Assembly: GCA_013178125.1 (NCBI GenBank)
Contig: JABLXJ010000012.1
Coordinates: 1-64,000, forward strand
Direction: 5' to 3'
Length of the DNA: 64,000 nucleotides
DNA from: Bacillota bacterium
Lineage (GTDB): Bacteria; Bacillota; SHA-98; Ch115; JABLXJ01
A program made the position numbers and the translations under genes. A model generated the notes under the pieces. That model had not been told where the DNA came from, did no database searches, and was given only the letters and a program-made list of their open reading frames with translations. Positions within the stretch are counted from its first letter, which is position 1. Each line of letters opens with the position of its first letter. This document shows positions 1 to 64,000 of this stretch, piece by piece.

Positions 1-424
1 TCCTTATATGAAGGTTTTCAAGGGAATCTTAGACTATTTTTTGTCCCATTTCAAAGGTAACTCCTACACTCCCAGGAAGACCATGCCTCTCATGCCTTGT
101 CCTTCTTCACTTAAACTTTATGCGCCCGCAGGCCTTGGCCGAGAATTTCCAGGTCAAGCGTCCCAGCTCAGTAACAGGGTTCCTCAATTCCACGGGAATT
201 TCACACCCGGGCTTGACAAGCGAATCGTGAGAGCACTACACTAAAGGTGCACCAGAGATACCCCAGGGAGTAACTTGGTGGAATCAGGTCAACCGATCAA
301 ACAACCGATCAAGCAATCGGTCAGTCAAAGGGTTAAATCGGGGTTTTGTTGAAAATAGTTCTCATTATAGATAGTCGTTACAGATAGTTATTATAGAACG
401 TAGGTCGGAGGTTTATAGAAAATC
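1..424. other. Left-edge region without a supported gene
   Basis: No supported gene is seen before the CsoR-like gene. The longest forward frame (8-244) has no recognisable features. A minus-strand open frame at about 107-243 reads in a protein-like way but has no start codon and is closed by a stop, so it may be a decayed remnant. Short duplicated phrases built on 'aaccgatcaa' occur near 285-325. A GGAGG at about 407 serves the downstream gene. Confidence 0.5.
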
Positions 425-754
425 ATGATGACCATAGGTGACGCGGACAGGGCACCGGGCACGGTCCCTGAAAACGAGAACGAGCGGAAAATGGACGAAC
501 TCCGGGAAAGCCTGATCGCACGTTTGAAGCGGATCGAGGGCCAGGCCAGGGGCATACAGCGAATGATCGAAGAAAAAAGGAGCTGCGACGAGATCATCGT
601 GCAGCTCGCGGCGATAAAGGCGGCCATTGACCAGGTGGCCGTCAATATTCTTGGCCACCATATGGCCGAGTGCATTGAGAAGAACCTCGCCCAGGGCCGG
701 GATGTGCAGGATGCCATCGCGGAGTTTATGCCGATATTCCGCAAGCTCTCGTAG
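425..754 (+). CDS. CsoR/FrmR-family metal-sensing repressor
   Basis: This 109-residue protein belongs to the all-helical CsoR/RcnR/FrmR repressor family, whose members bind GC-rich operators and release them on binding Cu(I), other metals or reactive aldehydes or sulfides. The core runs from about residue 23 (DELRESLIARLKRIEGQARGI) to the end. The copper-type ligand pattern is visible: Cys in RSCDEI, then His and Cys in ILGHHMAEC. That C-H-C spacing fits a Cu(I) CsoR, although FrmR-like sensors keep part of it. A GGAGG lies about 13 bases before the ATG. No copper ATPase or chaperone gene follows, so its target is elsewhere or is only itself. The N-terminal 22 residues are an unconserved acidic tail. 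Confidence 0.85.
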   Translation: MMTIGDADRAPGTVPENENERKMDELRESLIARLKRIEGQARGIQRMIEEKRSCDEIIVQLAAIKAAIDQVAVNILGHHMAECIEKNLAQGRDVQDAIAEFMPIFRKLS

Positions 755-991
755 CCCGAGATCCCGTGAGCTCTCGCAGCCTGGGATTCCGCAGGCTCTC
801 ACAGCCTGGACCGGCACCGGCCGGAATCTACGTGACGCCACGCCGCGACTAAAGCCCGGTGGCTTGCGGCGGCTGAATTCGGTCAATCCCGCAGCACCAT
901 CGATCCCGCATCACCCGAGCGAGCAGGCTACTTACTTGCCACATGGTGCATATATGTATATGCTGCCATATGCATGCATATTGACATCAGC

Positions 992-1510
992 CTAGAACCT
1001 CTCATAATGCACCTTGTTCGCCTCATAGCGGGTCCTCGGCTCCTTCTTCTCGGCCGGCCAGCCGATGGGTATCACGCACAGGACCCGTCGATTCGCTGGG
1101 ATACCGAGGGCGGACCTTATGTGCTCCTCATACCTCGTGGTCGGGTAGATTCCCACCCAGAGCGCACCGAGCCCCATTGCCGAGGCCTGGAGCAGTATAT
1201 TCTCTGTCGCCGCGCTGGTGTCGGCGATCCAGTGCTTGGAGCTTTCACTGCCGCACACCACAATAACCACGGGGGCTGAAGCGGCCATGCTGGACCAGGT
1301 ATGAGTCTCCGCTATCTTCTTCCTCAGGGCGGCATCCCTCACTACTATAAAGTCCCACGGCCTTGCATCGTTTCCTGACGGTGCAGCCATCGCAGCCTCA
1401 AGCAGCATCTGAACGAGCTCGGGGCTCACATCCTGACTGGTGTAGGACCTTATACTCCTTCGCTTCTTAATCTGCTCGAACATGGTTTTGGCATCAGGCG
1501 CTATCTCCAT
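992..1510 (-). CDS. Nitroreductase-family flavoprotein
   Basis: This 172-residue protein is a small FMN-dependent nitroreductase-like oxidoreductase, expected to act as a homodimer in the cytoplasm with NAD(P)H. Family marks are the N-terminal RRSIRSYTSQDVS, the FMN-contact segment AAPSGNDARPWDFIVV, and the C-terminal GLGALWVGIYP followed by VIPIGWPAEKKEPRTRYE. The length is typical of the short subfamily found widely in anaerobes. A GGAGG about 12 bases upstream supports the ATG at 1510. The physiological substrate cannot be inferred. It is transcribed towards the CsoR-like gene. Confidence 0.88.
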   Translation of the reverse strand: MEIAPDAKTMFEQIKKRRSIRSYTSQDVSPELVQMLLEAAMAAPSGNDARPWDFIVVRDAALRKKIAETHTWSSMAASAPVVIVVCGSESSKHWIADTSAATENILLQASAMGLGALWVGIYPTTRYEEHIRSALGIPANRRVLCVIPIGWPAEKKEPRTRYEANKVHYERF

Positions 1511-2072
1511 CTTACTCTTATACCTCCTCGATATAATTCATTATAATTCATTTGTGGACTGCGTCTGCAAGCACCTCGAGGGGAGGGTGCCAACTATTCA
1601 CCTCCTACCCTCTCATGATCATTAATGCTCATAAGGAGGCCTCTCCCGCCGCCCCGCCACTCCGTGAGCTGGATGTTCCACAAACATTCTGAAGCAAACA
1701 TTCTGAAGCATAGCTCCGCATTATGGCTCCACATCTTAACTCCGCATTATAGAATCCATATTATAGAATTAGAAACTATCCCCGGAAATTCCTGCCGCTG
1801 AGATGAAATTCCCGGACTACCTATGAGGCAAAATTCTCGGATCACCTGAAGGATATTTCATTTCCGTATAGAAAATACCCTGGACAAACAAAATAGACCT
1901 TGTGAATCAGCCTGTAAACTGGGGTTAAAGGGCCTCGTAGAAGAGTTATTCAGTCGCGGAGACTGAATAACCGCAAGGCTTCATTATCACAAGGATTTAC
2001 CACCGTAAGGGCAAGGGCTTCAAGGCCCCAATAACTCAATAACTCAATAAAAGGTAAGGGGGTTAATCTAGT
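1511..2072. other. Intergenic region with short duplications and a hairpin
   Basis: No gene is seen between the divergent nitroreductase and dehydrogenase genes. The stretch holds repeated phrases: 'aacattctgaagca' twice near 1683-1711, 'ctccgcattat' twice, and 'aataactc' twice near 2034-2048. A GC-rich inverted repeat sits at about 1578-1612. A perfect 11-bp-arm hairpin lies at 1945-1971. Confidence 0.6.
1945..1971. promoter_or_regulatory. Perfect inverted repeat upstream of the dehydrogenase gene
   Basis: The arms GTTATTCAGTC and GACTGAATAAC (11 bp each) are perfectly complementary around a 5-base loop, about 100 bp before the TTG start of the isopropylmalate-dehydrogenase-like gene. No U-run follows, so an operator or an RNA hairpin in the leader fits better than an intrinsic terminator. 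The function is inferred only. Confidence 0.45.
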
Positions 2073-3137
2073 TTGAACAAGGCACCATATAAGATCGCGG
2101 TCATACCAGGGGATGGAACCGGTCCCGAGGTTATAAGGGAGGGGCTGAAGGTCCTGACGGCCGCAAGTGGGAAGTACAATTTCAAGTTCGAGACGGTGAC
2201 GTTCGATTTCGGAGGGGACCGATACCTCCGGACGGGGGAGACGCTGCCGGACAGCGCTGTAGAGGAGCTTAAAGGGTTCGACGCCATCTATCTGGGTGCA
2301 ATCGGTCACCCCGATGTGAAGCCGGGCATACTCGAGCGCGGCATCCTCCTCAGGCTCCGCTTCGCTCTTGACCAGTATATAAACCTTCGACCAGTTAAGC
2401 TTTATCCTGGCGTTGACACCCCGCTCAAGGATAAGGTCCCCGAGGATATAGATTTCGTGGTTGTGCGTGAGAATACCGAAGGGCTTTACGCCGGGGCGGG
2501 CGGGGTGCTCAAGAAGGGCACACCTGACGAGGTCGCCACCCAGGAGTCCATCAATACCCGCAAGGGTGTAGAGCGATGCATCAGGTTTGCCTTCGAGTAT
2601 TGCCGCAAACGCAATTGCAGGAAGACGCTCACCCTGTGTGGCAAGACCAACGTGCTCACATACGCCTTCGATCTGTGGGAGCGCACGTTCCACGAGGTGG
2701 GAGCGGAATACCCTGATATCAAGCGTGATTACGCGCATGTGGATGCAATATGCATGTGGATGGTTAAGAACCCCGAGTGGTTCGACGTTATCGTCACCGA
2801 TAACATGTTTGGGGATATAATCACCGACCTCGGTGCAATGATCCAGGGGGGAATGGGCATAGCAGCGGGCGGGAATATAAACCCCGAGGGGGTCTCCATG
2901 TTTGAGCCTATCGGAGGGTCGGCGCCCAAGTACACCGGCAAGAACATGATAAACCCGCTTGCGGCCATCTGCGCAGGCGCCATGCTCATTGAAACCCTGG
3001 GTGAGACCGAGGCTGCCCAAAAGGTCGAGAATTCCGTGGCCACTGTGTGCAGCCGCTATCTCAAGAGCCTTGCGGCCGGCAAGATGGGCTATACAACGAC
3101 CGAGGTTGGCGACCTTGTTGTGAACAACCTCCCATAA
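2073..3137 (+). CDS. Isopropylmalate/isocitrate dehydrogenase-family enzyme
   Basis: This 354-residue beta-decarboxylating dehydrogenase oxidises a 2-hydroxy acid bearing a 3-carboxylate with NAD(P)+. Visible family marks are [13 protein letters not shown] at the N-terminus, the substrate-binding segment [15 protein letters not shown], the RENTEG loop, the metal aspartates in [15 protein letters not shown], and the nucleotide-binding [14 protein letters not shown]. It resembles LeuB most, but no leuA, leuC or leuD is adjacent. The true substrate (3-isopropylmalate, tartrate, homoisocitrate or another) is therefore open. The start is TTG, preceded by 'aaggtaagggg'. Confidence 0.85.
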
Positions 3138-3299
3138 ACTCCCATAAGCGGATCTTCCGGGATCACCAGGGAAGCCTCCCGGGATCACCGTGTAGTTGAA
3201 ACTTGAGACCATTCCCTCAAAAACTCATGTATGTGAAAGGAGGAGAAGCCGCGATTCCTCTCGCCCCACAAGGGGCGCAGGACCCTGCGCGGCGGCATC

Positions 3300-4298
3300 A
3301 TGGCCCGAGTCTCTATCGAAAAGGTCCAGTATCAGGGGTGGCCCAACTGTTACAGAGTGTCCGACGGTGAGGTCGAGCTTATCGCGACGACCGATGTTGG
3401 GCCTCGAATCATCAGGTTTGGATTTGTGGGCGAATCAAATGAGTTCTGTGAGTTCGAGGAACAGATGGGGAAAACCGGCGGCGACGAATGGCGGATTTAC
3501 GGTGGGCACAGGCTCTGGCATAGCCCTGAAAGCAGAGCCCGGAGTTATTACCCCGATAACCGGCCAATCGAGGTGGATGAGATCGATGGCGGTATAAGGT
3601 TGCGCCAGTATACCGAGCCTAGCACCGGCATAGCCAAGGTGATGGAGATCCGCCTGAATTCGAACTCGAACGCGGGTATCGCAGGGGCGGTCGGCCCTGG
3701 CGACGATGGAGCGGTAGTAACAGTCAGGCACACCATGACCAATAACGGCGTCTGGCCGGTGAATCTCGCGCTCTGGGCCCTGAGCGTGATGGCTCCGGGA
3801 GGCGTCGCCGTGGCTCCCCAGACGACCAGGGCCCATCCGGAGGGGCTCCTGCCCAACAGGTGGCTGGCGCTCTGGCCCTATACCGACCTGACGGACAAGC
3901 GACTCACGCTGGGCAGGAGGTTCGTGCTCCTGCGGCAGGATACATCGGCCACAGGGCCATGTAAGTTTGGCCTCTCCGTCACGGATGGCTGGGCGGCCTA
4001 CGCAAACAGGGGCCATCTATTCCTCAAGCGTTTTGACTACTTCGAGGGCGCTACATACCCCGATGGCGGTGCATCTGTCGAGGTCTATACAAATGAGCGC
4101 ATGCTCGAGCTCGAGACTTTGAGCCCGCTCTTTGAGCTCGAGCCGGGTGATATGGCGGAACATACCGAGACATGGAGGCTTTACCGGAATGTGGGGCTTC
4201 CCGGGGATAATAGCGCTGTTACCGAAGATATCGTCGAGGAGAGAATCCTTCCCCTGGTTTCAGCGTCGGGTCGCAAAAGCAGGTGCTGTTGCTGTTAA
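3300..4298 (+). CDS. DUF4380-like, mutarotase-fold protein
   Basis: This 332-residue protein is beta-rich, with a sequence pattern like DUF4380 and galactose-mutarotase-like sandwiches: YRVSDGEVELIATTDVGPRIIRFGF near the start, GGHRLWHSPES, HTMTNNGVWPVNLALWALSVMAPGG in the middle, and YTNERMLELETLSPLFELEPGD near the end. Such folds usually bind carbohydrates, but no reaction can be named. There is no signal peptide. The protein ends in four consecutive cysteines. These codons come from a tgctgt repeat that continues into the downstream palindromic array, so the natural C-terminus may have been eroded into repeat DNA. Confidence 0.6.
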   Translation: MARVSIEKVQYQGWPNCYRVSDGEVELIATTDVGPRIIRFGFVGESNEFCEFEEQMGKTGGDEWRIYGGHRLWHSPESRARSYYPDNRPIEVDEIDGGIRLRQYTEPSTGIAKVMEIRLNSNSNAGIAGAVGPGDDGAVVTVRHTMTNNGVWPVNLALWALSVMAPGGVAVAPQTTRAHPEGLLPNRWLALWPYTDLTDKRLTLGRRFVLLRQDTSATGPCKFGLSVTDGWAAYANRGHLFLKRFDYFEGATYPDGGASVEVYTNERMLELETLSPLFELEPGDMAEHTETWRLYRNVGLPGDNSAVTEDIVEERILPLVSASGRKSRCCCC

Positions 4299-4332
4299 GT
4301 CAGTGTGCATCGTCATGCTGTCATGCTGCGGA

Positions 4333-4486
4333 GTTCAGCATGTTTTCCCGGAGTATGCTGTAGGGCGCAGCACATTTTTCAAAGACGTGCTGCAGTTGGT
4401 AGCATCGTACCCCTCTGATGCTGCAAACTGCAGCATATTTTTCGAAGACATGCAGGAAGCAGCACATTTCTTGAAAATGTGCTGCA
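4333..4486. repeat. Cluster of related palindromic repeats
   Basis: Several related hairpin units lie between convergent genes. One spans 4459-4485, with perfect 11-bp arms GCAGCACATTT and AAATGTGCTGC. A close copy is at about 4367-4393 (gcagcac...gtgctgc) and a degenerate one at about 4430-4453. A weaker one is at about 4336-4360 (cagcat...atgctg). A further small palindrome, ATGCTGC-aaact-GCAGCAT, overlaps the third unit. The units also share the tail 'ggtagcRtcgta'. The array could act as a bidirectional terminator or mRNA stabiliser, or be a REP-like element. The role is not shown by the sequence. Confidence 0.7.
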
Positions 4487-4593
4487 ACCGGTAGCGTCGT
4501 AGCATCAGATAGCACCGGAGAGTACTAGATAGCATCAGAACCAGACAGTACCAGACCCCCCTCGATGCTGACCCGATCTCGATGCTGACCCGG

Positions 4594-5226
4594 TTAATAC
4601 TCGATCCCCTTTCTCGCCCCTACACCCTCTTCATAGGGGTGCTTCACGGCCACCATTTCCGTTACAAGATCGGCGGCTTCGACCACCTCACTAGGCATAT
4701 CCCGGCCGGTCAGCACCAGCTCCACATGATCCGGCTTCTTCTCGATTAGTCGCAGGAGTTCTGCCAGGGTTATCATGCCTTTATTTACCGCATGGCTCAC
4801 TTCATCAAGGATCACGATGTCATAATCGCCGTTCAAGAAGTCATCCGTGGCCCTCTGGAGTGCCCTACGGGCGAGCTCTTTTTCAACGTCTCCGGGTTCA
4901 TCTTTCAGGATGAACCTTCCTGTCCCAAACTGTGTTATAGTGACACGTGGCTCCAGAGGCTCAATACCTCTCACCTCGCCTGTAATCCCGCGCCCCTTTA
5001 TAAACTGGATGATATCAACCTTGAGCCCCCACCCTGCTGCCCGCAGGGCCAGCCCTAGGGCTGCTGTCGTCTTCCCCTTGCCCGCTCCTGTATAGACCTG
5101 GATAAGGCCTCGTTCCAGGCGCTTTTCAGAAGCCCCCCTTCCCCTCCCCCCGATGTCAGCAGGTTCAGATTCCCCCTGTGGCCCGCTTGCAGCTGGCCCG
5201 GCTGGTCGCATCCTGGTAGGTTTCAT
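4594..5226 (-). CDS. cobO: Cob(I)yrinic acid a,c-diamide adenosyltransferase
   Basis: CobO/CobA/BtuR transfers the 5'-deoxyadenosyl group of ATP to the cobalt of reduced corrinoids in the cytoplasm. The P-loop variant YTGAGKGKTTAALGLALRAAG is visible after a polar N-terminal tail of about 40 residues. The family segments VDIIQFIKG, DYDIVILDEVSHAVNKGM, VELVLTGRDMP and the C-terminal VKHPYEEGVGARKGIEY follow. At 210 residues it is slightly longer than usual because of the tail. It ends against the palindrome cluster. It fits functionally with the riboswitch-controlled cblT-cblS pair 2 kb away, although no riboswitch is seen in front of cobO itself. Confidence 0.93.
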   Translation of the reverse strand: MKPTRMRPAGPAASGPQGESEPADIGGRGRGASEKRLERGLIQVYTGAGKGKTTAALGLALRAAGWGLKVDIIQFIKGRGITGEVRGIEPLEPRVTITQFGTGRFILKDEPGDVEKELARRALQRATDDFLNGDYDIVILDEVSHAVNKGMITLAELLRLIEKKPDHVELVLTGRDMPSEVVEAADLVTEMVAVKHPYEEGVGARKGIEY

Positions 5227-5654
5227 GGCTGCTTTGCCCCTCCCTGCTCTTCCCTTTTATTTTTTAAATCATATCATCAAAGCTTGCGGGTTTCAACCCT
5301 CTTGGGGTCTGAGGGCCGGAGAGTCAGGGGCCTGAGTGCTGGAAACCGAGGACCGGGGGTTGGAGGCCAGATAGGGTCAATGGAAGGAATCGAGCCGGTG
5401 CTCAGAGAATAATATAATATTCATTCAATTTAAAACGGATAAAACGGATCGGGGCTTCAAGATTAATTGGCGCTGCGACCCGCCACGCCAGCACCCACCC
5501 GCAATTCCGCCGGGAGACCTCAGTGGTGGACCCTATAATCAGTCTTGATTTTGAATCAGTTTTGAATCGGTATTAAGTCAGTATTGAGCCAGTATTGAAG
5601 CAGCGTTGAAACACTATTGAGCCTGAAGCAGAGCCTATGCAGGGGAGTGAATTA
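5227..5654. other. Intergenic region with degenerate tandem repeats
   Basis: No gene is seen between divergent cobO and the methyltransferase. At about 5535-5625 an imperfect tandem series of roughly 13-16-bp units reads 'cagtRttgaR' again and again. An AT-rich tract near 5408-5445 could hold promoters. Nothing else is recognisable. Confidence 0.5.
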
Positions 5655-6293
5655 ATGACTATGCCCGGAGGCGCGGAAGGAAGACGCATCTTTGACAGCG
5701 AACGCGCAACATTCTTCGATACACTGGCGCACACATGGGATGAAAGGGTTCCACCCCGCTACGAGTGTTCTGTACGTAGGGTGATGAAGGCTGCCAGAAT
5801 CGACCAGGACAGCGTCATCCTGGATGTCGGGACCGGGACCGGGCGCCTGATCCCATACGTACTGGACTGCGGGCCAAAGCAGGTCATCGCCTGCGACATC
5901 TCAGCGGAGATGCTTCGTTGCGTGCGCAGGAGATTCCAGCATAACGCGATGGTATCTACCCTCCTGGCAGACGCCCGCGACCTGCCCCTGGGCGATCGAA
6001 GCATAGATGTAATAATATGCCACGAAGTATATCCCCACTTCGCGGAGAAGACGGCAGCGGTAAGGGAGCTCTTCAGAGTGGCGCGCCCCGGCGGGAGGTT
6101 TATCATAAGCCACTTTGGCGGGCGGGACTTCGTAAACCGCGTTCACCTCGGAGTGAGTTACCCGCTGATAAGGAAGGATATTCTCCCACCGGTCAACGAT
6201 GTGGCTGCGGTGCTTCGCATAGCGGGATTTACAGTAGAAGAGGCCCTGGACGAGGATGATCTCTACCTGATAGCGACTGTAAAGCCGATTTGA
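5655..6293 (+). CDS. Class I SAM-dependent methyltransferase
   Basis: The protein has a Rossmann-type methyltransferase core: motif I is VILDVGTGTGRLIPYV, the acidic post-I residue is in VIACDISAEML, motif II is in LADARDLPLGDRSIDVIICHEV, and RPGGRFIISHFGG follows. The substrate is unknown. The N-terminal phrase FDTLAHTWDERVPP resembles small-molecule and corrinoid-associated methyltransferases, which is only suggestive next to cobO. I chose the ATG at 5655 because GGGGAG lies 8 bases before it. An in-frame ATG at 5637 lacks a good ribosome site. Confidence 0.8.
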   Translation: MTMPGGAEGRRIFDSERATFFDTLAHTWDERVPPRYECSVRRVMKAARIDQDSVILDVGTGTGRLIPYVLDCGPKQVIACDISAEMLRCVRRRFQHNAMVSTLLADARDLPLGDRSIDVIICHEVYPHFAEKTAAVRELFRVARPGGRFIISHFGGRDFVNRVHLGVSYPLIRKDILPPVNDVAAVLRIAGFTVEEALDEDDLYLIATVKPI

Positions 6294-6494
6294 TCTATGT
6301 GATCCGCGCCTTATGCCCGGCCTTATGCCCGGCTTTTTATTACTGTCAGCCTCACACCCATGACTTCAGCCGTGACTAAAGCCGACACTAATCAATCGGT
6401 TGCCCTGGCTCCGGCCGGGGTAAACTAAAAACACAGCCAGATGAAGAGCTAAAGGCAACAGGTTGAGCATAGAACGGGGGTTTACAGGACAGGT

Positions 6495-7025
6495 ATGGTC
6501 AAAAGAAAGGTGAATGTGAATGATACGGACAGGGATACGACCAGGGACGGGGGTGAGAATAGGGACAGAGATAGGGCGACCCGGGCAGTTCAAGCCGCCA
6601 TCGAGGCCGATGAGGGAATGCGTCCCTATGGGATCAAGGTGGAGGCCCGCGGTGATGACAAGGTGCGAATCTGGGGGGTCGTGGATACCCTCTCGGAAAA
6701 GAACCGGGCCGGGGATATAGCTCGAAGCATCCCGGGCATATCTGAGGTGGAGAATGACCTCGCGATCTCCACGGATGGAGAGATCAGCGACTCCGAGGTG
6801 GCTTTTGAAGCGCGGGAGGAGCTGGCCGCGGAGCCAGGGGTGGACCTGCGGGGTGTCGGAGTCCAATCTGGGGGTGGGACGGTTATCCTGAAGGGCGAGG
6901 TGGAAAGCGAGGGCGAGCGGGAGGCCGCTATGCGGGCAGTATCAAAGGCGCGCGGGGCGAGGATGGTTGTAAGCCAGTTAAAAGACAAAGGGACCGGGCC
7001 CAATAGGGGGAATAACGGGGCATAG
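6495..7025 (+). CDS. Protein with two BON domains
   Basis: This 176-residue protein has two BON-like alpha/beta repeats. The first spans about residues 30-95 (TRAVQAAIEADEGMRPYGIKVEARGDDKVRIWGVVDTLSEKNRAGDIARSI... pattern). The second spans about 100-165, ending in VSKARGARMVVSQLKDK. BON domains occur in envelope-stress and ligand-binding proteins and are thought to touch membranes or phospholipids. There is no signal peptide or membrane segment here. The first 28 residues are a low-complexity Asp/Arg-rich tail made of repeated DRD/TRD phrases. The gene stands alone. Confidence 0.75.
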   Translation: MVKRKVNVNDTDRDTTRDGGENRDRDRATRAVQAAIEADEGMRPYGIKVEARGDDKVRIWGVVDTLSEKNRAGDIARSIPGISEVENDLAISTDGEISDSEVAFEAREELAAEPGVDLRGVGVQSGGGTVILKGEVESEGEREAAMRAVSKARGARMVVSQLKDKGTGPNRGNNGA

Positions 7026-7194
7026 ACTCAGGTATTCGGTTTCGGTCTATCTGGCCGCGAGTCCATGTGCAGGGAGTCCCTGTATGCCCGGGAAGGAGAT
7101 TTCAATCTGAGCGGAAGGATTTCAGCGCGATCCGTCGAATTATCTTGTCAAATCAAAAGTCAATATCCAAAATAGGTGCCGCGCAGCTGTGCTG

Positions 7195-7412
7195 TATTGG
7201 AGCACGCTTCATGGTCGTCCAGCGCCTGCGCGGAGAATAGGGAATCAGGTGCGAATCCTGAGCAGTCCCGCTACTGTAATCGGCGAGCAGCCTTGCTCGA
7301 TGCCACGAAGCCACTGGGAGGAAATCCTGGGAAGGCGCAAGGCGGTGGTGATAAACCAGGGCCCAAACGGCCCAGCGATGACCCGGGAGCCAGGAGACCT
7401 GCCTATTTGGAG
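7195..7412 (+). ncRNA. Cobalamin riboswitch
   Basis: The conserved cobalamin-riboswitch core is present in order: 'agggaatcaggtgcgaatcctgagcag' beginning at 7239 (given here in fragments: AGGGAA, GGTGCGAATCC), then 'tcccgctactgtaatcgg', 'gccactggg' near 7310, 'gggaaggcg' near 7329, and the closing B12 box 'agccaggagacctgcc' at 7388-7403. It lies about 190 bases before the transporter gene cblT and on the same strand. High adenosylcobalamin should switch off expression of the downstream cblT-cblS pair. The outer boundaries are approximate. Confidence 0.96.
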
Positions 7413-7465
7413 GCACACACCCTTCGCGAGAAAGGGGGGAGCTCACTGGACGATGGTAAAGTCCC

Positions 7466-7500
7466 AAGCTCGTAGAGATACCAGCCTGGGGCTTATTTTT
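7466..7500 (+). terminator. Candidate riboswitch expression-platform terminator
   Basis: AAGCTC (7466-7471) can pair with GGGCTT (7489-7494), and the stem is followed directly by ATTTTT. It lies between the riboswitch core and the cblT start, where a ligand-controlled terminator would be expected. The stem is short, with one G-U pair, so this is a moderate call. Confidence 0.5.
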
Positions 7501-7597
7501 ATGCACGAACTTGCTTCTGAATATAAGTGATCAAAATCTACGAATCGAGATGTTGTAGGAGATCGAGATATATGAGATTATTGAGGAGGTTTTCTAA

Positions 7598-8128
7598 ATG
7601 GAGGCAAGAAAGGATTTGAAAACCAGGGGCAATGATTTGCAGGGCTCCGTGGTGCTCAAGAAGATGATCAGGGTAGCCATATTCATTGCATTGAGCGCGA
7701 TCGGGGGGTTCATCAAGATACCGAGCCCCACCGGCACCGTAGCTCTTGATTCTATGCCAGGCTACCTCGGCGCCCTCATTTGCGGTGGCAAGGAGGGCGC
7801 CATAATAGCCGCCCTAGGCCATATCTTCAGCGCAGCAACCGTCGGCTTCCCGATGACGCTCCCTCTTCATTTATTTGTGGCGATCCAGATGGCGGCATAT
7901 GCCGCGGTCTTCGGCTACGTGGCAAAGCGCATCAATAGCATCGCAGCCGTGGTAATCGGCATACTCCTCAACGGAGTCATTGCGCCGGCGCTCTTCATCC
8001 CCCTACCGGGGTTTGGCACAGCATTTTTTGCTGGAATGCTCCTGCCCCTGATTCTTGGTTCCGCGATCAATGTCATCATAGCGGCCATACTATTCGGTGC
8101 GCTCAAGGGCGCCAGGGTGATAAGTTAG
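7598..8128 (+). CDS. cblT: ECF transporter S component, predicted alpha-ribazole transporter CblT
   Basis: This 176-residue integral membrane protein has about five to six hydrophobic segments and the ECF substrate-specific-component style: MIRVAIFIALSAIGGFIKIPSPTGTVALDSMPGYLGALICGGKEGAIIAALGH. It is preceded by a cobalamin riboswitch and followed by a PurM/ThiL-like kinase. That is the arrangement known for CblT (alpha-ribazole uptake) and CblS (alpha-ribazole kinase) in other Firmicutes. A strong site, 'gaggaggttttctaa', precedes the ATG. The shared energising module (EcfA/A'/T) is not in the window. Uptake of the related base dimethylbenzimidazole is an alternative. Confidence 0.8.
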   Translation: MEARKDLKTRGNDLQGSVVLKKMIRVAIFIALSAIGGFIKIPSPTGTVALDSMPGYLGALICGGKEGAIIAALGHIFSAATVGFPMTLPLHLFVAIQMAAYAAVFGYVAKRINSIAAVVIGILLNGVIAPALFIPLPGFGTAFFAGMLLPLILGSAINVIIAAILFGALKGARVIS

Positions 8129-8262
8129 TCGAAATGCGATAAGCTGACCAACGCTAGCTGGTCGAGATAAGCTGGCTGAGATAACAGCACGGCAGACAAC
8201 AAGTCGATGGGGCAGATAACAAGTCCTTGAGCGACCGGGCTCGGGTGGAGGGTCGCAGAGTT

Positions 8263-9108
8263 ATGATAAAATCGGTTGAGAAGTGCAGGGATGTAACCAT
8301 AATCAAGATGCGGGATGGGTCCACACTCGTGATCGCCTGCGATTCGCTCGGCGGGATCGGCCCAAAGGCGGGTGATGCTGTTAAGGTTCCGGGATATGTA
8401 GTGGGCCGCTTCACGGCCCGGGTCCCTCTGATGGAAGTCATGGCTACAGGGGCGACCCCGGTCCTCCTTGTGGATACGCTATCCGTGGAGATGGACCCCC
8501 TGGGCCTGGAGATTCTGCGCGGAATCCGTGATGAAGTGGCCGCGGCCGGCCTGGAAGGGGCGCTCGAGATTACGGGCAGCACGGAGGAGAACATCGCCAC
8601 GGTCCAAACGGCGCTCGGGGTGACCGTAATTGGCTCCGCCCCAAACGCCGGAGAATTGAGGATCGGGACATCCAAGCCCCGCGATGTTGTTGTATGTATA
8701 GGCATGCCCAAGGTCGGCTGCGAGGTGAGATTGGGCGACCCGGAGCTGGCCGACCCCGGGCTCATCAGGCAGCTCTTGCAGCTTGACTACATCCATGACA
8801 TCCTGCCGGTGGGGTCGCGGGGTATTGAGTATGAGGCAAATGTCATGGCCGGGACGGCGGGGCTTGGGTTTCGCCTTCTGGGTCGCCTTCTAGGTCGCGC
8901 CCCTGCCCCCGCTATGGGGCACCCCCAACCTATAGATTTGAAGAAGTCCGCAGGCCCGGCGACATGCCTGCTCGTATCCATGCCATGGGAACCATGCGAG
9001 AACGAACTATGCAGGAATCTCGCCCGCCTCCGGCAGGCTGTATCCAGGCCCGTAACCCCCCTTGGCTTTCTCATCGTGAGTGAGATGAAATCTCATCCCC
9101 GGGCATGA
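8263..9108 (+). CDS. cblS: AIR-synthase-related protein, predicted alpha-ribazole kinase CblS
   Basis: The protein belongs to the PurM/ThiL/SelD ATP-binding superfamily. Supporting segments are CDSLGGIGPKAGDAVKVPGYVVGRFTARVPLMEVMATGATPVLLVDTLSVEMDP and the glycine-rich IGSAPNAGELRIGTSKPRDVVVCIGMPKVG. In the known CblS route it phosphorylates alpha-ribazole so that the lower ligand of cobalamin can be built from salvaged nucleoside. The riboswitch and cblT partner upstream support that role. I chose the ATG at 8263, which has GGAGGG ten bases ahead. An upstream TTG at 8227 is possible but less well placed. The tail after residue about 210 is Pro/Gly-rich and variable. Confidence 0.75.
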   Translation: MIKSVEKCRDVTIIKMRDGSTLVIACDSLGGIGPKAGDAVKVPGYVVGRFTARVPLMEVMATGATPVLLVDTLSVEMDPLGLEILRGIRDEVAAAGLEGALEITGSTEENIATVQTALGVTVIGSAPNAGELRIGTSKPRDVVVCIGMPKVGCEVRLGDPELADPGLIRQLLQLDYIHDILPVGSRGIEYEANVMAGTAGLGFRLLGRLLGRAPAPAMGHPQPIDLKKSAGPATCLLVSMPWEPCENELCRNLARLRQAVSRPVTPLGFLIVSEMKSHPRA

Positions 9109-9219
9109 GGTTTTTACAGACTTCGGGCGATTGAACGCCCGCCTGCCCCGGGTTAAGATGGAATCAAAACAAACACCGGCATAAAAAGCATTGGTGTAAA
9201 GAGCGAGGAGGGGGATATT

Positions 9220-10212
9220 ATGAAAACTCTTTTTCTCCTGGTCCTGGCCGCCATCATGGCAACGCTCCCGGGGTGTTCGGGGTCCCTGTCAGGCACGCCC
9301 CCATCCAGGGCGGGCACGGGGTCTGTAAAGGTGGCAATAGCCCTGCCGCAGCCAGCCTCATCAAGCCGGCAGGTGCTCGCATCAGAGGTGGAGGTCAGCC
9401 TCGTAAACGGGTCGACGGTGCTCACGCAAAGGAGCCCAATCGTAAATGGCGTGGCGGAAGCGTCATTCCCGCAGGTTACGGTGGGCGAGTGGACAGTGAT
9501 GGTCGCGCTTAGGGACGAGGCTGGAGACGCTATTTACATGGGAACAGGCAGGGTAGCTGTATTTAAGGACCTGCAGGCTATGGCAAATATAGTGTTAAAG
9601 CCGGGCATGGGGAAACTCGATCTCTATATTGACATAAGTGGTATACCAAACCAGGAATCGATCATCAAGGCTAGGCTCTATAAGGATTCGACGAACCTGA
9701 GGAGCCAGGTGGATATACCGAGAGAGCCAGGCTCGACCGTAATACACGACCTGATCGAGAATATCGTCCCGAAGACTTATGATATGATGCTGAAGTTCTA
9801 CCCCACCGAAGGTAATTTGCTATATGAGAGCCTGTGGATACCGGTAGAGATACGCCCCGGCAAAACCACCGTTGTACACTGGAATTTCCCGTCGGGCAGC
9901 GTGAATATAACGACGGCCCTGGATGCGGCCCCGCCCGCCCCAACCGGGCTCACGGCCGGGCGAACGCAGGATGGGGTGCAGCTCTCCTGGCAGGCCGTGG
10001 AGACGAGCGAGGGTGATCTCGCGGGCTATGTAATCTATAAAAAGGAACTGCCCGCCGGGCGCTATGAGATAACCGGAACGACAGGCGCAGAGACCGCGTT
10101 CCTGGACCCCGAGGTGGAGAGCGGGGCGAGCTATCAATATGCCGTTACCGCCCTTGATCTCGGGGGGAATGAAAGCCCCCGGAGCAATGAGGTCACAACA
10201 GGGAGTATATGA
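9220..10212 (+). CDS. Lipoprotein with a C-terminal fibronectin type III domain
   Basis: This 330-residue exported protein starts with a short signal peptide ending in a lipobox (LLVLAAIMATLPGC), so Cys19 should be lipidated. The middle (about residues 30-230) is beta-rich and reads like repeated carboxypeptidase-like or Ig-like strands (VNGVAEASFPQVTVGEWTVMVALRD). Residues about 238-325 form an FN3 domain: APPAPTGLTAGRTQDGVQLSW..., LAGYVIYKKELPAG, and YQYAVTALDLGGNESPRSNEV. It probably sits on the outer face of the membrane and binds another envelope component. A GAGGAGGGGG ribosome site precedes the ATG. No partner gene is evident. Confidence 0.82.
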   Translation: MKTLFLLVLAAIMATLPGCSGSLSGTPPSRAGTGSVKVAIALPQPASSSRQVLASEVEVSLVNGSTVLTQRSPIVNGVAEASFPQVTVGEWTVMVALRDEAGDAIYMGTGRVAVFKDLQAMANIVLKPGMGKLDLYIDISGIPNQESIIKARLYKDSTNLRSQVDIPREPGSTVIHDLIENIVPKTYDMMLKFYPTEGNLLYESLWIPVEIRPGKTTVVHWNFPSGSVNITTALDAAPPAPTGLTAGRTQDGVQLSWQAVETSEGDLAGYVIYKKELPAGRYEITGTTGAETAFLDPEVESGASYQYAVTALDLGGNESPRSNEVTTGSI

Positions 10213-10250
10213 GCAAGTATATGAGCGTTAACCCCGGGCAACGCTGGGAG

Positions 10251-10294
10251 ACCCCGGGGCAAGGTGGGGCTCCCTCCCACCTTGTCCGCGGGGT
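10251..10294. terminator. Long GC-rich hairpin between convergent genes
   Basis: ACCCCG and CGGGGT form an outer stem enclosing CAAGGTGGG paired with CCCACCTTG. The hairpin lies exactly between the ends of the convergent lipoprotein and LiaF-like genes. A bidirectional transcription stop is the natural reading, but there is no U-tract on either side. Confidence 0.5.
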
Positions 10295-10335
10295 TATCGT
10301 CGCGCCCTGAGGCATTGGCCCTGAGGCGTTGCTGC

Positions 10336-11094
10336 CTAACTCTTAACCTCAACCCCGCCCATAAGCGTCCTGCAACGAATCCGGAGCCTCCGCCGCGAGC
10401 CCTCAGCGGCCCCGCCAGCATACCTGGCTATCCTGCTCGCGATTATGCCGCCGCCTTCCTCGCCGAAGAAATTCACGCCACCGAGGATGGCCGTCCCCTC
10501 GCACTCAACCTGGAGATCCGGCGGCACCTTAACGTCAACCCCGCCCATTATGGCCGTGAGATCCAGGACGGTCTCTTTCTCGGGAATGTCGGCCACAGTC
10601 AGGTCCAGGTCCACCCCTCCCATGATGGCGATGAAGCTACCATCCTGCAGCTTCCACTCCTTATTCTTGAACTCGACCCCGCTCATCACGGCCCAGTGAA
10701 CGCCCCCGGAGCCCGCCGACGTCGTCGCCCTCAGGAGGCTCCACCCCACCAGGATCAAAATGACCGGCCACAGCACCCTCCAGACGATCGAGAGGTTTAA
10801 CTGGTAGAGGCCTATATTCCGGCCCAAAATCACAAGGCCTATTATCAGGAGGATCCAGCCGGTGGGGTTGCTGCCCGAGGACCTCCCTCCACTGCGATCA
10901 TCCTCTCCTCCCGACCAGGTGGATCCGCGGGTCAGGGCGTCTATGCCCCAGATTATCAAGAGAACGGGCCAATAAGTGGAAAATAACTCGCCCATATCTA
11001 TGCTTGTGATCCCGAGGTTGTTCAAGAGCCAGATGACTCCCACTGCAACAATCAGAAGACCAAACAAAACCGAGCCCCTGCGAGACGAGCTCAC
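10336..11094 (-). CDS. LiaF/LiaI-like membrane protein
   Basis: This 252-residue protein has four hydrophobic segments in its first 130 residues (GSVLFGLLIVAVGVIWLLNNLG, YWPVLLIIWGIDAL, GWILLIIGLVILGRNIGL, VLWPVILILVGWSLL). A cytosolic beta-repeat tail follows, with three similar phrases: FIAIMGGVDLDL, LTAIMGGVDVKV and AILGGVNF, closing with TLMGGVEVKS. This matches LiaF-type proteins, which restrain LiaS-like kinases in cell-envelope stress sensing. Here it is the last gene after an ABC-2 exporter and no two-component pair is adjacent. The start is GTG with GGGAGGCG six bases ahead. Confidence 0.85.
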   Translation of the reverse strand: MSSSRRGSVLFGLLIVAVGVIWLLNNLGITSIDMGELFSTYWPVLLIIWGIDALTRGSTWSGGEDDRSGGRSSGSNPTGWILLIIGLVILGRNIGLYQLNLSIVWRVLWPVILILVGWSLLRATTSAGSGGVHWAVMSGVEFKNKEWKLQDGSFIAIMGGVDLDLTVADIPEKETVLDLTAIMGGVDVKVPPDLQVECEGTAILGGVNFFGEEGGGIIASRIARYAGGAAEGSRRRLRIRCRTLMGGVEVKS

Positions 11095-11238
11095 ATGAGA
11101 CGCCTCCCTTCCCTTTCTATAATTTTCGCTATTTTGCTTATACCAATCTAACCCAAGAACCAGGTCAGACTAATCCAGGTCAAATTAATCTAAGAATCTA
11201 TTCTCAGAGAGTCTATTCAAAGCGTATTGAGCCTTCGC

Positions 11239-12333
11239 TCACTCCCATCTCCAGAATTTGACCGCCAGGATCAAGGTCGCCACGGCCCAGCTACCCAGCA
11301 CCAGGAGGTCGGTGGAGACGCTGAACGCGGGCGGGGCTCCAACCATGACCTGGCGCAAGAGGTCGCCGAGATACGTTAGGGGCATAGCGTTGATAACCGG
11401 TTTAAGGAAAGAGGGCATGATATCGATTGGAAAGAAGATGCCCGAGAGAAACATCATAGGGAACTGGACCACCTGGATTATCCCCTGGCCGCTCTCCTCA
11501 GTCCTCGCAAACGACACCAGCATGTACCCCATGCTCACGAAGGTTACAGCCCCGAGCAGCACAATCCCGAACACCGCGAGCCAGTTGCCAACTATATTCA
11601 CGTCAAATGCAAAGTGCCCGATGACTATTATAGCACAGGTTTGAACCAATGCCATGATTATCCTGACAAGAACCTCCGCAGCCAGGAGGAGGCCTCGCGG
11701 GAGGGGCGTTGCCCCGAGGCTCTTGAGGATTTTCTGCTCCCTCAGGCTTACCGCTCTCAGAGAGCCGAAGAGGCCAAGCTGCATTATGGCCATTGCGAGG
11801 ATGCCGGGGAGGAGATAGTCGATATCCTTGAGCCTGGCGTGCTGGACGGGTTCGGTAACAACATTAAATAACCTCGGCGCGCTGGTTATACCGCGCTCGA
11901 TCTCATCCAGGACCTGGCGCACAACAGGAAGGAGAATGTGGCTCGCCAGCTGCTGGGTCTTGTCGTAATAGACGAGAATGTCCACATCCTCGCCACTGGT
12001 CGCCGCCCCTGCCAGCGCTGTGGCTGGCACATCCGGGATCTTGATTACCACGCTCCTGTTGCCCTTCTTCAATGCCCCCAACTCGTCTTCCTCCGTGCCG
12101 GTGTGAACCTTGAATGCAGGGACAGCCTTGAGTCCGGCGGTTATGGCCTGCGAGAGGGGACCGCCGGAATTAGAGACGATGCCGACATCATACGAAGGAG
12201 TGCCGCCACCAGAAAAGATCATGCCGAAAAGGAATATGAAGAGGACGGGAAACGCCAGGAACCAGAAAAGGCTCATCTTGTCCCGCACTATGTCCTTGGC
12301 GTTTGCCATAACAAGCTGCCAGAATGTTCTCAT
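11239..12333 (-). CDS. ABC-2 type transporter permease
   Basis: This 364-residue permease has one N-terminal membrane helix (FWFLAFPVLFIFLFGMIF), a large extracytoplasmic loop (about residues 45-175), and five further helices in the C-terminal half, including ILAMAIMQLGLFGSLRAVSL. This is the usual ABC-2 (DrrB/YhgE-like) layout. Its start codon overlaps the stop of the upstream ATPase gene by 4 bp, so the two are translationally coupled halves of one exporter. The substrate is unknown. Drugs, lipids or antibiotics are common for this family. Confidence 0.9.
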   Translation of the reverse strand: MRTFWQLVMANAKDIVRDKMSLFWFLAFPVLFIFLFGMIFSGGGTPSYDVGIVSNSGGPLSQAITAGLKAVPAFKVHTGTEEDELGALKKGNRSVVIKIPDVPATALAGAATSGEDVDILVYYDKTQQLASHILLPVVRQVLDEIERGITSAPRLFNVVTEPVQHARLKDIDYLLPGILAMAIMQLGLFGSLRAVSLREQKILKSLGATPLPRGLLLAAEVLVRIIMALVQTCAIIVIGHFAFDVNIVGNWLAVFGIVLLGAVTFVSMGYMLVSFARTEESGQGIIQVVQFPMMFLSGIFFPIDIMPSFLKPVINAMPLTYLGDLLRQVMVGAPPAFSVSTDLLVLGSWAVATLILAVKFWRWE

Positions 12334-13301
12334 TCGCGTATCCTCCTGCCGGTAAGCTTCAAGAATACATCCTCCAGGGTTGCACGTCTCACCACAACAT
12401 CGTCTATGGAAATGCCGCCGCCCCGGACGAGCTCCATGAGCGCCGCGATAGTGCGGGTAACATCCCTTGTATATAGTGTTGCCCTCTCCCCATCAAACTG
12501 CGCGCGGCTCACCCCGGGTAACGCTTCAAGTTTCCCACGGTCGTTTGATATGGAATTGGAGAACTCTACTGCCTGTTCCTGGAAGTGCTGGGAAATGAGT
12601 TGCGACGGCGAACCGAGCGCTATGACCTTCCCGTGATCCACCACCGCCACTGTATCGCAGAGCCTCTCCGCCTCATCCATGTAGTGCGTGGTGAGGAAAA
12701 CCGTCTTCCCGCGGGCCTTCATGCTGCGTATTACGTCCCAGAGGCCCCGCCTCGCCTGCGGGTCGAGCCCGGTCGTAGGTTCATCGAGGAAAATCAGGTC
12801 CGCATCGTTTACCATGGCAAGAGCTACTGCAAGCCGCTGCGCCTGCCCGCCTGACAGGGATTTGACAATGGTCTTAGCCTTCGCCGTAAGACCGACCTGC
12901 TCAATGATTTCGTCCACCGGCAGGGGGTTTTGATAGAAACTCGCGAACAACCCCACAACTTCCCGCACCGTGAGCCTGGGATAAAGCCCGTGGGACTGCA
13001 GCTGGACCCCTATCCTCGACTTTATCTCCCTGCCCCGTCTGGCAGGATCATACCCGAGCACCGAGACATCGCCGGAGTCGCGACCCCTCAGGCCTATAAG
13101 TATTTCAACAGTCGTGGTCTTGCCGGCTCCATTCGGCCCGAGCATTCCGAAAATCTGGGCGGATTCGACTTCAAGGTCGAGGCCATCCACGGCCCTGACA
13201 TTCCCGTATGACTTTCGCAAACCAGATACGACAATGGCATCCAAATTCCTCAATCCCTTCACAGGCCCGCACCCGGGCCCTTTATATATGCTTATATACA
13301 A
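12330..13301 (-). CDS. ABC-2 exporter ATP-binding protein
   Basis: This 323-residue ATPase energises the adjacent permease. The Walker A is GPNGAGKTTTVEILIG, the signature is LSGGQAQRLAVALAM, the Walker B is DLIFLDEPTTGLDP, and the H-loop lies in TVFLTTHYMDEAERL. The C-terminal 90 residues match the regulatory tail common in DrrA/CcmA-type ATPases. The family domain begins at about residue 20, so the first 15 or so residues may be over-called. It leads a three-gene minus-strand run: ATPase, permease, LiaF-like. Confidence 0.92.
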   Translation of the reverse strand: MYISIYKGPGCGPVKGLRNLDAIVVSGLRKSYGNVRAVDGLDLEVESAQIFGMLGPNGAGKTTTVEILIGLRGRDSGDVSVLGYDPARRGREIKSRIGVQLQSHGLYPRLTVREVVGLFASFYQNPLPVDEIIEQVGLTAKAKTIVKSLSGGQAQRLAVALAMVNDADLIFLDEPTTGLDPQARRGLWDVIRSMKARGKTVFLTTHYMDEAERLCDTVAVVDHGKVIALGSPSQLISQHFQEQAVEFSNSISNDRGKLEALPGVSRAQFDGERATLYTRDVTRTIAALMELVRGGGISIDDVVVRRATLEDVFLKLTGRRIRE

Positions 13302-13620
13302 TTCTAATTATACATTATACCAACACCTCGTCGCAAAACTCTGTTTCCACCGTGTAAACAAAAGGTAAACATAATATGTCAGTCCAGTCATCCCGAGACA
13401 GGCGCGGCATGTTATCCCATGGCAAGCAACCAGACAATTGACGCGGGACTTGAGAATGGCTAGAATTCTTCTTGGGGGTATTGGAGGGCAACTGAGCCGA
13501 GAGCAAGGGATGGTGGAGCTGAGCTTCCGTGAACCTATTCTTCTGTGAACCTATGGGTGCTATGGGCGGCCCAAAGCGATAACACGCGGAGGCCTCAAAG
13601 GGTAAGAGGATTTGAATCGA
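13302..13620. other. Intergenic region ahead of thiD
   Basis: No gene is seen. The part next to the ABC operon is AT-rich ('tttatatatgcttatatacaattctaattatac') and probably contains its promoter. I looked for a TPP riboswitch ahead of thiD and saw no THI-box pattern. A ribosome site, 'aagagga', sits at 13604-13610. Confidence 0.5.
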
Positions 13621-14553
13621 ATGCAATTGGATACATCACCAGAGCGTGAGGATAAAAAGGTCTCAGGACACGAGATAAAGGCGTCAAGATATCATCGATA
13701 TCAAGAAAAGATATCAAGATATGAAGCGCCATATTATGCGAGAACTGAGCCGGAAGCTGTGCCGGTTGTTTTGACCATTGCCGGCTCTGATAGCGGCGGA
13801 GGAGCAGGGATCGAGGCGGATATCAAAACCTTCACGTCCCTAGGCGTGTTCGGCACCGTTGCCCTGACTGCCGTGACCGCGCAGAATACTGCTGGCGTGC
13901 CCGGGGTTTATGTTCTGGATCCCGGCTTTGTTGTGGCGCAGGTGGATGCAGTCGCTACCGACTTCACGCTAAGGGCGGCCAAGACGGGCATGCTGGCCAA
14001 CAGCGCTATCATAGAGGCTGTGGCGGGCGCTGTAAAGCGGCACGCCATACCCAATCTGGTGGTCGACCCGGTGATGGCCAGCAAGAGCCGCGTGCCGCTG
14101 ATGGAGAAAGAGGCAAGGAGGGCGCTTGTCAACCTTCTCCTGCCGTTGGCGGCTGTGGCTACCCCCAACATCCCCGAGGCTGAGGCGATCCTGGATATGA
14201 GCATCACCACCCCGGACGAGGCGAAGCTCGCCGCCCGGAGGCTGAGAGACCTTGGACCAGAGTGGGTCGTGGTGAAGGGGGGGCATCTGACGGCCCAACC
14301 CGGGTATGCTGTGGATATTGCCTTTAATGGCGAGGAATTCATCGAGTTATCCGCCAGGAGGTATGAGACTGTGAATACCCATGGCACGGGCTGCACGTTT
14401 TCCTCGGCCATAGCAGCCTACCTAGCCCTCGGCCTGGAGATGCAAGAGGCGCTATGCTCGGCCAAGGACTATATAACCTGGGCCATCGCCAACTCGTTAT
14501 CCCTTGGTCACGGCTGCGGCCCAGTCAACCACTTCTATTTCCGGAGGCCCTAA
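13621..14553 (+). CDS. thiD: Hydroxymethylpyrimidine/phosphomethylpyrimidine kinase
   Basis: ThiD phosphorylates HMP and then HMP-P with ATP for thiamine synthesis or salvage. The ribokinase-fold signature is clear: [30 protein letters not shown] near the start, [18 protein letters not shown], and the C-terminal catalytic loop [21 protein letters not shown]. The conserved domain begins at about residue 45. The preceding residues form an unusual Arg/Tyr-rich extension absent from most ThiD proteins. I chose the ATG at 13621, ten bases after AAGAGGA, over a TTG at 13612 that is too close to it. No other thi genes are nearby. Confidence 0.9.
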
Positions 14554-14633
14554 GCAGGATGCAGCACATCCAGCCCGCCTGGAGGGAGGTGACCGGGGGC
14601 TTGATCCGGGATACCGAATAGCTTATAATAAAA

Positions 14634-14655
14634 TAGTCTAACCATGGTTAGACTA
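14634..14655. promoter_or_regulatory. Perfect 22-bp palindrome upstream of the ATPase gene
   Basis: The 11-base arm TAGTCTAACCA is followed immediately by its exact reverse complement, giving an uninterrupted 22-bp palindrome 30 bp before the ATG of the DEXX-box ATPase gene. The AT-rich sequence 'ttataataaaa' just upstream could be a -10 region. This is a strong operator candidate for a dimeric repressor, because hairpins with no loop are poor RNA signals. Confidence 0.6.
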
Positions 14656-14685
14656 ATAGTGGGTAGATTAACTTGAGGTGATATA

Positions 14686-16110
14686 ATGTTTTATGACCGC
14701 AGGAGAGAGCTTGATATTCTCGATAGACTCTACCAGTCCGAGAAAAGCGAGTGTTTCGTCCTATACGGCCGCCGTCGTGTCGGCAAAACTGAACTTATCA
14801 AGAACTTCATCCGGGGAAAGAAACACATTTACTTTATGGCGGACCTTCGCCTGGAACAGGACCTCCTAAGATCTTTCTCGGAACAGATCATTACCTCGGT
14901 CGGACAGTCTCAACTCGAAGGCGTAACCTTCCCCAGCTGGGATTCGGCATTTAGTTTTCTGGCACAGACAGCAAGGCAGGAAAGATATGTCGTAGTTCTC
15001 GACGAATTTCAATACCTCGCGATGGTAAACCCTGCATTCCCATCAATACTACAACGGCTCTGGGATGAAAAGCTGCAATTTACTAAGATTCTTCTGATTC
15101 TCTGCGGGTCCTATGTCAGCTTCATAGAAGAGCATGTTCTCGGGGCCAAAAGTCCGCTTTACGGGCGACGGACGGCTCAATTGCTACTTCAGCCAGTAGG
15201 TTTTCCGGATTTATCGGAGTTTTTCCCATCATACACTCCAACAACACTTGTTGAGGTATATGCCGTGCTCGGGGGTATGCCAGGTTATCTGCGACAGTTT
15301 GACCCCTCACGAGACCTCCAACAGAATATCCTGGACAATGTCCTTAGCAAGGAGGCATTTCTTTATAATGAAGTCAGATTCACACTGATGCAGGAGTTAC
15401 GTGATGTCAGGGTTTACTTCTCCATTTTGAAAGCGATAGCCCATGGGAAGACGAAACTCAATGAAATCTACCTGGATTCTGGGTTGAGCGATAGAAATGT
15501 AATAAGCCGCTATATCGCCACGCTAGTCGGGCTTGGAGTAATAAGAAGGGAATTCCCTGTCACAGAAAAACACCCAGAGAAGAGTCGTAAAGGTATATAC
15601 CGAATATCTGACTATTTTATAAGGTTCTGGTTCAGGTTTGTCCTACCCAATCTCAGCCTCCTGGAGGAGGGTTGCCCGGAACTGGTATTGCAACGAAAGA
15701 TTATTCCTGAATTCGCCACTTTCGTCGGCCCTGTCTTTGAAGATGTCTGTAGAGAGGTGTTGATGAGGGCAAACATCCTGGGGAGGCTTCCCTTCGTATT
15801 CGATCGCATCGGCAGGTGGTGGGACTCCAGGGAGGAAGTTGATATCGTTGCTATAGGCCCTAATGTAGTTATCTTTGGCGAATGTAAGTGGAGGCAGAAT
15901 GAGAGGGTGGGCACAGCTAATCTCGCCGAGCTCAAACGAAAGGCGGCGCACATCCGCCAGGCTTCCCATGGGAGTTGGTCAAAAGAGTATTATGTCCTTT
16001 TCTCACGCAATGGGTTCACGAGCGATCTAAGACATCAGGCGAAGGATGATAAGACAGTCCTACTATTTTCGCAGGATGAGCTATCTGATCTTGCGGCAGT
16101 CTCTTCATGA
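14686..16110 (+). CDS. Archaeal-type DEXX-box ATPase with C-terminal DUF234 nuclease-like domain
   Basis: This 474-residue protein has a P-loop NTPase domain (Walker A YGRRRVGKTELIKNF at about residues 27-40, Walker B VVVLDEFQYL at about 104-113, sensor LLILCGS). A winged-helix region follows (KLNEIYLDSGLSDRNVISRYIATLVGLGVI). The DUF234 tail carries a PD-(D/E)XK-like motif: EVDIVAIGPNVVIFGECKW near residue 385. Such proteins occur in archaea and anaerobic bacteria, often as isolated, horizontally moved genes. Their job is not established. The gene is AT-richer than its neighbours, consistent with transfer. A good site, 'gaggtgat', precedes the ATG. Confidence 0.85.
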   Translation: MFYDRRRELDILDRLYQSEKSECFVLYGRRRVGKTELIKNFIRGKKHIYFMADLRLEQDLLRSFSEQIITSVGQSQLEGVTFPSWDSAFSFLAQTARQERYVVVLDEFQYLAMVNPAFPSILQRLWDEKLQFTKILLILCGSYVSFIEEHVLGAKSPLYGRRTAQLLLQPVGFPDLSEFFPSYTPTTLVEVYAVLGGMPGYLRQFDPSRDLQQNILDNVLSKEAFLYNEVRFTLMQELRDVRVYFSILKAIAHGKTKLNEIYLDSGLSDRNVISRYIATLVGLGVIRREFPVTEKHPEKSRKGIYRISDYFIRFWFRFVLPNLSLLEEGCPELVLQRKIIPEFATFVGPVFEDVCREVLMRANILGRLPFVFDRIGRWWDSREEVDIVAIGPNVVIFGECKWRQNERVGTANLAELKRKAAHIRQASHGSWSKEYYVLFSRNGFTSDLRHQAKDDKTVLLFSQDELSDLAAVSS

Positions 16111-16184
16111 AGAAGGTTGGCCTTATTGTGTTTGCCGATGCCATTTGTCGAGTCGATATTGAATACTTGATACCAAATGTTAAA

Positions 16185-16538
16185 TGGTGGAGGCGCCGGG
16201 AGTCGAACCCGGGTCCGAAGAGGCAGCTTAAGCGGCTTCTACGAGCGTAGCGTGGGATTTGGCTTTCGCCCCGGAGGCGCCCTCACGCCAGCTCCCCACG
16301 CGGGCTATCTCGATAGTCTTAGCCCATCCCTCCGAGAATTGGGACGAGAGCATCCTGGTTTATATGACGCCCGCACCGGTCTCCCAGGCCAAGCCCGGAT
16401 TGGACGGCCGCTTTAATTAAGCAGCGTAAGCTAGATTATCGTTGGCACTTATCGTGCTTTCCACCGTTTAACGAGCTGGTGGAATCTCGGCTCGCTACCC
16501 CTCTCGCCACAGCTCCCCGTCGAAACCGTAACGCCCCC
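16185..16538 (-). ncRNA. ssrA: Transfer-messenger RNA
   Basis: The molecule begins GGGGGCGTTACGG and ends with GGACCCGGGTTCGACTCC and CGCCTCCACCA. GGGGGCG pairs with CGCCTCC to close the tRNA-like acceptor stem. The resume frame, after 'gataagt', reads ANDNLAYAA then TAA, so the degradation tag is (A)ANDNLAYAA. It rescues stalled ribosomes together with SmpB, whose gene lies just upstream on the same strand. The length, 354 nt, is normal. Confidence 0.97.
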
Positions 16539-16543
16539 ACAAA

Positions 16544-16573
16544 ATCATACAAAAGCATAGGAACCGGGTTCAA
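16544..16573 (-). promoter_or_regulatory. Sigma-A-type promoter for ssrA
   Basis: On the minus strand TTGAAC (16568-16573) and TATGAT (16544-16549) are separated by 18 bp. The -10 box ends five bases before the deduced tmRNA 5' end at 16538. The -35 box overlaps the last codons of smpB. Confidence 0.8.
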
Positions 16574-17037
16574 CCTTTGAGCCTCTCCTTCAAAGCCCGC
16601 TCAGCCTCGCGCCTCAAATCGCGCTTCGCTATATCCTCGCGGCGGTCATACAGCTTCTTGCCCTTTGCGAGGGCGACCTCCACCTTGGCGAGCCCGCGTT
16701 TGAGATACATCCTGAGAGGGATCAATGTATAACCACGCTCCTGAGTCTTGCCCAGGAGCCGCCTGATCTCATCCTTGTGGAGGAGCAGCTTCCTGACCCT
16801 CAAAGGCTCATGGTTGAACCTGTTCCCGTAATCATACGGGCTTATATGCATATTATACACCAAAACCTCGCCGTTTTCCACACGAGCGAAGCTGTCTTTC
16901 AGGTTGACCCTCCCCTGGCGCACGGACTGGATCTCCGTCCCGGTGAGCGCGATGCCCGCTTCGTATGTTTCATCAATAGCGTAATCATGATATGCCTTAC
17001 GATTGGTTGCAACGACTTTTTCCTTCTCATCGGGCAC
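16570..17037 (-). CDS. smpB: SsrA-binding protein SmpB
   Basis: This 155-residue beta-barrel protein binds tmRNA and brings it to stalled ribosomes. The family blocks are complete: [64 protein letters not shown], and the basic tail with [19 protein letters not shown]. The start is GTG at 17037. It directly precedes ssrA, an arrangement common in Firmicutes. A GC-rich inverted repeat at about 17053-17072 lies in its leader. Confidence 0.97.
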
Positions 17038-17295
17038 CAGCCATCACCGCTCCCCGGCGGGGGCCCGCCGGACGCACTCTAGCATTCTCCAGTGCGCCCT
17101 AGAATGCGCTCTGGCGATCTTGCGACCCGTCCCGCGTTACCTCACCCGCCGCCTGCAGATTTATTATACCCACCCGGCCCTGAAGTGTCAACTCGTCGCA
17201 GCGCAGGACTGGCACAGGCTGGTCCTGGCAATGAACACTACGCAGGGCGCGGAGCCGGGGCCGGGCGGGTCTCACCTTTTCCGCGTCTATGTCAT

Positions 17296-17847
17296 CTATA
17301 ACCCGAGCTCGCCCGTTATCCCCCGCATAGCCTCGAGTCCGATGCCTATAAACTCCTCGAGATCGAGCCCAAGCTCTGAGCAAGACCGGATCTGGTCGCG
17401 ATCTGCGCCGCGCGCGAAAGATGGCTCCTTGAACCGGTGCATTATGAATGGGACGTCGATCAACGCGAGCTTCTTTGAAGGATGGATGAGTGCGGCCGCG
17501 ACAATCAGGCCTGTGAGTGGGTCGACGGCGTAGAGCGCCTTATCGAGCCTGCTCACCCTGGGCAGGCCATGATGTTCATTATGCACCTTCACTGCGTGAA
17601 CTATATCGCCGTCGACTTTTAGCGATTCGAGCATCTCGGCGCCCACAAGGCTGTGTCGGGCGGGCGCGCCCGCAGTCTGCTCGTAATCGACATCATGGAG
17701 GAGCCCAGTCAGACCCCAGGTTGACTCGTCCTCGCCAAGTCTGGCGGCAAGAGCCTTCATTATAGCCTCGGTAGCGAGCATGTGCTTTATCAGGTTTTTG
17801 TTCTTGACGTATTTCCCAACTATGTCCAGCGCCTCAGAGCGTTCCAC
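17296..17847 (-). CDS. HD-domain phosphohydrolase-like protein
   Basis: This 183-residue protein has the HD metal-site pattern: an early His (NLIKHMLATEAIMKALA), the doublet in LTGLLHDVDYEQ, and later HSLVGAEML and VKVHNEHHG with a following Asp in YAVDPLTGLI. The HDIG subfamily hydrolyses phosphate esters of nucleotides or small metabolites, and the actual substrate is unknown. The start is GTG with GGGAGGT upstream. It lies ahead of smpB on the same strand with a 258-bp gap. Confidence 0.85.
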   Translation of the reverse strand: MERSEALDIVGKYVKNKNLIKHMLATEAIMKALAARLGEDESTWGLTGLLHDVDYEQTAGAPARHSLVGAEMLESLKVDGDIVHAVKVHNEHHGLPRVSRLDKALYAVDPLTGLIVAAALIHPSKKLALIDVPFIMHRFKEPSFARGADRDQIRSCSELGLDLEEFIGIGLEAMRGITGELGL

Positions 17848-18327
17848 TTTAGGTACATACCTCCCATCTGACTGATTCTACCAAATCTTGACGCCCGGCT
17901 GGTGTGTGAAACGTAATGAAAGAGATTCTCCGCGCGCTCCCAAACTCCTTTCCCTCGAATCCGAAACCTGGAGACGAATATGCGCCGGTGACCATCGCCA
18001 AGTGTATACCTGCCATTAGCATCTGATGACATATTGTCTTGACAGACGCTCGGGCCCGTGCTAGAGTATATCATGGAAGGGCTTCCAAGTCTTTTATATT
18101 ACTCTGCACATTGAGATTCATCTACCCTGAAAATAATCTTACAGAGGTCATTTTCATTCTCTGGTGGTGCCGCTTATGCGGCATGGGGGGTCTACCCCGA
18201 AAATAAATATTACCCCAGCTAAAGCCGTTTTCATTCTCTGATGGTGCCGCCTGGGCGTGGGCGGCATGTGGGTCTATCCACCAAGATTTGAAATTCACGA
18301 TATTTCTTTCACAACGGGGGGATCCCC
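17848..18327. other. Intergenic region ahead of the LacI operon
   Basis: No gene is seen. The left part holds nothing recognisable apart from the ribosome site of the HD gene. The right part contains two hairpin-bearing direct repeats (listed separately), followed by an AT-rich stretch before the TTG start of the LacI-family gene. Confidence 0.5.
18121..18279 (+). repeat. Tandem hairpin-containing direct repeat upstream of LacI regulator
   Basis: Two imperfect copies follow one another (about 18121-18190 and 18191-18279). Both open with 'tctaccctgaaaataa'-like sequence, continue with 'ttttcattctctgRtggtgccgc', and close with 'gcggcatgNgggtcta'. In each copy TGCCGC pairs with GCGGCA, while the loop differs (4 bases in copy 1 and a longer G-rich loop in copy 2). 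The repeats end about 50 bp before the LacI-family start, so they may be tandem operators or a repeated RNA element in its leader. Confidence 0.65.
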
Positions 18328-19446
18328 TTGGCAACCATATACGATATCGCAGATCGAGCCGGCGTTGGCGTCGGAACTGTATCAAGGGTGCTGAACAACA
18401 ACCCACACGTCAAACCCGAGACCAGGGACAGGGTTATAAAGGCCATGGAGGAGCTCGGGTACTATCCCGCGGCGATGGCGCGGGGTCTGGCGCGACAAAG
18501 GAGCGACATAATCGGCGTGATCGTGCCGTTTTTCACGCGCCCCTTTTTCGTCGAAGTGCTCAGGGGCATCCAGGATGCGGCCCTGGAACACGGCAAAGAC
18601 ATTCTGCTATATAGTGTGTTACAGCGCGGCCAAAAAAATATATACTTCGAACGGATTCCCAGGGAAAGAAAGGTAGACGGCGCGGTAATCGTCACGCTTC
18701 GCATACATGACGAATACGTTGAAAATTTCACGCGGCGGGCAATGCCACTCGTGCTGGTCGATACGGAGAATGCCGCGGCCGACTCCCTGGTCGTCGACAA
18801 CGTGCACGGTGCACAAACCGCGGTGCGGCATCTCTTAGGTCTAGGGCATCGTCGCATTGGCTTCGTAAATGGCCTCTTACGCTATCGGGCCAGCCAGGAG
18901 AGGCTGAAGGGCTACCAGGAGGGTCTCCACAGCGCGGCGATTACATATGACCCGGTCCTGGTGGTCGAGGCCGAATATGACCGCGAGTCCGGGCGCGCAG
19001 CGATGGCCAAGCTCTGGGAGCGGCTCTGGGAGCGGCGGTGGAGGCAACGCGCCGCGGGCCCCCCAACAGCCATCTTTGCGGCAAGCGATGTCCAGGCCAT
19101 CGGGGTGATCGAATTCCTCCAAAGCAAAGGTGTCCGGGTCCCTCAGGACATGGCCGTGGTTGGCTACGACGATATCGAGCTCTCCAGATACCTTGGCATC
19201 ACCACCGTACACCAGCCGATGTATGAGATGGGCCGGCGGGCGATGGATATACTCGTGAGCCGCCTGGATGAGCGCAGGAACCCAAGGTTCCTGCTGCCTT
19301 CCCTCTCGCCGGGGCGCCCAGCGCCGGAGCGGACCGTATTCACACCAGAGCTTGTGGTGCGCTATTCCTGCGGAAGCCGCCCTGCGCCAGATGGTGAACC
19401 CCGCCACATCCATCTGTTTTCAACGTCTGAGATGAATGGCCACTGA
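18328..19446 (+). CDS. LacI-family transcriptional regulator
   Basis: This 372-residue repressor has the LacI helix-turn-helix and hinge at the N-terminus (TIYDIADRAGVGVGTVSRVLNNNPHVKPETRDRVIKAMEELGY). A periplasmic-binding-like sugar sensor follows (DIIGVIVPFFTRPFFVEVLRGI, GHRRIGFVNG, AVVGYDDIELSRYLGITTVHQP). The start is TTG, placed just after a GGGGGGATC site. It heads a plus-strand group with a sugar-phosphate isomerase/epimerase and a Gfo/Idh/MocA dehydrogenase, so it probably controls catabolism of an inositol-like or uncommon sugar. The ligand cannot be named. Confidence 0.92.
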   Translation: MATIYDIADRAGVGVGTVSRVLNNNPHVKPETRDRVIKAMEELGYYPAAMARGLARQRSDIIGVIVPFFTRPFFVEVLRGIQDAALEHGKDILLYSVLQRGQKNIYFERIPRERKVDGAVIVTLRIHDEYVENFTRRAMPLVLVDTENAAADSLVVDNVHGAQTAVRHLLGLGHRRIGFVNGLLRYRASQERLKGYQEGLHSAAITYDPVLVVEAEYDRESGRAAMAKLWERLWERRWRQRAAGPPTAIFAASDVQAIGVIEFLQSKGVRVPQDMAVVGYDDIELSRYLGITTVHQPMYEMGRRAMDILVSRLDERRNPRFLLPSLSPGRPAPERTVFTPELVVRYSCGSRPAPDGEPRHIHLFSTSEMNGH

Positions 19447-19505
19447 AATGAATAAAGAATATGGCAACCACCGACAAGAAAGGGTAAGAAAGGAGTAAGA
19501 GAGCA

Positions 19506-20432
19506 ATGAAGCTCGGGTTTTTAACAGCATGTCTCCCCGGCGTGCCCCTGGAGGACCTGGTGAGGTGGGCGGCCAGCCATGGTTTCGAAGCCCTGGAGGT
19601 CGCCGCCTGGCCCATCGACAACGCGCGGGATTACGCGGGCAGCTCCGTCGACGTGGCCAACCTGCCCCCCGGGGGAGGCGAGAGGATTAAACGCCTCTTC
19701 GCAGAGAATAACCTCACCATCTCATCCCTAGCCTACTACGACAATAACCTCCACCGCGACCCCGAGGTGCGCGCGCGCTTCCATTCACACCTGAAACGGG
19801 TCATCGACGCCGCGAGCATGCTCGGTGTCGACCTGGTCGGCACGTTTGTCGGACGAGACATCGACCGGACTGTCGAGGAAAACCTCGAGGAGTATGAAAA
19901 GGTCTTCAGAGAACTCGTTTCCTACGCCGAGGGCAAGGGAGTCCGGCTCATGTTCGAGAATTGCCCCATGGAAGGCTGGCAGAAACCAGGCGTGCCTGGA
20001 AACCTCGCTTACTCGCCTGAGCTGTGGCGCGAGCTATTCCGCCTGATGCCCAGGGGCAGCGTCGGGTTGAATCTAGACCCGTCTCACCTGCACTGGCTCG
20101 GCATCGATTACCACGCCGTCATCCCCGAGTTTAGGGAATACATCTTTCACACCCATGCAAAGGATACTGAAATCCTGGAGGACGGCATGAACCAGTATGG
20201 CATCTACGGGCGGCAGCTTGGCCCCCACATCCACGGCGGGGGCTGGTGGCGCTATCGCATGCCCGGGCTCGGCGAGGTAGACTGGAGGGACTTCGTGGCT
20301 ACGCTTGTGGAGAACGGGTTCGATGGAACACTGAGCATCGAGCATGAGGACCCCATCTACAGCGGGACGGAGGAGAAGGTAAAGAAGGGCCTTGTGCTTG
20401 CGCAGCGCCACCTGGCGCCCCTGATCATTTAG
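19506..20432 (+). CDS. Sugar phosphate isomerase/epimerase (TIM barrel)
   Basis: This 308-residue protein matches the AP-endonuclease-2-like TIM barrel of sugar epimerases, isomerases and IolE-type dehydratases. Visible marks are MKLGFLTACLPGVPLEDLVRWAASHGFEALEV at the start, metal-ligand regions LMFENCPMEGW, LNLDPSHLHWLGIDYHAVIPEF and FHTHAKD, and the closing LSIEHEDPIYSG. The metal-site Glu, Asp and His residues are in place. It follows the LacI regulator by about 60 bp and precedes the dehydrogenase by 54 bp. The substrate is not known. A strong ribosome site, 'aaggagtaagagag', precedes the ATG. Confidence 0.88.
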   Translation: MKLGFLTACLPGVPLEDLVRWAASHGFEALEVAAWPIDNARDYAGSSVDVANLPPGGGERIKRLFAENNLTISSLAYYDNNLHRDPEVRARFHSHLKRVIDAASMLGVDLVGTFVGRDIDRTVEENLEEYEKVFRELVSYAEGKGVRLMFENCPMEGWQKPGVPGNLAYSPELWRELFRLMPRGSVGLNLDPSHLHWLGIDYHAVIPEFREYIFHTHAKDTEILEDGMNQYGIYGRQLGPHIHGGGWWRYRMPGLGEVDWRDFVATLVENGFDGTLSIEHEDPIYSGTEEKVKKGLVLAQRHLAPLII

Positions 20433-20486
20433 CACATCGGCCGGAGGTTACATACTAACTCGGACGAAAGGAGCCTTGGATGATTT

Positions 20487-21572
20487 ATGGATAGGATTCG
20501 GGTCGGGGTCATCGGCACCAGCGGCATCGCCATGGGCGTGCACCTGCCGGCCTATGCCGAGCTCCCCGGCGTAGAGATCATCGCGGTATGCGACATCGAT
20601 GAGAATAGCCTGCAGCGGGCGGCCCGCCAGTATAATGTGCCATACGCCTTCACGGATTATCGCGAAATGCTCGAGTTAAAGGACCTCGACGCGGTAACCG
20701 TGGCGACGCCCAATTACCTCCACGCCCCCATAACCATCGCGGCCTTGAATGCCGGCAAACACGTCCTGTGCGAGAAGCCCCTGGCCACAAACGCCACTGA
20801 GGCCCAGGCAATGGCGGACGCTGCCGAGCAGGCCAACAGGATCCTCATGGTGGGGGTCAACAACCGTTTCAGGGATGAAAGCCTCAAACTCAAGCGAGTG
20901 ATCGATTCGGGAGGGCTCGGGCGCATCTATGCGGGGCGAACCGGCTGGGTCAGGCGGAGGGGCGTCCCATACTGGGGAGCATGGTTCATGGAGAAGGCCA
21001 AAGCTGGAGGCGGCCCCCTTATCGACTTGGGCGTCCACATGCTCGACCTCGCATGGTGGCTCATGGGCAAACCGGAGCCTGTATCAGTCGTAGGGGCTAC
21101 ATATCATGAGATCGAGAACTACCACATCGTCGAGTGGGATACGGGAGACCCCGTGCTATCGGGGACGTCAGCCGCCCGGGCGCAGGAGCGAAAGACATAC
21201 GATGTGGAGGATGCCGCCTTTGCCTTTATACGGTTTTCTAACAACGCAACCCTCTCACTGGCCGTGACATGGGCCTTGAATACGAACAAGGAACACTATT
21301 ATTGTGACCTCTATGGCAACAAGGCCGGCGCGAGCCTGTGGCCCCTGACCGTCTATGGCGAGCAGGATGGGGCCCTGACTGATACGCACATAAGGGTGGA
21401 TGAGAAGGTGAAATCCCACAAAGCTGAGGTCGCGCATTTCATCGACTGCATAAGGCACGGCAGGATGCCGATATGCCCCGCATCCGATGGCGTCGCTGTG
21501 ATGCGCATGTTGGATGCCCTTTATGAATCGGCGGCGACCGGCCGTGAGGTCCGACTAAAGGATGTCATGTAA
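20487..21572 (+). CDS. Gfo/Idh/MocA-family oxidoreductase
   Basis: This 361-residue NAD(P)-dependent sugar or polyol dehydrogenase has the N-terminal Rossmann motif VGVIGTSGIAMGVHLPAY, the conserved VTVATPNYLHAPITIAALNAGKHVLCEKPLATN with the catalytic-region Lys, and the C-terminal barrel with GGGPLIDLGVHMLDLAWWLMG. It probably works with the preceding isomerase on the same sugar. AAAGGAG lies ahead of the ATG. The structured repeat element starts just downstream. Confidence 0.92.
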   Translation: MDRIRVGVIGTSGIAMGVHLPAYAELPGVEIIAVCDIDENSLQRAARQYNVPYAFTDYREMLELKDLDAVTVATPNYLHAPITIAALNAGKHVLCEKPLATNATEAQAMADAAEQANRILMVGVNNRFRDESLKLKRVIDSGGLGRIYAGRTGWVRRRGVPYWGAWFMEKAKAGGGPLIDLGVHMLDLAWWLMGKPEPVSVVGATYHEIENYHIVEWDTGDPVLSGTSAARAQERKTYDVEDAAFAFIRFSNNATLSLAVTWALNTNKEHYYCDLYGNKAGASLWPLTVYGEQDGALTDTHIRVDEKVKSHKAEVAHFIDCIRHGRMPICPASDGVAVMRMLDALYESAATGREVRLKDVM

Positions 21573-21601
21573 GTGTAAATCCCGAAGGTTATCGCCACTT
21601 T

Positions 21602-21725
21602 TCCAGGGGTCGCCGGTGTTTGCGTGACGGGGCCTTTGAAATTTGGCAATGCCCTCGCGCCAAATTTCAACGGAGGCGCGCCGCAAGCGCGCCGTCCCCG
21701 GAGCGCAACACCGGCAACCCCTGGA
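21602..21725. repeat. Structured repeat element, copy 1
   Basis: A 124-bp element with nested inverted repeats. The outer arms are built on TCCAGGGGT-GCCGGTGTT and its complement near 21704-21725. The inner arms are GAAATTTGGC / GCCAAATTTC and GGCGCGCC / GGCGCGCC-like. A second copy occurs at 40408-40532 in the same orientation. Weaker similarity, and possible pairing (ggtta.../...taaacc), extends the element to about 21586-21741. Here it lies between the convergent dehydrogenase and hppA genes. Confidence 0.85.
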
Positions 21726-21749
21726 GAGTGTGATGGTAAACCGGGTCAC

Positions 21750-23783
21750 CTACGCAAACAACCCGATGAGCCAATTATGCAGGCTGATGATGAGCGGCGC
21801 GAGGACCAGCGATACGACCGTCATGAGCTTCAAGAGGATGTTCATGGCCGGGCCCGCTGTATCCTTGAAAGGATCGCCCACCGTATCGCCAATGACGGCT
21901 GCCGCATGCACCGGGGTCCCTTTGCCGCCGAGGTTGCCCGCCTCAATGAACTTCTTCGCATTATCCCATGCCCCACCGGCGTTGGCCATTTGCAACGCAA
22001 GCGGCACGCCCGTGGCGAGGGCACCCGCGAGGAGACCACCGAGAGCCTCCTTACCAAGGATCGCGCCTGTAGCGACGGGGATGATCACGGCCAGCAGGCC
22101 AGGCACCACCATTTCCTTGAGGGCACCGCGCGTGGTTATGTCCACGCACGTCGCATATTCAGCCCTGGCCTTGCCCTCCATCAAGCCCTTGATCTCCCTG
22201 AATTGCCGCCTGACCTCCTCAACAACGCTGAACGCCGCGCGCCCGACGGCCTCCATGGCGCCTGCAGCAAAGACGTAGGGCACCATGGCGCCTATGAAGA
22301 GCCCCGCGACAACCCTGGCGTCAAGCAAGTCCATAACGGAGAGCCTAGTGGCCTGAACGTAGGCAAAGAAGAGTGCGAGAGCTGTCAACGCGGCCGAGCC
22401 AATGGCAAAGCCCTTGGCGATTGCAGCGGTCGTATTGCCCGCAGCGTCGAGGGAATCCGTGATCTTCCGGACATTCGCCGGGAGATGCGCCATCTCGGCG
22501 ATGCCGCCGGCGTTATCCGAGATCGGACCATAAGCGTCGACAGATACCGTCATGCCAGCGATGGCAAGCATCCCTATGGCAGATATGGCGATGCCGTAGA
22601 ACCCGGCGAGATAGAAGGCCACGATGATCGATACCGCGATGAGGAGGAGCGGGATAACCACGCTCCGCATACTGAGCGCCATGCCGCTGATAATGTTCGT
22701 TGCGGCGCCCGTCTTGCACGTGGTTGCAAGGGCCTCGACCCGCCTTCCCGACGTGTAGAGCTCGGCGATGAGGCCTGTCACCACACCGGAGATGAGGCCC
22801 GCCACAGTAGCGTAGAATACATTCAGGTTTCCATAGTAGTATTTGCTGAGAAAGAATCCGCCGACCATCATGAAGATCGCGCTGAAGTAGGTTCCCATCC
22901 TGAGCGCTCCACCCGCATCGCCCTTATCGCCGCTCCTGACGAAGAAGGTCCCGAGGAGCGACGCGATAACGCCGATGCCCGCAAGCAGGAGGGCGAATAG
23001 TATGCCCTTGATCTTGGCCTCAGGAGTCGTAAACACTGCGGCTGCTATGACCATCGCCGACACGATAGACCCGACGTACGACTCATACAGGTCCGCGCCC
23101 ATGCCTGCCACGTCCCCGACGTTATCGCCGACGAGGTCCGCGATAACTGCGGGGTTCCTCGGGTCATCCTCGGGGATGTTGGACTCGACCTTGCCGACCA
23201 GGTCGGCGCCGACATCTGCTGCCTTGGTGTAGATACCACCGCCGACCCTTGCAAATAGGGCCACGAAGCTGGCGCCCATGCTGAAGCCTGCGATGATACC
23301 CGTTGCTTTAACAGGGTCTGACATGTTCGAAAAGATGATATAAAGGAGGGAAAGGGCGAAGAGCCCTATGCTTACCACCGTCATGCCCATTACAGCCCCA
23401 CCCGGGAAGGCCACGGCCAGCGCCTGACCGAAGCCCTTTGTGGCTGCCTGTGCCGTGCGCGTATTGGCCCGCGTGGATATCTGCATGCCGACAAAGCCCG
23501 CTGAGATCGAACAAACAGCACCGACTATAAATGCGATAGCTGTATAGATGCTAATACCGGCGGCAAGAATAATAGCAACTATGATGAGAATAATAGATAT
23601 AACGCTGTACTCGCGCCTCAGGAAGGCCATGGCCCCCTCGTGGATCGCCTCGGAGATCTCCACCATCTTGGGATTTCCAGGTTCTTTCTTCAGCACACTG
23701 CTTGCAAGGTATACAACAAATAGCAGGCCGACCACGCCTGCAATCATTGACCACAAGACAGGTGACATACTCCCACTCCCCAC
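21750..23783 (-). CDS. hppA: K+-dependent membrane-bound pyrophosphatase (ion pump)
   Basis: This 677-residue polytopic protein (about 16 helices) couples PPi hydrolysis to export of Na+ and/or H+. The catalytic signature [47 protein letters not shown] is intact. [21 protein letters not shown] carries Ala where K+-independent enzymes have Lys, indicating the K+-requiring class. Whether it pumps Na+ or H+ is not decided here. It follows secG on the minus strand. Such pumps are common in energy-limited anaerobes. Confidence 0.95.
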
Positions 23784-23857
23784 TTTTTATATTCTGCGTC
23801 TTATTCTATATTCTGGATATATTTTTTCTATAGATCTTTACCCGCGTTACTGCGTAA

Positions 23858-24091
23858 CTAACCCAGGCTAACCACGCTCAGCATTATAGACGACAAGAGG
23901 AAGAAGATCGCAGCCACAGTTGTGACCTTGCTGAGCAGGTCGTCCCATCCTTTATTCTTCGCAAAGAACAGCTGGGCCCCGCCGCCTATGGACCCCAGTC
24001 CCTCGCCCTTGCTCGACTGGAGGACAACCGCGACGATAAGAACGATTGACACCAGGAATTGGAAGACTATGAGCGCCGTCCTCACTGGCAC
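23858..24091 (-). CDS. secG: Preprotein translocase subunit SecG
   Basis: This 77-residue protein has two membrane helices (TALIVFQFLVSIVLIVAVVLQ and TTVAAIFFLLSSIMLSVVSL) separated by the SecG loop SSKGEGLGSIGGGAQLFFAKNKGWDDLLSK. It supports SecYE during protein export. Its place at the end of the glycolytic operon, after eno, is the usual Firmicutes arrangement. Confidence 0.95.
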   Translation of the reverse strand: MPVRTALIVFQFLVSIVLIVAVVLQSSKGEGLGSIGGGAQLFFAKNKGWDDLLSKVTTVAAIFFLLSSIMLSVVSLG

Positions 24092-24351
24092 ACCTCCCCC
24101 CGGATGCTAGATGTAACTCCATCAAACCTATTCTGTTCCCGAACCTAGCGAACCTGGGCTTTGAACCCCTGCTATTCCGGCCAGTCCAGGTCAACCAAGG
24201 TTGATTTTATCACATCCGCCAGGGTCCCGCAAGTATCTTCGAAGCTGTAGAAGCTGTACAGACCGCGTCCCTGGCTCCATCCATGGAGCACCCATAAAGC
24301 ATCGATAAAGAGTCCCGCCTTGATGAAGCCAGGGGCCTTCGGGACTTCCGC

Positions 24352-25656
<1,305 letters not shown>

Positions 25657-25713
25657 TCAATCAATGCCTCACTTGGCCCTGTCAATGCTCACCTTAACCC
25701 CATTAAATAACAC

Positions 25714-26484
25714 TCACTTGACCCCGCCTGCCGCGCTCTGGCAGATCTTGTAGAAAGTCTCGGCGTCCAGGCTCGCACCGCCCACAAGGGCGCCGTCGAT
25801 ATCGGGCTGCTCGAGGAACTCCGAAGTATTCTGAGGCTTGACGCTCCCGCCATACTGTATCCGTATCTCCTGGGCGATGCGCTCATTGAAGACCTCTGCC
25901 AGCGTCTGGCGGATCAACCTCGCTACCTTGTTGGCGTCCTCGCCCGTAGCGGCCCGGCCCGTGCCGATCGCCCAGATTGGCTCGTAGGCGACCACGATGT
26001 CCGCCGCGCCTGTCGTCTTAATGCCATCCATGGCCCCGAGGACCTGGCGCCGGATGAGCTCCTCGGTCTTGCCGGCCTCTCGCTCCTCTATACTCTCCCC
26101 GACGCACACGATCGGCATGAGGCCGTTCGCCATAGCCGATTTGATCTTCCTGTTCACGTCTTTATCGGTCTCTCCAAAATATTTGCGCCTCTCCGAATGC
26201 CCTATGATCACATAAGAGCATCCCAGGCTCTTCAACATGGTCGGTGAGACCTCGCCGGTGAAGGCCCCCTCCTCCTCCCAGAAGAGGTTCTGGGCCCCGA
26301 GCTCGATGTTGCTTCCCCTGAGGACCTCCTTCACAGGGTATAGCGCTGTAAATGGTGGACACACGAGGATATCTATATCACGCATCTCTGCGACGAGCCT
26401 CTTTAACTCCTCGACGAGCGCCAGAGCCTCGGGAACAGTCTTATACATTTTCCAGTTTCCGGCTATTATTCGCCTTCGCGCCAC
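25714..26484 (-). CDS. tpiA: Triosephosphate isomerase
   Basis: This 256-residue TIM barrel interconverts dihydroxyacetone phosphate and glyceraldehyde 3-phosphate. The active-site Lys is in AGNWKMYK, the His in IIGHSERRKYFGE, the Glu in VAYEPIWAIGTGRAA, and the phosphate loops in IQYGGSV and GALVGGASL. It lies 25 bp downstream of pgk on the minus strand. Confidence 0.98.
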   Translation of the reverse strand: MARRRIIAGNWKMYKTVPEALALVEELKRLVAEMRDIDILVCPPFTALYPVKEVLRGSNIELGAQNLFWEEEGAFTGEVSPTMLKSLGCSYVIIGHSERRKYFGETDKDVNRKIKSAMANGLMPIVCVGESIEEREAGKTEELIRRQVLGAMDGIKTTGAADIVVAYEPIWAIGTGRAATGEDANKVARLIRQTLAEVFNERIAQEIRIQYGGSVKPQNTSEFLEQPDIDGALVGGASLDAETFYKICQSAAGGVK

Positions 26485-26509
26485 CGCATGGCACCCCCTG
26501 TTAATATAC

Positions 26510-27694
26510 TTACTTATCCTTCAAAATCGCCACGCCAGGAAGCTCCCTGCCCTCGAGGAACTCCAGCGAGGCCCCGCCGCCCGTGGAAACATGGGTCATC
26601 TTGTCAGCGAAGCCCATCTGCTCGATGGCTGCAGCCGAATCGCCGCCGCCCACTATCGTGGTGGCCCCGGATTCCGCGAGGGCGGCCGCTATCTCCCGCG
26701 TGCCTTTGGCAAACCGCTCCATCTCGAATACGCCCATCGGGCCGTTCCAGACCACGGTGCGCGCCCCCTTGATGGCGCCCTTGAATAACTCAAGGGTCCT
26801 CGGCCCTATATCAACACCTTGCCAGTCAGGGGGAATCTCATCCACGGATACGATCCTGGCCCCGGCGTCCGGAGCGAAGCGGTCCGCCACAACCACGTCA
26901 ACCGGCAGGAGAAATGTCACGCCCTTCGCCTTGGCTTTATCTATAAGCCCCAGGGCGAGTTCGAGCTTATCCGCCTCAAGCAGAGATTGGCCGATCTCCT
27001 TGCCCTGAGCCTTAAGGAATGTATAGGCCATGCCCCCTCCAACGATCAGCGTATCGACCTTGGTCAGGAGGTTCTCGATCACGCCTATCTTGTCCGAGAC
27101 CTTCGCGCCGCCGAGTATAGCCACGAAAGGCCGGTCGGGGTTTGCCAGGGCCTTGCCCATTACCTCGATCTCCTTTTGCATGAGGAACCCTGCGACAGCC
27201 GGCAGGAACCTGGCGACGCCCGCAGTGGAAGCGTGAGCCCTGTGCGCCGTGCCAAAGGCGTCATTCACGAAAACGTCAGCCAGCTCGGCCAGGGACTTCG
27301 CAAACCCCTCGTCGTTCGCCTCTTCCTGCTTATAGAACCTCACGTTCTCGAGCAGAACCACATCGCCGGGCTTCATCTTTGAGAGCGCGGCCTTTGGCAG
27401 CTCGCCTATGCAATCATCCACCTTTGTTACAGGCTTCCCGAGGAGCTGGGAGAGCCTCTCTGCTACAGGATCCATGCGAAACTCGTCGACCGGCTTGCCC
27501 TTTGGCCGGCCGAGGTGGGAAACGAGGATCACCTTGGCGCCCTGGTCGATAAGGTATCTTATCGTCGGCAGGGTTGCGGCGATCCGCCTGTCGTCAGTGA
27601 TCTCACGTTTTTCATTCATCGGGACGTTGAAATCAACCCTCACCAGGACGCGCTTGCCTGCAAGATCCACGTCCTTTATGGTCGCCTTAGCCAT
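26510..27694 (-). CDS. pgk: Phosphoglycerate kinase
   Basis: This 394-residue enzyme transfers phosphate from 1,3-bisphosphoglycerate to ADP. The N-terminal substrate site ([14 protein letters not shown] and [10 protein letters not shown]), the hinge-side [19 protein letters not shown], and the C-terminal nucleotide site ([44 protein letters not shown]) are all intact. It sits between gapA and tpiA. Confidence 0.98.
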
Positions 27695-27805
27695 CGTTGT
27701 CCCTCCCCTTCATTCTCGAAGCTTGGCTTTTGCTTTCCATGCCAATAAGCCGGGCGGGGCGCTAGTGGGGGACAGGGGCCCACCCGGCTCGGAGATGATA
27801 TCGCA

Positions 27806-28828
<1,023 letters not shown>

Positions 28829-28893
28829 TTAATCTCCGCATGAACTCCCCATGTTGGCTACCGGTATATCCGGTATATAATGCATCATCGGGT

Positions 28894-29991
28894 CTAAGCC
28901 CCGTTGGGGACGCTTACCTGAGACTGCGACCGTCTCAGGATTTCCAGGACCATCCTGGCCGTTCCCTCGTCGCAGATGAGGCCCTCCCGCGGCCGGTTGG
29001 CCATAACAGCGATAATGGCCTCCGCCTTACTCGCGCCGGCCGCCACGGCGATAACCTCCTTGCCGGCCATATCCTCCGGCCTCAAGCCCATACTCGGCGT
29101 GAGATGGACAATCTCACCAAATCTGTTGAAGTAGTAGCCAAAGGTCTCACCCACTGCGCGGCCGGACCGCAGGGTCTTCAGCTCCTCCTTGCTAAGGTTG
29201 CGCCGCCGCACCATTTCCTCGATTGTCCCGACGCCGTGCATCACGATCCGCGCCTTCTTGATCATATCCAGGATCTCGCGGATCCGCGGGTCGTCGGAGA
29301 TCATGGACAGCGTCTCGGCGGGCAGGTCATCGGGGACGTTCAGGAGCCGGTAGACGCCTCCCATCCGCTTCGCCATGGTGGCTGCGATGGTATCCGCCTG
29401 TTTCTCCACATCCTCCCCGAGCCCGCCGCGAGCCGGCACGATCGTCACATCATGCCTGGGCCAGGGCGCAGGCACTGCTTCGGCAACTGCAGCCATGGTC
29501 GTGCCGCCCCCGACCGCTATGATATCGCCGTCGCGCACAATATCCCGGAGGAGCCTGGCAGCGGCCCTGCCAACCTCCTTTTTTACCGTGGAGTCCTCAT
29601 CTGCATCACCTGGCACGACAACCACCTTCGCCAGCCCGAGCGCCCGAGCCAGCTCGTCCTCAAGGTGGGCAAACCCGCGCAGCAACCTGACATAATCGCC
29701 AAGCTTCCAGAGAATATCCTCCCCTTCCCTGGTCACCTTCACTCCTGTAACATCCACCGCCAGCAGGCCCCGGTCCTTAAGGAAATCAATCTCGTTGCGT
29801 ATCGTGCGCTCGGGGGCTCGCAAGCGACTAGCAAGCACCCGCCTGCCGACGGGCTGAGAGAAGTAAACGTGGCGCAAGATCGCATATCGCCGTTCAATTA
29901 CCTCTCCGAGCTCAGGAGCGATCTTTTGCTGCAGGGCGATAATATTCTCCACGAGCAAAGCCTCCAAATACTCACGGGGCATAGCCTCCAC
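28894..29991 (-). CDS. cggR: Central glycolytic genes regulator (SorC family)
   Basis: This 365-residue repressor has an N-terminal winged helix-turn-helix (VGRRVLASRLRAPERTIRNEIDFLKDRGLLAVD) and a SorC-type sugar-phosphate sensor with VVVPGDADEDSTVKKEVGRAAARLL and GDIIAVGGGTTMAAVAEAV. In Bacillus subtilis CggR represses gapA-pgk-tpiA-pgm-eno and is released by fructose 1,6-bisphosphate. The gene order here supports the same role. The start is GTG at 29991 or ATG at 29982. A CggR-like operator lies just upstream. Confidence 0.92.
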   Translation of the reverse strand: MEAMPREYLEALLVENIIALQQKIAPELGEVIERRYAILRHVYFSQPVGRRVLASRLRAPERTIRNEIDFLKDRGLLAVDVTGVKVTREGEDILWKLGDYVRLLRGFAHLEDELARALGLAKVVVVPGDADEDSTVKKEVGRAAARLLRDIVRDGDIIAVGGGTTMAAVAEAVPAPWPRHDVTIVPARGGLGEDVEKQADTIAATMAKRMGGVYRLLNVPDDLPAETLSMISDDPRIREILDMIKKARIVMHGVGTIEEMVRRRNLSKEELKTLRSGRAVGETFGYYFNRFGEIVHLTPSMGLRPEDMAGKEVIAVAAGASKAEAIIAVMANRPREGLICDEGTARMVLEILRRSQSQVSVPNGA

Positions 29992-30026
29992 ATGCTCACG
30001 ATGAGCTGGTAACGGCTGGATATTGG

Positions 30027-30062
30027 GACGCCTAACGTCCCAGAACCCCTACCTCCGTCCCG
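30027..30062 (-). promoter_or_regulatory. Candidate CggR operator
   Basis: On the minus strand CGGGAC (30057-30062) is followed after 14 bases by TGGGAC (30037-30042), then six bases and CGTC (30027-30030). The known B. subtilis operator, from memory, is two direct repeats CGGGAC-N6-TGTC separated by 4 bases, which gives the same 14-base spacing. The second half-site matches well and the first lacks TGTC. It lies 36-71 bp before the cggR start, consistent with autoregulation. Confidence 0.5.
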
Positions 30063-30192
30063 CTATGCGCACAAAATATTCTTCTATCGTCGCCCATAGT
30101 GTATTCTCCGAAGCGCCAAAAAATCCTCCCCCGAAGTTAAAAAATATATTTCGTAATCACCCTACTATCTACTACTACGTTGGCCTGGTGAC

Positions 30193-31701
30193 TCAGTAAC
30201 GCCGCCGTTTAGATGATGCAGGGATCATCAGCTCTTCCCGGTATTTCGCGACAGTGCGCCTCGAGATGATCACACCACGCTCCTTGAGCAAGCCCGTAAT
30301 TGCCTGGTCGCTCAAGGGCTTTCTCGAGTCTTCATTCTTGATGAGCTCTGTGATGAAGTGCTTCACGCTTTCCGAAGAGGTCTCGCTGCCGCCGCTGGTC
30401 GAGACGCCACTTGAGAAGAAGAAGCGAAACTCAAACGTTCCTCGCGGGGTCTGGACATACTTGCCGGCGGTCGCGCGGCTGACCGTCGACTCGTGCACCC
30501 CGATAGCCCCTGCGACATCCCTTAACGTCAAAGGCTTCAGGTAATTCACGCCTTTATCAAGAAAATCCCGCTGGAACCGGACAATGCATTCACTGATCCT
30601 GTAAAGCGTAAACCTGCGCTGTTCTATGCTCTTGATAAGCCATAACGCTGCATTTAACTTGGATTTGAGGAAATTGAGCGCCGGTGCCTCGATGTTCTCT
30701 GCGTCGCGCAACATGCGCCGGTACTCGGGGTTTATCCGGAGACGCGGGACACTCGCATCGTTAACAATTATTGCATAGTTGATCTCTCCGCTTCTCCCGT
30801 TCTTCCCGGTCCTCTCTATGATGACATCCGGTGTTATGTAACCAACGTCATCGCTCGGTCTCCAGAACTGGCGGCCGGGCTTCGGGTCGAGCGTCTTTAT
30901 TATATCGCACAGCCGCTGGACATCCTCAACGCTCATGCCGAGGGCACTGGCGATCCTGGGGAGCTTGCCGCCGGCAACATCCTCGAGATGGTTCCCGATT
31001 ATCACCTTCGCAAGCTCGCGATCTGCCGGCGGGATATCAATGGAATCCAGTTGAATCGTAAGGCACTCTGCGAGGGTCCGGGAGCCAACCCCGGGGGGCT
31101 CAAATGTCTGGACCAGCTTGAGGACCTCCTCTGCATCCTCGATGCTGCACCCGGCTATGGAGGCAACCTCACTTAGGGGTGCGCGCAGGTACCCATCCTC
31201 ATCCAGGCACCCGATAAGAACCTCCCCGATTTCCACATCCCTCCGGCACAGGGAATTCAGCCGGAGTTGAAAGAGCAGCGCATCGCGCAGGGATTGTTCC
31301 GTCCTGAGCCAGGATTCATATGATACCGTTTCAGGGCTATCGTGGGAGGAGCCCTCCGAGCGAGGGGCGTAACCAAGGTCGCTGCTATCCTCGAAGTAGT
31401 CCCGCCATTCGAGGTCTGGCCCCCTCTCCTCAGAGTCTCTACGCTCCTTGTCCCTGCGTTCTTCCTCAGGCGCAGCCTCAAGCAACCTGCCAGGACCAGC
31501 ATCCCCGTCGCCGTCATCATCGCTGTCGCCATCGCCATCGCCGTCGCACAGCTCGAGCAGTGGATTATCACAGAGCTGCCCCTCAATATACTCCTGCAGC
31601 TCTAAAATGGGCAACTGCAACACGGTGATTGCCTGCCTGAGTTCAGGCGTCACGATGAGTTTCTGAACTTGCCGCATGCTCAGATCATATCCAATTTGCA
31701 T
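30193..31701 (-). CDS. rpoN: RNA polymerase sigma-54 factor
   Basis: This 502-residue protein has the three sigma-54 regions. Region I is QVQKLIVTPELRQAITVLQLPILELQEYIEGQLCDNPLLE. An acidic region II runs from about residue 52 to 120. Region III includes the core-binding and DNA-binding segments and the RpoN box RRTVAKYREELMIPASSKRR at the end. Region II holds an unusual run of alternating Asp and Gly residues produced by a short tandem repeat. It lies between whiA and cggR on the minus strand. No obvious -24/-12 promoter was recognised in the window. Confidence 0.96.
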   Translation of the reverse strand: MQIGYDLSMRQVQKLIVTPELRQAITVLQLPILELQEYIEGQLCDNPLLELCDGDGDGDSDDDGDGDAGPGRLLEAAPEEERRDKERRDSEERGPDLEWRDYFEDSSDLGYAPRSEGSSHDSPETVSYESWLRTEQSLRDALLFQLRLNSLCRRDVEIGEVLIGCLDEDGYLRAPLSEVASIAGCSIEDAEEVLKLVQTFEPPGVGSRTLAECLTIQLDSIDIPPADRELAKVIIGNHLEDVAGGKLPRIASALGMSVEDVQRLCDIIKTLDPKPGRQFWRPSDDVGYITPDVIIERTGKNGRSGEINYAIIVNDASVPRLRINPEYRRMLRDAENIEAPALNFLKSKLNAALWLIKSIEQRRFTLYRISECIVRFQRDFLDKGVNYLKPLTLRDVAGAIGVHESTVSRATAGKYVQTPRGTFEFRFFFSSGVSTSGGSETSSESVKHFITELIKNEDSRKPLSDQAITGLLKERGVIISRRTVAKYREELMIPASSKRRRY

Positions 31702-31794
31702 ATCCGGATAACTCCCCGCATGCTTTCGTTAATGCTTGTAATGCTCTGCTGCAACCGTCTCCGTCTCCACTCTATGTTTCCAGTCTATTATATT

Positions 31795-32817
31795 CTACCT
31801 GGGACCACTATTTCCTTTTCCTCTTCCTCTCACTGGGCTCACCGCTACCACCCTGGCCTCACCGACGCGTTGCGCGAGCTTCATTATCCTCCGCATCCGG
31901 TGATTCACAGCCGACTTGCTTGCCGGGGGCTTGAGCAGCCTCCCTAGCTCCTCGAGGGTCAAATCGGGGTTTGACCTCCGCACATCAGCAATGTCCCTGA
32001 GTGCCTGGGGCAAGTTCAATATCCCGATGGTCCGGTCGATCAAGTCGATCGCCCTCACCTGCTTCATTGCCGTCTTCGCCGTCCTCGCCAGGTTGGCAGT
32101 CTCAAAGTTTACAATGCGATTAACCCTGTTGCGCAGGCCCTTCACTATCCTGAGATTTTCGAGGTGAAGCAGGGCCATGTTTGCGCCCATCACGCGAAGC
32201 GCCTGCGCCACCGCCTCCCCATCCCTGGAATAAACCACATATTTGCCTTTATGTCTAGTAACCCCGGCGTCGATCGAAAAGGAAGAGAGCAGCCGGCGGG
32301 TGTCTTCCGCGAGGCCTGGAGTATCTACAGTCAGCTCCAGGGCATATGCCTTTTCAGGATCAGAAATGTACCCGCACATGAGAAACAAGGCCCTCAAGTA
32401 AGCCCGGGAGCAACAGTCCGAGCCCAGGATAGGCGAGGGCACCCCGTCCACCCTCCGGCCATCACGGGTAATCAATCCACTCTCGACCGCGGCACCTCGG
32501 GCCGCGCTATTAAGGGTGATCCTGAGGGTGTAAATGGTATCCCTCTTAGGCCTCGGCCATCTCTGGACGATCACCTCCGAGCTGGCGCCCAGCACCTTCT
32601 TTATCGTTGCGAAAACCCTCCGAGCTATAGCCGCATCCCGGATCGATAGCTTCAGGATGGGCTCCCCCTCCCCGGTCGTCGGGACCATGTCCGCCCCGGC
32701 CGCGATAAAGGCCATCAACTCTGCGAGCTGGCAGCATTCCTTCGTGTTTGCTACCCGCGCAAGTTCGCTCGTGGTCTGGAGGAAGAAAACCATGTGCCTG
32801 TCTCGCCTCACTCTCAT
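31795..32817 (-). CDS. whiA: DNA-binding protein WhiA
   Basis: This 340-residue protein combines a degenerate LAGLIDADG-like N-terminal domain (CCSRAYLRALFLMCGYISDPEKAYALELTV) with a C-terminal helix-turn-helix (LRDIADVRRSNPDLTLEELGRLLKPPASKSAVNHRMRRI). WhiA controls sporulation in actinobacteria and influences division and chromosome segregation in Bacillus. It normally sits directly after rapZ-yvcK. Here the sleB-spmA-spmB group intervenes on the opposite strand. Confidence 0.95.
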   Translation of the reverse strand: MRVRRDRHMVFFLQTTSELARVANTKECCQLAELMAFIAAGADMVPTTGEGEPILKLSIRDAAIARRVFATIKKVLGASSEVIVQRWPRPKRDTIYTLRITLNSAARGAAVESGLITRDGRRVDGVPSPILGSDCCSRAYLRALFLMCGYISDPEKAYALELTVDTPGLAEDTRRLLSSFSIDAGVTRHKGKYVVYSRDGEAVAQALRVMGANMALLHLENLRIVKGLRNRVNRIVNFETANLARTAKTAMKQVRAIDLIDRTIGILNLPQALRDIADVRRSNPDLTLEELGRLLKPPASKSAVNHRMRRIMKLAQRVGEARVVAVSPVRGRGKGNSGPR

Positions 32818-33231
32818 CCTACACTGTTATTTTAGCATACTTCCCCCCAAACGCATAATGGTCCTGTAATCCCCTATACCCTCTCGGTGGCATCGCCAGG
32901 CTCTGGTTAACCTGGCATTCCATAGCATAGCCGTCCTAATCGAAGCATAGCGGTATATTCCAGAGCAGGACAACTACCGCCTGAAGCCTTTCATCGCTGG
33001 CAGGAGATATCCCCTCTATGCCAACCCTCCGCGTCCCTGACAAAAATAGCGGCCTCGGCTATAATGAATGCCAGCCATAACAGGTCAATAGCGAGAATGG
33101 GCCGCCTTTTCCCCTTGACCAGCGTGCCTATCAAGGCATCGCCCAGGCCAGGGACTCCGGATCCCCATATTTCTACATTTTGGAATCTGGAGCCCTACCT
33201 GAGATAGAACCAAGGAAGGAGCGTTGGTAGT
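32818..33231. other. Intergenic region between whiA and the sporulation genes
   Basis: No confident gene is seen. A minus-strand open frame at about 32991-33194 would encode a segment with one hydrophobic stretch (AIDLLWLAFIIAEAAIF) but has no good start or ribosome site. It may be a decayed remnant. Promoters for whiA and for the sleB-like gene should lie here, but none is clear. Confidence 0.45.
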
Positions 33232-33738
33232 ATGTTTCGATCCAGAGGAACGGCCCACACTGCCATCATGTTAGTTATAATCCTAATATCCGCTCTGGCA
33301 ATTGTCGCGGAGCCAATCGCACCGGGTCAGAAGGCATACGCTGCCCTGAGCACCAGCCAGCCCTGGGGCGGCGACCGGAACAGCGGCTGGGCCTACCTGT
33401 GGCTGATAGCCCAGTTGATCCACGCCGAGGCCACCAACGAACCCTACGCCGGCAAGGTCGCCGTGGGGGCTGTGGTTCTCAACAGGGTTGCCAGCCCCAA
33501 GTTCCCCAACACAGTGCCCGGTGTGATATATGAACCGTATGCATTCACCCCCGTATATGACGGCCGCATAAACCTCCCTCCTGACAGCGAATCAATCCGC
33601 GCAGCGCAGGATGCCCTATCGGGCTGGGACCCATCCTACGGGGCACTTTATTTCTACAATCCTGCGAAGTCCACATCCTGGTGGGTATTCACCAGGACCA
33701 TTACAACAAGAATAGGGAACCACATCTTCGCCAGGTGA
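33232..33738 (+). CDS. SleB-type cell wall hydrolase
   Basis: This 168-residue exported protein has an N-terminal signal segment (TAIMLVIILISALAIVAEPIAPGQKAYA) and the Hydrolase_2/SleB domain: LIAQLIHAEATNEPYAGKVAVGAVVLNRVASPKFPNTVPGVIY, with the catalytic Glu in HAEA, then ALYFYNPAKSTSWWVFTR. SleB lytic transglycosylases open spore cortex during germination, and relatives act in general wall turnover. No peptidoglycan-binding domain is fused here, which is typical of the short CwlJ/SleB-like forms. A strong 'aaggaaggag' site precedes the ATG. A terminator hairpin follows. Confidence 0.88.
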   Translation: MFRSRGTAHTAIMLVIILISALAIVAEPIAPGQKAYAALSTSQPWGGDRNSGWAYLWLIAQLIHAEATNEPYAGKVAVGAVVLNRVASPKFPNTVPGVIYEPYAFTPVYDGRINLPPDSESIRAAQDALSGWDPSYGALYFYNPAKSTSWWVFTRTITTRIGNHIFAR

Positions 33739-33784
33739 GTTGGATCGCCTGCGCTAGATGAAGAGGGGGAAAGGCGAGTCAACG

Positions 33785-33804
33785 GGGTCGCAGTAATGCG
33801 ACCC
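33785..33804 (+). terminator. Intrinsic terminator-like hairpin after the SleB-type gene
   Basis: GGGTCGCA and TGCGACCC form a perfect 8-bp stem with a GTAA loop, followed by 'tcttctattt'. It lies 47 bp after the stop codon of the hydrolase gene. Confidence 0.65.
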
Positions 33805-34039
33805 TCTTCTATTTACCCCGCTACCCCACTATGACTTATACCTTAGCACTTTACACCTTCACCCTTGCGCCTTCATAACTTCATAACACCTTTGCACCTT
33901 CATGCCTCTCCTGTCATATCCCACGGCGAGGCCCGAATACATTTTAGATAACGGGTGCAAAAGGCTGGCGGCGGGTGGGGATAAACAGGCAGGCCGGCAC
34001 CCGGCGCGTAGACCAGTATCCAGCGGAGGTTATCGACAC
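33805..34039. other. Spacer before spmA
   Basis: This stretch is built partly of short imperfect repeats ('cacctt', 'cttcata'). It carries an in-frame upstream extension of spmA that is not needed for the protein. The first well-placed start is the ATG at 34040, behind 'cggaggtt'. Confidence 0.5.
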
Positions 34040-34639
34040 ATGGTCAACCTGGTATGGTTCCTACTCATCGCAGCCGGTGTTATCACCGGGGCCCTATCGG
34101 GCAGGAACGAGGCCGTTACCCATGCAGCCCTATCGGGGGCCCATGCAGCAGTAACCCTGGTTTTAGGCCTGGTCGGCGTAATCACCATGTGGTCAGGCGT
34201 TATGAAAATCGCAGAGGAAGCGGGTCTCACGGAGATGATCGGCCGCCTCGTGAGGCCCGTGGCGGCCCGCATCTTCCCGAGCATCCCGGAGGATCACCCC
34301 GCCATGACCGCCATAGTCATGAACGTAATTGCCAACATCCTCGGCATGGGCAACGCTGCGACCCCCCTGGGTTTGAAGGCCATGGAGGAGATGCAGAGGC
34401 TCAACAGGAAAAAGGATGAGGCCTCGGATGCGATGTGCACCTTTCTGGTCCTCAATCTCTCCATAGTGGTCCTGGTCCCGACGACCGTCATAGCTATAAG
34501 GGCCCAGCATGGATCGGCGAATCCCACCGAGACCGTCGGTCCGACCATCATCCTCACAACATGCTGCATGATCCTCACCCTGGTCGCAGACAGGGTAATA
34601 AGGGGGCTATCCATCTCGAAGCACCCGCGCCGGAGATGA
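34040..34639 (+). CDS. spmA: Spore maturation protein A
   Basis: This roughly 199-residue membrane protein has the nucleoside-recognition (Gate) domain shared with SpmA of Bacillus: TMWSGVMKIAEEAGLTEMIGRLVRPVAARIFPSIPEDHPAMTAIVMNVIANILGMGNAATPLGLKAMEEMQ. SpmA and SpmB are needed for spore-core dehydration. The ATG at 34040, behind a GGAGG, is preferred over an upstream in-frame start at 33902, because the family begins at MVNLVWFLLIAAG. spmB follows 36 bp downstream. Confidence 0.93.
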   Translation: MVNLVWFLLIAAGVITGALSGRNEAVTHAALSGAHAAVTLVLGLVGVITMWSGVMKIAEEAGLTEMIGRLVRPVAARIFPSIPEDHPAMTAIVMNVIANILGMGNAATPLGLKAMEEMQRLNRKKDEASDAMCTFLVLNLSIVVLVPTTVIAIRAQHGSANPTETVGPTIILTTCCMILTLVADRVIRGLSISKHPRRR

Positions 34640-34675
34640 GCGCGAGCTGAGCGAGAGACGAGCGAGGTAAACGCC

Positions 34676-35218
34676 ATGTTTATGAGCATCATCAAGATCC
34701 TCTCCAGTGCCGCAATCCCCTTTACAATCCTATTCATCTGCCTTATCGGCTACGTGCGCGGGGTCAAGATATATGACGCCTTCATCGATGGCGCAAAGGA
34801 GGGGCTCGCCACGGCGGTGAGGATCCTCCCTTTCCTGGTCGCCATGTTCGTGGCCATAGGGATATTCCGCGCATCGGGGGCGATGAGCATATTCACCAGC
34901 CTGCTCTCGCCAATCGCCCGGCTCATGGGCATATCCGGGGACCTGCTGCCCCTCGCAATCGTACGGCCCCTGTCCGGGACCGGCTCCATGGAGGTCCTGT
35001 CGGATATCCTGAAGGTTCACGGCCCTGATTCCCTCACGGGGCGAATGGCCTCGGTGATGCAGGCGAGTTGCGAGACGACTTTCTACATCATCACAGTATA
35101 CTTCGGCGCCGTGGGCATAAAGAAAATCCGCCATACCCTCGTTATCGGATTGATGGCGGATGCCTTAGCCTTTATCGGCGCCATCCTCATCTGCCGGGCT
35201 CTATTCGGCAGCGCTTGA
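34676..35218 (+). CDS. spmB: Spore maturation protein B
   Basis: This 180-residue membrane protein is paired with spmA. The family block FIDGAKEGLATAVRILPFLVAMFVAIGIFRASGAM, and the later RPLSGTGSMEVLSDILKVHGPDSLTGRMASVMQASCETTFYIITVYFG, are intact. It acts with SpmA in the spore envelope. The gene converges on yvcK with a 31-bp gap. Confidence 0.95.
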   Translation: MFMSIIKILSSAAIPFTILFICLIGYVRGVKIYDAFIDGAKEGLATAVRILPFLVAMFVAIGIFRASGAMSIFTSLLSPIARLMGISGDLLPLAIVRPLSGTGSMEVLSDILKVHGPDSLTGRMASVMQASCETTFYIITVYFGAVGIKKIRHTLVIGLMADALAFIGAILICRALFGSA

Positions 35219-35249
35219 GCTGGCGCATGGTAAGCGTGGCGGTCGGCAG

Positions 35250-36518
35250 CTACAACATCCTCATTATAGCCCTGGCGAGCTTGCCCGGGTCATGCCGGGC
35301 GAAGTCCGTCTCGCAGATGAGGTCCCCCTCCAACACCTTCAGGCCCAGCCTTTCGATGTCCTCGATATCGGCCGCCACCTGCTCGGCCCCTTCTCTCAAG
35401 TACCTCTCCAGCAGGGCCCCGGGCACGGCCCCATGGTTGACAAGGACGCAGTCGATCACTCCTTCCCCCACATGTCCCAAGATGGCCCTGACATGGTCGG
35501 CCGCGGTGAATCCATCCGTCTCCCCCGGCTGGGTCATGACATTACACGCATATACCTTGATTGCTCGAGACCTCCTGATCTCATCGGCGATCCCCTTCAC
35601 TAGCAGATTCGGCAGGACGCTCGTAAAGAGGCTCCCGGGGCCCAGCACGATGATGTCGGCGTTTCTTATCGCCTCGATCGCCTCAACAACCGGCTCCACA
35701 TGCTCAGGCCGGATGAATACGCGGCGTATCCGGGACTTGCTCTTTGATATATTGCTCTCACCATGGACTATCGTCCCATCTTCGAGCTCGGCATGCAGGG
35801 AAACATCCTCCAGCGTGGAGGGGAGGACCTGCCCCCTCACGGCCAGTATCTTGCTGGATTCCTTGATCGCCCGCTCGAAGTCCCCGGCTATCTCCGACAT
35901 GGTCGCGATAAACAAGTTTCCAAAACTGTGCCCCACAAGCTCCGGTGGGTCGCCGCTCTTGAATCTGTACTGGAATAGTCGCTGCATCAAAGGCTCCGCA
36001 TCGGCCAGCGCCACAAGGCAGTTGCGGATGTCGCCGGGAGGCAGGACGCCCATCTCGCGCCTGAGTTGCCCGGAGCTGCCCCCATCATCTGCGACCGTGA
36101 CGATCGCAGTTATGTTGCTCGTGAACCCCTTAATCCCTCTAAGCAGTGTCGATAGGCCTGTGCCGCCGCCTACGGCCACGATCTTTGGTCCGCGCCTCAA
36201 CTGGCGTCTCTCGTGCACTATGCTCACTATCTTGCCGTTATCAATATCGCCCTCGGGGAGCAGCGCAGATGTCACGGATTGCATAACCTGGCGGAACCCG
36301 AAGGTGATCGCCAGAGCGCCGGCAACGATGGCAATGAAGCTCCAAAGCAGGGGATTCTCTACGTTGCGAAGCTCGCGGCCAAGCGCGCCGAAAAACCCCT
36401 GGTTTGCCTGGTTTATAAATATAGAAAAGCCAATGGCGACGACAGCCACCCCTGCAATAAATATCAAGAGCCACCGTTTGACCCTCATACCGGGATACAG
36501 CCATTTCAAGACATTCAC
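35250..36518 (-). CDS. yvcK: Gluconeogenesis factor YvcK/CofD-like protein
   Basis: This 422-residue protein has two N-terminal membrane helices ([19 protein letters not shown] and [19 protein letters not shown]). The UDP-sugar-binding YvcK domain begins at [19 protein letters not shown] and includes [33 protein letters not shown] and [17 protein letters not shown]. In Bacillus YvcK binds UDP-GlcNAc and supports growth and wall synthesis on gluconeogenic carbon. The membrane-anchored form with about 100 extra residues is found in many Clostridia. It overlaps rapZ by 4 bp. Confidence 0.93.
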
Positions 36519-37453
36519 ACCTGTCTCAGCTCCCCCGGGTTTTTCTCTAGATCGCGCTGAACCCTTTCAACCCCGAGATCCCTGTCCCTGTGTTCAACTG
36601 AAACGCGAAACCCCCGGCTCCTTAGGAGTTCAGCCAGTTTGTTGGCAATGGCCACCGACCGGTGTCTCCCACCCGTGCAGCCTATGCCGATAACGATCTG
36701 AGCCTTGCCTTCTTTAATATAATGCGGGATCAGGAAGGAAATCATGTCAAATAACTTATCCAGGAATCGCCGCGTCACAGGCCACCGCAATACGTATTCC
36801 CTTACGGGCTCGTCATCTCCGGTCAGGGGGCGGAGGCCCTCGACGTAATGGGGGTTGGGCAGGAACCGAACATCAAACATGAGATCTACATCAAGGGGCA
36901 CGCCATATTTGAACCCAAACGAAACTATAACTATGCTCAGCTTATTCCTCGTATCGGTATCGCCAAAGAGGTCCATGATCTTCTCGCGAAGCTGGCGCGA
37001 GGTCAGATTGGATGTATCTATCACCCTGGTGGCCCGCGTCCTGAGCTCCTCCAGGCGCCCGCGCTCGTTTATGATCCCGTCGAGGATGCTCCCCCCCGCG
37101 GCTAGCGGGTGCCTCCGCCGGGTCTCCTTAAATCGCCTCACAAGGGTATCATTGGATGCATCAAGAAAGAGAATCTCATAGTCTATGCCCATTTCACCTA
37201 GATTCGCTAAGGCATCGAAGACGCTGTCAAAGAATTTCCCACCTCTTATGTCTACCACCAGTGCTATTTTATTGACTTTCCCCTCCGATTGTGCAACGAG
37301 GTCGGCAAACTTGGGGATGAGGGTCGGGGGCAGGTTATCGACGCAAAAGAAACCGAGGTCCTCGAATGACCGGATCGCCTCGCTTTTCCCTGCCCCCGAG
37401 AGGCCCGTGATTATGACAAACCTGGCATCCTTCCGCGTATCCATATCCCCCAT
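36515..37453 (-). CDS. rapZ: RNase adapter/nucleotide-binding protein RapZ (YvcJ)
   Basis: This 312-residue P-loop protein has Walker [30 protein letters not shown], the central ALVVDIRG and [23 protein letters not shown], and the C-terminal domain with [35 protein letters not shown] and [13 protein letters not shown]. Homologues bind GlcN6P or nucleotides, and in enterobacteria RapZ adapts RNase E to sRNA. In Firmicutes the role is less defined. It is translationally coupled to yvcK. Confidence 0.95.
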
Positions 37454-37468
37454 TGAAAATGACCTACC

Positions 37469-38251
37469 TTACATTACATTCCTTACATTCAGAATCATGT
37501 CCGGCCCGAGCCCCGCACACCTCGCGATCTCCAGGGCAGGACCCAACCTTCCCACATCCTCGGGACGATGCGCGTCACTGCTCAGGACGAACTTCGCCCC
37601 CTCGCCGGCGGCGACCCTGACGAAGTCAAGGCTCTCCCCGGCATGCTTTGCATTGATCTCCAAGGCCGTGCCCATCTGCACACACGCACGCGCAAGCTCC
37701 CTCGTATCAATCGAGACCTCCAGCCCGGGGTGCGTAACAATGTCTATCCTTCGAGCCGTCACAGCCCTGACGAGGGCATCGGTGTTGGCGATGCGCGCCC
37801 TCCTGGGGAGATCGGCGCAGAGGTGCTGAAGGCGGCGAGGACAAAGCCTGATGACGACGTTTCGCCCCACGATCCCCCAGGCATCCCCAGGGGTCTTCCC
37901 ACGCACAAGCAGGTGATGCCCGGCCAGCACCTTATCCAGCCCCTCCAGGATCGCGTCAGGAACATCCAGGCTCCCATCCAGCCCCACGATATTGGCCTCG
38001 ACGCCCAGGAGCACCTTAATATGAGGGTACCTGGCCCTACAAGCCTCCACATCCCTGCGTATCGCCTCAAAGGCCCCGAGTCCCCGCATGCCTATACTGA
38101 ATATATTGGCAGGTCCATGATCCGTTATAGCGACCTCTTCCAGCCCGGCCTCTATCGCGGCAATGACGTTATCCTCGACCGTGCCCGTCCCGTGGCTGTA
38201 CACGGTATGGGTATGGTAATCAGCAAATGGCTTCATCCCTGTGATCTTCAT
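37469..38251 (-). CDS. PHP-domain metal phosphoesterase, paralogue 1
   Basis: This protein of about 260 residues has the PHP metal-binding pattern: DYHTHTVYSHGTGTVEDN, TDHGPANIF, LLGVEANIVGLDGSLDVP, an internal His pair at AGHHLLV, DIVTHPGLEVS, LEINAKHAGES and SSDAHRPEDVG. It resembles YcdX-like PHP phosphatases. The start is uncertain: the gene overlaps the end of nagA, and ATG codons at 38251 or 38236 both fit. A similar protein lies on the other side of nagA. Confidence 0.85.
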   Translation of the reverse strand: MKITGMKPFADYHTHTVYSHGTGTVEDNVIAAIEAGLEEVAITDHGPANIFSIGMRGLGAFEAIRRDVEACRARYPHIKVLLGVEANIVGLDGSLDVPDAILEGLDKVLAGHHLLVRGKTPGDAWGIVGRNVVIRLCPRRLQHLCADLPRRARIANTDALVRAVTARRIDIVTHPGLEVSIDTRELARACVQMGTALEINAKHAGESLDFVRVAAGEGAKFVLSSDAHRPEDVGRLGPALEIARCAGLGPDMILNVRNVM

Positions 38252-39440
38252 AGCCCCGGCCTGTATGGGCGACCCGGCCACCAGTGAGGGTCAGGAGCAC
38301 GTTCCCCTCTTCGTCCATGATGATAACGTCCGCATCCTTCCCCGCTTCGAGGCTCCCCTTCCGGTCGTCGATCCCTATAACGCGCGCGGGATTTAGCGTC
38401 GCAAATCTCACGGCATCGTAAAGCGATACCCCCAAGAACTCTACCATATTCCGCACGGCCCTGTCCAGGGTCAATGTGCTCCCGGCCAGTGCCCCGCCCT
38501 CGAGGCGGGCTGCCCCTCCCGCCACTTTTACCTTCTGACCTCCAAGCTCGTAGTCCCCATCGGGCATGCCCGCGGCCATCATAGAATCCGTGACCAGAAC
38601 CAGCCTGTCCATCCCCTTGCACCTCAGCATGATCTTCAAGACCTGGGGGTGGAGGTGAAAACCATCAACAATCGCCTCGGCCGTCAGCCTGTCACATGTC
38701 AACGCAGCGCCGACGACGCCGGGCTCCCTATGATGAAGCGGGGGCATGGTATTGAAAACGTGCGTGCAATGGGAGAGGCCAGCCTGGACCGCGCATAGCA
38801 TGGTTTCATACGATGCCGCCGAGTGGCCGGCTGAAGCCGTGATTCCCATGGCTGCGAGTAAGCGTATAATGTCTATACACCCCTCGACCTCAGGGGCCAG
38901 GGTTACCAGCCTCACCGCGCCTATTGAGCCATCAAGCCACCTATTGAGCTCTGCTCGAGAGGGCCGTCTTATCCAGGCTTCATTCTGCGCGCCCTTCTTT
39001 CCAGGATTTATCCAGGGGCCCTCACAATGGAGGCCAATGATATTGGCGGGGTATCCCCCCTGCCGCACCGCCTCGCCCACGACGTGCGCGCATTCAACAA
39101 GGACATCCTCAGGGGCCGTCATCGCCGTCGGCAGGAACGAGGTGGTGCCGTGGGCGGCGTGATGGGCCGCCATGCTCCAGAGGGCGCCAGGGGTAGCCTC
39201 GAGCGTGTCATGCCCGCCCGCACCGTGTGTGTGTATATCAATATAGCCGGGGGCTACGACCATACCGCGCGCGTCTATGATGCGGCTATCTCCGGTATTG
39301 TAGGTCCTGAACTCGCCGTAAGATCCTATATGGGCTATCCTGCCATCCCTAATGACTACAAACCCATCTGTGATGATCCCTGACGGAGTAAATATATCGC
39401 CGCCCCTGATTATAAGGGACGGCCTCGCCTCAGTATCCAT
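38220..39440 (-). CDS. nagA: N-acetylglucosamine-6-phosphate deacetylase
   Basis: NagA removes acetate from GlcNAc-6-P, feeding amino-sugar recycling. The amidohydrolase fold is evident: VVAPGYIDIHTHGAGGHDT, LHCEGPWINPGKKGAQN, GHSAASYETMLCAVQAGLSHCTHVFNTMPPLHHREPGVVGAAL, and VTDSMMAAGMPDGDYELGG with the catalytic Asp. I chose the ATG at 39440 because GGGAGGGTGG sits just ahead. It lies between two PHP-domain genes and close to rapZ/yvcK, whose products respond to amino sugars elsewhere, so the context is coherent. No nagB or glmS is present in the window. Confidence 0.95.
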   Translation of the reverse strand: MDTEARPSLIIRGGDIFTPSGIITDGFVVIRDGRIAHIGSYGEFRTYNTGDSRIIDARGMVVAPGYIDIHTHGAGGHDTLEATPGALWSMAAHHAAHGTTSFLPTAMTAPEDVLVECAHVVGEAVRQGGYPANIIGLHCEGPWINPGKKGAQNEAWIRRPSRAELNRWLDGSIGAVRLVTLAPEVEGCIDIIRLLAAMGITASAGHSAASYETMLCAVQAGLSHCTHVFNTMPPLHHREPGVVGAALTCDRLTAEAIVDGFHLHPQVLKIMLRCKGMDRLVLVTDSMMAAGMPDGDYELGGQKVKVAGGAARLEGGALAGSTLTLDRAVRNMVEFLGVSLYDAVRFATLNPARVIGIDDRKGSLEAGKDADVIIMDEEGNVLLTLTGGRVAHTGRGYEDHRDEAIC

Positions 39441-39560
39441 AGCCACCCTCCCTCACAACCCTTCCACCCGCCCGTCCATGCCAGTTCATCCCAGTACCTA
39501 CCGATTCACGCCAGTGTCTACCGCTTTCGCCCGGCCCCCCGGTCTCCATCAGAATCTCGA

Positions 39561-40307
39561 TCAGAATCTCGGGGTCAACCTGCGGCCCTTGAGCTTGCCC
39601 CTGCCTTTGAGGAAATCCCTGACGCGGTCCACCGATGCATTGATGATGAGGTCCTCAGTCAACCCGGCCCCCTCGGCTAGCTCGATGGCGGCATCAAACA
39701 GCCCCACGCGCATGGAGATATGAGCATCGCTCCCTATCGCAACCCTTGCCCCGTGGCGCGCCGCAAGCCGGGCAAACTTGCAACAATTCTCCTCACTGTG
39801 CTTCCTTGTAATGGTAAGGGAGCTATTGTTTATTTCAAGCAACACCCCAAGATCCTTTGCAGCCTTCACGACCTTCTCTATATCTACCTGGTACTCGGGG
39901 TTGCCCGGGTGAGCGATGGCATCCACATATGGGTTATGCATCGCGGCGATCATTGCGCGGGTATTTTCCTCCACCGCGCCGCCGTCATAACCCGTCCGGA
40001 CGTGAAACCCCGCCAACACGAAGTCGAGCGTGGAAAGGATCCGCTCAGGGATATCAAGCTCGCCTTCCAGGTTTATTATGTTGGCCTCCACACCGTTCAG
40101 GATTTCAACGCCGAACATCGTTTCGGGGATGACCCTGAGGTTCCCGAAATAATACAGGTGCGGCCCCCCCGGAAGATTGGGGCCATGTTCAGTAAAGGCT
40201 ATCATTTCAAGCCCCTTCCCAGACGCGGCCCGAGCCGTCTCCTCAATAGTGCTGTACGCGTGTCCACTTGCGATGGTATGAACGTGCAAATCCGCTACGA
40301 GCTTCAT
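39561..40307 (-). CDS. PHP-domain phosphatase (YcdX-like), paralogue 2
   Basis: This 248-residue protein is a standard-length YcdX-type PHP phosphatase with the metal-ligand blocks KLVADLHVHTIASGHAYSTI, AFTEHGPNLPGGPH, NGVEANIINLEGELDIP, DFVLAGFHVRTGY, DAIAHPGNPEYQVD, LEINNSSLTITRK and AIGSDAHISMRVG. It is clearly related to the shorter-spaced paralogue downstream of nagA. The substrate is unknown. It starts the small minus-strand run PHP-nagA-PHP. Confidence 0.9.
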   Translation of the reverse strand: MKLVADLHVHTIASGHAYSTIEETARAASGKGLEMIAFTEHGPNLPGGPHLYYFGNLRVIPETMFGVEILNGVEANIINLEGELDIPERILSTLDFVLAGFHVRTGYDGGAVEENTRAMIAAMHNPYVDAIAHPGNPEYQVDIEKVVKAAKDLGVLLEINNSSLTITRKHSEENCCKFARLAARHGARVAIGSDAHISMRVGLFDAAIELAEGAGLTEDLIINASVDRVRDFLKGRGKLKGRRLTPRF

Positions 40308-40407
40308 CTACTACTGCCTTCTCCCCTATCACATGTCTTATGTTATGTCTATATATCCACACTGACTAACTTAGCGCTAAGTGTAACTTCGAGATTACCG
40401 CCGTTTT

Positions 40408-40532
40408 TCCAGAGGTTGCCGGTACTTGCGTGACGGGGCCTTTGAAATTTGGCAGGGCCCTCGCGCCAAATTTCAACGGAGGCGCGCCGCAAGCACGCCG
40501 TCCCCGGAACGCAACACCGGCAACCTCTAGGA
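40408..40532. repeat. Structured repeat element, copy 2
   Basis: This is a 125-bp near-identical relative of the element at 21602-21725, in the same orientation. Relative to copy 1 the outer arm carries AGAGGTT instead of AGGGGTC, and the opposite arm carries AACCTCT instead of AACCCCT, so base pairing is preserved. The surrounding bases also match weakly out to about 40391-40549. It lies between two minus-strand genes, after a GH57 gene and before a PHP gene. Confidence 0.85.
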
Positions 40533-40573
40533 CGTGCTGGTAAACTGGCACAAATTAAGGAACCTACACTTAG

Positions 40574-42379
40574 TCATGGACTTATATGACCCTGATGGCT
40601 TTTCTTCGACAAAGATTGAGGAGTTCCTCCTGGCTTCAGACCAAGAAACGCCATCGGATCAATATCAGGGAACAGCACGTCTGTCTCGGGCCCCGGTCCC
40701 AATTCCCCCAATTCCACCCCCAATTCGAACTCTCCTCCCAGTCCCAGTCCTGATTCCACCATGCCCGCCAGCTTCCAAAACCTCTCCCGGTGCTCTATAA
40801 ACCTCTTCGTGGCGTATTCCCTCGCACCCTGAGTTGTGATCAAGAACGGCCAGTCGCTGCTCTGGAGGAGTAAAGCCTCGCGGGCTGCCTGGCGCAATAG
40901 ATCCATCCCCGCCGGCGCCACGGTGGAGGACACCTCAGCGAACATCCTGGCCAGATCCCTCATCTTCTCCTCAATCGCGTGTATGTCACGCCACATCCAT
41001 TCCGTGTCCGAATTTGCCCAGATATAGTGCTTGCCGCCCAACCCCCAGGAGCTTTCGTGTAACTCTATGGCCTGGTCCGGCGGATGAGTGCTCAGGTAAC
41101 CCCCGGTAGTAGTCAGCTCTATGGCGGGATTCTGAGCCATCTTCTCGAGCACCCTTCCAAGCCACTCAACTCCCTCAAACCACCAGTGACCGAAAAGTTC
41201 AATATCATACGGGGCAACAAGTATCCCATGTCTTCCGGTCTCCCGGTGAAACTCCGCCAGCAACTGCTCAACAAGCCATGTGAAATGACTTGAATGCTCC
41301 TCTACCCTTCCCCAGGCACCCTCAACATTATAGAGCTCCTTACCATCCAGGTCAACGAGGTGGCTTGTCACCTTCCAGTACTGGAACCCCGACTCGGGAT
41401 CCCGCCTGTGAAACTCCCTGTAATTTCCATCCCCCGGGTACCCCCATTCACTCGACCAGACCTGCAGCCCCGTCCGCTCGTTACGTCCAAACGCAACAAC
41501 CGTGCTCCCTTCAAGGTAATAAGGGAGAAACGTTGTCTTGCCGGTGCGTTCTCGCTCTTGTTGTGTTTCGTCACCCATATCCTCGGCAAGATCAACGGGC
41601 CCTACCTTCGTGTACTGGCTAAACGCCCTGCCACCCTCGATAGCGTGGGAATCCACGAAGAAATATTCTATACCGAGCTCCTCCAGGAATGACTCGATCC
41701 CGCGTTTAAACTCCGGCCGGGGCTGTGACTCGAGGTGAGGCTGCGACTGGAGCTGGGACTGGGTCCGCGACTGAGGCTGAGGCTGGGGCCGGCGGGGGCG
41801 ATAGGCGCATTCCGGAAGCCAGGCGCCCCTGGGCCGTCTCCCGAAGTGTCGCACATACGAGTCAATGCCCATCTTGAGCTGGGCATAAATGGACTCCTCG
41901 GTGGAGAGAAGGGGAAGATAGGCGTGGGTTGCGGCGCTTGTTATAATCTCGATCTCCCCCGAATCTTGCAGGTCTTTGAACGCGCCGACAACGTCCCGCC
42001 CGTACCTTTCCGTAAAGCTCCTCTTTATACCCGTGTAATAATCCCTGTAAAATCGGGCAAGCTCCTCCATCTTAAACTCATTCAATTCGGCGAATCTCCC
42101 AATATCGCCCTCGGCCCTTTTAATCTTATCATCCAGGTATTGTTCAAACCGCCCCAGCATATAAGGATCGGCAAGCTGCTCCACCAGGACGGGCGTGAGG
42201 CCCACCGTAATCCTTACAGGCAGGCCTCTGGCCTTGAGGTCGTTTAGCACATTCAAGACCGGCAAATACGTTTCCGCCAGGGCCTCCATCACCCACTCCT
42301 CTCCGAAGGGCCAGACCCCCGCTTTTCGACAATATGGCAGGTGGCTGTGTAAAACAAAATTAAAGGAACCAATAACCAT
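40574..42379 (-). CDS. GH57 family protein, probable 1,4-alpha-glucan branching enzyme A
   Basis: This 601-residue protein begins with the GH57 segment FNFVLHSHLPYCRKAGVWPFGEEWVMEALAETYLPVL and has the nucleophile region GAWLPECAYRP and the acid/base region VAPYDIELFGHWWFEGVEWL. The C-terminal helical domain (LLLQSSDWPFLITTQGAREYATKRFIEH) is typical of GH57 branching enzymes. Directly after the nucleophile motif there is an insertion of about 25 residues made of PQ/SQ repeats that family members, including the second copy in this window, lack. It may loop out near the active site. The protein is probably cytoplasmic and acts on glycogen-like glucans. Confidence 0.88.
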   Translation of the reverse strand: MVIGSFNFVLHSHLPYCRKAGVWPFGEEWVMEALAETYLPVLNVLNDLKARGLPVRITVGLTPVLVEQLADPYMLGRFEQYLDDKIKRAEGDIGRFAELNEFKMEELARFYRDYYTGIKRSFTERYGRDVVGAFKDLQDSGEIEIITSAATHAYLPLLSTEESIYAQLKMGIDSYVRHFGRRPRGAWLPECAYRPRRPQPQPQSRTQSQLQSQPHLESQPRPEFKRGIESFLEELGIEYFFVDSHAIEGGRAFSQYTKVGPVDLAEDMGDETQQERERTGKTTFLPYYLEGSTVVAFGRNERTGLQVWSSEWGYPGDGNYREFHRRDPESGFQYWKVTSHLVDLDGKELYNVEGAWGRVEEHSSHFTWLVEQLLAEFHRETGRHGILVAPYDIELFGHWWFEGVEWLGRVLEKMAQNPAIELTTTGGYLSTHPPDQAIELHESSWGLGGKHYIWANSDTEWMWRDIHAIEEKMRDLARMFAEVSSTVAPAGMDLLRQAAREALLLQSSDWPFLITTQGAREYATKRFIEHRERFWKLAGMVESGLGLGGEFELGVELGELGPGPETDVLFPDIDPMAFLGLKPGGTPQSLSKKSHQGHISP

Positions 42380-42835
42380 CGCTTGATCCCCCGGGATAAT
42401 TTCCAGATATCTACGTGGGTTCCACGTATCTACGCGGATTCCACACGCTTTGCTCCTACACTATTTATGTCCGTTTTCCTTTCCCTCTAATCCGCGGGTT
42501 AATCCACGAAAACCCAGCTGTGAACGCGACCCCCGGATCCCCGAATTTAAAATTATAGATCAGTCTTGAATCATAAAATGAGCCGTCCGGCGCAATACTA
42601 TAAGTTAGCATTGGGTAGATAAACTATGGTTTTCTCTGCCATGCAACTTCACCGCCCGGCATATTTCGCCAGGGCATCGGGGCGCTATGCTAAATCCTGG
42701 CGTCAAATCCTATAACAAATGATAGGCTTATGACTTGATGTGGCATGCCATGTTATATGACATGGTTATGATAAAATAGTTACGATAGATCTGTAACAGG
42801 AATGTAACAGGAACAGGCAACAGGGGGTAGCAGTT
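42380..42835. other. Divergent intergenic region of the glucan cluster
   Basis: No gene is seen. It contains an inverted repeat with arms TACGTGG / CCACGTA at 42412-42428, 33 bp before the GH57 start on the minus strand. A second, with arms CCATGT / ACATGG, is at 42748-42765 ahead of the DUF4912 gene, next to an AT-rich 'gataaaat'. Both could be regulator sites for the divergent genes. Confidence 0.5.
42748..42765. promoter_or_regulatory. Inverted repeat upstream of the DUF4912 gene
   Basis: CCATGT and ACATGG are exact reverse complements, separated by 6 bases, and lie about 70 bp before the TTG start. An AT-rich stretch ('gataaaatag') follows, so this may be an operator beside a promoter. 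Confidence 0.4.
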
Positions 42836-43822
42836 TTGGCAGGCCGTTTGGATGAAGACCTGAAGAACCAGGAAAAGCAGGAAAAGGACGTTGAGGAAAT
42901 CTGTCTTCCCGCTGAGGTTGCGGAGCTAACTACAATTGAAACTAGGGAGATAAATCTTGCCCAGGACGCAGGGCGTGGCGAGGTTTATCCCAGGTTTATG
43001 ATGGAGGCGGAATATGAGCTCCCGGCCGGTTACGGCGAGACCAAACTGGTTCTCCAGGTTAGAGACCCGTACTGGATGCATGCCTACTGGGAGGTATCAG
43101 AGGAGACTATCCGGGATATCCAGGGGGTGCTGGGCCCCCTCGCCTGGGAGGAGGCCCAGCGAACCCTGAGGGTCCACGATATCACGGATATAGACTTCGA
43201 TGGTACAAACTCCCTCTACTCCTTTGAAATCCCCATCAATAATGTGGCAAACAACTGGTATATAAACGTCGAACGCCCCAACCGGCGCTACTGTGTGGAC
43301 CTGGGTGTCAAAAACGAAACAGGGGATTTCATCCTGATCACCAGATCAAACCCTGTCCATACGCCAAGGGATGGGGTCTCGGAGATCGTGGATGAGGAGT
43401 GGATGACGCTCGAGGCCATCGAACGGGCCTACCCGGTGCCGTCGCCGCGGGGACCGAGCTCGCCCGAATTTGTCCGGAGCCAGGAACTTCAAATGCAACG
43501 CGAGTACGAAGAAGTAGGCTCCGGCGCTTTGGGCCTTATAAGCAGTCCAGGCGCCATAAGCAGCCCGGGCCCGGGCATAGCCTACCCGCATAAAAGGGGT
43601 TTCTGGCTCACAGCTGATGTTGAGATCATAATCTACGGCGCCACCGAGCGGGACGCATCTGTGACCATCCAGGGGATGCCTGTAAAGCTGCGACCCGACG
43701 GGACATTCACGGTGCGGTTTGCACTCCCCGTGGGCGAGCAGGTTATCCCCGTAGAAGCCGTATCCGCTGATGGCAAGGATCGCCGCCGGATCACAACGAC
43801 CATCAGCAGGAGGACCACCTGA
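42836..43822 (+). CDS. DUF4912 domain-containing protein
   Basis: This 328-residue soluble protein has the DUF4912 domain at about residues 55-175: LPAGYGETKLVLQVRDPYWMHAYWEVSEETIRDIQ..., FEIPINNVANNWYINVERPNRRYCVDLG, FILITRSNPVHTPRDGVS. The C-terminal 90 residues form a small beta-sandwich-like unit (DVEIIIYGATERDASVTIQGMPVKLRPDGTFTVRFALPVG). DUF4912 genes commonly sit beside GH57 branching enzymes, as here, and are thought to bind glucans. No enzymatic role is known. The start is TTG. GH57 enzyme B follows 120 bp downstream. Confidence 0.88.
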   Translation: MAGRLDEDLKNQEKQEKDVEEICLPAEVAELTTIETREINLAQDAGRGEVYPRFMMEAEYELPAGYGETKLVLQVRDPYWMHAYWEVSEETIRDIQGVLGPLAWEEAQRTLRVHDITDIDFDGTNSLYSFEIPINNVANNWYINVERPNRRYCVDLGVKNETGDFILITRSNPVHTPRDGVSEIVDEEWMTLEAIERAYPVPSPRGPSSPEFVRSQELQMQREYEEVGSGALGLISSPGAISSPGPGIAYPHKRGFWLTADVEIIIYGATERDASVTIQGMPVKLRPDGTFTVRFALPVGEQVIPVEAVSADGKDRRRITTTISRRTT

Positions 43823-43942
43823 AACCTGAGACTCAGCGAAAACCAGGCAGTATAAAAGCGTAAGTCAGTATATTAGTATATCAGTATAGTTAGTATAGTT
43901 AACATGATTAATGTAACTTAGCACGCCATTGGAGGGAAAATC

Positions 43943-45541
43943 GTGGAAAAAGGCTACCTGGCGCTTGTTCTCCATGCGCATCTTCCCTATATCCGGCACC
44001 CCGAGCATGATGAATTCCTCGAGGAAACCTGGCTTTATGAAGCTATCACGGAAAGCTATATCCCCCTCCTGAGGATATTAAACGGCCTTATGGATGATGG
44101 TGTTGACTTCCGGCTTACAGTATCATTTACACCAACCCTTGTCTCGATGCTCAATGACCCCCTGCTGCAGGAGCGATATGTCCGCCACATCGGGAAATTA
44201 ATCGAACTGAGCGAAAAAGAGGTTGAAAGAACCAGGTGGCAGCCGGTATTCAACGAAAATGCCCGGATGTACAGGGACAGATTCTACGAGGCGAGACACC
44301 TATTCGAGGATGAGTATGGGCGCAATATCCTCGCGGGCTTTAAAAGGCTGCAGGATGCGGGACGCCTCGAGATCATCACGTCGGCCGCGACCCACGGCTA
44401 CCTGCCGCTCATGGAGCTTTACAGGGATGCCGTGAGGGCACAGATCAAGGTGGCGCTCCAGCTCTATGAGAAGGTCTTCGGGAGAAGACCCGTTGGATTC
44501 TGGCTTCCAGAATGCGGCTACAACCCAGGTGACGATGCCGTCCTCCTAGAGGAAGGGATCCGTTACTTTTTTACGGATGCACACGGGGTTCTAAACGCCT
44601 CCCCGCGACCCCGGTACGGGGTCTTCGCCCCCATATATTGCCCCTCGGGTGTGGCTGCCTTCGGGCGTGACATGGAATCATCCAAACAGGTATGGAGCGC
44701 GAGGGAGGGCTACCCCGGGGATTACGACTACAGAGAATTCTATCGGGATATAGGCTATGACCTTGAATATGACTATATCCGCCCATACATACACAAGAGC
44801 GGGATACGGATAAATACAGGGATCAAGTATTACCGCGTCACGGGGAAAACCCCCGCTAAAGAACCCTACATCCGCCGCAATGCCATAGAAAAGGCAGCCA
44901 TCCACGCAGGGAACTTCATGTTCAACCGCGAGCGGCAGATTGAATACCTGTATAGCGTGATGGATAGAAAACCCGTGGTAGTTGCCCCATATGATGCAGA
45001 GCTCTTCGGTCACTGGTGGTTCGAGGGGCCTGAATGGCTCAATTTCCTGATTCGAAAAATCGCCTATGACCAGAACATAATCAAGCTCATAACCCCGGGC
45101 GACTACCTCAATATCTATAAGCGAAACCAGGTATCAACGCCCTCGCTTTCGAGCTGGGGCTACAAAGGCTATAACGAGGTATGGCTCGAGGGGAGCAACG
45201 ACTGGATATACCGGCACCTGCATAAAGCTGCTGAGAGGATGAGAGAGCTCGCAAGGGCATACCCCAGTGCGGGTGGAGTGCTGAGGCGCGCCCTGAACCA
45301 GGCCGCGCGGGAGCTGTTGCTGGCCCAGAGCAGCGACTGGGCGTTTATAATGAAAACGGGAACGATGACCCAGTATGCGATCAAGCGCACGAAAGACCAC
45401 ATCGGGAGGTTTACCAGGCTTTACGAGAATATCAGGCGCAACTCCATAGACGAGGCCTGGCTGGGTGATATAGAATACAAGGATAATATCTTCCCCGATA
45501 TCGACTACCGCGTGTACTTCACTACGCCCGCACAGGCATGA
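43943..45541 (+). CDS. GH57 1,4-alpha-glucan branching enzyme B
   Basis: This 532-residue protein has the GH57 opening GYLALVLHAHLPYIRHPEHDEFLEETWLYEAITESYIPLLRIL, nucleophile region GFWLPECGYNPGDDAVLLEEGIRYFFTDAHG, and acid/base region VAPYDAELFGHWWFEGPEWL. The C-terminal domain (LLLAQSSDWAFIMKTGTMTQYAIKRTKDHIGRF) is that of the branching-enzyme type. Its length is typical and it lacks the PQ insertion of enzyme A. The start is GTG behind 'ggagggaaaatc'. It probably introduces alpha-1,6 branches into glycogen or another alpha-glucan, together with the DUF4912 protein and the GT4 transferase. Confidence 0.92.
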   Translation: MEKGYLALVLHAHLPYIRHPEHDEFLEETWLYEAITESYIPLLRILNGLMDDGVDFRLTVSFTPTLVSMLNDPLLQERYVRHIGKLIELSEKEVERTRWQPVFNENARMYRDRFYEARHLFEDEYGRNILAGFKRLQDAGRLEIITSAATHGYLPLMELYRDAVRAQIKVALQLYEKVFGRRPVGFWLPECGYNPGDDAVLLEEGIRYFFTDAHGVLNASPRPRYGVFAPIYCPSGVAAFGRDMESSKQVWSAREGYPGDYDYREFYRDIGYDLEYDYIRPYIHKSGIRINTGIKYYRVTGKTPAKEPYIRRNAIEKAAIHAGNFMFNRERQIEYLYSVMDRKPVVVAPYDAELFGHWWFEGPEWLNFLIRKIAYDQNIIKLITPGDYLNIYKRNQVSTPSLSSWGYKGYNEVWLEGSNDWIYRHLHKAAERMRELARAYPSAGGVLRRALNQAARELLLAQSSDWAFIMKTGTMTQYAIKRTKDHIGRFTRLYENIRRNSIDEAWLGDIEYKDNIFPDIDYRVYFTTPAQA

Positions 45542-45662
45542 TCGGCGCAGGCACAAGGCATAACCAGCGAAGGCATAACGGAAGGATACTGGTATGAAAT
45601 TGACACAGGCAGCCCAGGCATAGTTGATGTTGGATCAATACTCTGGATCAATACTACTGAAG

Positions 45663-48176
45663 CTAATGCTGCCGAAGCTCATTTATCTTGGCCGCATATA
45701 TCTCCCGGAGGGCCTCTGCATCCCGCGGCGTTGAAGCCTCTGCGTAGATATGAAAGAGTGGTTCGTCAGAGTCCGGCAGGATCAAAGCCCAGCCCGTCTG
45801 GTGAAAAACCTTGACGCCGTCTATGAGCTCCACCTCTTGCTGCTGGGTCTCCTCGATCAGGGTTCGCATAACCCTCCCCTTAACCTCCCACGGGCAGTCG
45901 ACCGAACACCTGCTCACGTAGAACTGGGGCACCCGGCGGAGGAGATCCGATAGCCTGAGCCCCTCGCGAGCCATGAACTCCAGGATCTTCCCCAGGGCAA
46001 CAAGGGCATCCGATACCGGCTGGAGCTGCGGCAGGCTCTTCTCGCCGATGAAGATCTTCTCCTCGATCACCTTTTCCATGACCGACCGGGGATTGGCTTT
46101 CGTCCACACGACCGTGCCGTTATACTGCCTGGCTATATCGCTGATCACATGTGGCGCGGTGACAGGCACAGCGACCTTGGAGGCTGTGCCCGAGGCGAGG
46201 GTTATAAGAGACAGGAGCGCGAGAAATGCATCATCCGAAACGGCATTACCCTGGTCATCTATGAGCAACAGCTTCTCGGCATTGCTGTCGACAATTATCC
46301 CGAGATCAGCGCCCTGATCTATTACAAGCCTGGTTACAGCCGGGAGTATATCAAGGATGTTGAAGCGCAGGCCATCCCCTGAGCCCGAAGAGCCATACCC
46401 CGCCCGCCCAGTTTCAGCGCTCGCCGTGATCACATCACAACCAAACCTGTCGAAGAGGGAAGGCAGAACCAGCGCCAGGTTGCCGGGGTCATAGCTGGCC
46501 ACTATCTTGAACCTCCTGGAGCTTATAGCCCCGGCGTCTATGGATTTCAAGAGCCCTTCGAGGTACTGGTCAGCCACGCGCGGGAGGAATGCAACTTCAC
46601 CCACATCTTCCCCGCAGGCGCGTTTAAAATCCTCGCTGAAGAATGCGTTCTCGATCTTGCGCTCGAGCCCCTTATCTACATTGATCCCCCTCTCGTCGAG
46701 GAATTCAACCAGGACGATATTGGAATCGTACGAGGAGAGCCTCACGTGGATCCCACCCTTGACGCCCAGCGTAGCCACGGCATACCGGGTCACAGGCGTC
46801 GTCAATCTCCCGAGGTCGTAGACACTAACGCCTGATGAAAGGATGCCTGAGGTTATGGCCCGCTTGATCATGCGCGATGCACGGTGGATATCCGAGCTTA
46901 TCACGATTGCGGCCGGCCGCGCGCCGCCGCTGACGCACGACCCGTATGCCGCGCCCAGCCTGGCCGCGAACTCGGGCGTCACCTCCACATTCACAAGGCC
47001 CGAAACGCCATAAGCGCCAAAGAGCCTCTTTGACCAGCGCGCCCCCCAGACCAGGCTCGCGGATATGATAGTCCCGGCATCAACGGTCTTGTCGGGCCAG
47101 ATTTTTACATTCGGCTTGATTATCGATCGCTCGCCTATCGAGCAGTTGGCGCCGATGACCGCGCCCTCGAAGATGGCGCTTTTGGACTTGATGCTCGAGC
47201 GACTGCATATAATCGCGCCACGCAGCTCGGTCTGCTTGCCCAGATAGGTGTTGTCCCATATTATACTCTTCTTTATGGATGCCTCCTCATTGATGACGTT
47301 CTGGTTCCCGATCACGGTAAACCCTTCTATTAAGGCGTTCTTCTTGATCCGCGTGCCGTTCCCGATAACGATAGGGGGCACCAGATGGGCATTCGGGTGA
47401 ATATCGACATCCTCCCCAACAAACACCCCCTCCCTCACCTCGGCTCCCGGCATATCCACCCGGGCCCTGCCAGCGAGAATATCATAATGAGTCTGCAGGT
47501 ATTGATCCAGCGTCCCCACGTCGCACCAATAACCGCCGGCTACATAGCCAAAAAGCGGGTCACCCCTCTTGAGGAGCAGGGGGAAGAGGTTCTTGCTGAA
47601 GTCGAATTCCTGTCCTGCATCGAAGCGCTCCAGCACATCCGGCTCGAGGATGTAGATGCCCGTGTTGACTGTATCGCTAAAAACCTCGCTCCAGCTGGGC
47701 TTTTCGAGGAATCTGCGTATACGGCCATCGGGATCCGTAATAACCACCCCGTATTCCAGGGGCGTCAGGACACGGGTGAGGACGATAGTTGCGATCGCGC
47801 CTTTCTCCTTATGAAATTCTATAGCCTCGCGGATGTCTATATCAGTCATGGCATCGCCGCTCATGACGAGAAACGTCGCATCCAGGCGGCTCTGCCTTTC
47901 GACGTTCTTGACGCTTCCAGCGGTCCCAAGGGGGACATCCTCGATAACATAGGACATATTCGTGCCCCATGCGGCCCCGTCGCCGAAGTAATCCTGGATG
48001 ATCTCGGGCAGGTAACACAGGGTTACGATGATGTCGGTGAAGCCGTTCCTCGCCAGAAGGCGGACGATATGCTCCATGATCGGGCGGTTTATGATCGGCA
48101 CCATGGGTTTGGGCCTGTTACATGTTAAAGGGCGAAGGCGAGTCCCCTTGCCCCCGGCCATTATCACGACCTTCAA
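45663..48176 (-). CDS. Sugar-nucleotide transferase fused to degenerate phosphomannomutase-like domain
   Basis: This 837-residue fusion protein has three parts. Residues 1-235 are a nucleotidyltransferase (VVIMAGGKGTRLRPLTCNRPKPMVPIINRP; GDAMTDIDI). Residues about 245-370 are left-handed hexapeptide repeats (PPIVIGNGTRIKKNALIEGFTVIG). Residues about 375-835 are a phosphohexomutase-like region. In the mutase part the catalytic Ser loop (normally TASHNP) reads VRLSSYDSN, and the metal loop (normally DGDADR) reads VDSNAEKL. Phosphotransfer activity is therefore unlikely and the domain may be regulatory. Annotated relatives are usually called mannose-1-phosphate guanylyltransferase. GTP versus other NTP use is not decidable here. 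Confidence 0.88.
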   Translation of the reverse strand: MKVVIMAGGKGTRLRPLTCNRPKPMVPIINRPIMEHIVRLLARNGFTDIIVTLCYLPEIIQDYFGDGAAWGTNMSYVIEDVPLGTAGSVKNVERQSRLDATFLVMSGDAMTDIDIREAIEFHKEKGAIATIVLTRVLTPLEYGVVITDPDGRIRRFLEKPSWSEVFSDTVNTGIYILEPDVLERFDAGQEFDFSKNLFPLLLKRGDPLFGYVAGGYWCDVGTLDQYLQTHYDILAGRARVDMPGAEVREGVFVGEDVDIHPNAHLVPPIVIGNGTRIKKNALIEGFTVIGNQNVINEEASIKKSIIWDNTYLGKQTELRGAIICSRSSIKSKSAIFEGAVIGANCSIGERSIIKPNVKIWPDKTVDAGTIISASLVWGARWSKRLFGAYGVSGLVNVEVTPEFAARLGAAYGSCVSGGARPAAIVISSDIHRASRMIKRAITSGILSSGVSVYDLGRLTTPVTRYAVATLGVKGGIHVRLSSYDSNIVLVEFLDERGINVDKGLERKIENAFFSEDFKRACGEDVGEVAFLPRVADQYLEGLLKSIDAGAISSRRFKIVASYDPGNLALVLPSLFDRFGCDVITASAETGRAGYGSSGSGDGLRFNILDILPAVTRLVIDQGADLGIIVDSNAEKLLLIDDQGNAVSDDAFLALLSLITLASGTASKVAVPVTAPHVISDIARQYNGTVVWTKANPRSVMEKVIEEKIFIGEKSLPQLQPVSDALVALGKILEFMAREGLRLSDLLRRVPQFYVSRCSVDCPWEVKGRVMRTLIEETQQQEVELIDGVKVFHQTGWALILPDSDEPLFHIYAEASTPRDAEALREIYAAKINELRQH

Positions 48177-48284
48177 AGGCTGCTCACCAACCTTATGTCT
48201 TCATGATGTCTTCATATCTTCCATCTCTCCTTCCCCCGCCCTCCTTATCCTCCTTCCCCCGTCGCTACCGGGTCTACCGGGTCA

Positions 48285-49595
48285 CTAGAGAGGAATCTCG
48301 TAGCGCCGTGGAGCTCCGGCCATCCGGTGGACGGGGTCATCACCGCGGTTATTGAATAGCCGCGGCGGCTCAGCATATACCTGGGGCCACGGCCTGGTCC
48401 TCCCCCAGGGGCTCTCCTGGTAGTTCCCGACAACTTCCTCATAGAGTTTAGCCGTATCGTTTGCGATCCTGGACCAATTATACCGTGTAGTCACTTCCCT
48501 ATAGGCGTTCTCTTTCAGTTTGGATGCAAGGTCAGGCCTGTGAATGAGATGGAGAATCCCATCTGCAAGGGAATTGGGGTTCCCTGCATATGATTTCCAC
48601 CCGGTTATCCCGTGCCTCACTACCTCGCCGAGCCCGCCAACATCAGATACGACTACAGGCGTGCCTGCAGCCATCGCCTCAAGCGCTGTTATGCCAAAAG
48701 GCTCGTAGAGGCTCGGCACGACCGCGACATCGGCGCATTTGTATAACCTGTTACGGGTGTCATCGTCGATGTAGCCGGTGAAATAGATGCGGTTGTAAAC
48801 ACCCAGGCTGTGTGCCCTATCCTTCAGGTAAGCATCAGCCGGGCCCTTGCCGGCAACGACGACCTTGCTCTTATCCCAATAATGAAGAATCTTAGGCACG
48901 GCCTCAATGAGGACGTGAGCCCCCTTTTCATGGACAAGGCGGCCGACGAAGAATATGAGCTTCTCGTCAGGGGCGGCGTAATTCCTCCTGAAGCTTGCTA
49001 GATCATCGCCGGCCTTGATCTGGAACTCCTCCGGGTCAACGCCATTAGGTAAAACTCGTATCTTGTCGCCCGGGAGCTGGAAGATAGTCTGCAACTCGCG
49101 GCGCATGTATTCACTGCAACAGATAACCCTCCACGCCTCGAAACAGAGCCACCATTCAATATTGCTTATATAGCGTTGAAGATCATTGTGCAACCCCCAG
49201 TTCCGGCCCCATTCGGTGGCGTGGATGGTTGCCACGAGCGGAGCTCTCTGGCTGTGTTTTAGGGCCTTGGCAGCATATGCGACCAGCCAGTCATGGGCAT
49301 GCACTATATCATACGGCCCTCCGGCCACGATGTTTTCGTAGGCCTTCTCCAGCATGTTAAGGTTGAGTTGCATTACCCACGTTAAAAAATCAGGCGGTGC
49401 GGGGTTGTTCATGGCGATGCGGTGGATGCGAACACCCCTATCATCTTCCACGTCAGCCGCTCCGTGGGTCCCGCATGTCACGACCTCGACATCTATGCCC
49501 GCCACGACAAGGGCTCGCGAAAGCTGCTGCACGTGCCTGGCGAGCCCTCCCACGACGCGCGGCGGATATTCCCACGAAAGCATCAAAACCCTCAT
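48285..49595 (-). CDS. GT4-family glycosyltransferase (glycogen-synthase-like)
   Basis: This GT-B glycosyltransferase has MRVLMLSWEYPPRVVGGLARHVQQLSRAL at the N-terminus. The C-terminal donor site has FFVGRLVHEKGAHVLIEAVPKIL, GYIDDDTRNRLYKCADVAVVPSLYEPFGITALEAMAAGTPVVVSDVGGLGEVV and the conserved Glu residues of family GT4. In this context (GH57, DUF4912 and a nucleotidyltransferase) it may elongate a glucan or glucosylate an acceptor. I prefer the ATG at 49595, because the family begins at MRVLMLSWE. An upstream in-frame start at 49706 would add 37 atypical residues. It lies 108 bp ahead of the nucleotidyltransferase gene on the same strand. Confidence 0.88.
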   Translation of the reverse strand: MRVLMLSWEYPPRVVGGLARHVQQLSRALVVAGIDVEVVTCGTHGAADVEDDRGVRIHRIAMNNPAPPDFLTWVMQLNLNMLEKAYENIVAGGPYDIVHAHDWLVAYAAKALKHSQRAPLVATIHATEWGRNWGLHNDLQRYISNIEWWLCFEAWRVICCSEYMRRELQTIFQLPGDKIRVLPNGVDPEEFQIKAGDDLASFRRNYAAPDEKLIFFVGRLVHEKGAHVLIEAVPKILHYWDKSKVVVAGKGPADAYLKDRAHSLGVYNRIYFTGYIDDDTRNRLYKCADVAVVPSLYEPFGITALEAMAAGTPVVVSDVGGLGEVVRHGITGWKSYAGNPNSLADGILHLIHRPDLASKLKENAYREVTTRYNWSRIANDTAKLYEEVVGNYQESPWGRTRPWPQVYAEPPRLFNNRGDDPVHRMAGAPRRYEIPL

Positions 49596-49840
49596 AAGAT
49601 TGGACAACTCCCTCCAGCGCCGGGCCTGCCCGCCCCCTTGGAATTGCGCCCGAACTAGCGCTGCATCTGAATTGGAAGTGCGCATTGATAAAATTATGAT
49701 CTGCAAAAGGAGGGCAAATTATGCTATCATAAAATTATGTCCAACCACGCTCGCATGGCATCCACCTGCATGGCCAGAATCCTATTCCTGCACGCTGACT
49801 CGGGATAGCGATGGCAGGGGAGCAATAGGAGGGGTATATC

Positions 49841-50521
49841 GTGGGAGATTTAGCATGCATAAGGAGTCTCGATCTTTTCAGCGATCTTACAGACTCGCAG
49901 TTTGCCCAGGTAACATCCTGTCTCGAAAACAGGTCTTACAGCAAGGACGAGTTCCTCTTTCACGAGGGAGACCGCGCGAGCCGCATCTTCGTGTTGAAAT
50001 CCGGGAGGATAAAGCTGTTCAAGAACTCGTGGGATGGCAAGGAGCTAATCCTGGCGTTCCTGACGCCCGACAGCATCTTCGGGGAGGATGCCGTCTTCAG
50101 CGGCGAGACATATTCCGCGAGCGCCATGGCGGTGGAGGACTCCTGTGCGTTAGTCTTTACGCGTTCAAATATCGAACGCATCCTTCTAGAGAACCCCGGC
50201 ATTGCGGTGAAGGTCATAGAGAACCTGAGCAGGCGGCTCTATAAGTCGACCAACCAGGTAAGCGATATAGCCTTTCGCGATGCGCGCGGCCGGCTCGCGA
50301 GCGCCCTGCTCAGGCTCTCCTCGGAATATGGGCGGCCCAGCCAGGGAGGGACGCTCATCGACCTGAATCTGACCCATCAGGATATCGCAAACATAGTGAG
50401 CCTGTCGCGGACCACCGTGACAAATCTCCTCCTGGATCTCAGGGATAATGAGCTCATCGCGATAAGAAATCACAGGATCATCCTGAAAGACCAGGCCCGC
50501 CTCGCCGACTGGGCGCGCTAA
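49841..50521 (+). CDS. Crp/Fnr-family transcriptional regulator
   Basis: This 226-residue regulator has an N-terminal cyclic-nucleotide-binding-like barrel (LFSDLTDSQFAQVTSCLENRSYSKDEFLFHEGDRASRIFVLKSGRIKLF) and a C-terminal Crp-type helix-turn-helix (LTHQDIANIVSLSRTTVTNLLLDLRDNELI). The N-terminal Fe-S cysteine cluster of true FNR is not present, though isolated cysteines occur. The ligand is unknown. The GTG start has AGGAGGGG six bases ahead. It is divergent from the GT4 gene and adjacent to the interrupted DUF362 gene. Confidence 0.9.
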   Translation: MGDLACIRSLDLFSDLTDSQFAQVTSCLENRSYSKDEFLFHEGDRASRIFVLKSGRIKLFKNSWDGKELILAFLTPDSIFGEDAVFSGETYSASAMAVEDSCALVFTRSNIERILLENPGIAVKVIENLSRRLYKSTNQVSDIAFRDARGRLASALLRLSSEYGRPSQGGTLIDLNLTHQDIANIVSLSRTTVTNLLLDLRDNELIAIRNHRIILKDQARLADWAR

Positions 50522-50526
50522 TTTAA

Positions 50527-50694
50527 CTATTCCACCTCAACCAGGTCGTAACTATCGTTCCCGAGCCCTTCGTCCTTTAAGAGCGCGATCTGGACGAAGG
50601 GATCCTTTGCGTGGATCTTTTCAAAGAGGTGCTTGCCTTCCCCGAGCGTGCGCCCGGCCGGGAGACTGCCTTCTATGAATTTTTCCGCCTTGAT
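50527..50694 (-). pseudogene. 3' fragment of DUF362 iron-sulfur protein gene, cut off by IS
   Basis: The minus-strand frame reads IKAEKFIEGSLPAG, then TLGEGKHLFEKIHAKDPFVQIALL and GLGNDSYDLVEVE before a TAG stop. This matches the usual C-terminus of DUF362 proteins. It has no start codon and is the missing end of the gene at 52634-53569. Removing the IS and one copy of the CTTGAT duplication joins SLDAIK to AEKFIEGS in frame. Confidence 0.9.
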
Positions 50695-52633
50695 CCTACA
50701 TTTCGCACCCTTACCCCTGATGTTTCTTGTTTTTCCCCGGAATCATTTTTTATCTCTTCACTCACGCTGGTACGGGCTCGGACGGACGACTACGTATATG
50801 TCCTGAGTAAAACCTGCAAGCCTTAGTATCCTTTCCAGCGGCTCTTCGTTCGGGATCTCTTGAATTACCCGGTACTCCCGATCTCCCTCCTTGGCACATA
50901 ATACCTGATACGGAGCCAGGAGCTCCAGTATCCGGTTCCCGGTGGGTGCCGTAGTCTTCACTCCCCCAGCTACCACTATGTGACTACCCTCAGTTTCTAA
51001 GGCCTTCCGTACCCTTCGTTGCAATATCCGGTGTATCAAGAGCGCCATGAGTAGAACATATGCCAGCGCCTCTATCCTGCTCTCCTTCTTCAGATAAATC
51101 GCATCAAGATATGTCGGGTCCTTCAGGAACTTGAACGACGTCTCTACCCCTATCTGCTCCTTATACTCCCGTAACACATCGGGAGGCTCCATCAGCAAAT
51201 CATTCGTTATCAGCACAAAGCAGTTATTGCGTTCCCTTGCCCGCTTTACCGCAGACTCGCTGAGTGCCCCGATGACTGGCCGAATCCTATAGACCGTTTC
51301 CAGTTCCACAACTTCGTCTTTCTTGGGCCGTCCCTTTTTGGCACGCTTCTTCGGCCGGGTTTCTTCGATAACTTCAGCTGACATTGGGTAGAAGTCATTA
51401 GCATGCTTGGCCAGAAACTCTTCTAAAGCCACACTGGCATCTGGTTTACACGCAAACTCCTTCGCCTGTATCTCTTTGGCTGCTGTGGTTAGATCCTTAT
51501 GGAGCTCTTCAATGCGTCTATCCAGGGCTTTGACCTTTCTCTTGTCTAATGCTGTTGAATAGACTACTACAAAGTTGTAAAGGCGCCCATAGAGCTCCCT
51601 CGTGAATGCTTGAACCTTGTATGACGCCGCCTTTCTGTAAGCCGCTCCATCCCTTGCGCTACACAGCTTTCCAACCTCAATCCATTCGTTCTTCTCCCAC
51701 GCCAGTTCCTTAAGCTCGCCTTCGAGGGTAAAGGTCGCAGGGAATCGCGATACCACAAGAAGCCTCTGCTTGGCGATCTCCTCCAGGTTATCTTTTGTCA
51801 CCACACTTGAGTCAGCCACGTAAATTACCTTGGTAAGGTCAACCTTGTCCAAGTGGGCGGCCATCGTCTTGATGAAGTCGTTGTTCCATGTCTTGTCGTC
51901 CACATTCCCACTTAGAGGCTCGCCGATTACAGGGATACCATCCTGGGTTACTCCAAGCCCCACCTTGAGCTGGAGAAGGTCTGGACGGTGATCTTTGCTA
52001 TGTCCCCTGAGAAGGCGGATAAAGGGGCTAGAGTCCTCTTCTTCCTCATCGTGCTGGTATTCGCCATAGACCGAGATGGAGGTTGTGTCGGCGTGAATCC
52101 GGTTCAGCACGATGTCCTCTATTGCAAGAGCGGTTAGCATGATTGTTGAGGTAACCTTCTTGGGGTTAGCTTCAACAAGCATATCCAAAGCCCTGGCAAG
52201 ACAATCATCATTTAGGTCTTCACAAGTTACGCCCTGGCCCAGGAGGTTCTCCGTATCCTGGAACTTGAAGAACCGTTCAACGTTGTAGAGTGGCGTTTTG
52301 CCGGCAAGGATGTTTATCACAAGAGCCTTAATACGTATAGATGGAGGCAGCTTACACTGAGTCTCGTCCCAGGCAAGGACAGAATCCAGAGTCTTACTGA
52401 TCCCAAGGGCATCGAACAATGCCGAGATAAGAGGAGCGGGCCCAGCGTGAAATATCTTCAAGGATGGGACCATAGGAAACACCCCCGCCTCCATTGTACA
52501 TAAAAGCGGGGAAAGTACAAGTAAATATATACCAGATAACCCTATAAGTGTATAATTGTCACTAAAATGTTTCATCTTTACATGCGACCTCAAAAAATGT
52601 CACCGCGCGCCCATGAGGGGTGCGAAATGTACG
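50695..52633 (-). mobile_element. IS1634-family insertion sequence, 1,939 bp
   Basis: The left terminal repeat CCTACATTTCGCACCC (50695-50710) and the right end (52618-52633, reading inward CGTACATTTCGCACCC) match at 15 of 16 bases. Both ends are flanked by the 6-bp direct duplication CTTGAT (50689-50694 and 52634-52639). The following base is also C in both places, so 7 bp is possible. One transposase gene fills the element. It is inserted in the 3' part of a DUF362 gene. The intact ends and duplication indicate a fairly recent insertion. Confidence 0.93.
50758..52473 (-). CDS. IS1634-family DDE transposase
   Basis: This roughly 571-residue transposase has a DUF4277-like N-terminus (FHAGPAPLISALFDALGISKTLDS) and a DDE catalytic domain. 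The first Asp is in NRIHADTTSISVYGEY, the second in VIYVADSSVVTKDNL, and the Glu in REYKEQIGVETSFKFLKDPTYLDAIYLK. I chose the ATG at 52473, which has GGAGGCGGGGG about eight bases ahead. Earlier in-frame ATGs reach 52593 but lie in or before that ribosome site. A Lys-rich linker (RPKKRAKKGRPKKDE) occurs near residue 390. No frameshift or stop is seen, so it may still be active. Confidence 0.93.
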   Translation of the reverse strand: MVPSLKIFHAGPAPLISALFDALGISKTLDSVLAWDETQCKLPPSIRIKALVINILAGKTPLYNVERFFKFQDTENLLGQGVTCEDLNDDCLARALDMLVEANPKKVTSTIMLTALAIEDIVLNRIHADTTSISVYGEYQHDEEEEDSSPFIRLLRGHSKDHRPDLLQLKVGLGVTQDGIPVIGEPLSGNVDDKTWNNDFIKTMAAHLDKVDLTKVIYVADSSVVTKDNLEEIAKQRLLVVSRFPATFTLEGELKELAWEKNEWIEVGKLCSARDGAAYRKAASYKVQAFTRELYGRLYNFVVVYSTALDKRKVKALDRRIEELHKDLTTAAKEIQAKEFACKPDASVALEEFLAKHANDFYPMSAEVIEETRPKKRAKKGRPKKDEVVELETVYRIRPVIGALSESAVKRARERNNCFVLITNDLLMEPPDVLREYKEQIGVETSFKFLKDPTYLDAIYLKKESRIEALAYVLLMALLIHRILQRRVRKALETEGSHIVVAGGVKTTAPTGNRILELLAPYQVLCAKEGDREYRVIQEIPNEEPLERILRLAGFTQDIYVVVRPSPYQRE

Positions 52634-53569
52634 CTTGATCGCGTCTAGGCTCGCCTTTTCTATGGCGACTATATCGGGCGACGCCATGATCCCCACGTCC
52701 GGGACGAGCGGCCTCGTCGAGAAGCCCCAGCAGTCGCACAGGAGCGTTATGTTGGTAAGCATGTTAATAAAGAATATCCTGCCCGGCTCAAACGTATCGA
52801 GCACCTCTCTTGTGCAGATCGCCATGCCCCTCTGGAAATCCTTGAATTTAGTCTTGTCTATGGTTATAGCTCCAGTTGGGCATGAATTCGCACAGTGCTG
52901 GCAGTAGGTGCAGTGGTGGAAGAAAATCTCATATTCCCCTTTTTCGTTGAATTTATTGGCACCATAGCGGCACGAACGTATACAGATCTCGCAATGCTCG
53001 CACTTTTCGGCATCCCATGTAAGGCCTCCCTCAAGGCTGTGGATATCCGACCTCGTCTTAGATGTAACACAGCCCATCGCGATATTCTTGCAGGCCCCGC
53101 CGTAAGCGCACGCCCCGTGGCCCTTCACGTGAGAAAAGCAGATAAAGGCGTCGGCATCGTGAATATGCCCCGCCACCTGTATCTCCTTCAAGCTCTGGAA
53201 ATCCACGGGCCTGGTATAGTAATACTTGTCAAAGATACCCGTGGCCGCAACTATGGGGGCACCTATGACCTCTTCGGTGTAGCCCCGGTCCTTGGCGCCG
53301 GCGATGGCGAAGAAGCTATCGGTGACAAAAACGTTACCCCCGGCATCCTTCAGGGCCTTTACCAGGATGCGGACAAACAGGGGGTGGATCGTGGTGTACC
53401 CCAGCTTGTTCCCGAGGTGCATCTTCAGCGCGACGTTCTTGTCCTTCACGATATCTTCGAGGGACAGCCGCGCAAGGAGTCGTTCGAATTTGGCTGGCAG
53501 GGATGATGTAACCTCAAGCCGATCGACATCGGCAGAAGCGAAATAGACAGTGGAATTCGCTGGACCCAT
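52634..53569 (-). pseudogene. 5' part of DUF362 two-[4Fe-4S] protein gene, disrupted by IS
   Basis: The remaining 312 codons encode most of a DUF362 protein: LKMHLGNKLGYTTIHPLFVRILVKAL, CFSHVKGHGACAYGGACKNIAMGC, and two ferredoxin clusters, CEHCEICIRSC and CTYCQHCANSC, then VPDVGIMASPDIVAIEKASLDAIK. The frame then runs 23 codons into IS sequence and stops at 52562. With the fragment at 50527-50694 the intact protein would have been 365 residues. The ATG at 53569 follows AAGGAGG by 12 bases and is preferred over 53659. DUF362 proteins are redox or archaeal-type ferredoxin-like proteins of uncertain function. The truncated product keeps both clusters. Confidence 0.92.
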
Positions 53570-53661
53570 TGATATATCCGGCCTCCTTATCCTTGGCTCC
53601 CGGCCTGGAAGCCTGGGTGAGTATACAAAAAAATCATAACACGCGTGGGAGGCTAGCACTG

Positions 53662-54735
53662 TTAACTGGATAACATTTTGGGGGTGGGAAACTCATGCGG
53701 GCGAGCTCTCTGCCGTGCCAGTATGAAAGAGGCTATTAGAGACGCGAGGGTCTGCTGCAGCAAGATGCTTACCGCTGAGGGGAAGGCTACGAGCGGGGGG
53801 AAATACGCCAGCGCCACGGCTATCCCGGCCCCATCGTTCCTCATCCCGTTCACGAAAAGCCCGGCGACTACCTGTCCATCCCTGGCCTTGAGGCCGATCT
53901 TGAAGACAATGTAGGCAAGGGCGTAAGCAATCAGCGCCTGCACCAGGACGGCGACGATAATGGAAACCGCGGTCGATTTCAGATTGCGTAGATAGGGAAC
54001 GTTAGCCGCGGCATTGACGGCCATGACCGTAAAGATGCTGATCTTTACGGCTATCCCCAGGTGCGGACGGGCTGGATCGAGGCGCGGCCCATAGCGTTCG
54101 TTTAGGAATATCCCAAGCGCCGCCGGGATGGCAACCGCCTTCACGAGGGTGAGGATCAGGCCTGTAGCATCAAAAGAGCCCATTCTACCGGTAAAGAGGC
54201 TCAATATAACCGGAAGCGCTCCAACACTCAGGAATGTCGTCATGGTCATCAGCGCTACGCCCAGCGCAAGCTCACCAGCACACAGGCTGATCCACACCCC
54301 TGAGGTTATAGCGCTCGGCAGGATGGCCAGGAGTATGTGCCCAATCCCGAGAAGTGGCTCGCCCGGATAGAATAACCGCCCCACGGCATAACCGACTCCA
54401 GGCATCACCAGGTAAAATATGAGGGCGGTTGCCACGAAGTATACAGGCTTCCGCAGGGTCTCCTTGAAGCTTGACAGGGTGCAATTCACGGCGCTCCCGA
54501 GCATCATCGTGGCAAGGAAGAACGGCACAAGCCCTACAATCTTCGCCGCCCGCTCCCTGAAAACGATGCCGATGATACCGCACACGATCATAAGCCAGAA
54601 GATATTTGAAGATAACCAGTCATTCAACTTCCTGGCGACCTGGCCGCGCTGCAGGATCCGGTCGCGGCCTCCTGGACCGGGCCACGGTTTGCACGCCGGG
54701 CCCGGTTTCATCTCCGGCTTCATTTCCGGTTTCAT
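53662..54735 (-). CDS. Bile acid:sodium symporter (BASS) family transporter
   Basis: This 357-residue membrane protein has about nine to ten helices. Typical BASS features are ATMMLGSAVNCTLSSFKETLRKP, LLAILPSAITSGVWISLCAGELALGVALMTMTTFLSVGALPVILSLFTG, and GLFVNGMRNDGAGIAVALAYFPP. Family members import bile acids, pantoate, pyruvate or other organic anions with Na+. The substrate is unknown. The first residues are a triple repeat, MKPEMKPEMKPG, encoded by a tandem 12-bp duplication. This makes several ATG codons equally possible starts. It lies 92 bp from the start of the DUF362 gene on the same strand. Confidence 0.85.
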   Translation of the reverse strand: MKPEMKPEMKPGPACKPWPGPGGRDRILQRGQVARKLNDWLSSNIFWLMIVCGIIGIVFRERAAKIVGLVPFFLATMMLGSAVNCTLSSFKETLRKPVYFVATALIFYLVMPGVGYAVGRLFYPGEPLLGIGHILLAILPSAITSGVWISLCAGELALGVALMTMTTFLSVGALPVILSLFTGRMGSFDATGLILTLVKAVAIPAALGIFLNERYGPRLDPARPHLGIAVKISIFTVMAVNAAANVPYLRNLKSTAVSIIVAVLVQALIAYALAYIVFKIGLKARDGQVVAGLFVNGMRNDGAGIAVALAYFPPLVAFPSAVSILLQQTLASLIASFILARQRARPHEFPTPKMLSS

Positions 54736-54860
54736 TTCTGTAGATATCAGCTCCGGCGAGGTGAATTCGATGGATTTATGGATTCATTTATAAATTCACG
54801 GATTTATGGTTATCATATGTCATCCGGCCGCTGGAAGTCAAGCCTTTCACCCCATCGCCC

Positions 54861-56699
54861 TCAGAGAATGACCGAACGATAGAAATACTCTGAATCCACC
54901 TGGCTCCCGTCCTTGATCCTGATGGAGAAGTCATATCTTCCGGGCATTACGGGGCGCCTGAAGCGGCATGAGATGAGGAGCGGCCCCCACTCATCCCCAT
55001 CCTCAAATTCCCACGTCATGAGGCAGAAGCCCGGATCCAGCGAAGGCGGGTAGCCATTTATATTCATCACAAGCGTCGCGGGGTCAAGATACTTCGGCAG
55101 GCCCTTGGAAGCGCGGTCGCTCTCTGAAATACCGGGGAACACGCGGAAATTGAGCTCACGCGCCCTCATGATCAAATCGCGCAATATTTCCATCTCTGTC
55201 TTCATCTCCATCTCTACCCCTATCTCCCCTCCATCCTCACCATCTTCATCTTCGCTTCCCGCGTCTCCCGCGGCCCACCTGTGCCCGGCCCATGCCGCCC
55301 CCGGTTCAAGGAGTATAACCGGTCTCAGGTTCTTCTTAAAATCCAGCCTGGCCTCTTGAATGCTGCCACCGGCCAGGAGCAGGGTGGAGAGGAACCCCAT
55401 CAGGGCGTTATATGCGCTTCGCGAAGAAGCCCCGACTGTTACGCGGCCCAGCTGCCTCAGGGTTGATGAGATAAATTTATCGATTCTTGGCTTTACCCAG
55501 TGCATCCATATAAAGCGACGCAGCCACCTCACGCTCATAAGCCAGCCGGCCGGGCCAACACCCCTCAAGAGCAGGAGGGGATCTCGTATTATCTCAAGGA
55601 CCCGCCTCAGGGCCTCATCCCGGTCGATCCCATAGCCCTCCAGACCCCCGTACCCGGGGATGACAAGGGAGCTCGCAAGGTTATAAGCCACCTCAAAGAT
55701 CGGCGTACCGGGCTGCGAAACTAGGGCGCCGCCGATCGGCCCGATTGGGCTCCGGGGGTTGCGGAATACCCTGTTCCGGCGGGCGAGCTCGCTGATCTCA
55801 TCGAAGCTCCTCCTGAAGAGGTGCTCGACGACTCTATCAGCGGCCAGTTCAATGTACTCCCGGTCCACAATGGACGAGATATCGCGGCACAGCGACGGGC
55901 ACCTCACCCGGGCAAGCTCAATCAGAATTCGCAAGCCCGCAATGACGAGATTCATATCCCGCTCGAGGGGCTCTACATCCTCGGGCGGGATTCTGGCCTG
56001 GCGGCCGAACTTCTCGGAGGCCGCGGTCAGGAGGTTTGGGTGCGGCGGTCGCCTCGATCCAAACAGCTCAACTCGGGGATTCTCCAGCATGCCTGTGGAA
56101 TCCCCGTCGAGCATCAATATATCAATGAAGAATTCAAGCAGGCCGTGATCTACAACACGATACCTCTGCAAAAACGGGACCGGGTAATCGGCGCCAAAGA
56201 TCCTGTGGGAATTCGAGTATCCCGGGAAGGTGGTGACTCCGTCCGCCCCCTCATCCTCATCATCATACCGCCCGCAGCGCCTGCCATCGCGATTCACGCA
56301 TACATAATGCGAGTACCAGTCCGCTATCTGGTGCGAAACCCAGCCACACGCAATGGCGAAATCCCTGATGTAATCCTCCCTGGAGAGCCACCTCCCCTCA
56401 TTCCCGGCGCCAGGCCGGCACTCATCAACCAGGCTATAGCCGAAGTTTGGGATGCCCGTTACATCATCGGGGTTGTTGTTATGCGCATAGTCATACGCGA
56501 AGAACTGGCGATTGATGATGTGATACGTGGATATCACGTCGGCGCTGTTGCCGGCATAGATGAAAAGCCTCTCAATATCCCTGCCGGAGGTCAGCATCTC
56601 GAGGAGCGCCCTGTTGAGCCCCGGGTCGCCACCCCGGGCGAGTCTCTTTGCGCGATCGAGCGCCCGCATGTTTATATAGGGATGTGTAAATGGTCCCAT
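54861..56699 (-). CDS. Zinc-dependent phospholipase C-like protein with long C-terminal extension
   Basis: The first 240 or so residues follow the zinc phospholipase C/P1 nuclease pattern: GPFTHPYIN, the Asp in YAGNSADVIS, the His in AYDYAHNNN, the HxxxD unit in GWVSHQIADWYSH, and the HxxxE unit in VVDHGLLEFFID. These are the expected zinc ligands. The remaining 370 residues have no recognised domain. They include an acidic Glu/Met-rich linker (EDEDGEDGGEIGVEMEMK) and a beta-rich end (FCLMTWEFEDGDEWGPLLISCRFRR). No signal peptide is seen, so it may be intracellular. I chose the ATG at 56699, five bases after GGAGG. Confidence 0.75.
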   Translation of the reverse strand: MGPFTHPYINMRALDRAKRLARGGDPGLNRALLEMLTSGRDIERLFIYAGNSADVISTYHIINRQFFAYDYAHNNNPDDVTGIPNFGYSLVDECRPGAGNEGRWLSREDYIRDFAIACGWVSHQIADWYSHYVCVNRDGRRCGRYDDEDEGADGVTTFPGYSNSHRIFGADYPVPFLQRYRVVDHGLLEFFIDILMLDGDSTGMLENPRVELFGSRRPPHPNLLTAASEKFGRQARIPPEDVEPLERDMNLVIAGLRILIELARVRCPSLCRDISSIVDREYIELAADRVVEHLFRRSFDEISELARRNRVFRNPRSPIGPIGGALVSQPGTPIFEVAYNLASSLVIPGYGGLEGYGIDRDEALRRVLEIIRDPLLLLRGVGPAGWLMSVRWLRRFIWMHWVKPRIDKFISSTLRQLGRVTVGASSRSAYNALMGFLSTLLLAGGSIQEARLDFKKNLRPVILLEPGAAWAGHRWAAGDAGSEDEDGEDGGEIGVEMEMKTEMEILRDLIMRARELNFRVFPGISESDRASKGLPKYLDPATLVMNINGYPPSLDPGFCLMTWEFEDGDEWGPLLISCRFRRPVMPGRYDFSIRIKDGSQVDSEYFYRSVIL

Positions 56700-56754
56700 G
56701 AATCCCTCCACCTCCAAGGCGCAGCATGCCACATAGTAAATTATATGCGGCTAA

Positions 56755-57984
56755 TTATATGCGGCGCCCGGATGGGGCTGGACCATCCTCATACTCGCAC
56801 TCGCCGGGACCCCTTGAGGCGATGATAGAGCACCCCGAAGCAACCAGCATGCCGGCCACGCCAAGGAGCACACCGCTCCCGTAGAATGAGCTTGCAAGGC
56901 CGAACCTCTCCCCGAGGAATCCCCCCATGAGCGGGCCCACTACAGCGCCCACCGCGGTGACGCTGTTCAAAACGCCATAAGCCCTGCCACGCGCCTCCTT
57001 GGGGCTCGCGTAGGCGATAAGCACGTTGGCCGTCACAGAGATGGCCGCGTTAACGAAACCGAAGAGGAACCTGAGGAGGCCCAGGGTAAGAGCCGACCTA
57101 GTGAAAGCCTGGAGAGCAGTGAGGACCCCGCCTGCTATGAGGGCTCCTTCGAGAGCCGCGGGGTACCTCGCGTGGGGCATGCGCGAAGCCAGCGGAGCGC
57201 CTATGGCTGTCGATATGCCCACCAGGGAAAAGATAACCCCAGTTATCATCTCCACATTGTTTGTTACCATCTGGTCAATGAAGAGCGGGAGCGTGGGCTG
57301 TATCGCAAGGATTCCCGCCTGCACAAGGAAGAGAACCGCGTAAAGAAGCCTCAGCGCCGGGTTTTCCAGCGTTGACTTGATATCAGTCATCACGGTAGAA
57401 CGCACCGTGGATCGCGTCACATTCTCCGAGGCCATAAAAAAGCCAAGGAACGACGCGATCGCCAGCAGGGCCGCGGCAAAGAAAAAGGTCCCCCTTATGC
57501 CTATGAGCTGGGCGATAGCCCCGCCGACTACAGGGCCGCAGATTAGCCCCACGGCATTCGCCGTCTGCACCATCCCCAGAGCAAACCCGAGGTCGTCCTC
57601 GGGCGTGGTGGTCGCAACGAGGGCTATGGCGGCCGGGATGTAGCCGGATACCAGGCCGTTCACGCCACGAAGCACAAATAGCTGGATATGGTCACGGGCG
57701 ATGCCCATCAGGATATAGGTGGCCGCTATCCCCAGGCCCGAGCGCATGAGCATGATCCGCTTGCCATACCGGTCCGAGAGCGAGCCCCAGATCGGAGCCA
57801 TCACACCGAAAGTCAGAAAATTTATAGAAAACATGAGCCCCGACCATATCGATATATTCCGGGCCAGGCCGAGCTCGGAAAGGTACATGGGGAGAAATGG
57901 CATCGTGAGAGAGAAAGCTATCTGGGCGATCAGGGTCCCGGCAGAGAGCACCCAGACGTTGCGCCGCCATTGCATCCATTGCAT
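56755..57984 (-). CDS. Major facilitator superfamily transporter
   Basis: This 409-residue transporter has 12 predicted helices. The loop 2-3 motif GVMAPIWGSLSDRYGKRIMLMRSGLG is the MFS signature, and the drug/H+ antiporter-like segment FVLRGVNGLVSGYIPAAIALVATTTPEDDLGFALGMVQTANAVGLICGPVVGG contains motif C. It resembles MdtG/YttB-type multidrug exporters. No regulator gene is adjacent. It precedes the phospholipase-C-like gene by 55 bp on the same strand. Confidence 0.92.
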   Translation of the reverse strand: MQWMQWRRNVWVLSAGTLIAQIAFSLTMPFLPMYLSELGLARNISIWSGLMFSINFLTFGVMAPIWGSLSDRYGKRIMLMRSGLGIAATYILMGIARDHIQLFVLRGVNGLVSGYIPAAIALVATTTPEDDLGFALGMVQTANAVGLICGPVVGGAIAQLIGIRGTFFFAAALLAIASFLGFFMASENVTRSTVRSTVMTDIKSTLENPALRLLYAVLFLVQAGILAIQPTLPLFIDQMVTNNVEMITGVIFSLVGISTAIGAPLASRMPHARYPAALEGALIAGGVLTALQAFTRSALTLGLLRFLFGFVNAAISVTANVLIAYASPKEARGRAYGVLNSVTAVGAVVGPLMGGFLGERFGLASSFYGSGVLLGVAGMLVASGCSIIASRGPGECEYEDGPAPSGRRI

Positions 57985-58196
57985 TATTCTAACTACACCT
58001 CGTATGCTGCCGCGACTAAAGGGATCTCCTGCAATACCCGATAATACCCTGGTAATACACTGATCTTCCCGCGCCGGCCCCGCGACCGGGGCGGGTCCAG
58101 TCTATCCGGACTATGCTATCCGGACTATAAAGTTATTATACAACCAGAAGGTGGCAAATACAAGCTAACGGCTGAGCCATGCCACAACATGCCGCG

Positions 58197-59141
58197 TTAT
58201 GCTGCACGGCGATGCCGCCACCACCACATGAATGCCGCGAGCGCTACCGCTGCGACCAGGGCGACCACGGCGCCGACGGTCTCCATACCCCCGCCGATCC
58301 CAGATTCCGATACAGGGTGGATCGTGGCCAGGGTCCCGCGAGCGAGGTTATACGAGCTGAGCATCGCCTCTTGGGAATACCTCCCCCGGGCCAGCGCCAG
58401 CATGTCTATAACATTCGGGTCGAAGTCGAGATCGCTCCCGCCCCCGAAGACCCAGCTCCCGGGCTTCTCCATGACCGGGCGGTAATCGTCGATCCCAAAG
58501 GCGTCCTGGGAACCTATGAGTACATAGTAACGCCAGCGTGACGTCGGCTCGCCCAGAATGGCTCTTGGGACCGCCACCCTTATAGTCTTGCTCTGCGGGA
58601 GGACCTCCGCCCTGACTCCTTCAGAGACCCCTTTGCTTTCGGCCGTATCCCGCGCAGTAAATACCCTGCTGCCGCCCCATCCCAGCACTTTGACCTGAAA
58701 ATCCCACGCATATCTCTTGTCAAAGGCCACCTGGGCGCCGGGCTTTAAGGTCTGGGTCCTACCCTCCCCGCTTACGCTATCAATGTAGATGTTGATCAGC
58801 TGGTGGCTGAAGCCCTCGGGCGCATTCCAGGGGTTGGTTATCTCCTTGAAGGTCGAGTCGAAGTACACATACTCTGAATTATAGCTGACAGAGAAATGGA
58901 TGAGGTCAAACAGGCCATCGTGCTGAAATACCTTGTGCAGCGGGTAGACGTATGAACCTGGACCGTGATCATCGCCCTCGGGGTCGTCCATGTCGAAAAC
59001 GACTCTCGCCTGGCCCTGTGCCTGCAGCTGCCCCTCGAGGTAGGTCCCAAAGAGGATAAATAAAAAAAGTGCTAGTGCCAGCGTCAGGAGAACAATGATA
59101 AGCGACCGTGCAATATTAAGCTGTTGCCGGCCCCTCGACAT
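58197..59141 (-). CDS. Membrane-anchored Glucodextran_C-like protein
   Basis: This 314-residue protein has an N-terminal signal/anchor helix (SLIIVLLTLALALFLFILFGTYL) and a C-terminal membrane helix followed by a basic tail (VGAVVALVAAVALAAFMWWWRHRRAA). The beta-rich region between them matches the C-terminal binding module of glucodextranase and pullulanase-like enzymes: DMDDPEGDDHGPGSYVYPLHKVFQHDGLFDLIHFSVSYNSEYVYFDSTFKEITNPWNAPEGFSHQLINIYID. It probably binds surface polysaccharide from the outer face of the membrane. No catalytic domain is present. GGGGAGGGG precedes the ATG. Confidence 0.82.
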   Translation of the reverse strand: MSRGRQQLNIARSLIIVLLTLALALFLFILFGTYLEGQLQAQGQARVVFDMDDPEGDDHGPGSYVYPLHKVFQHDGLFDLIHFSVSYNSEYVYFDSTFKEITNPWNAPEGFSHQLINIYIDSVSGEGRTQTLKPGAQVAFDKRYAWDFQVKVLGWGGSRVFTARDTAESKGVSEGVRAEVLPQSKTIRVAVPRAILGEPTSRWRYYVLIGSQDAFGIDDYRPVMEKPGSWVFGGGSDLDFDPNVIDMLALARGRYSQEAMLSSYNLARGTLATIHPVSESGIGGGMETVGAVVALVAAVALAAFMWWWRHRRAA

Positions 59142-59312
59142 CAGAAACCCCTCCCCGGTCTCCGGTCTTCTTTATATTTTATATGCCTCCATTTCCTCCT
59201 CACCATACGGTGATAACGCTAACACTAGATTATTCGCCAGCCCTCAAAGTATTCCTGGGGCATGGGGCCACGGGGGTGGCGAGCCCTCCACCCCCGTCAA
59301 TGTCCCTGTCAA

Positions 59313-60275
59313 TCACGCCGGCGCAAGCTTGAGGGCCAGCGTCGCCGCTCCCACGATCCCGGCGTCCGACCCCAGCTGGGCTGGCACTATCCTCACAGCC
59401 TCCCGGGCCCCCTCAACGGCCCGCTCCCTCACAGTTGTACGCACGGTATCAAACAACATATCCCCTATCCTCGAAACCCCGCCGCCTATGACCACAACCT
59501 CGGGGTTCAGTATGTTTACCAGGTTGGTAACCCCGAGGCCCAGATAGGTGGCTGCCTCGCGGATGATGGCCAGCGCCACGCCATCGCCGGCCAAAGTAGC
59601 CCTGGCCACGACCTCTGCGTTGACGCCTGCATCCCCCCCGGCGATCTCCCGGATCATCGTCTTCTCGCCCGCGGCTATGGCTTCACGAGCCATGCGCGCT
59701 ATCGCCGTCCCAGAGGCCATGGCCTCGAGGCAGCCATACTGCCCACACCCGCATTGCGGGCCATCAGGCTTTATTATCGTATGGCCAACCTCTCCGGCCA
59801 CGAATGTAGATCCGCTGTAGACATCACCATTGATTATAATCCCACCGCCAATGCCGGTGCTCACGGTTATGTAGATCATGTTCTTCGCGCCCTGCCCCGC
59901 GCCGAACCTCAGCTCACCTAGGGCTGCGAGATTCGCGTCGTTTTCGAGGTAGACCGGGATGCCAAGCTCAGCTTCGACCATGTCCTTAACAGGGACATTA
60001 TGCCACTTGAGGTTGGGAGCGAAAATCACCACTCCGCTTACCGGATTCAACGGGCCTGGGCTCCCGATACCGATCCCTCTAACGTCGCCCGCAGCTATGC
60101 CGAGCGTCGCCATAACCTCCGTGATCCCGCCAGAAATCCGGGATATGACGGGGCCCACCCCCTCGCCTGGCAGGGTCGGCCTGGTGAGCCGCGCCGCTAT
60201 GTTTCCCTCGGCATCCATGACGCCAAAGGCGATCTTCGTGCCCCCCAGGTCAACCCCGATAACCCATCTCTTCAT
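59313..60275 (-). CDS. ROK-family glucokinase/sugar kinase
   Basis: This roughly 320-residue kinase has the phosphate motif VIGVDLGGTKIAFGVMD, the substrate region GIGSPGPLNPVSGVVIFAPNLKWHNVPVKDMVE, the ENDANLAALGE active-site block, and the ROK zinc cluster GHTIIKPDGPQCGCGQYGCLEAMASGTA. Glucose is the likely substrate, given the nearby phosphoglucose isomerase. I chose the ATG at 60275 behind GGGGGT. An in-frame extension to 60362 translates a purine-rich microsatellite (ETETGIETEKLRWRWRW) and is not part of the family. Confidence 0.92.
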   Translation of the reverse strand: MKRWVIGVDLGGTKIAFGVMDAEGNIAARLTRPTLPGEGVGPVISRISGGITEVMATLGIAAGDVRGIGIGSPGPLNPVSGVVIFAPNLKWHNVPVKDMVEAELGIPVYLENDANLAALGELRFGAGQGAKNMIYITVSTGIGGGIIINGDVYSGSTFVAGEVGHTIIKPDGPQCGCGQYGCLEAMASGTAIARMAREAIAAGEKTMIREIAGGDAGVNAEVVARATLAGDGVALAIIREAATYLGLGVTNLVNILNPEVVVIGGGVSRIGDMLFDTVRTTVRERAVEGAREAVRIVPAQLGSDAGIVGAATLALKLAPA

Positions 60276-60407
60276 TGCTGACCCCCATCTCCATCTCCAT
60301 CTCAACTTCTCCGTCTCTATCCCCGTCTCCGTCTCTATCTCCTTTTTTAGCTCTATTCCCATCCCGAATACCGAATATTCATGCTCGAGGGGCTTGCGAC
60401 CCGCCGC

Positions 60408-61484
60408 CTACTTGACCTTCGCGAGCTCGCCCTTGAGATAGTCGATGGCAGCTACCGGCGTGGGATCCACGCCATAAAGGAATGCCAGATATGCGCTGGC
60501 GAAATCTCCCACATAGATGAGGGACAAGAGCCGTGCCAGCTCTGACCCGCCCGTGCTCCACACCTCATCGATGCCTGAAGCATTGGCCATCAAGGACTTT
60601 GTTATCTCCATCCGCTTCTGGACCCTCGGATGATCTCCCTTATCGCGAAGGAGGACGACATAGAGCTGACCTGCTATGCCCCTGGGCGCGCCCCAGCCCA
60701 CCGTCTCATTATGGTTCATTTCGGGGAAAATATTAGAGACGGCATAGGTCTTGCTATTTTCGTTGATCTGGCACTTCCAGCGGAGGGCCGCCGTGCCCGG
60801 CCACCCGGACGATCCATAGATAACTGGAATCTTATCCAACATCCTCGCGGCAAGCCTCTTGCTCTGATTGACAGACCCCGGAGATTCGGGTCCGAGAACC
60901 TTTCGAAGCTCAATGAGGACATCGACTGCTTCCGCGAGATCCCCTGACTTGTCCGCAATGAGGCCAAGTTTTCCCAGGACGGCCAGCGTCGGAATGAAGA
61001 GGTAACCCAGAGCGGCCCTGGGAACAAGCGTTCCCGGTATCCTTATCACCGGCACCCCGTCACCTGCAGCCAGCTCCGCGAGCTTCCCTCCCGATGTGAT
61101 ACAGAGAATCTTCGCGTTCCTCGCTCTAGCCGCCTGATATGAGCTTATGGTCTCTTCCGTGTTCCCTGAATAGCTCGAGGCAATAACCAGCGAATCCCTA
61201 TCAACAAACCCCGGCAGGTCGTAATCCCGGCTCACGACAACAGGAATGTTGAGTTCAGGTCCGGCCAGGGTCCTCAGGAGATCCCCGCCGATGGCCGAGC
61301 CGCCGAGCCCCGCCACAACGATATTGCGAGCCGCTGCAAAATCGCCGGGGATGTCCACCCTGGATGCCATCTCCCACGCCTCCCGGCACTGCTCGGGCAG
61401 GCCCTGTATGAATCCCATCATCCCGCGCGGATCAGCCTTCTTCATAGTCTCGACATCGTCCAGATTTATATTTGCCTGTGTCAT
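60408..61484 (-). CDS. Bifunctional phosphoglucose/phosphomannose isomerase
   Basis: This 358-residue protein belongs to the two-SIS-domain PGI/PMI family found in archaea and some bacteria. Key segments are IVVAGLGGSAIGGDLLRTL, VIASSYSGNTEETISSYQAARARNAKILCITSGGKLAELA, VPRAALGYLFIP, YAVSNIFPEMNHNETVGWG and YLAFLYGVDPTPVAAIDYLKGEL. It interconverts glucose-6-P or mannose-6-P with fructose-6-P. It supplies both glycolysis and the sugar-nucleotide pathway, and precedes the ROK kinase gene on the same strand. Confidence 0.94.
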   Translation of the reverse strand: MTQANINLDDVETMKKADPRGMMGFIQGLPEQCREAWEMASRVDIPGDFAAARNIVVAGLGGSAIGGDLLRTLAGPELNIPVVVSRDYDLPGFVDRDSLVIASSYSGNTEETISSYQAARARNAKILCITSGGKLAELAAGDGVPVIRIPGTLVPRAALGYLFIPTLAVLGKLGLIADKSGDLAEAVDVLIELRKVLGPESPGSVNQSKRLAARMLDKIPVIYGSSGWPGTAALRWKCQINENSKTYAVSNIFPEMNHNETVGWGAPRGIAGQLYVVLLRDKGDHPRVQKRMEITKSLMANASGIDEVWSTGGSELARLLSLIYVGDFASAYLAFLYGVDPTPVAAIDYLKGELAKVK

Positions 61485-61725
61485 CTCGTCGGATAAACCC
61501 CCTTATCTCATCCTTATCTCACGGTCTCATGGTCCTATGCCGTAATCTAACGCCTAATGCCGCAATCTAACGCGGAGAAAACACCGCAATGCGCTATAAA
61601 GGGATAGTCAGGAATATAATTCCCAACTATCCCTTGCCCAAACGCGTCAAGCCGGTTTTCTAGGTTGCAAGATTACACCTCGTCACCGGATTACGCCTCT
61701 GCGCGGCCTTCCGGCCTTCCGCTAC

Positions 61726-62826
61726 CTACCTGATAGCCCTCTCGGTCTTCTTATCGAACAAGTGGGCCTGATCGGTGTTGAAGACAACCTGGATATCAGC
61801 ACCGTCAGTGGCGCGCGTCTTTGCATCGACCCTCGCGACAAAGGACTGCGGGCCATTCGACAGATACAGGTAAGCCTCCGAACCCATCGGCTCCATGACA
61901 TCCACCGTGGCCTTGACGATCCTGTCAGCCACAGGATTGGGGACAAGATCCTTATCGTCGATATGCTCAGGCCGGATCCCGAAGATCACTTCCTTGCCCA
62001 CATACTCCCCGATCCGCTCGAACCTGTTTGCGGGGAGCTTCACCTTGAAGCTCTCGCAGTCGGCGTAATAATCGTCACCCTCCTTGGTAATCCTGGCATC
62101 CAAGAAGTTCATTGCGGGACTGCCGATGAACCCGGCGACGAAAACGTTATCCGGGTGGGAGTATATCTGAAGCGGCGCGCCAACCTGCTGTATGAAACCA
62201 TCCTTCATGACCACGATCCGGTCGCCCATCGTCATGGCCTCGGTCTGGTCGTGGGTTACATAGATGATGGTCGTCTGCAGCCTGTTGTGCAGCTTGCTGA
62301 GCTCAGATCTCATCTGCACCCTGAGCTTTGCATCAAGGTTTGAAAGCGGCTCATCCATCAAGAATACCTTTGGCTCGCGGACTATAGCGCGTCCTAGGGC
62401 AACCCTCTGTCGCTGGCCGCCAGACAGCTCCTTGGGCTTCCGGTTGAGAAGGTTCTCGATGCCCAGGATCCGGGCCGCCTCCTTCACCCGCTTGTCGATC
62501 TCGGCTTTGGGGAACCTGCGCAGTTTGAGACCAAACGCCATGTTATTATATACATCCATGTGGGGATATAGCGCGTAGTTCTGGAAGACCATTGCGATAT
62601 CCCGGTCCTTGGGGGGCACATCATTTACCACGTTATCCCCGATATAGATGCTTCCGCTCGTGATTTCCTCGAGGCCGGCAACCATCCTCAAGGTTGTGGA
62701 CTTGCCGCACCCGGAGGGACCTACCAGCACAAGAAATTCCTTGTCCTTTATTTCCAAAGTAGCGTCATTAACCGCAATGACGTTACCGAATGCTTTAGTA
62801 ACATGGTCGAGAAATACTCTCGCCAT
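61726..62826 (-). CDS. MsmX/UgpC-type sugar ABC transporter ATPase
   Basis: This 366-residue ATPase carries Walker A GPSGCGKSTTLRMVAG, signature LSGGQRQRVALGRAIV, Walker B VFLMDEPLSNLDAKLR, H-loop IIYVTHDQTEAM, and a C-terminal TOBE-like domain with FGIRPEHI and SNGPQSFVARVDAKT. MsmX-type ATPases energise several carbohydrate importers, so the lack of adjacent permeases is not surprising. I prefer the ATG at 62826, eight bases after AAGGAGG. The ATG at 62832 would touch that site. Confidence 0.95.
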   Translation of the reverse strand: MARVFLDHVTKAFGNVIAVNDATLEIKDKEFLVLVGPSGCGKSTTLRMVAGLEEITSGSIYIGDNVVNDVPPKDRDIAMVFQNYALYPHMDVYNNMAFGLKLRRFPKAEIDKRVKEAARILGIENLLNRKPKELSGGQRQRVALGRAIVREPKVFLMDEPLSNLDAKLRVQMRSELSKLHNRLQTTIIYVTHDQTEAMTMGDRIVVMKDGFIQQVGAPLQIYSHPDNVFVAGFIGSPAMNFLDARITKEGDDYYADCESFKVKLPANRFERIGEYVGKEVIFGIRPEHIDDKDLVPNPVADRIVKATVDVMEPMGSEAYLYLSNGPQSFVARVDAKTRATDGADIQVVFNTDQAHLFDKKTERAIR

Positions 62827-63420
62827 CCTCATGCCTCCTTAAATCGACGTTAAAATAAGCGTAACGTCTACGCGTGATTTGAATCATCCAGTTGAGAATT
62901 GACTAAGAAATCACGTGATTCAATTTCGACCTGATCCCCGGCGACACACCGCCGCCCGGGTTCCCCGCCACCTCTGGCGAGAGCTCCTGTAAAAAGCCCC
63001 AGCTCCAGGGAGCATGCTACGCCTGGCTTCTCACTCGCGACGAAAGGCTATAGTAGACCAAGCTTCAGTCAAGCTCTTTACGCCGGGTCATTATTCGGAT
63101 ATATTGTCATTAATACATTTTTGAATGATCTATTTAAATTCAGGAATGAGATCTCCCCCCTCCAATCCCCCTTTCATAACGCATATCCCACGCAATTCAT
63201 GTCAAACCGAGATATCTTCAGGTGTTTCTGCGGTTTCAGGAGCCGGACTGTATAACACACCTGAGAACCCCTGGTAACGGCCCTGTCCCCCATTAAGGCC
63301 ATTTCTGATATTACTTATTCAACAAAAGTTTCACATATCCTCCTTAGATTTGAGGATTTTTTGTGTTTTAAGGGCTAATCCAGGTCAAATCAACACCACA
63401 ATAATTATATCATATTTGAA
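62827..63420. other. Gene-poor region before the barrel-like gene
   Basis: No gene is seen in about 590 bp. An AATCACGTGATT palindrome lies at 62909-62920, and a related 'gtgatttgaatca' at about 62875-62887. The repeated GTGATT/AATCAC half-sites upstream of the sugar ABC ATPase gene could be operator sites. The rest is AT-rich and unremarkable. Confidence 0.45.
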
Positions 63421-63448
63421 AGTCCCCGGGGCATCAACCCCGGGGACT
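63421..63448 (-). terminator. Terminator hairpin after the barrel-like gene
   Basis: AGTCCCCGGGG and CCCCGGGGACT form a perfect 11-bp stem around a 6-base loop. On the minus strand it is followed by 'tttcaaatat'. A second small hairpin (aggagg/cctcct, about 63454-63474) lies between it and the gene end at 63551. Confidence 0.7.
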
Positions 63449-63550
63449 CGTGTGCAAGGAGGGTATCCTCCTGCAAGAAGGGAGGAGGTTTTAGTATTAT
63501 GTTGTATGCTGTATTATGTGCTGCGTTACATGCTACGTATGTTTCGGTGA

Positions 63551-64000
63551 CTAGAACTCGATCTTGAGGCCTGCAGTGGCCGAGAGGCCGTCAACTATGT
63601 CGTCATCGTAGCCCTTGTCGTAATTCACCGCGAATTTGATCCCGTTGGGCGCGGTGTAAGCCACGCTGCCGAGGTAGCTGCGGTCGTCGCCCTGCACCTT
63701 CGCCTTGCCCGTCAGCTCAACGGCGTTGAGTATGGGCACGGGCACCGTCGTGCTGGCCTCGACCTTGTGCTCAGCCGGGGCGTTGCTCTTCATGGTCAGG
63801 TCGTATTTAGCGTCTACACTAAGTGGCCCGACTGGGAGAGCCCGCTCCGCCCCGAACGTGATGGTTGTGAGCTCGTCAGGATCGCCCTGGTGTATCGCGC
63901 CCTGGGCCAGCTCATAGCCACCCTTGAGTTTGAAGCCCTCGAACATGGTCTCAGCCTTCACGCCGTAGACCGTCTTGTCGCCCTCGGGCCGCTCGTATAC
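63551..64000 (-). CDS. C-terminal part of a beta-strand-rich, porin-like protein (partial)
   Basis: The frame is open to the window edge, so only the last 149 or so residues are seen. The sequence alternates polar and hydrophobic residues in 9-12-residue strands separated by short acidic turns (LSVDAKYDLTMKSN, VELTGKAKVQGDDRSYLGSVAYTAPNGIKFAVNYDKGYDDD). It ends LSATAGLKIEF. A terminal Phe after an amphipathic strand is the outer-membrane-barrel signature. The absent N-terminus might carry an S-layer-homology domain, as in diderm Firmicutes. An S-layer or other cell-surface beta protein is the alternative. Confidence 0.6.
   Translation of the reverse strand, partial: VYERPEGDKTVYGVKAETMFEGFKLKGGYELAQGAIHQGDPDELTTITFGAERALPVGPLSVDAKYDLTMKSNAPAEHKVEASTTVPVPILNAVELTGKAKVQGDDRSYLGSVAYTAPNGIKFAVNYDKGYDDDIVDGLSATAGLKIEF

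Follow-up and report, generated by a model that had tools for sequence, protein, structure and literature searches.

The open frame at the end of the DNA analysed here is likely to be the 3' end of a gene for an outer-membrane β-barrel without an SLH domain, most plausibly a passive sugar porin, in a diderm member of the Bacillota that carries sporulation genes. The stretch under study (the window) comprises positions 1-64000 of contig C12 of a 3.48-Mb draft genome in 54 contigs. The porin family, which has neither a Pfam nor an NCBIfam model, and its sugar gene string are added here to an earlier sequence-only reading of the window. The mRNA leader of the gene contains a hairpin, and this leader RNA ties the porins and the OmpM tethers into one set across the diderm Bacillota.

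The putative porin gene and its product

The minus-strand frame of 149 codons ends in ...TAGLKIEF and runs off the window end. With the upstream sequence (C12:62000-76000) the gene was completed to C12:63551-65074, encoding 507 residues. Its N-terminus (MRKLTIALVAALVVAMALPVMAAP...), read directly from the sequence, looks like a Sec signal peptide, namely MRKLTIALVAALVVAMALPVMA, and is similar across the aligned homologues. An SLH domain is absent according to the Pfam search, and the SLH matches of the host at E 0.001 are confined to two other proteins; thus, of the two upstream features expected from the window alone, the signal peptide is present and the SLH domain is not. No Pfam or NCBIfam family matches the porin, even at E 1.

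The mean alternation of hydrophobic and polar residues is 2.44 in the last 149 residues and 1.94 in the mature porin, against 1.50 ± 0.23 and 1.49 ± 0.12 for shuffled sequences (none of 200 shuffles was as high in either case). For every one of the 15 aligned porins, no more than 4 of 200 shuffles equal the observed value. As controls, eight soluble proteins encoded in the gene string (two in the host, six in the relative G013) show values of 1.31-1.72, each equalled by at least 31 of 200 shuffles, whereas the BamA barrel of the host (1/200) and an OmpM barrel of the class (0/200) are porin-like. Counting strong strands discriminates less well: there are 21 in the mature porin compared with 15.8 ± 2.6 after shuffling (7/200), and an unexceptional 7 compared with 4.8 ± 1.5 (24/200) in the last 149 residues. 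The final EF of the C-terminal β-signal is invariant in all 15 aligned sequences, the porin itself counted. The barrel-like C-terminus ending in Phe, proposed from the window alone, is therefore borne out by the alternation and by the conserved terminus, and less clearly by the strand count.

A PDB search with the 15-sequence profile found no relative (best E 0.59), and the AlphaFold single-sequence model of a ~90% identical homologue is worthless (pLDDT 32.7), so that the assignment of the fold rests on sequence. No viral relatives of the porin were found.

S-layers occur in many Bacillota, and the protein could belong to the surface layer, or otherwise to the cell wall, of a monoderm, with the alternation of an extracellular β protein. 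The lack of a match to any curated barrel family would fit such an assignment, but the porin contains neither SLH nor any other Pfam domain, its final Phe is kept throughout the alignment, and BamA, TamB, Skp and LpxD are encoded in the same genome; a surface-layer protein is thus very unlikely, and the outer-membrane barrel is retained.

Table 1. Positions of the features discussed (window numbering, unless a contig is named)
Feature	Position	Strand	Evidence or remark
SleB-like spore cortex hydrolase	33232..33738	+	TIGR02869 E 9.8e-54, 182.3 bits (under the cut-off of 236.5); PF07486 E 2.8e-36, over the cut-off
Gate-domain membrane protein, first of a pair	33902-34639	+	PF07670 E 5.4e-13
Gate-domain membrane protein, second of the pair	34676-35218	+	PF07670 E 3.3e-15
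Glucodextran_C protein (SLH-like binding module)	58197..59141	-	PF09985 E 3.5e-71; near the sugar gene string
ROK-family glucokinase	59313..60362	-	TIGR00744 E 3.6e-85
Bifunctional phosphoglucose/phosphomannose isomerase	60408..61484	-	NF006426 E 2e-139
MalK/UgpC-type ABC sugar-import ATPase	61726..62832	-	UgpC NF008653 498.7 bits, over the cut-off; MalK NF008233 443.7 bits, under the cut-off
GC-rich inverted repeat, 10-bp arms, terminator-like	63422..63447	-	3' of the porin stop; then TTTCAAAT on the minus strand; read by eye
C-terminal 149 codons of the putative SLH-free porin-like outer-membrane barrel (507 aa)	63551..64000	-	gene extends to C12:65074, beyond the window
Leader hairpin stem-GNAACNNGGNNA-stem before the porin	C12:65171-65196 (L002:3172-3197)	-	covariance model
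Leader hairpin stem-GNAACNNGGNNA-stem before a 683-aa protein	C4:252351-252376 (L215:852-877)	+	covariance model

Distribution of the porin family

The porin is single-copy and conserved through the class, with homologues 39-90% identical to the query in 16 of 17 genomes, all but G007. Among named records the nearest is the MAG 'Bacillota bacterium isolate AS04akNAM_80' (89% identical). The alignment and the profile derived from it (A1) comprise 15 sequences, the homologue of G006, split over two contigs, being left out. Among 398 genomes of the phylum, 16 of them from the class, the profile matches 68, of which 53 lie outside the class; E values reach 1.5e-65 (distant homologue L110), and for three of the 53 the best E is worse than 1e-5.

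Outer-membrane and sporulation genes

The host genome encodes an Omp85/BamA protein with POTRA domains on contig C19 (PF01103, E 4.8e-50), together with TamB, Skp/OmpH and LpxD in a string that is cut by the contig end. The search for bamA and lpx genes put forward in the sequence-only reading thus succeeds for bamA and for LpxD, while LpxC was not found in the host assembly, where the cluster stops at the contig end, yet is present in the other 16 of the 17 class genomes. A Phe-ending protein beside this contig end has a weak FadL-family match under the cut-off. Next to TamB and BamA lies also a 692-aa protein with a SpoIVB-type peptidase S55 domain (L003:12577-14655, minus strand; PF05580, E 1.7e-10).

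In G003, of the same genus, a single contig contains LpxC, FabA/FabZ-type, LpxA-type, LpxB, ABC-exporter, LptC, LptA/LptD_N and LptF/LptG domains (LptB was named by position, from a general ABC match). This arrangement resembles the outer-membrane gene cluster of Negativicutes and Halanaerobiales, as outlined in the passages cited (PMC5007114). The same contig encodes a 942-aa protein with SLH, a coiled coil and a final Phe. OmpM-like SLH frames of ~840-1025 aa are found on the LpxC contig in relatives, and OmpM-like SLH-coiled-coil proteins, two of them in tandem, occur in G014 and G015.

Two candidate systems were set aside. A Thermotoga-like split tether, with the anchor and the porin apart, had been considered on the basis of the two host SLH proteins, one of which combines SLH, a coiled coil and a C-terminal hydrophobic segment; the class scan, with its OmpM-like SLH frames on LpxC contigs, speaks against it, and the host cluster itself breaks off at the end of its contig. 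OmpA/Pal (PF00691) matches occur in 15 of 17 class genomes and number three in the host; the one inspected (L065) is by eye MotB-like, beside MotA, and an OmpA/Pal protein was not retained for the host.

Proteins that join SLH to a long coiled coil and have a hydrophobic segment at the C-terminus (Omp-α-like) were seen at L010:2940-4487, L091:186-5808, L092, L089 and L090, and single-SLH frames of this size are present in 17 of 17 class genomes (five inspected). In G015 the Omp-α-like gene follows ExbB/TolQ, ExbD/TolR and TonB_C genes. It is possible that the Omp-α-like SLH protein and the ExbB/ExbD/TonB_C genes make up a Tol-like energised tether system.

The SpoIVA ATPase is encoded in 17 of 17 class genomes (E below 1e-113), the host copy being located on contig C2. 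In the window, a SleB-like gene passes the Pfam but not the NCBIfam cut-off, and it is followed by the pair of Gate-domain proteins (33902..35218), which we take to be SpmA/SpmB-like. The sleB-like, spmA and spmB genes named from the window alone would correspond to these genes; as for cggR, the one gene examined for it (31795-32817) is WhiA. With BamA, TamB, Skp/OmpH and LpxD on the one hand and SpoIVA, the SleB-like hydrolase and the Gate-domain pair on the other, the earlier proposal of a diderm sporeformer agrees with the gene content, and it is well supported that the host lineage is diderm and carries sporulation genes.

A binning error could bring together a barrel and spore genes from different organisms. 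The assembly is a draft of 54 contigs (98.4% completeness, 2.04% contamination) with BamA, SpoIVA and the porin on separate contigs (C19, C2 and C12, respectively). The combination recurs, however, in the class (of 17 genomes, the porin and LpxC are each in 16 and SpoIVA in all; Omp85 is in 15 of the 16 class genomes of the 398-genome sample), and the SleB-like and Gate-domain genes lie on C12 together with the porin, which makes such an error exceedingly improbable.

A diderm that sporulates, Acetonema longum of the Negativicutes, is already described in the passages cited (PMC5007114), so the host would be a further case and not a new kind. The present data add a class of 17 genomes in which outer-membrane and sporulation genes coexist; diderm sporeformers bear on the origin of Gram-positive cells from two-membrane ancestors.

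Gene neighbourhood and possible function

In the host, the gene next to the porin on its 3' side encodes the MalK/UgpC-type ATPase, and the isomerase and the glucokinase lie beyond it (Table 1). Synteny was followed by tblastn at 1e-15 in the 16 porin-bearing genomes, of which 14 are testable, the contigs of G002 and G016 ending just 3' of the porin. The MalK-type ATPase is found 3' of the porin and on the same strand in 14/14, the phosphosugar isomerase belongs to the string in 13/14, and the ROK glucokinase in 12/14 (G008 and G014 are cut by contig ends). A LacI regulator lies between the porin and MalK in 10/14, and a solute-binding protein with two permeases is part of the string in 9/14, while in the host and two relatives the porin is followed by MalK, isomerase and kinase only, the binding protein and permeases being absent. 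Five distant loci were compared: on the 3' side of the porin homologue, L110 has MalK and L112 the isomerase and the kinase; argF lies on the opposite side in two, and none of these genes is present in one.

The gene order, in which the porin precedes the MalK-type ATPase, isomerase and glucokinase, often with LacI and a sugar importer in between, points to a sugar porin, and a porin feeding the ABC importer would be the simplest reading. Since MalK-type ATPases serve several importers, its substrate is a guess. The protein may also be an outer-membrane barrel but no sugar channel, serving general diffusion, a structural role or lipid transport, with sugar neighbours that only reflect an old gene order. 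Arginine and lysine genes on the other side of the porin are likewise kept in many genomes, so order alone does not establish function, and in 5 of the 14 testable genomes the binding protein and permeases were not found between the porin and MalK. The strict retention of sugar genes on the 3' side and the frequent LacI-type regulator speak against a barrel unrelated to sugars, which is a real possibility without being the probable one. As a sugar porin, the protein would cross the inner membrane via Sec and be carried by Skp/OmpH to BamA, which, using its C-terminal signal, would fold it into the outer membrane; there it would admit sugars or oligosaccharides by diffusion for uptake by the adjacent ABC importer.

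Two further features were observed. The host window contains, besides the sugar string, two α-glucan enzymes of the GH57/branching-enzyme type (40574-45541; PF03065, PF09210). Upstream of the porin in G001, a cobalamin riboswitch (L084:5815-6003, plus strand) lies just before a ribonucleotide-reductase-like gene, the gene being recognised by eye.

A conserved hairpin in the mRNA leader

The leader of the porin mRNA is conserved in parts: GAAAGGAGGTG is followed, at least ~80 nt later, by a hairpin with the loop GNAACNNGGNNA and then by the ribosome-binding site. These elements also occur ahead of OmpM-like genes and of distant porins, and the hairpin is present at 16 of 16 class porins. A two-part pattern gave 32 matches in 16 of 17 class genomes (11 at porins, 21 at SLH genes) against one match for the reversed pattern; it misses porin leaders with other spacing, hence the 11 of 16 porins. 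The motif GAAAGGAGGTG (near L002:3268 on the minus strand, and in leaders L110-L149) is a perfect Shine-Dalgarno complement without a start codon, located in many loci roughly 150-340 nt upstream of the barrel start codon.

With the covariance model at E 0.01, two copies were found in the host (Table 1). The 683-aa protein behind the second copy has a signal peptide and ends in KIPF. No copy is found inside the 64-kb window at E 1, the porin leader being 1.2 kb past the window end. A third leader-bearing, barrel-like family was noticed in six genomes (L215:944-2992 and L216-L220; 610-706 aa, ending in PF); two members searched against Pfam gave no match, and in the host the gene is ~10 kb from a triple-SLH gene.

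RNAalifold shows little structure over the whole leader alignment (-4.16 kcal/mol, 9 pairs), which aligns poorly outside the hairpin and in which the rows of G004 and G010 start 3' of the first motif. The hairpin was therefore aligned separately, as 54 distinct copies (A4) with at least three stem pairs required next to the loop. Among 35 out-of-class loci, 29 passed this filter (L118, L119, L135, L137, L148 and L149 failed); chance loops in two OmpM loci (L151:680, L152:967) were left out. The loop letters G, AAC, GG and CT are fixed by the pattern, so that their invariance is uninformative.

In the 54 hairpins, 83.1% of the stem cells pair, compared with 66.8% after shuffling (0/500 shuffles as high). 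The cells changed on both sides number 93, against 38.9 ± 6.2 shuffled (0/500) and at most 24 for slid versions, and the covariation score is 0.511 against 0.210 (0/500), figures that are inflated by related sequences and by the inclusion rule of three loop-adjacent pairs. Two coarser measures fall within the shuffles, namely the double-change pairs (5; 478/500) and the further pair types (18; 298/500). With no stem filter, the loop occurs in 25 of the 35 out-of-class loci (an A before the 3' arm was required). Among 27 distinct unfiltered loops, two of them evident chance cases, the third, fourth, sixth and seventh positions pair at 0.93, 0.81, 0.67 and 0.67, compared with 0.65, 0.48, 0.41 and 0.40 when shuffled; the fifth position shows no excess (0.56 in both). 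On the opposite strand of the out-of-class regions the loop motif occurs 0 times, and in shuffled regions 1.4 times.

A hairpin loop with A-N-GGA, the GGA being invariant, is the hallmark of CsrA/RsmA sites, and the frequent loops ACAAGGA and ACATGGA resemble it. The A after GG, a position left free in the pattern, is nevertheless found in 68 of 97 distinct hairpins only, with C, T or G in the other 29, and GG is replaced by GA in two of the weaker matches to the model (L243 and L244, the latter before a porin-profile gene). A CsrA/RsmA site is thus unlikely. The hairpin would be a cis-acting site, jointly setting the synthesis of the main outer-membrane barrels through a bound protein or ligand.

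Occurrence of the hairpin and of Omp85 in the phylum

The covariance model R1 matches 74 of the 398 phylum genomes at E 0.01, and Omp85 matches 102 of them at E 0.001 (101 over the cut-off). The leader hairpin is present in 73 of the 102 genomes with an Omp85/BamA match, against 1 of the 296 without one: both are found in 73 genomes, the leader only in one (G006, a fragmented member of the class), Omp85 only in 29, and neither in 295. The Fisher value of 1e-54 is not to be taken as a probability, as the genomes are related. A laxer search of the 29 Omp85-only genomes (E 0.1, with about three chance hits expected) gave matches in 12. Nine of these lie before signal-peptide or SLH genes (G344, G185, G209, G256, G335, G364, G051, G092 and G395), those in G035 and G202 do not, and G324 is ambiguous. 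G209 has five hairpins, and 78-80 nt downstream of each lies a gene whose product begins with MKKTLV..FAAANPFSDVPRDHWAYDAV, which is an OmpM-type SLH start.

In the loci L185-L234 and L161, some of which overlap, 60 of 62 hairpins precede a frame with a signal-peptide-like stretch at the first or an internal start; of the two exceptions, one (L207) is an additional motif ahead of such a gene and the other (L212) precedes an ambiguous frame. These loci were chosen by the model or the pattern, so the count describes what lies downstream and not how frequent the leader is among barrels. A count of 88 'SLH genes' was not used, as it counts alternative starts in loci mostly selected for the leader.

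In the passages cited, Stav et al. (2019) describe the 'SLH motif' as a riboswitch candidate for S-layer genes, perhaps responding to c-di-GMP, with 80 examples in Synergistaceae and Firmicutes (Clostridia, Negativicutes), ~60% of them upstream of genes for SLH proteins (PMC6429828). The leader hairpin is probably this element, to judge by the genes that follow it. As reported there (PMC6429828), the leader precedes both SLH (OmpM) genes and genes for SLH-free proteins; unlike in that S-layer account, the genes behind it seem to encode barrels of the outer membrane, and its occurrence tracks that of Omp85. If the two are the same, the element belongs to genes of outer-membrane proteins rather than of S-layers. 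Rfam has no family match at the leader, with only weak miRNA-type hits nearby, far below the gathering scores. Among the literature matches listed, there was no later work on the 'SLH motif' or on an OmpM leader RNA, and no paper on control of barrel synthesis in diderm Bacillota; the terms tried were absent from the main text of Weinberg et al. (2010; PMC2864571).

We lean, with some reserve, to the view that across the diderm Bacillota a single small ancestral leader hairpin marks and co-regulates the major barrels, OmpM tethers as well as SLH-free porins, that it persisted where BamA did and disappeared along with the outer membrane, and that the 'SLH motif' is its OmpM part, misread as an S-layer element. 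The hairpin could help to spot outer-membrane genes in draft genomes and makes the control of barrel synthesis in such cells testable.

Comparison with known systems

The first motif of the leader, GAAAGGAGGTG, presumably resembles a STAB-SD sequence. STAB-SD is an mRNA-stabilising Shine-Dalgarno sequence (Agaisse and Lereclus 1996, in the reference list of PMC3997798). As would fit such a sequence, many leaders carry GAAAGGAGGTG, or something close to it, well ahead of the start codon. The motif is not universal: it is present in 21 of the 35 out-of-class loci, and at the OmpM loci L221-L227 none was found up to 160 nt from the hairpin.

Among curated barrels, SlpA of Deinococcus (SlpA_C) and Porin_4 are approached by the distant homologue L110, which matches both under the cut-off (E 5.8e-7 and 7.8e-6, respectively); unlike it, the porin matches neither, nor do four other distant homologues, for which no Pfam family was found at all. 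Porin_4 is matched over the cut-off by a leader-bearing SLH-free barrel of G384, a genome without a match to the porin profile.

A coiled coil belongs to the anatomy of Omp-α. In Thermotoga, Omp-α and Omp-β are an anchor and a separate porin, according to the passages cited (PMC3387000). The class resembles this pair in having, besides the SLH-free barrel, a protein (P0002) in which one SLH is joined to a long coiled coil and a hydrophobic C-terminal segment, and differs from it in having fused OmpM-like proteins as well, so that its tether is not purely split.

OmpM is described in the passages cited as an SLH-bearing barrel that serves diderm Firmicutes as both tether and channel of the outer membrane (PMC10628300, PMC5007114). 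The porin lacks the SLH domain and the coiled coil of OmpM and would hence provide no wall tether, it sits in a sugar gene string and not in the LPS cluster, and the profiles of the two barrels are not significantly related (hhalign probability 16%). Like OmpM, it appears to be a Phe-ending outer-membrane barrel of diderm Bacillota with a BamA/TamB/Skp/Lpx/Lpt cluster, and the OmpM-like genes carry the same leader hairpin as the porin.
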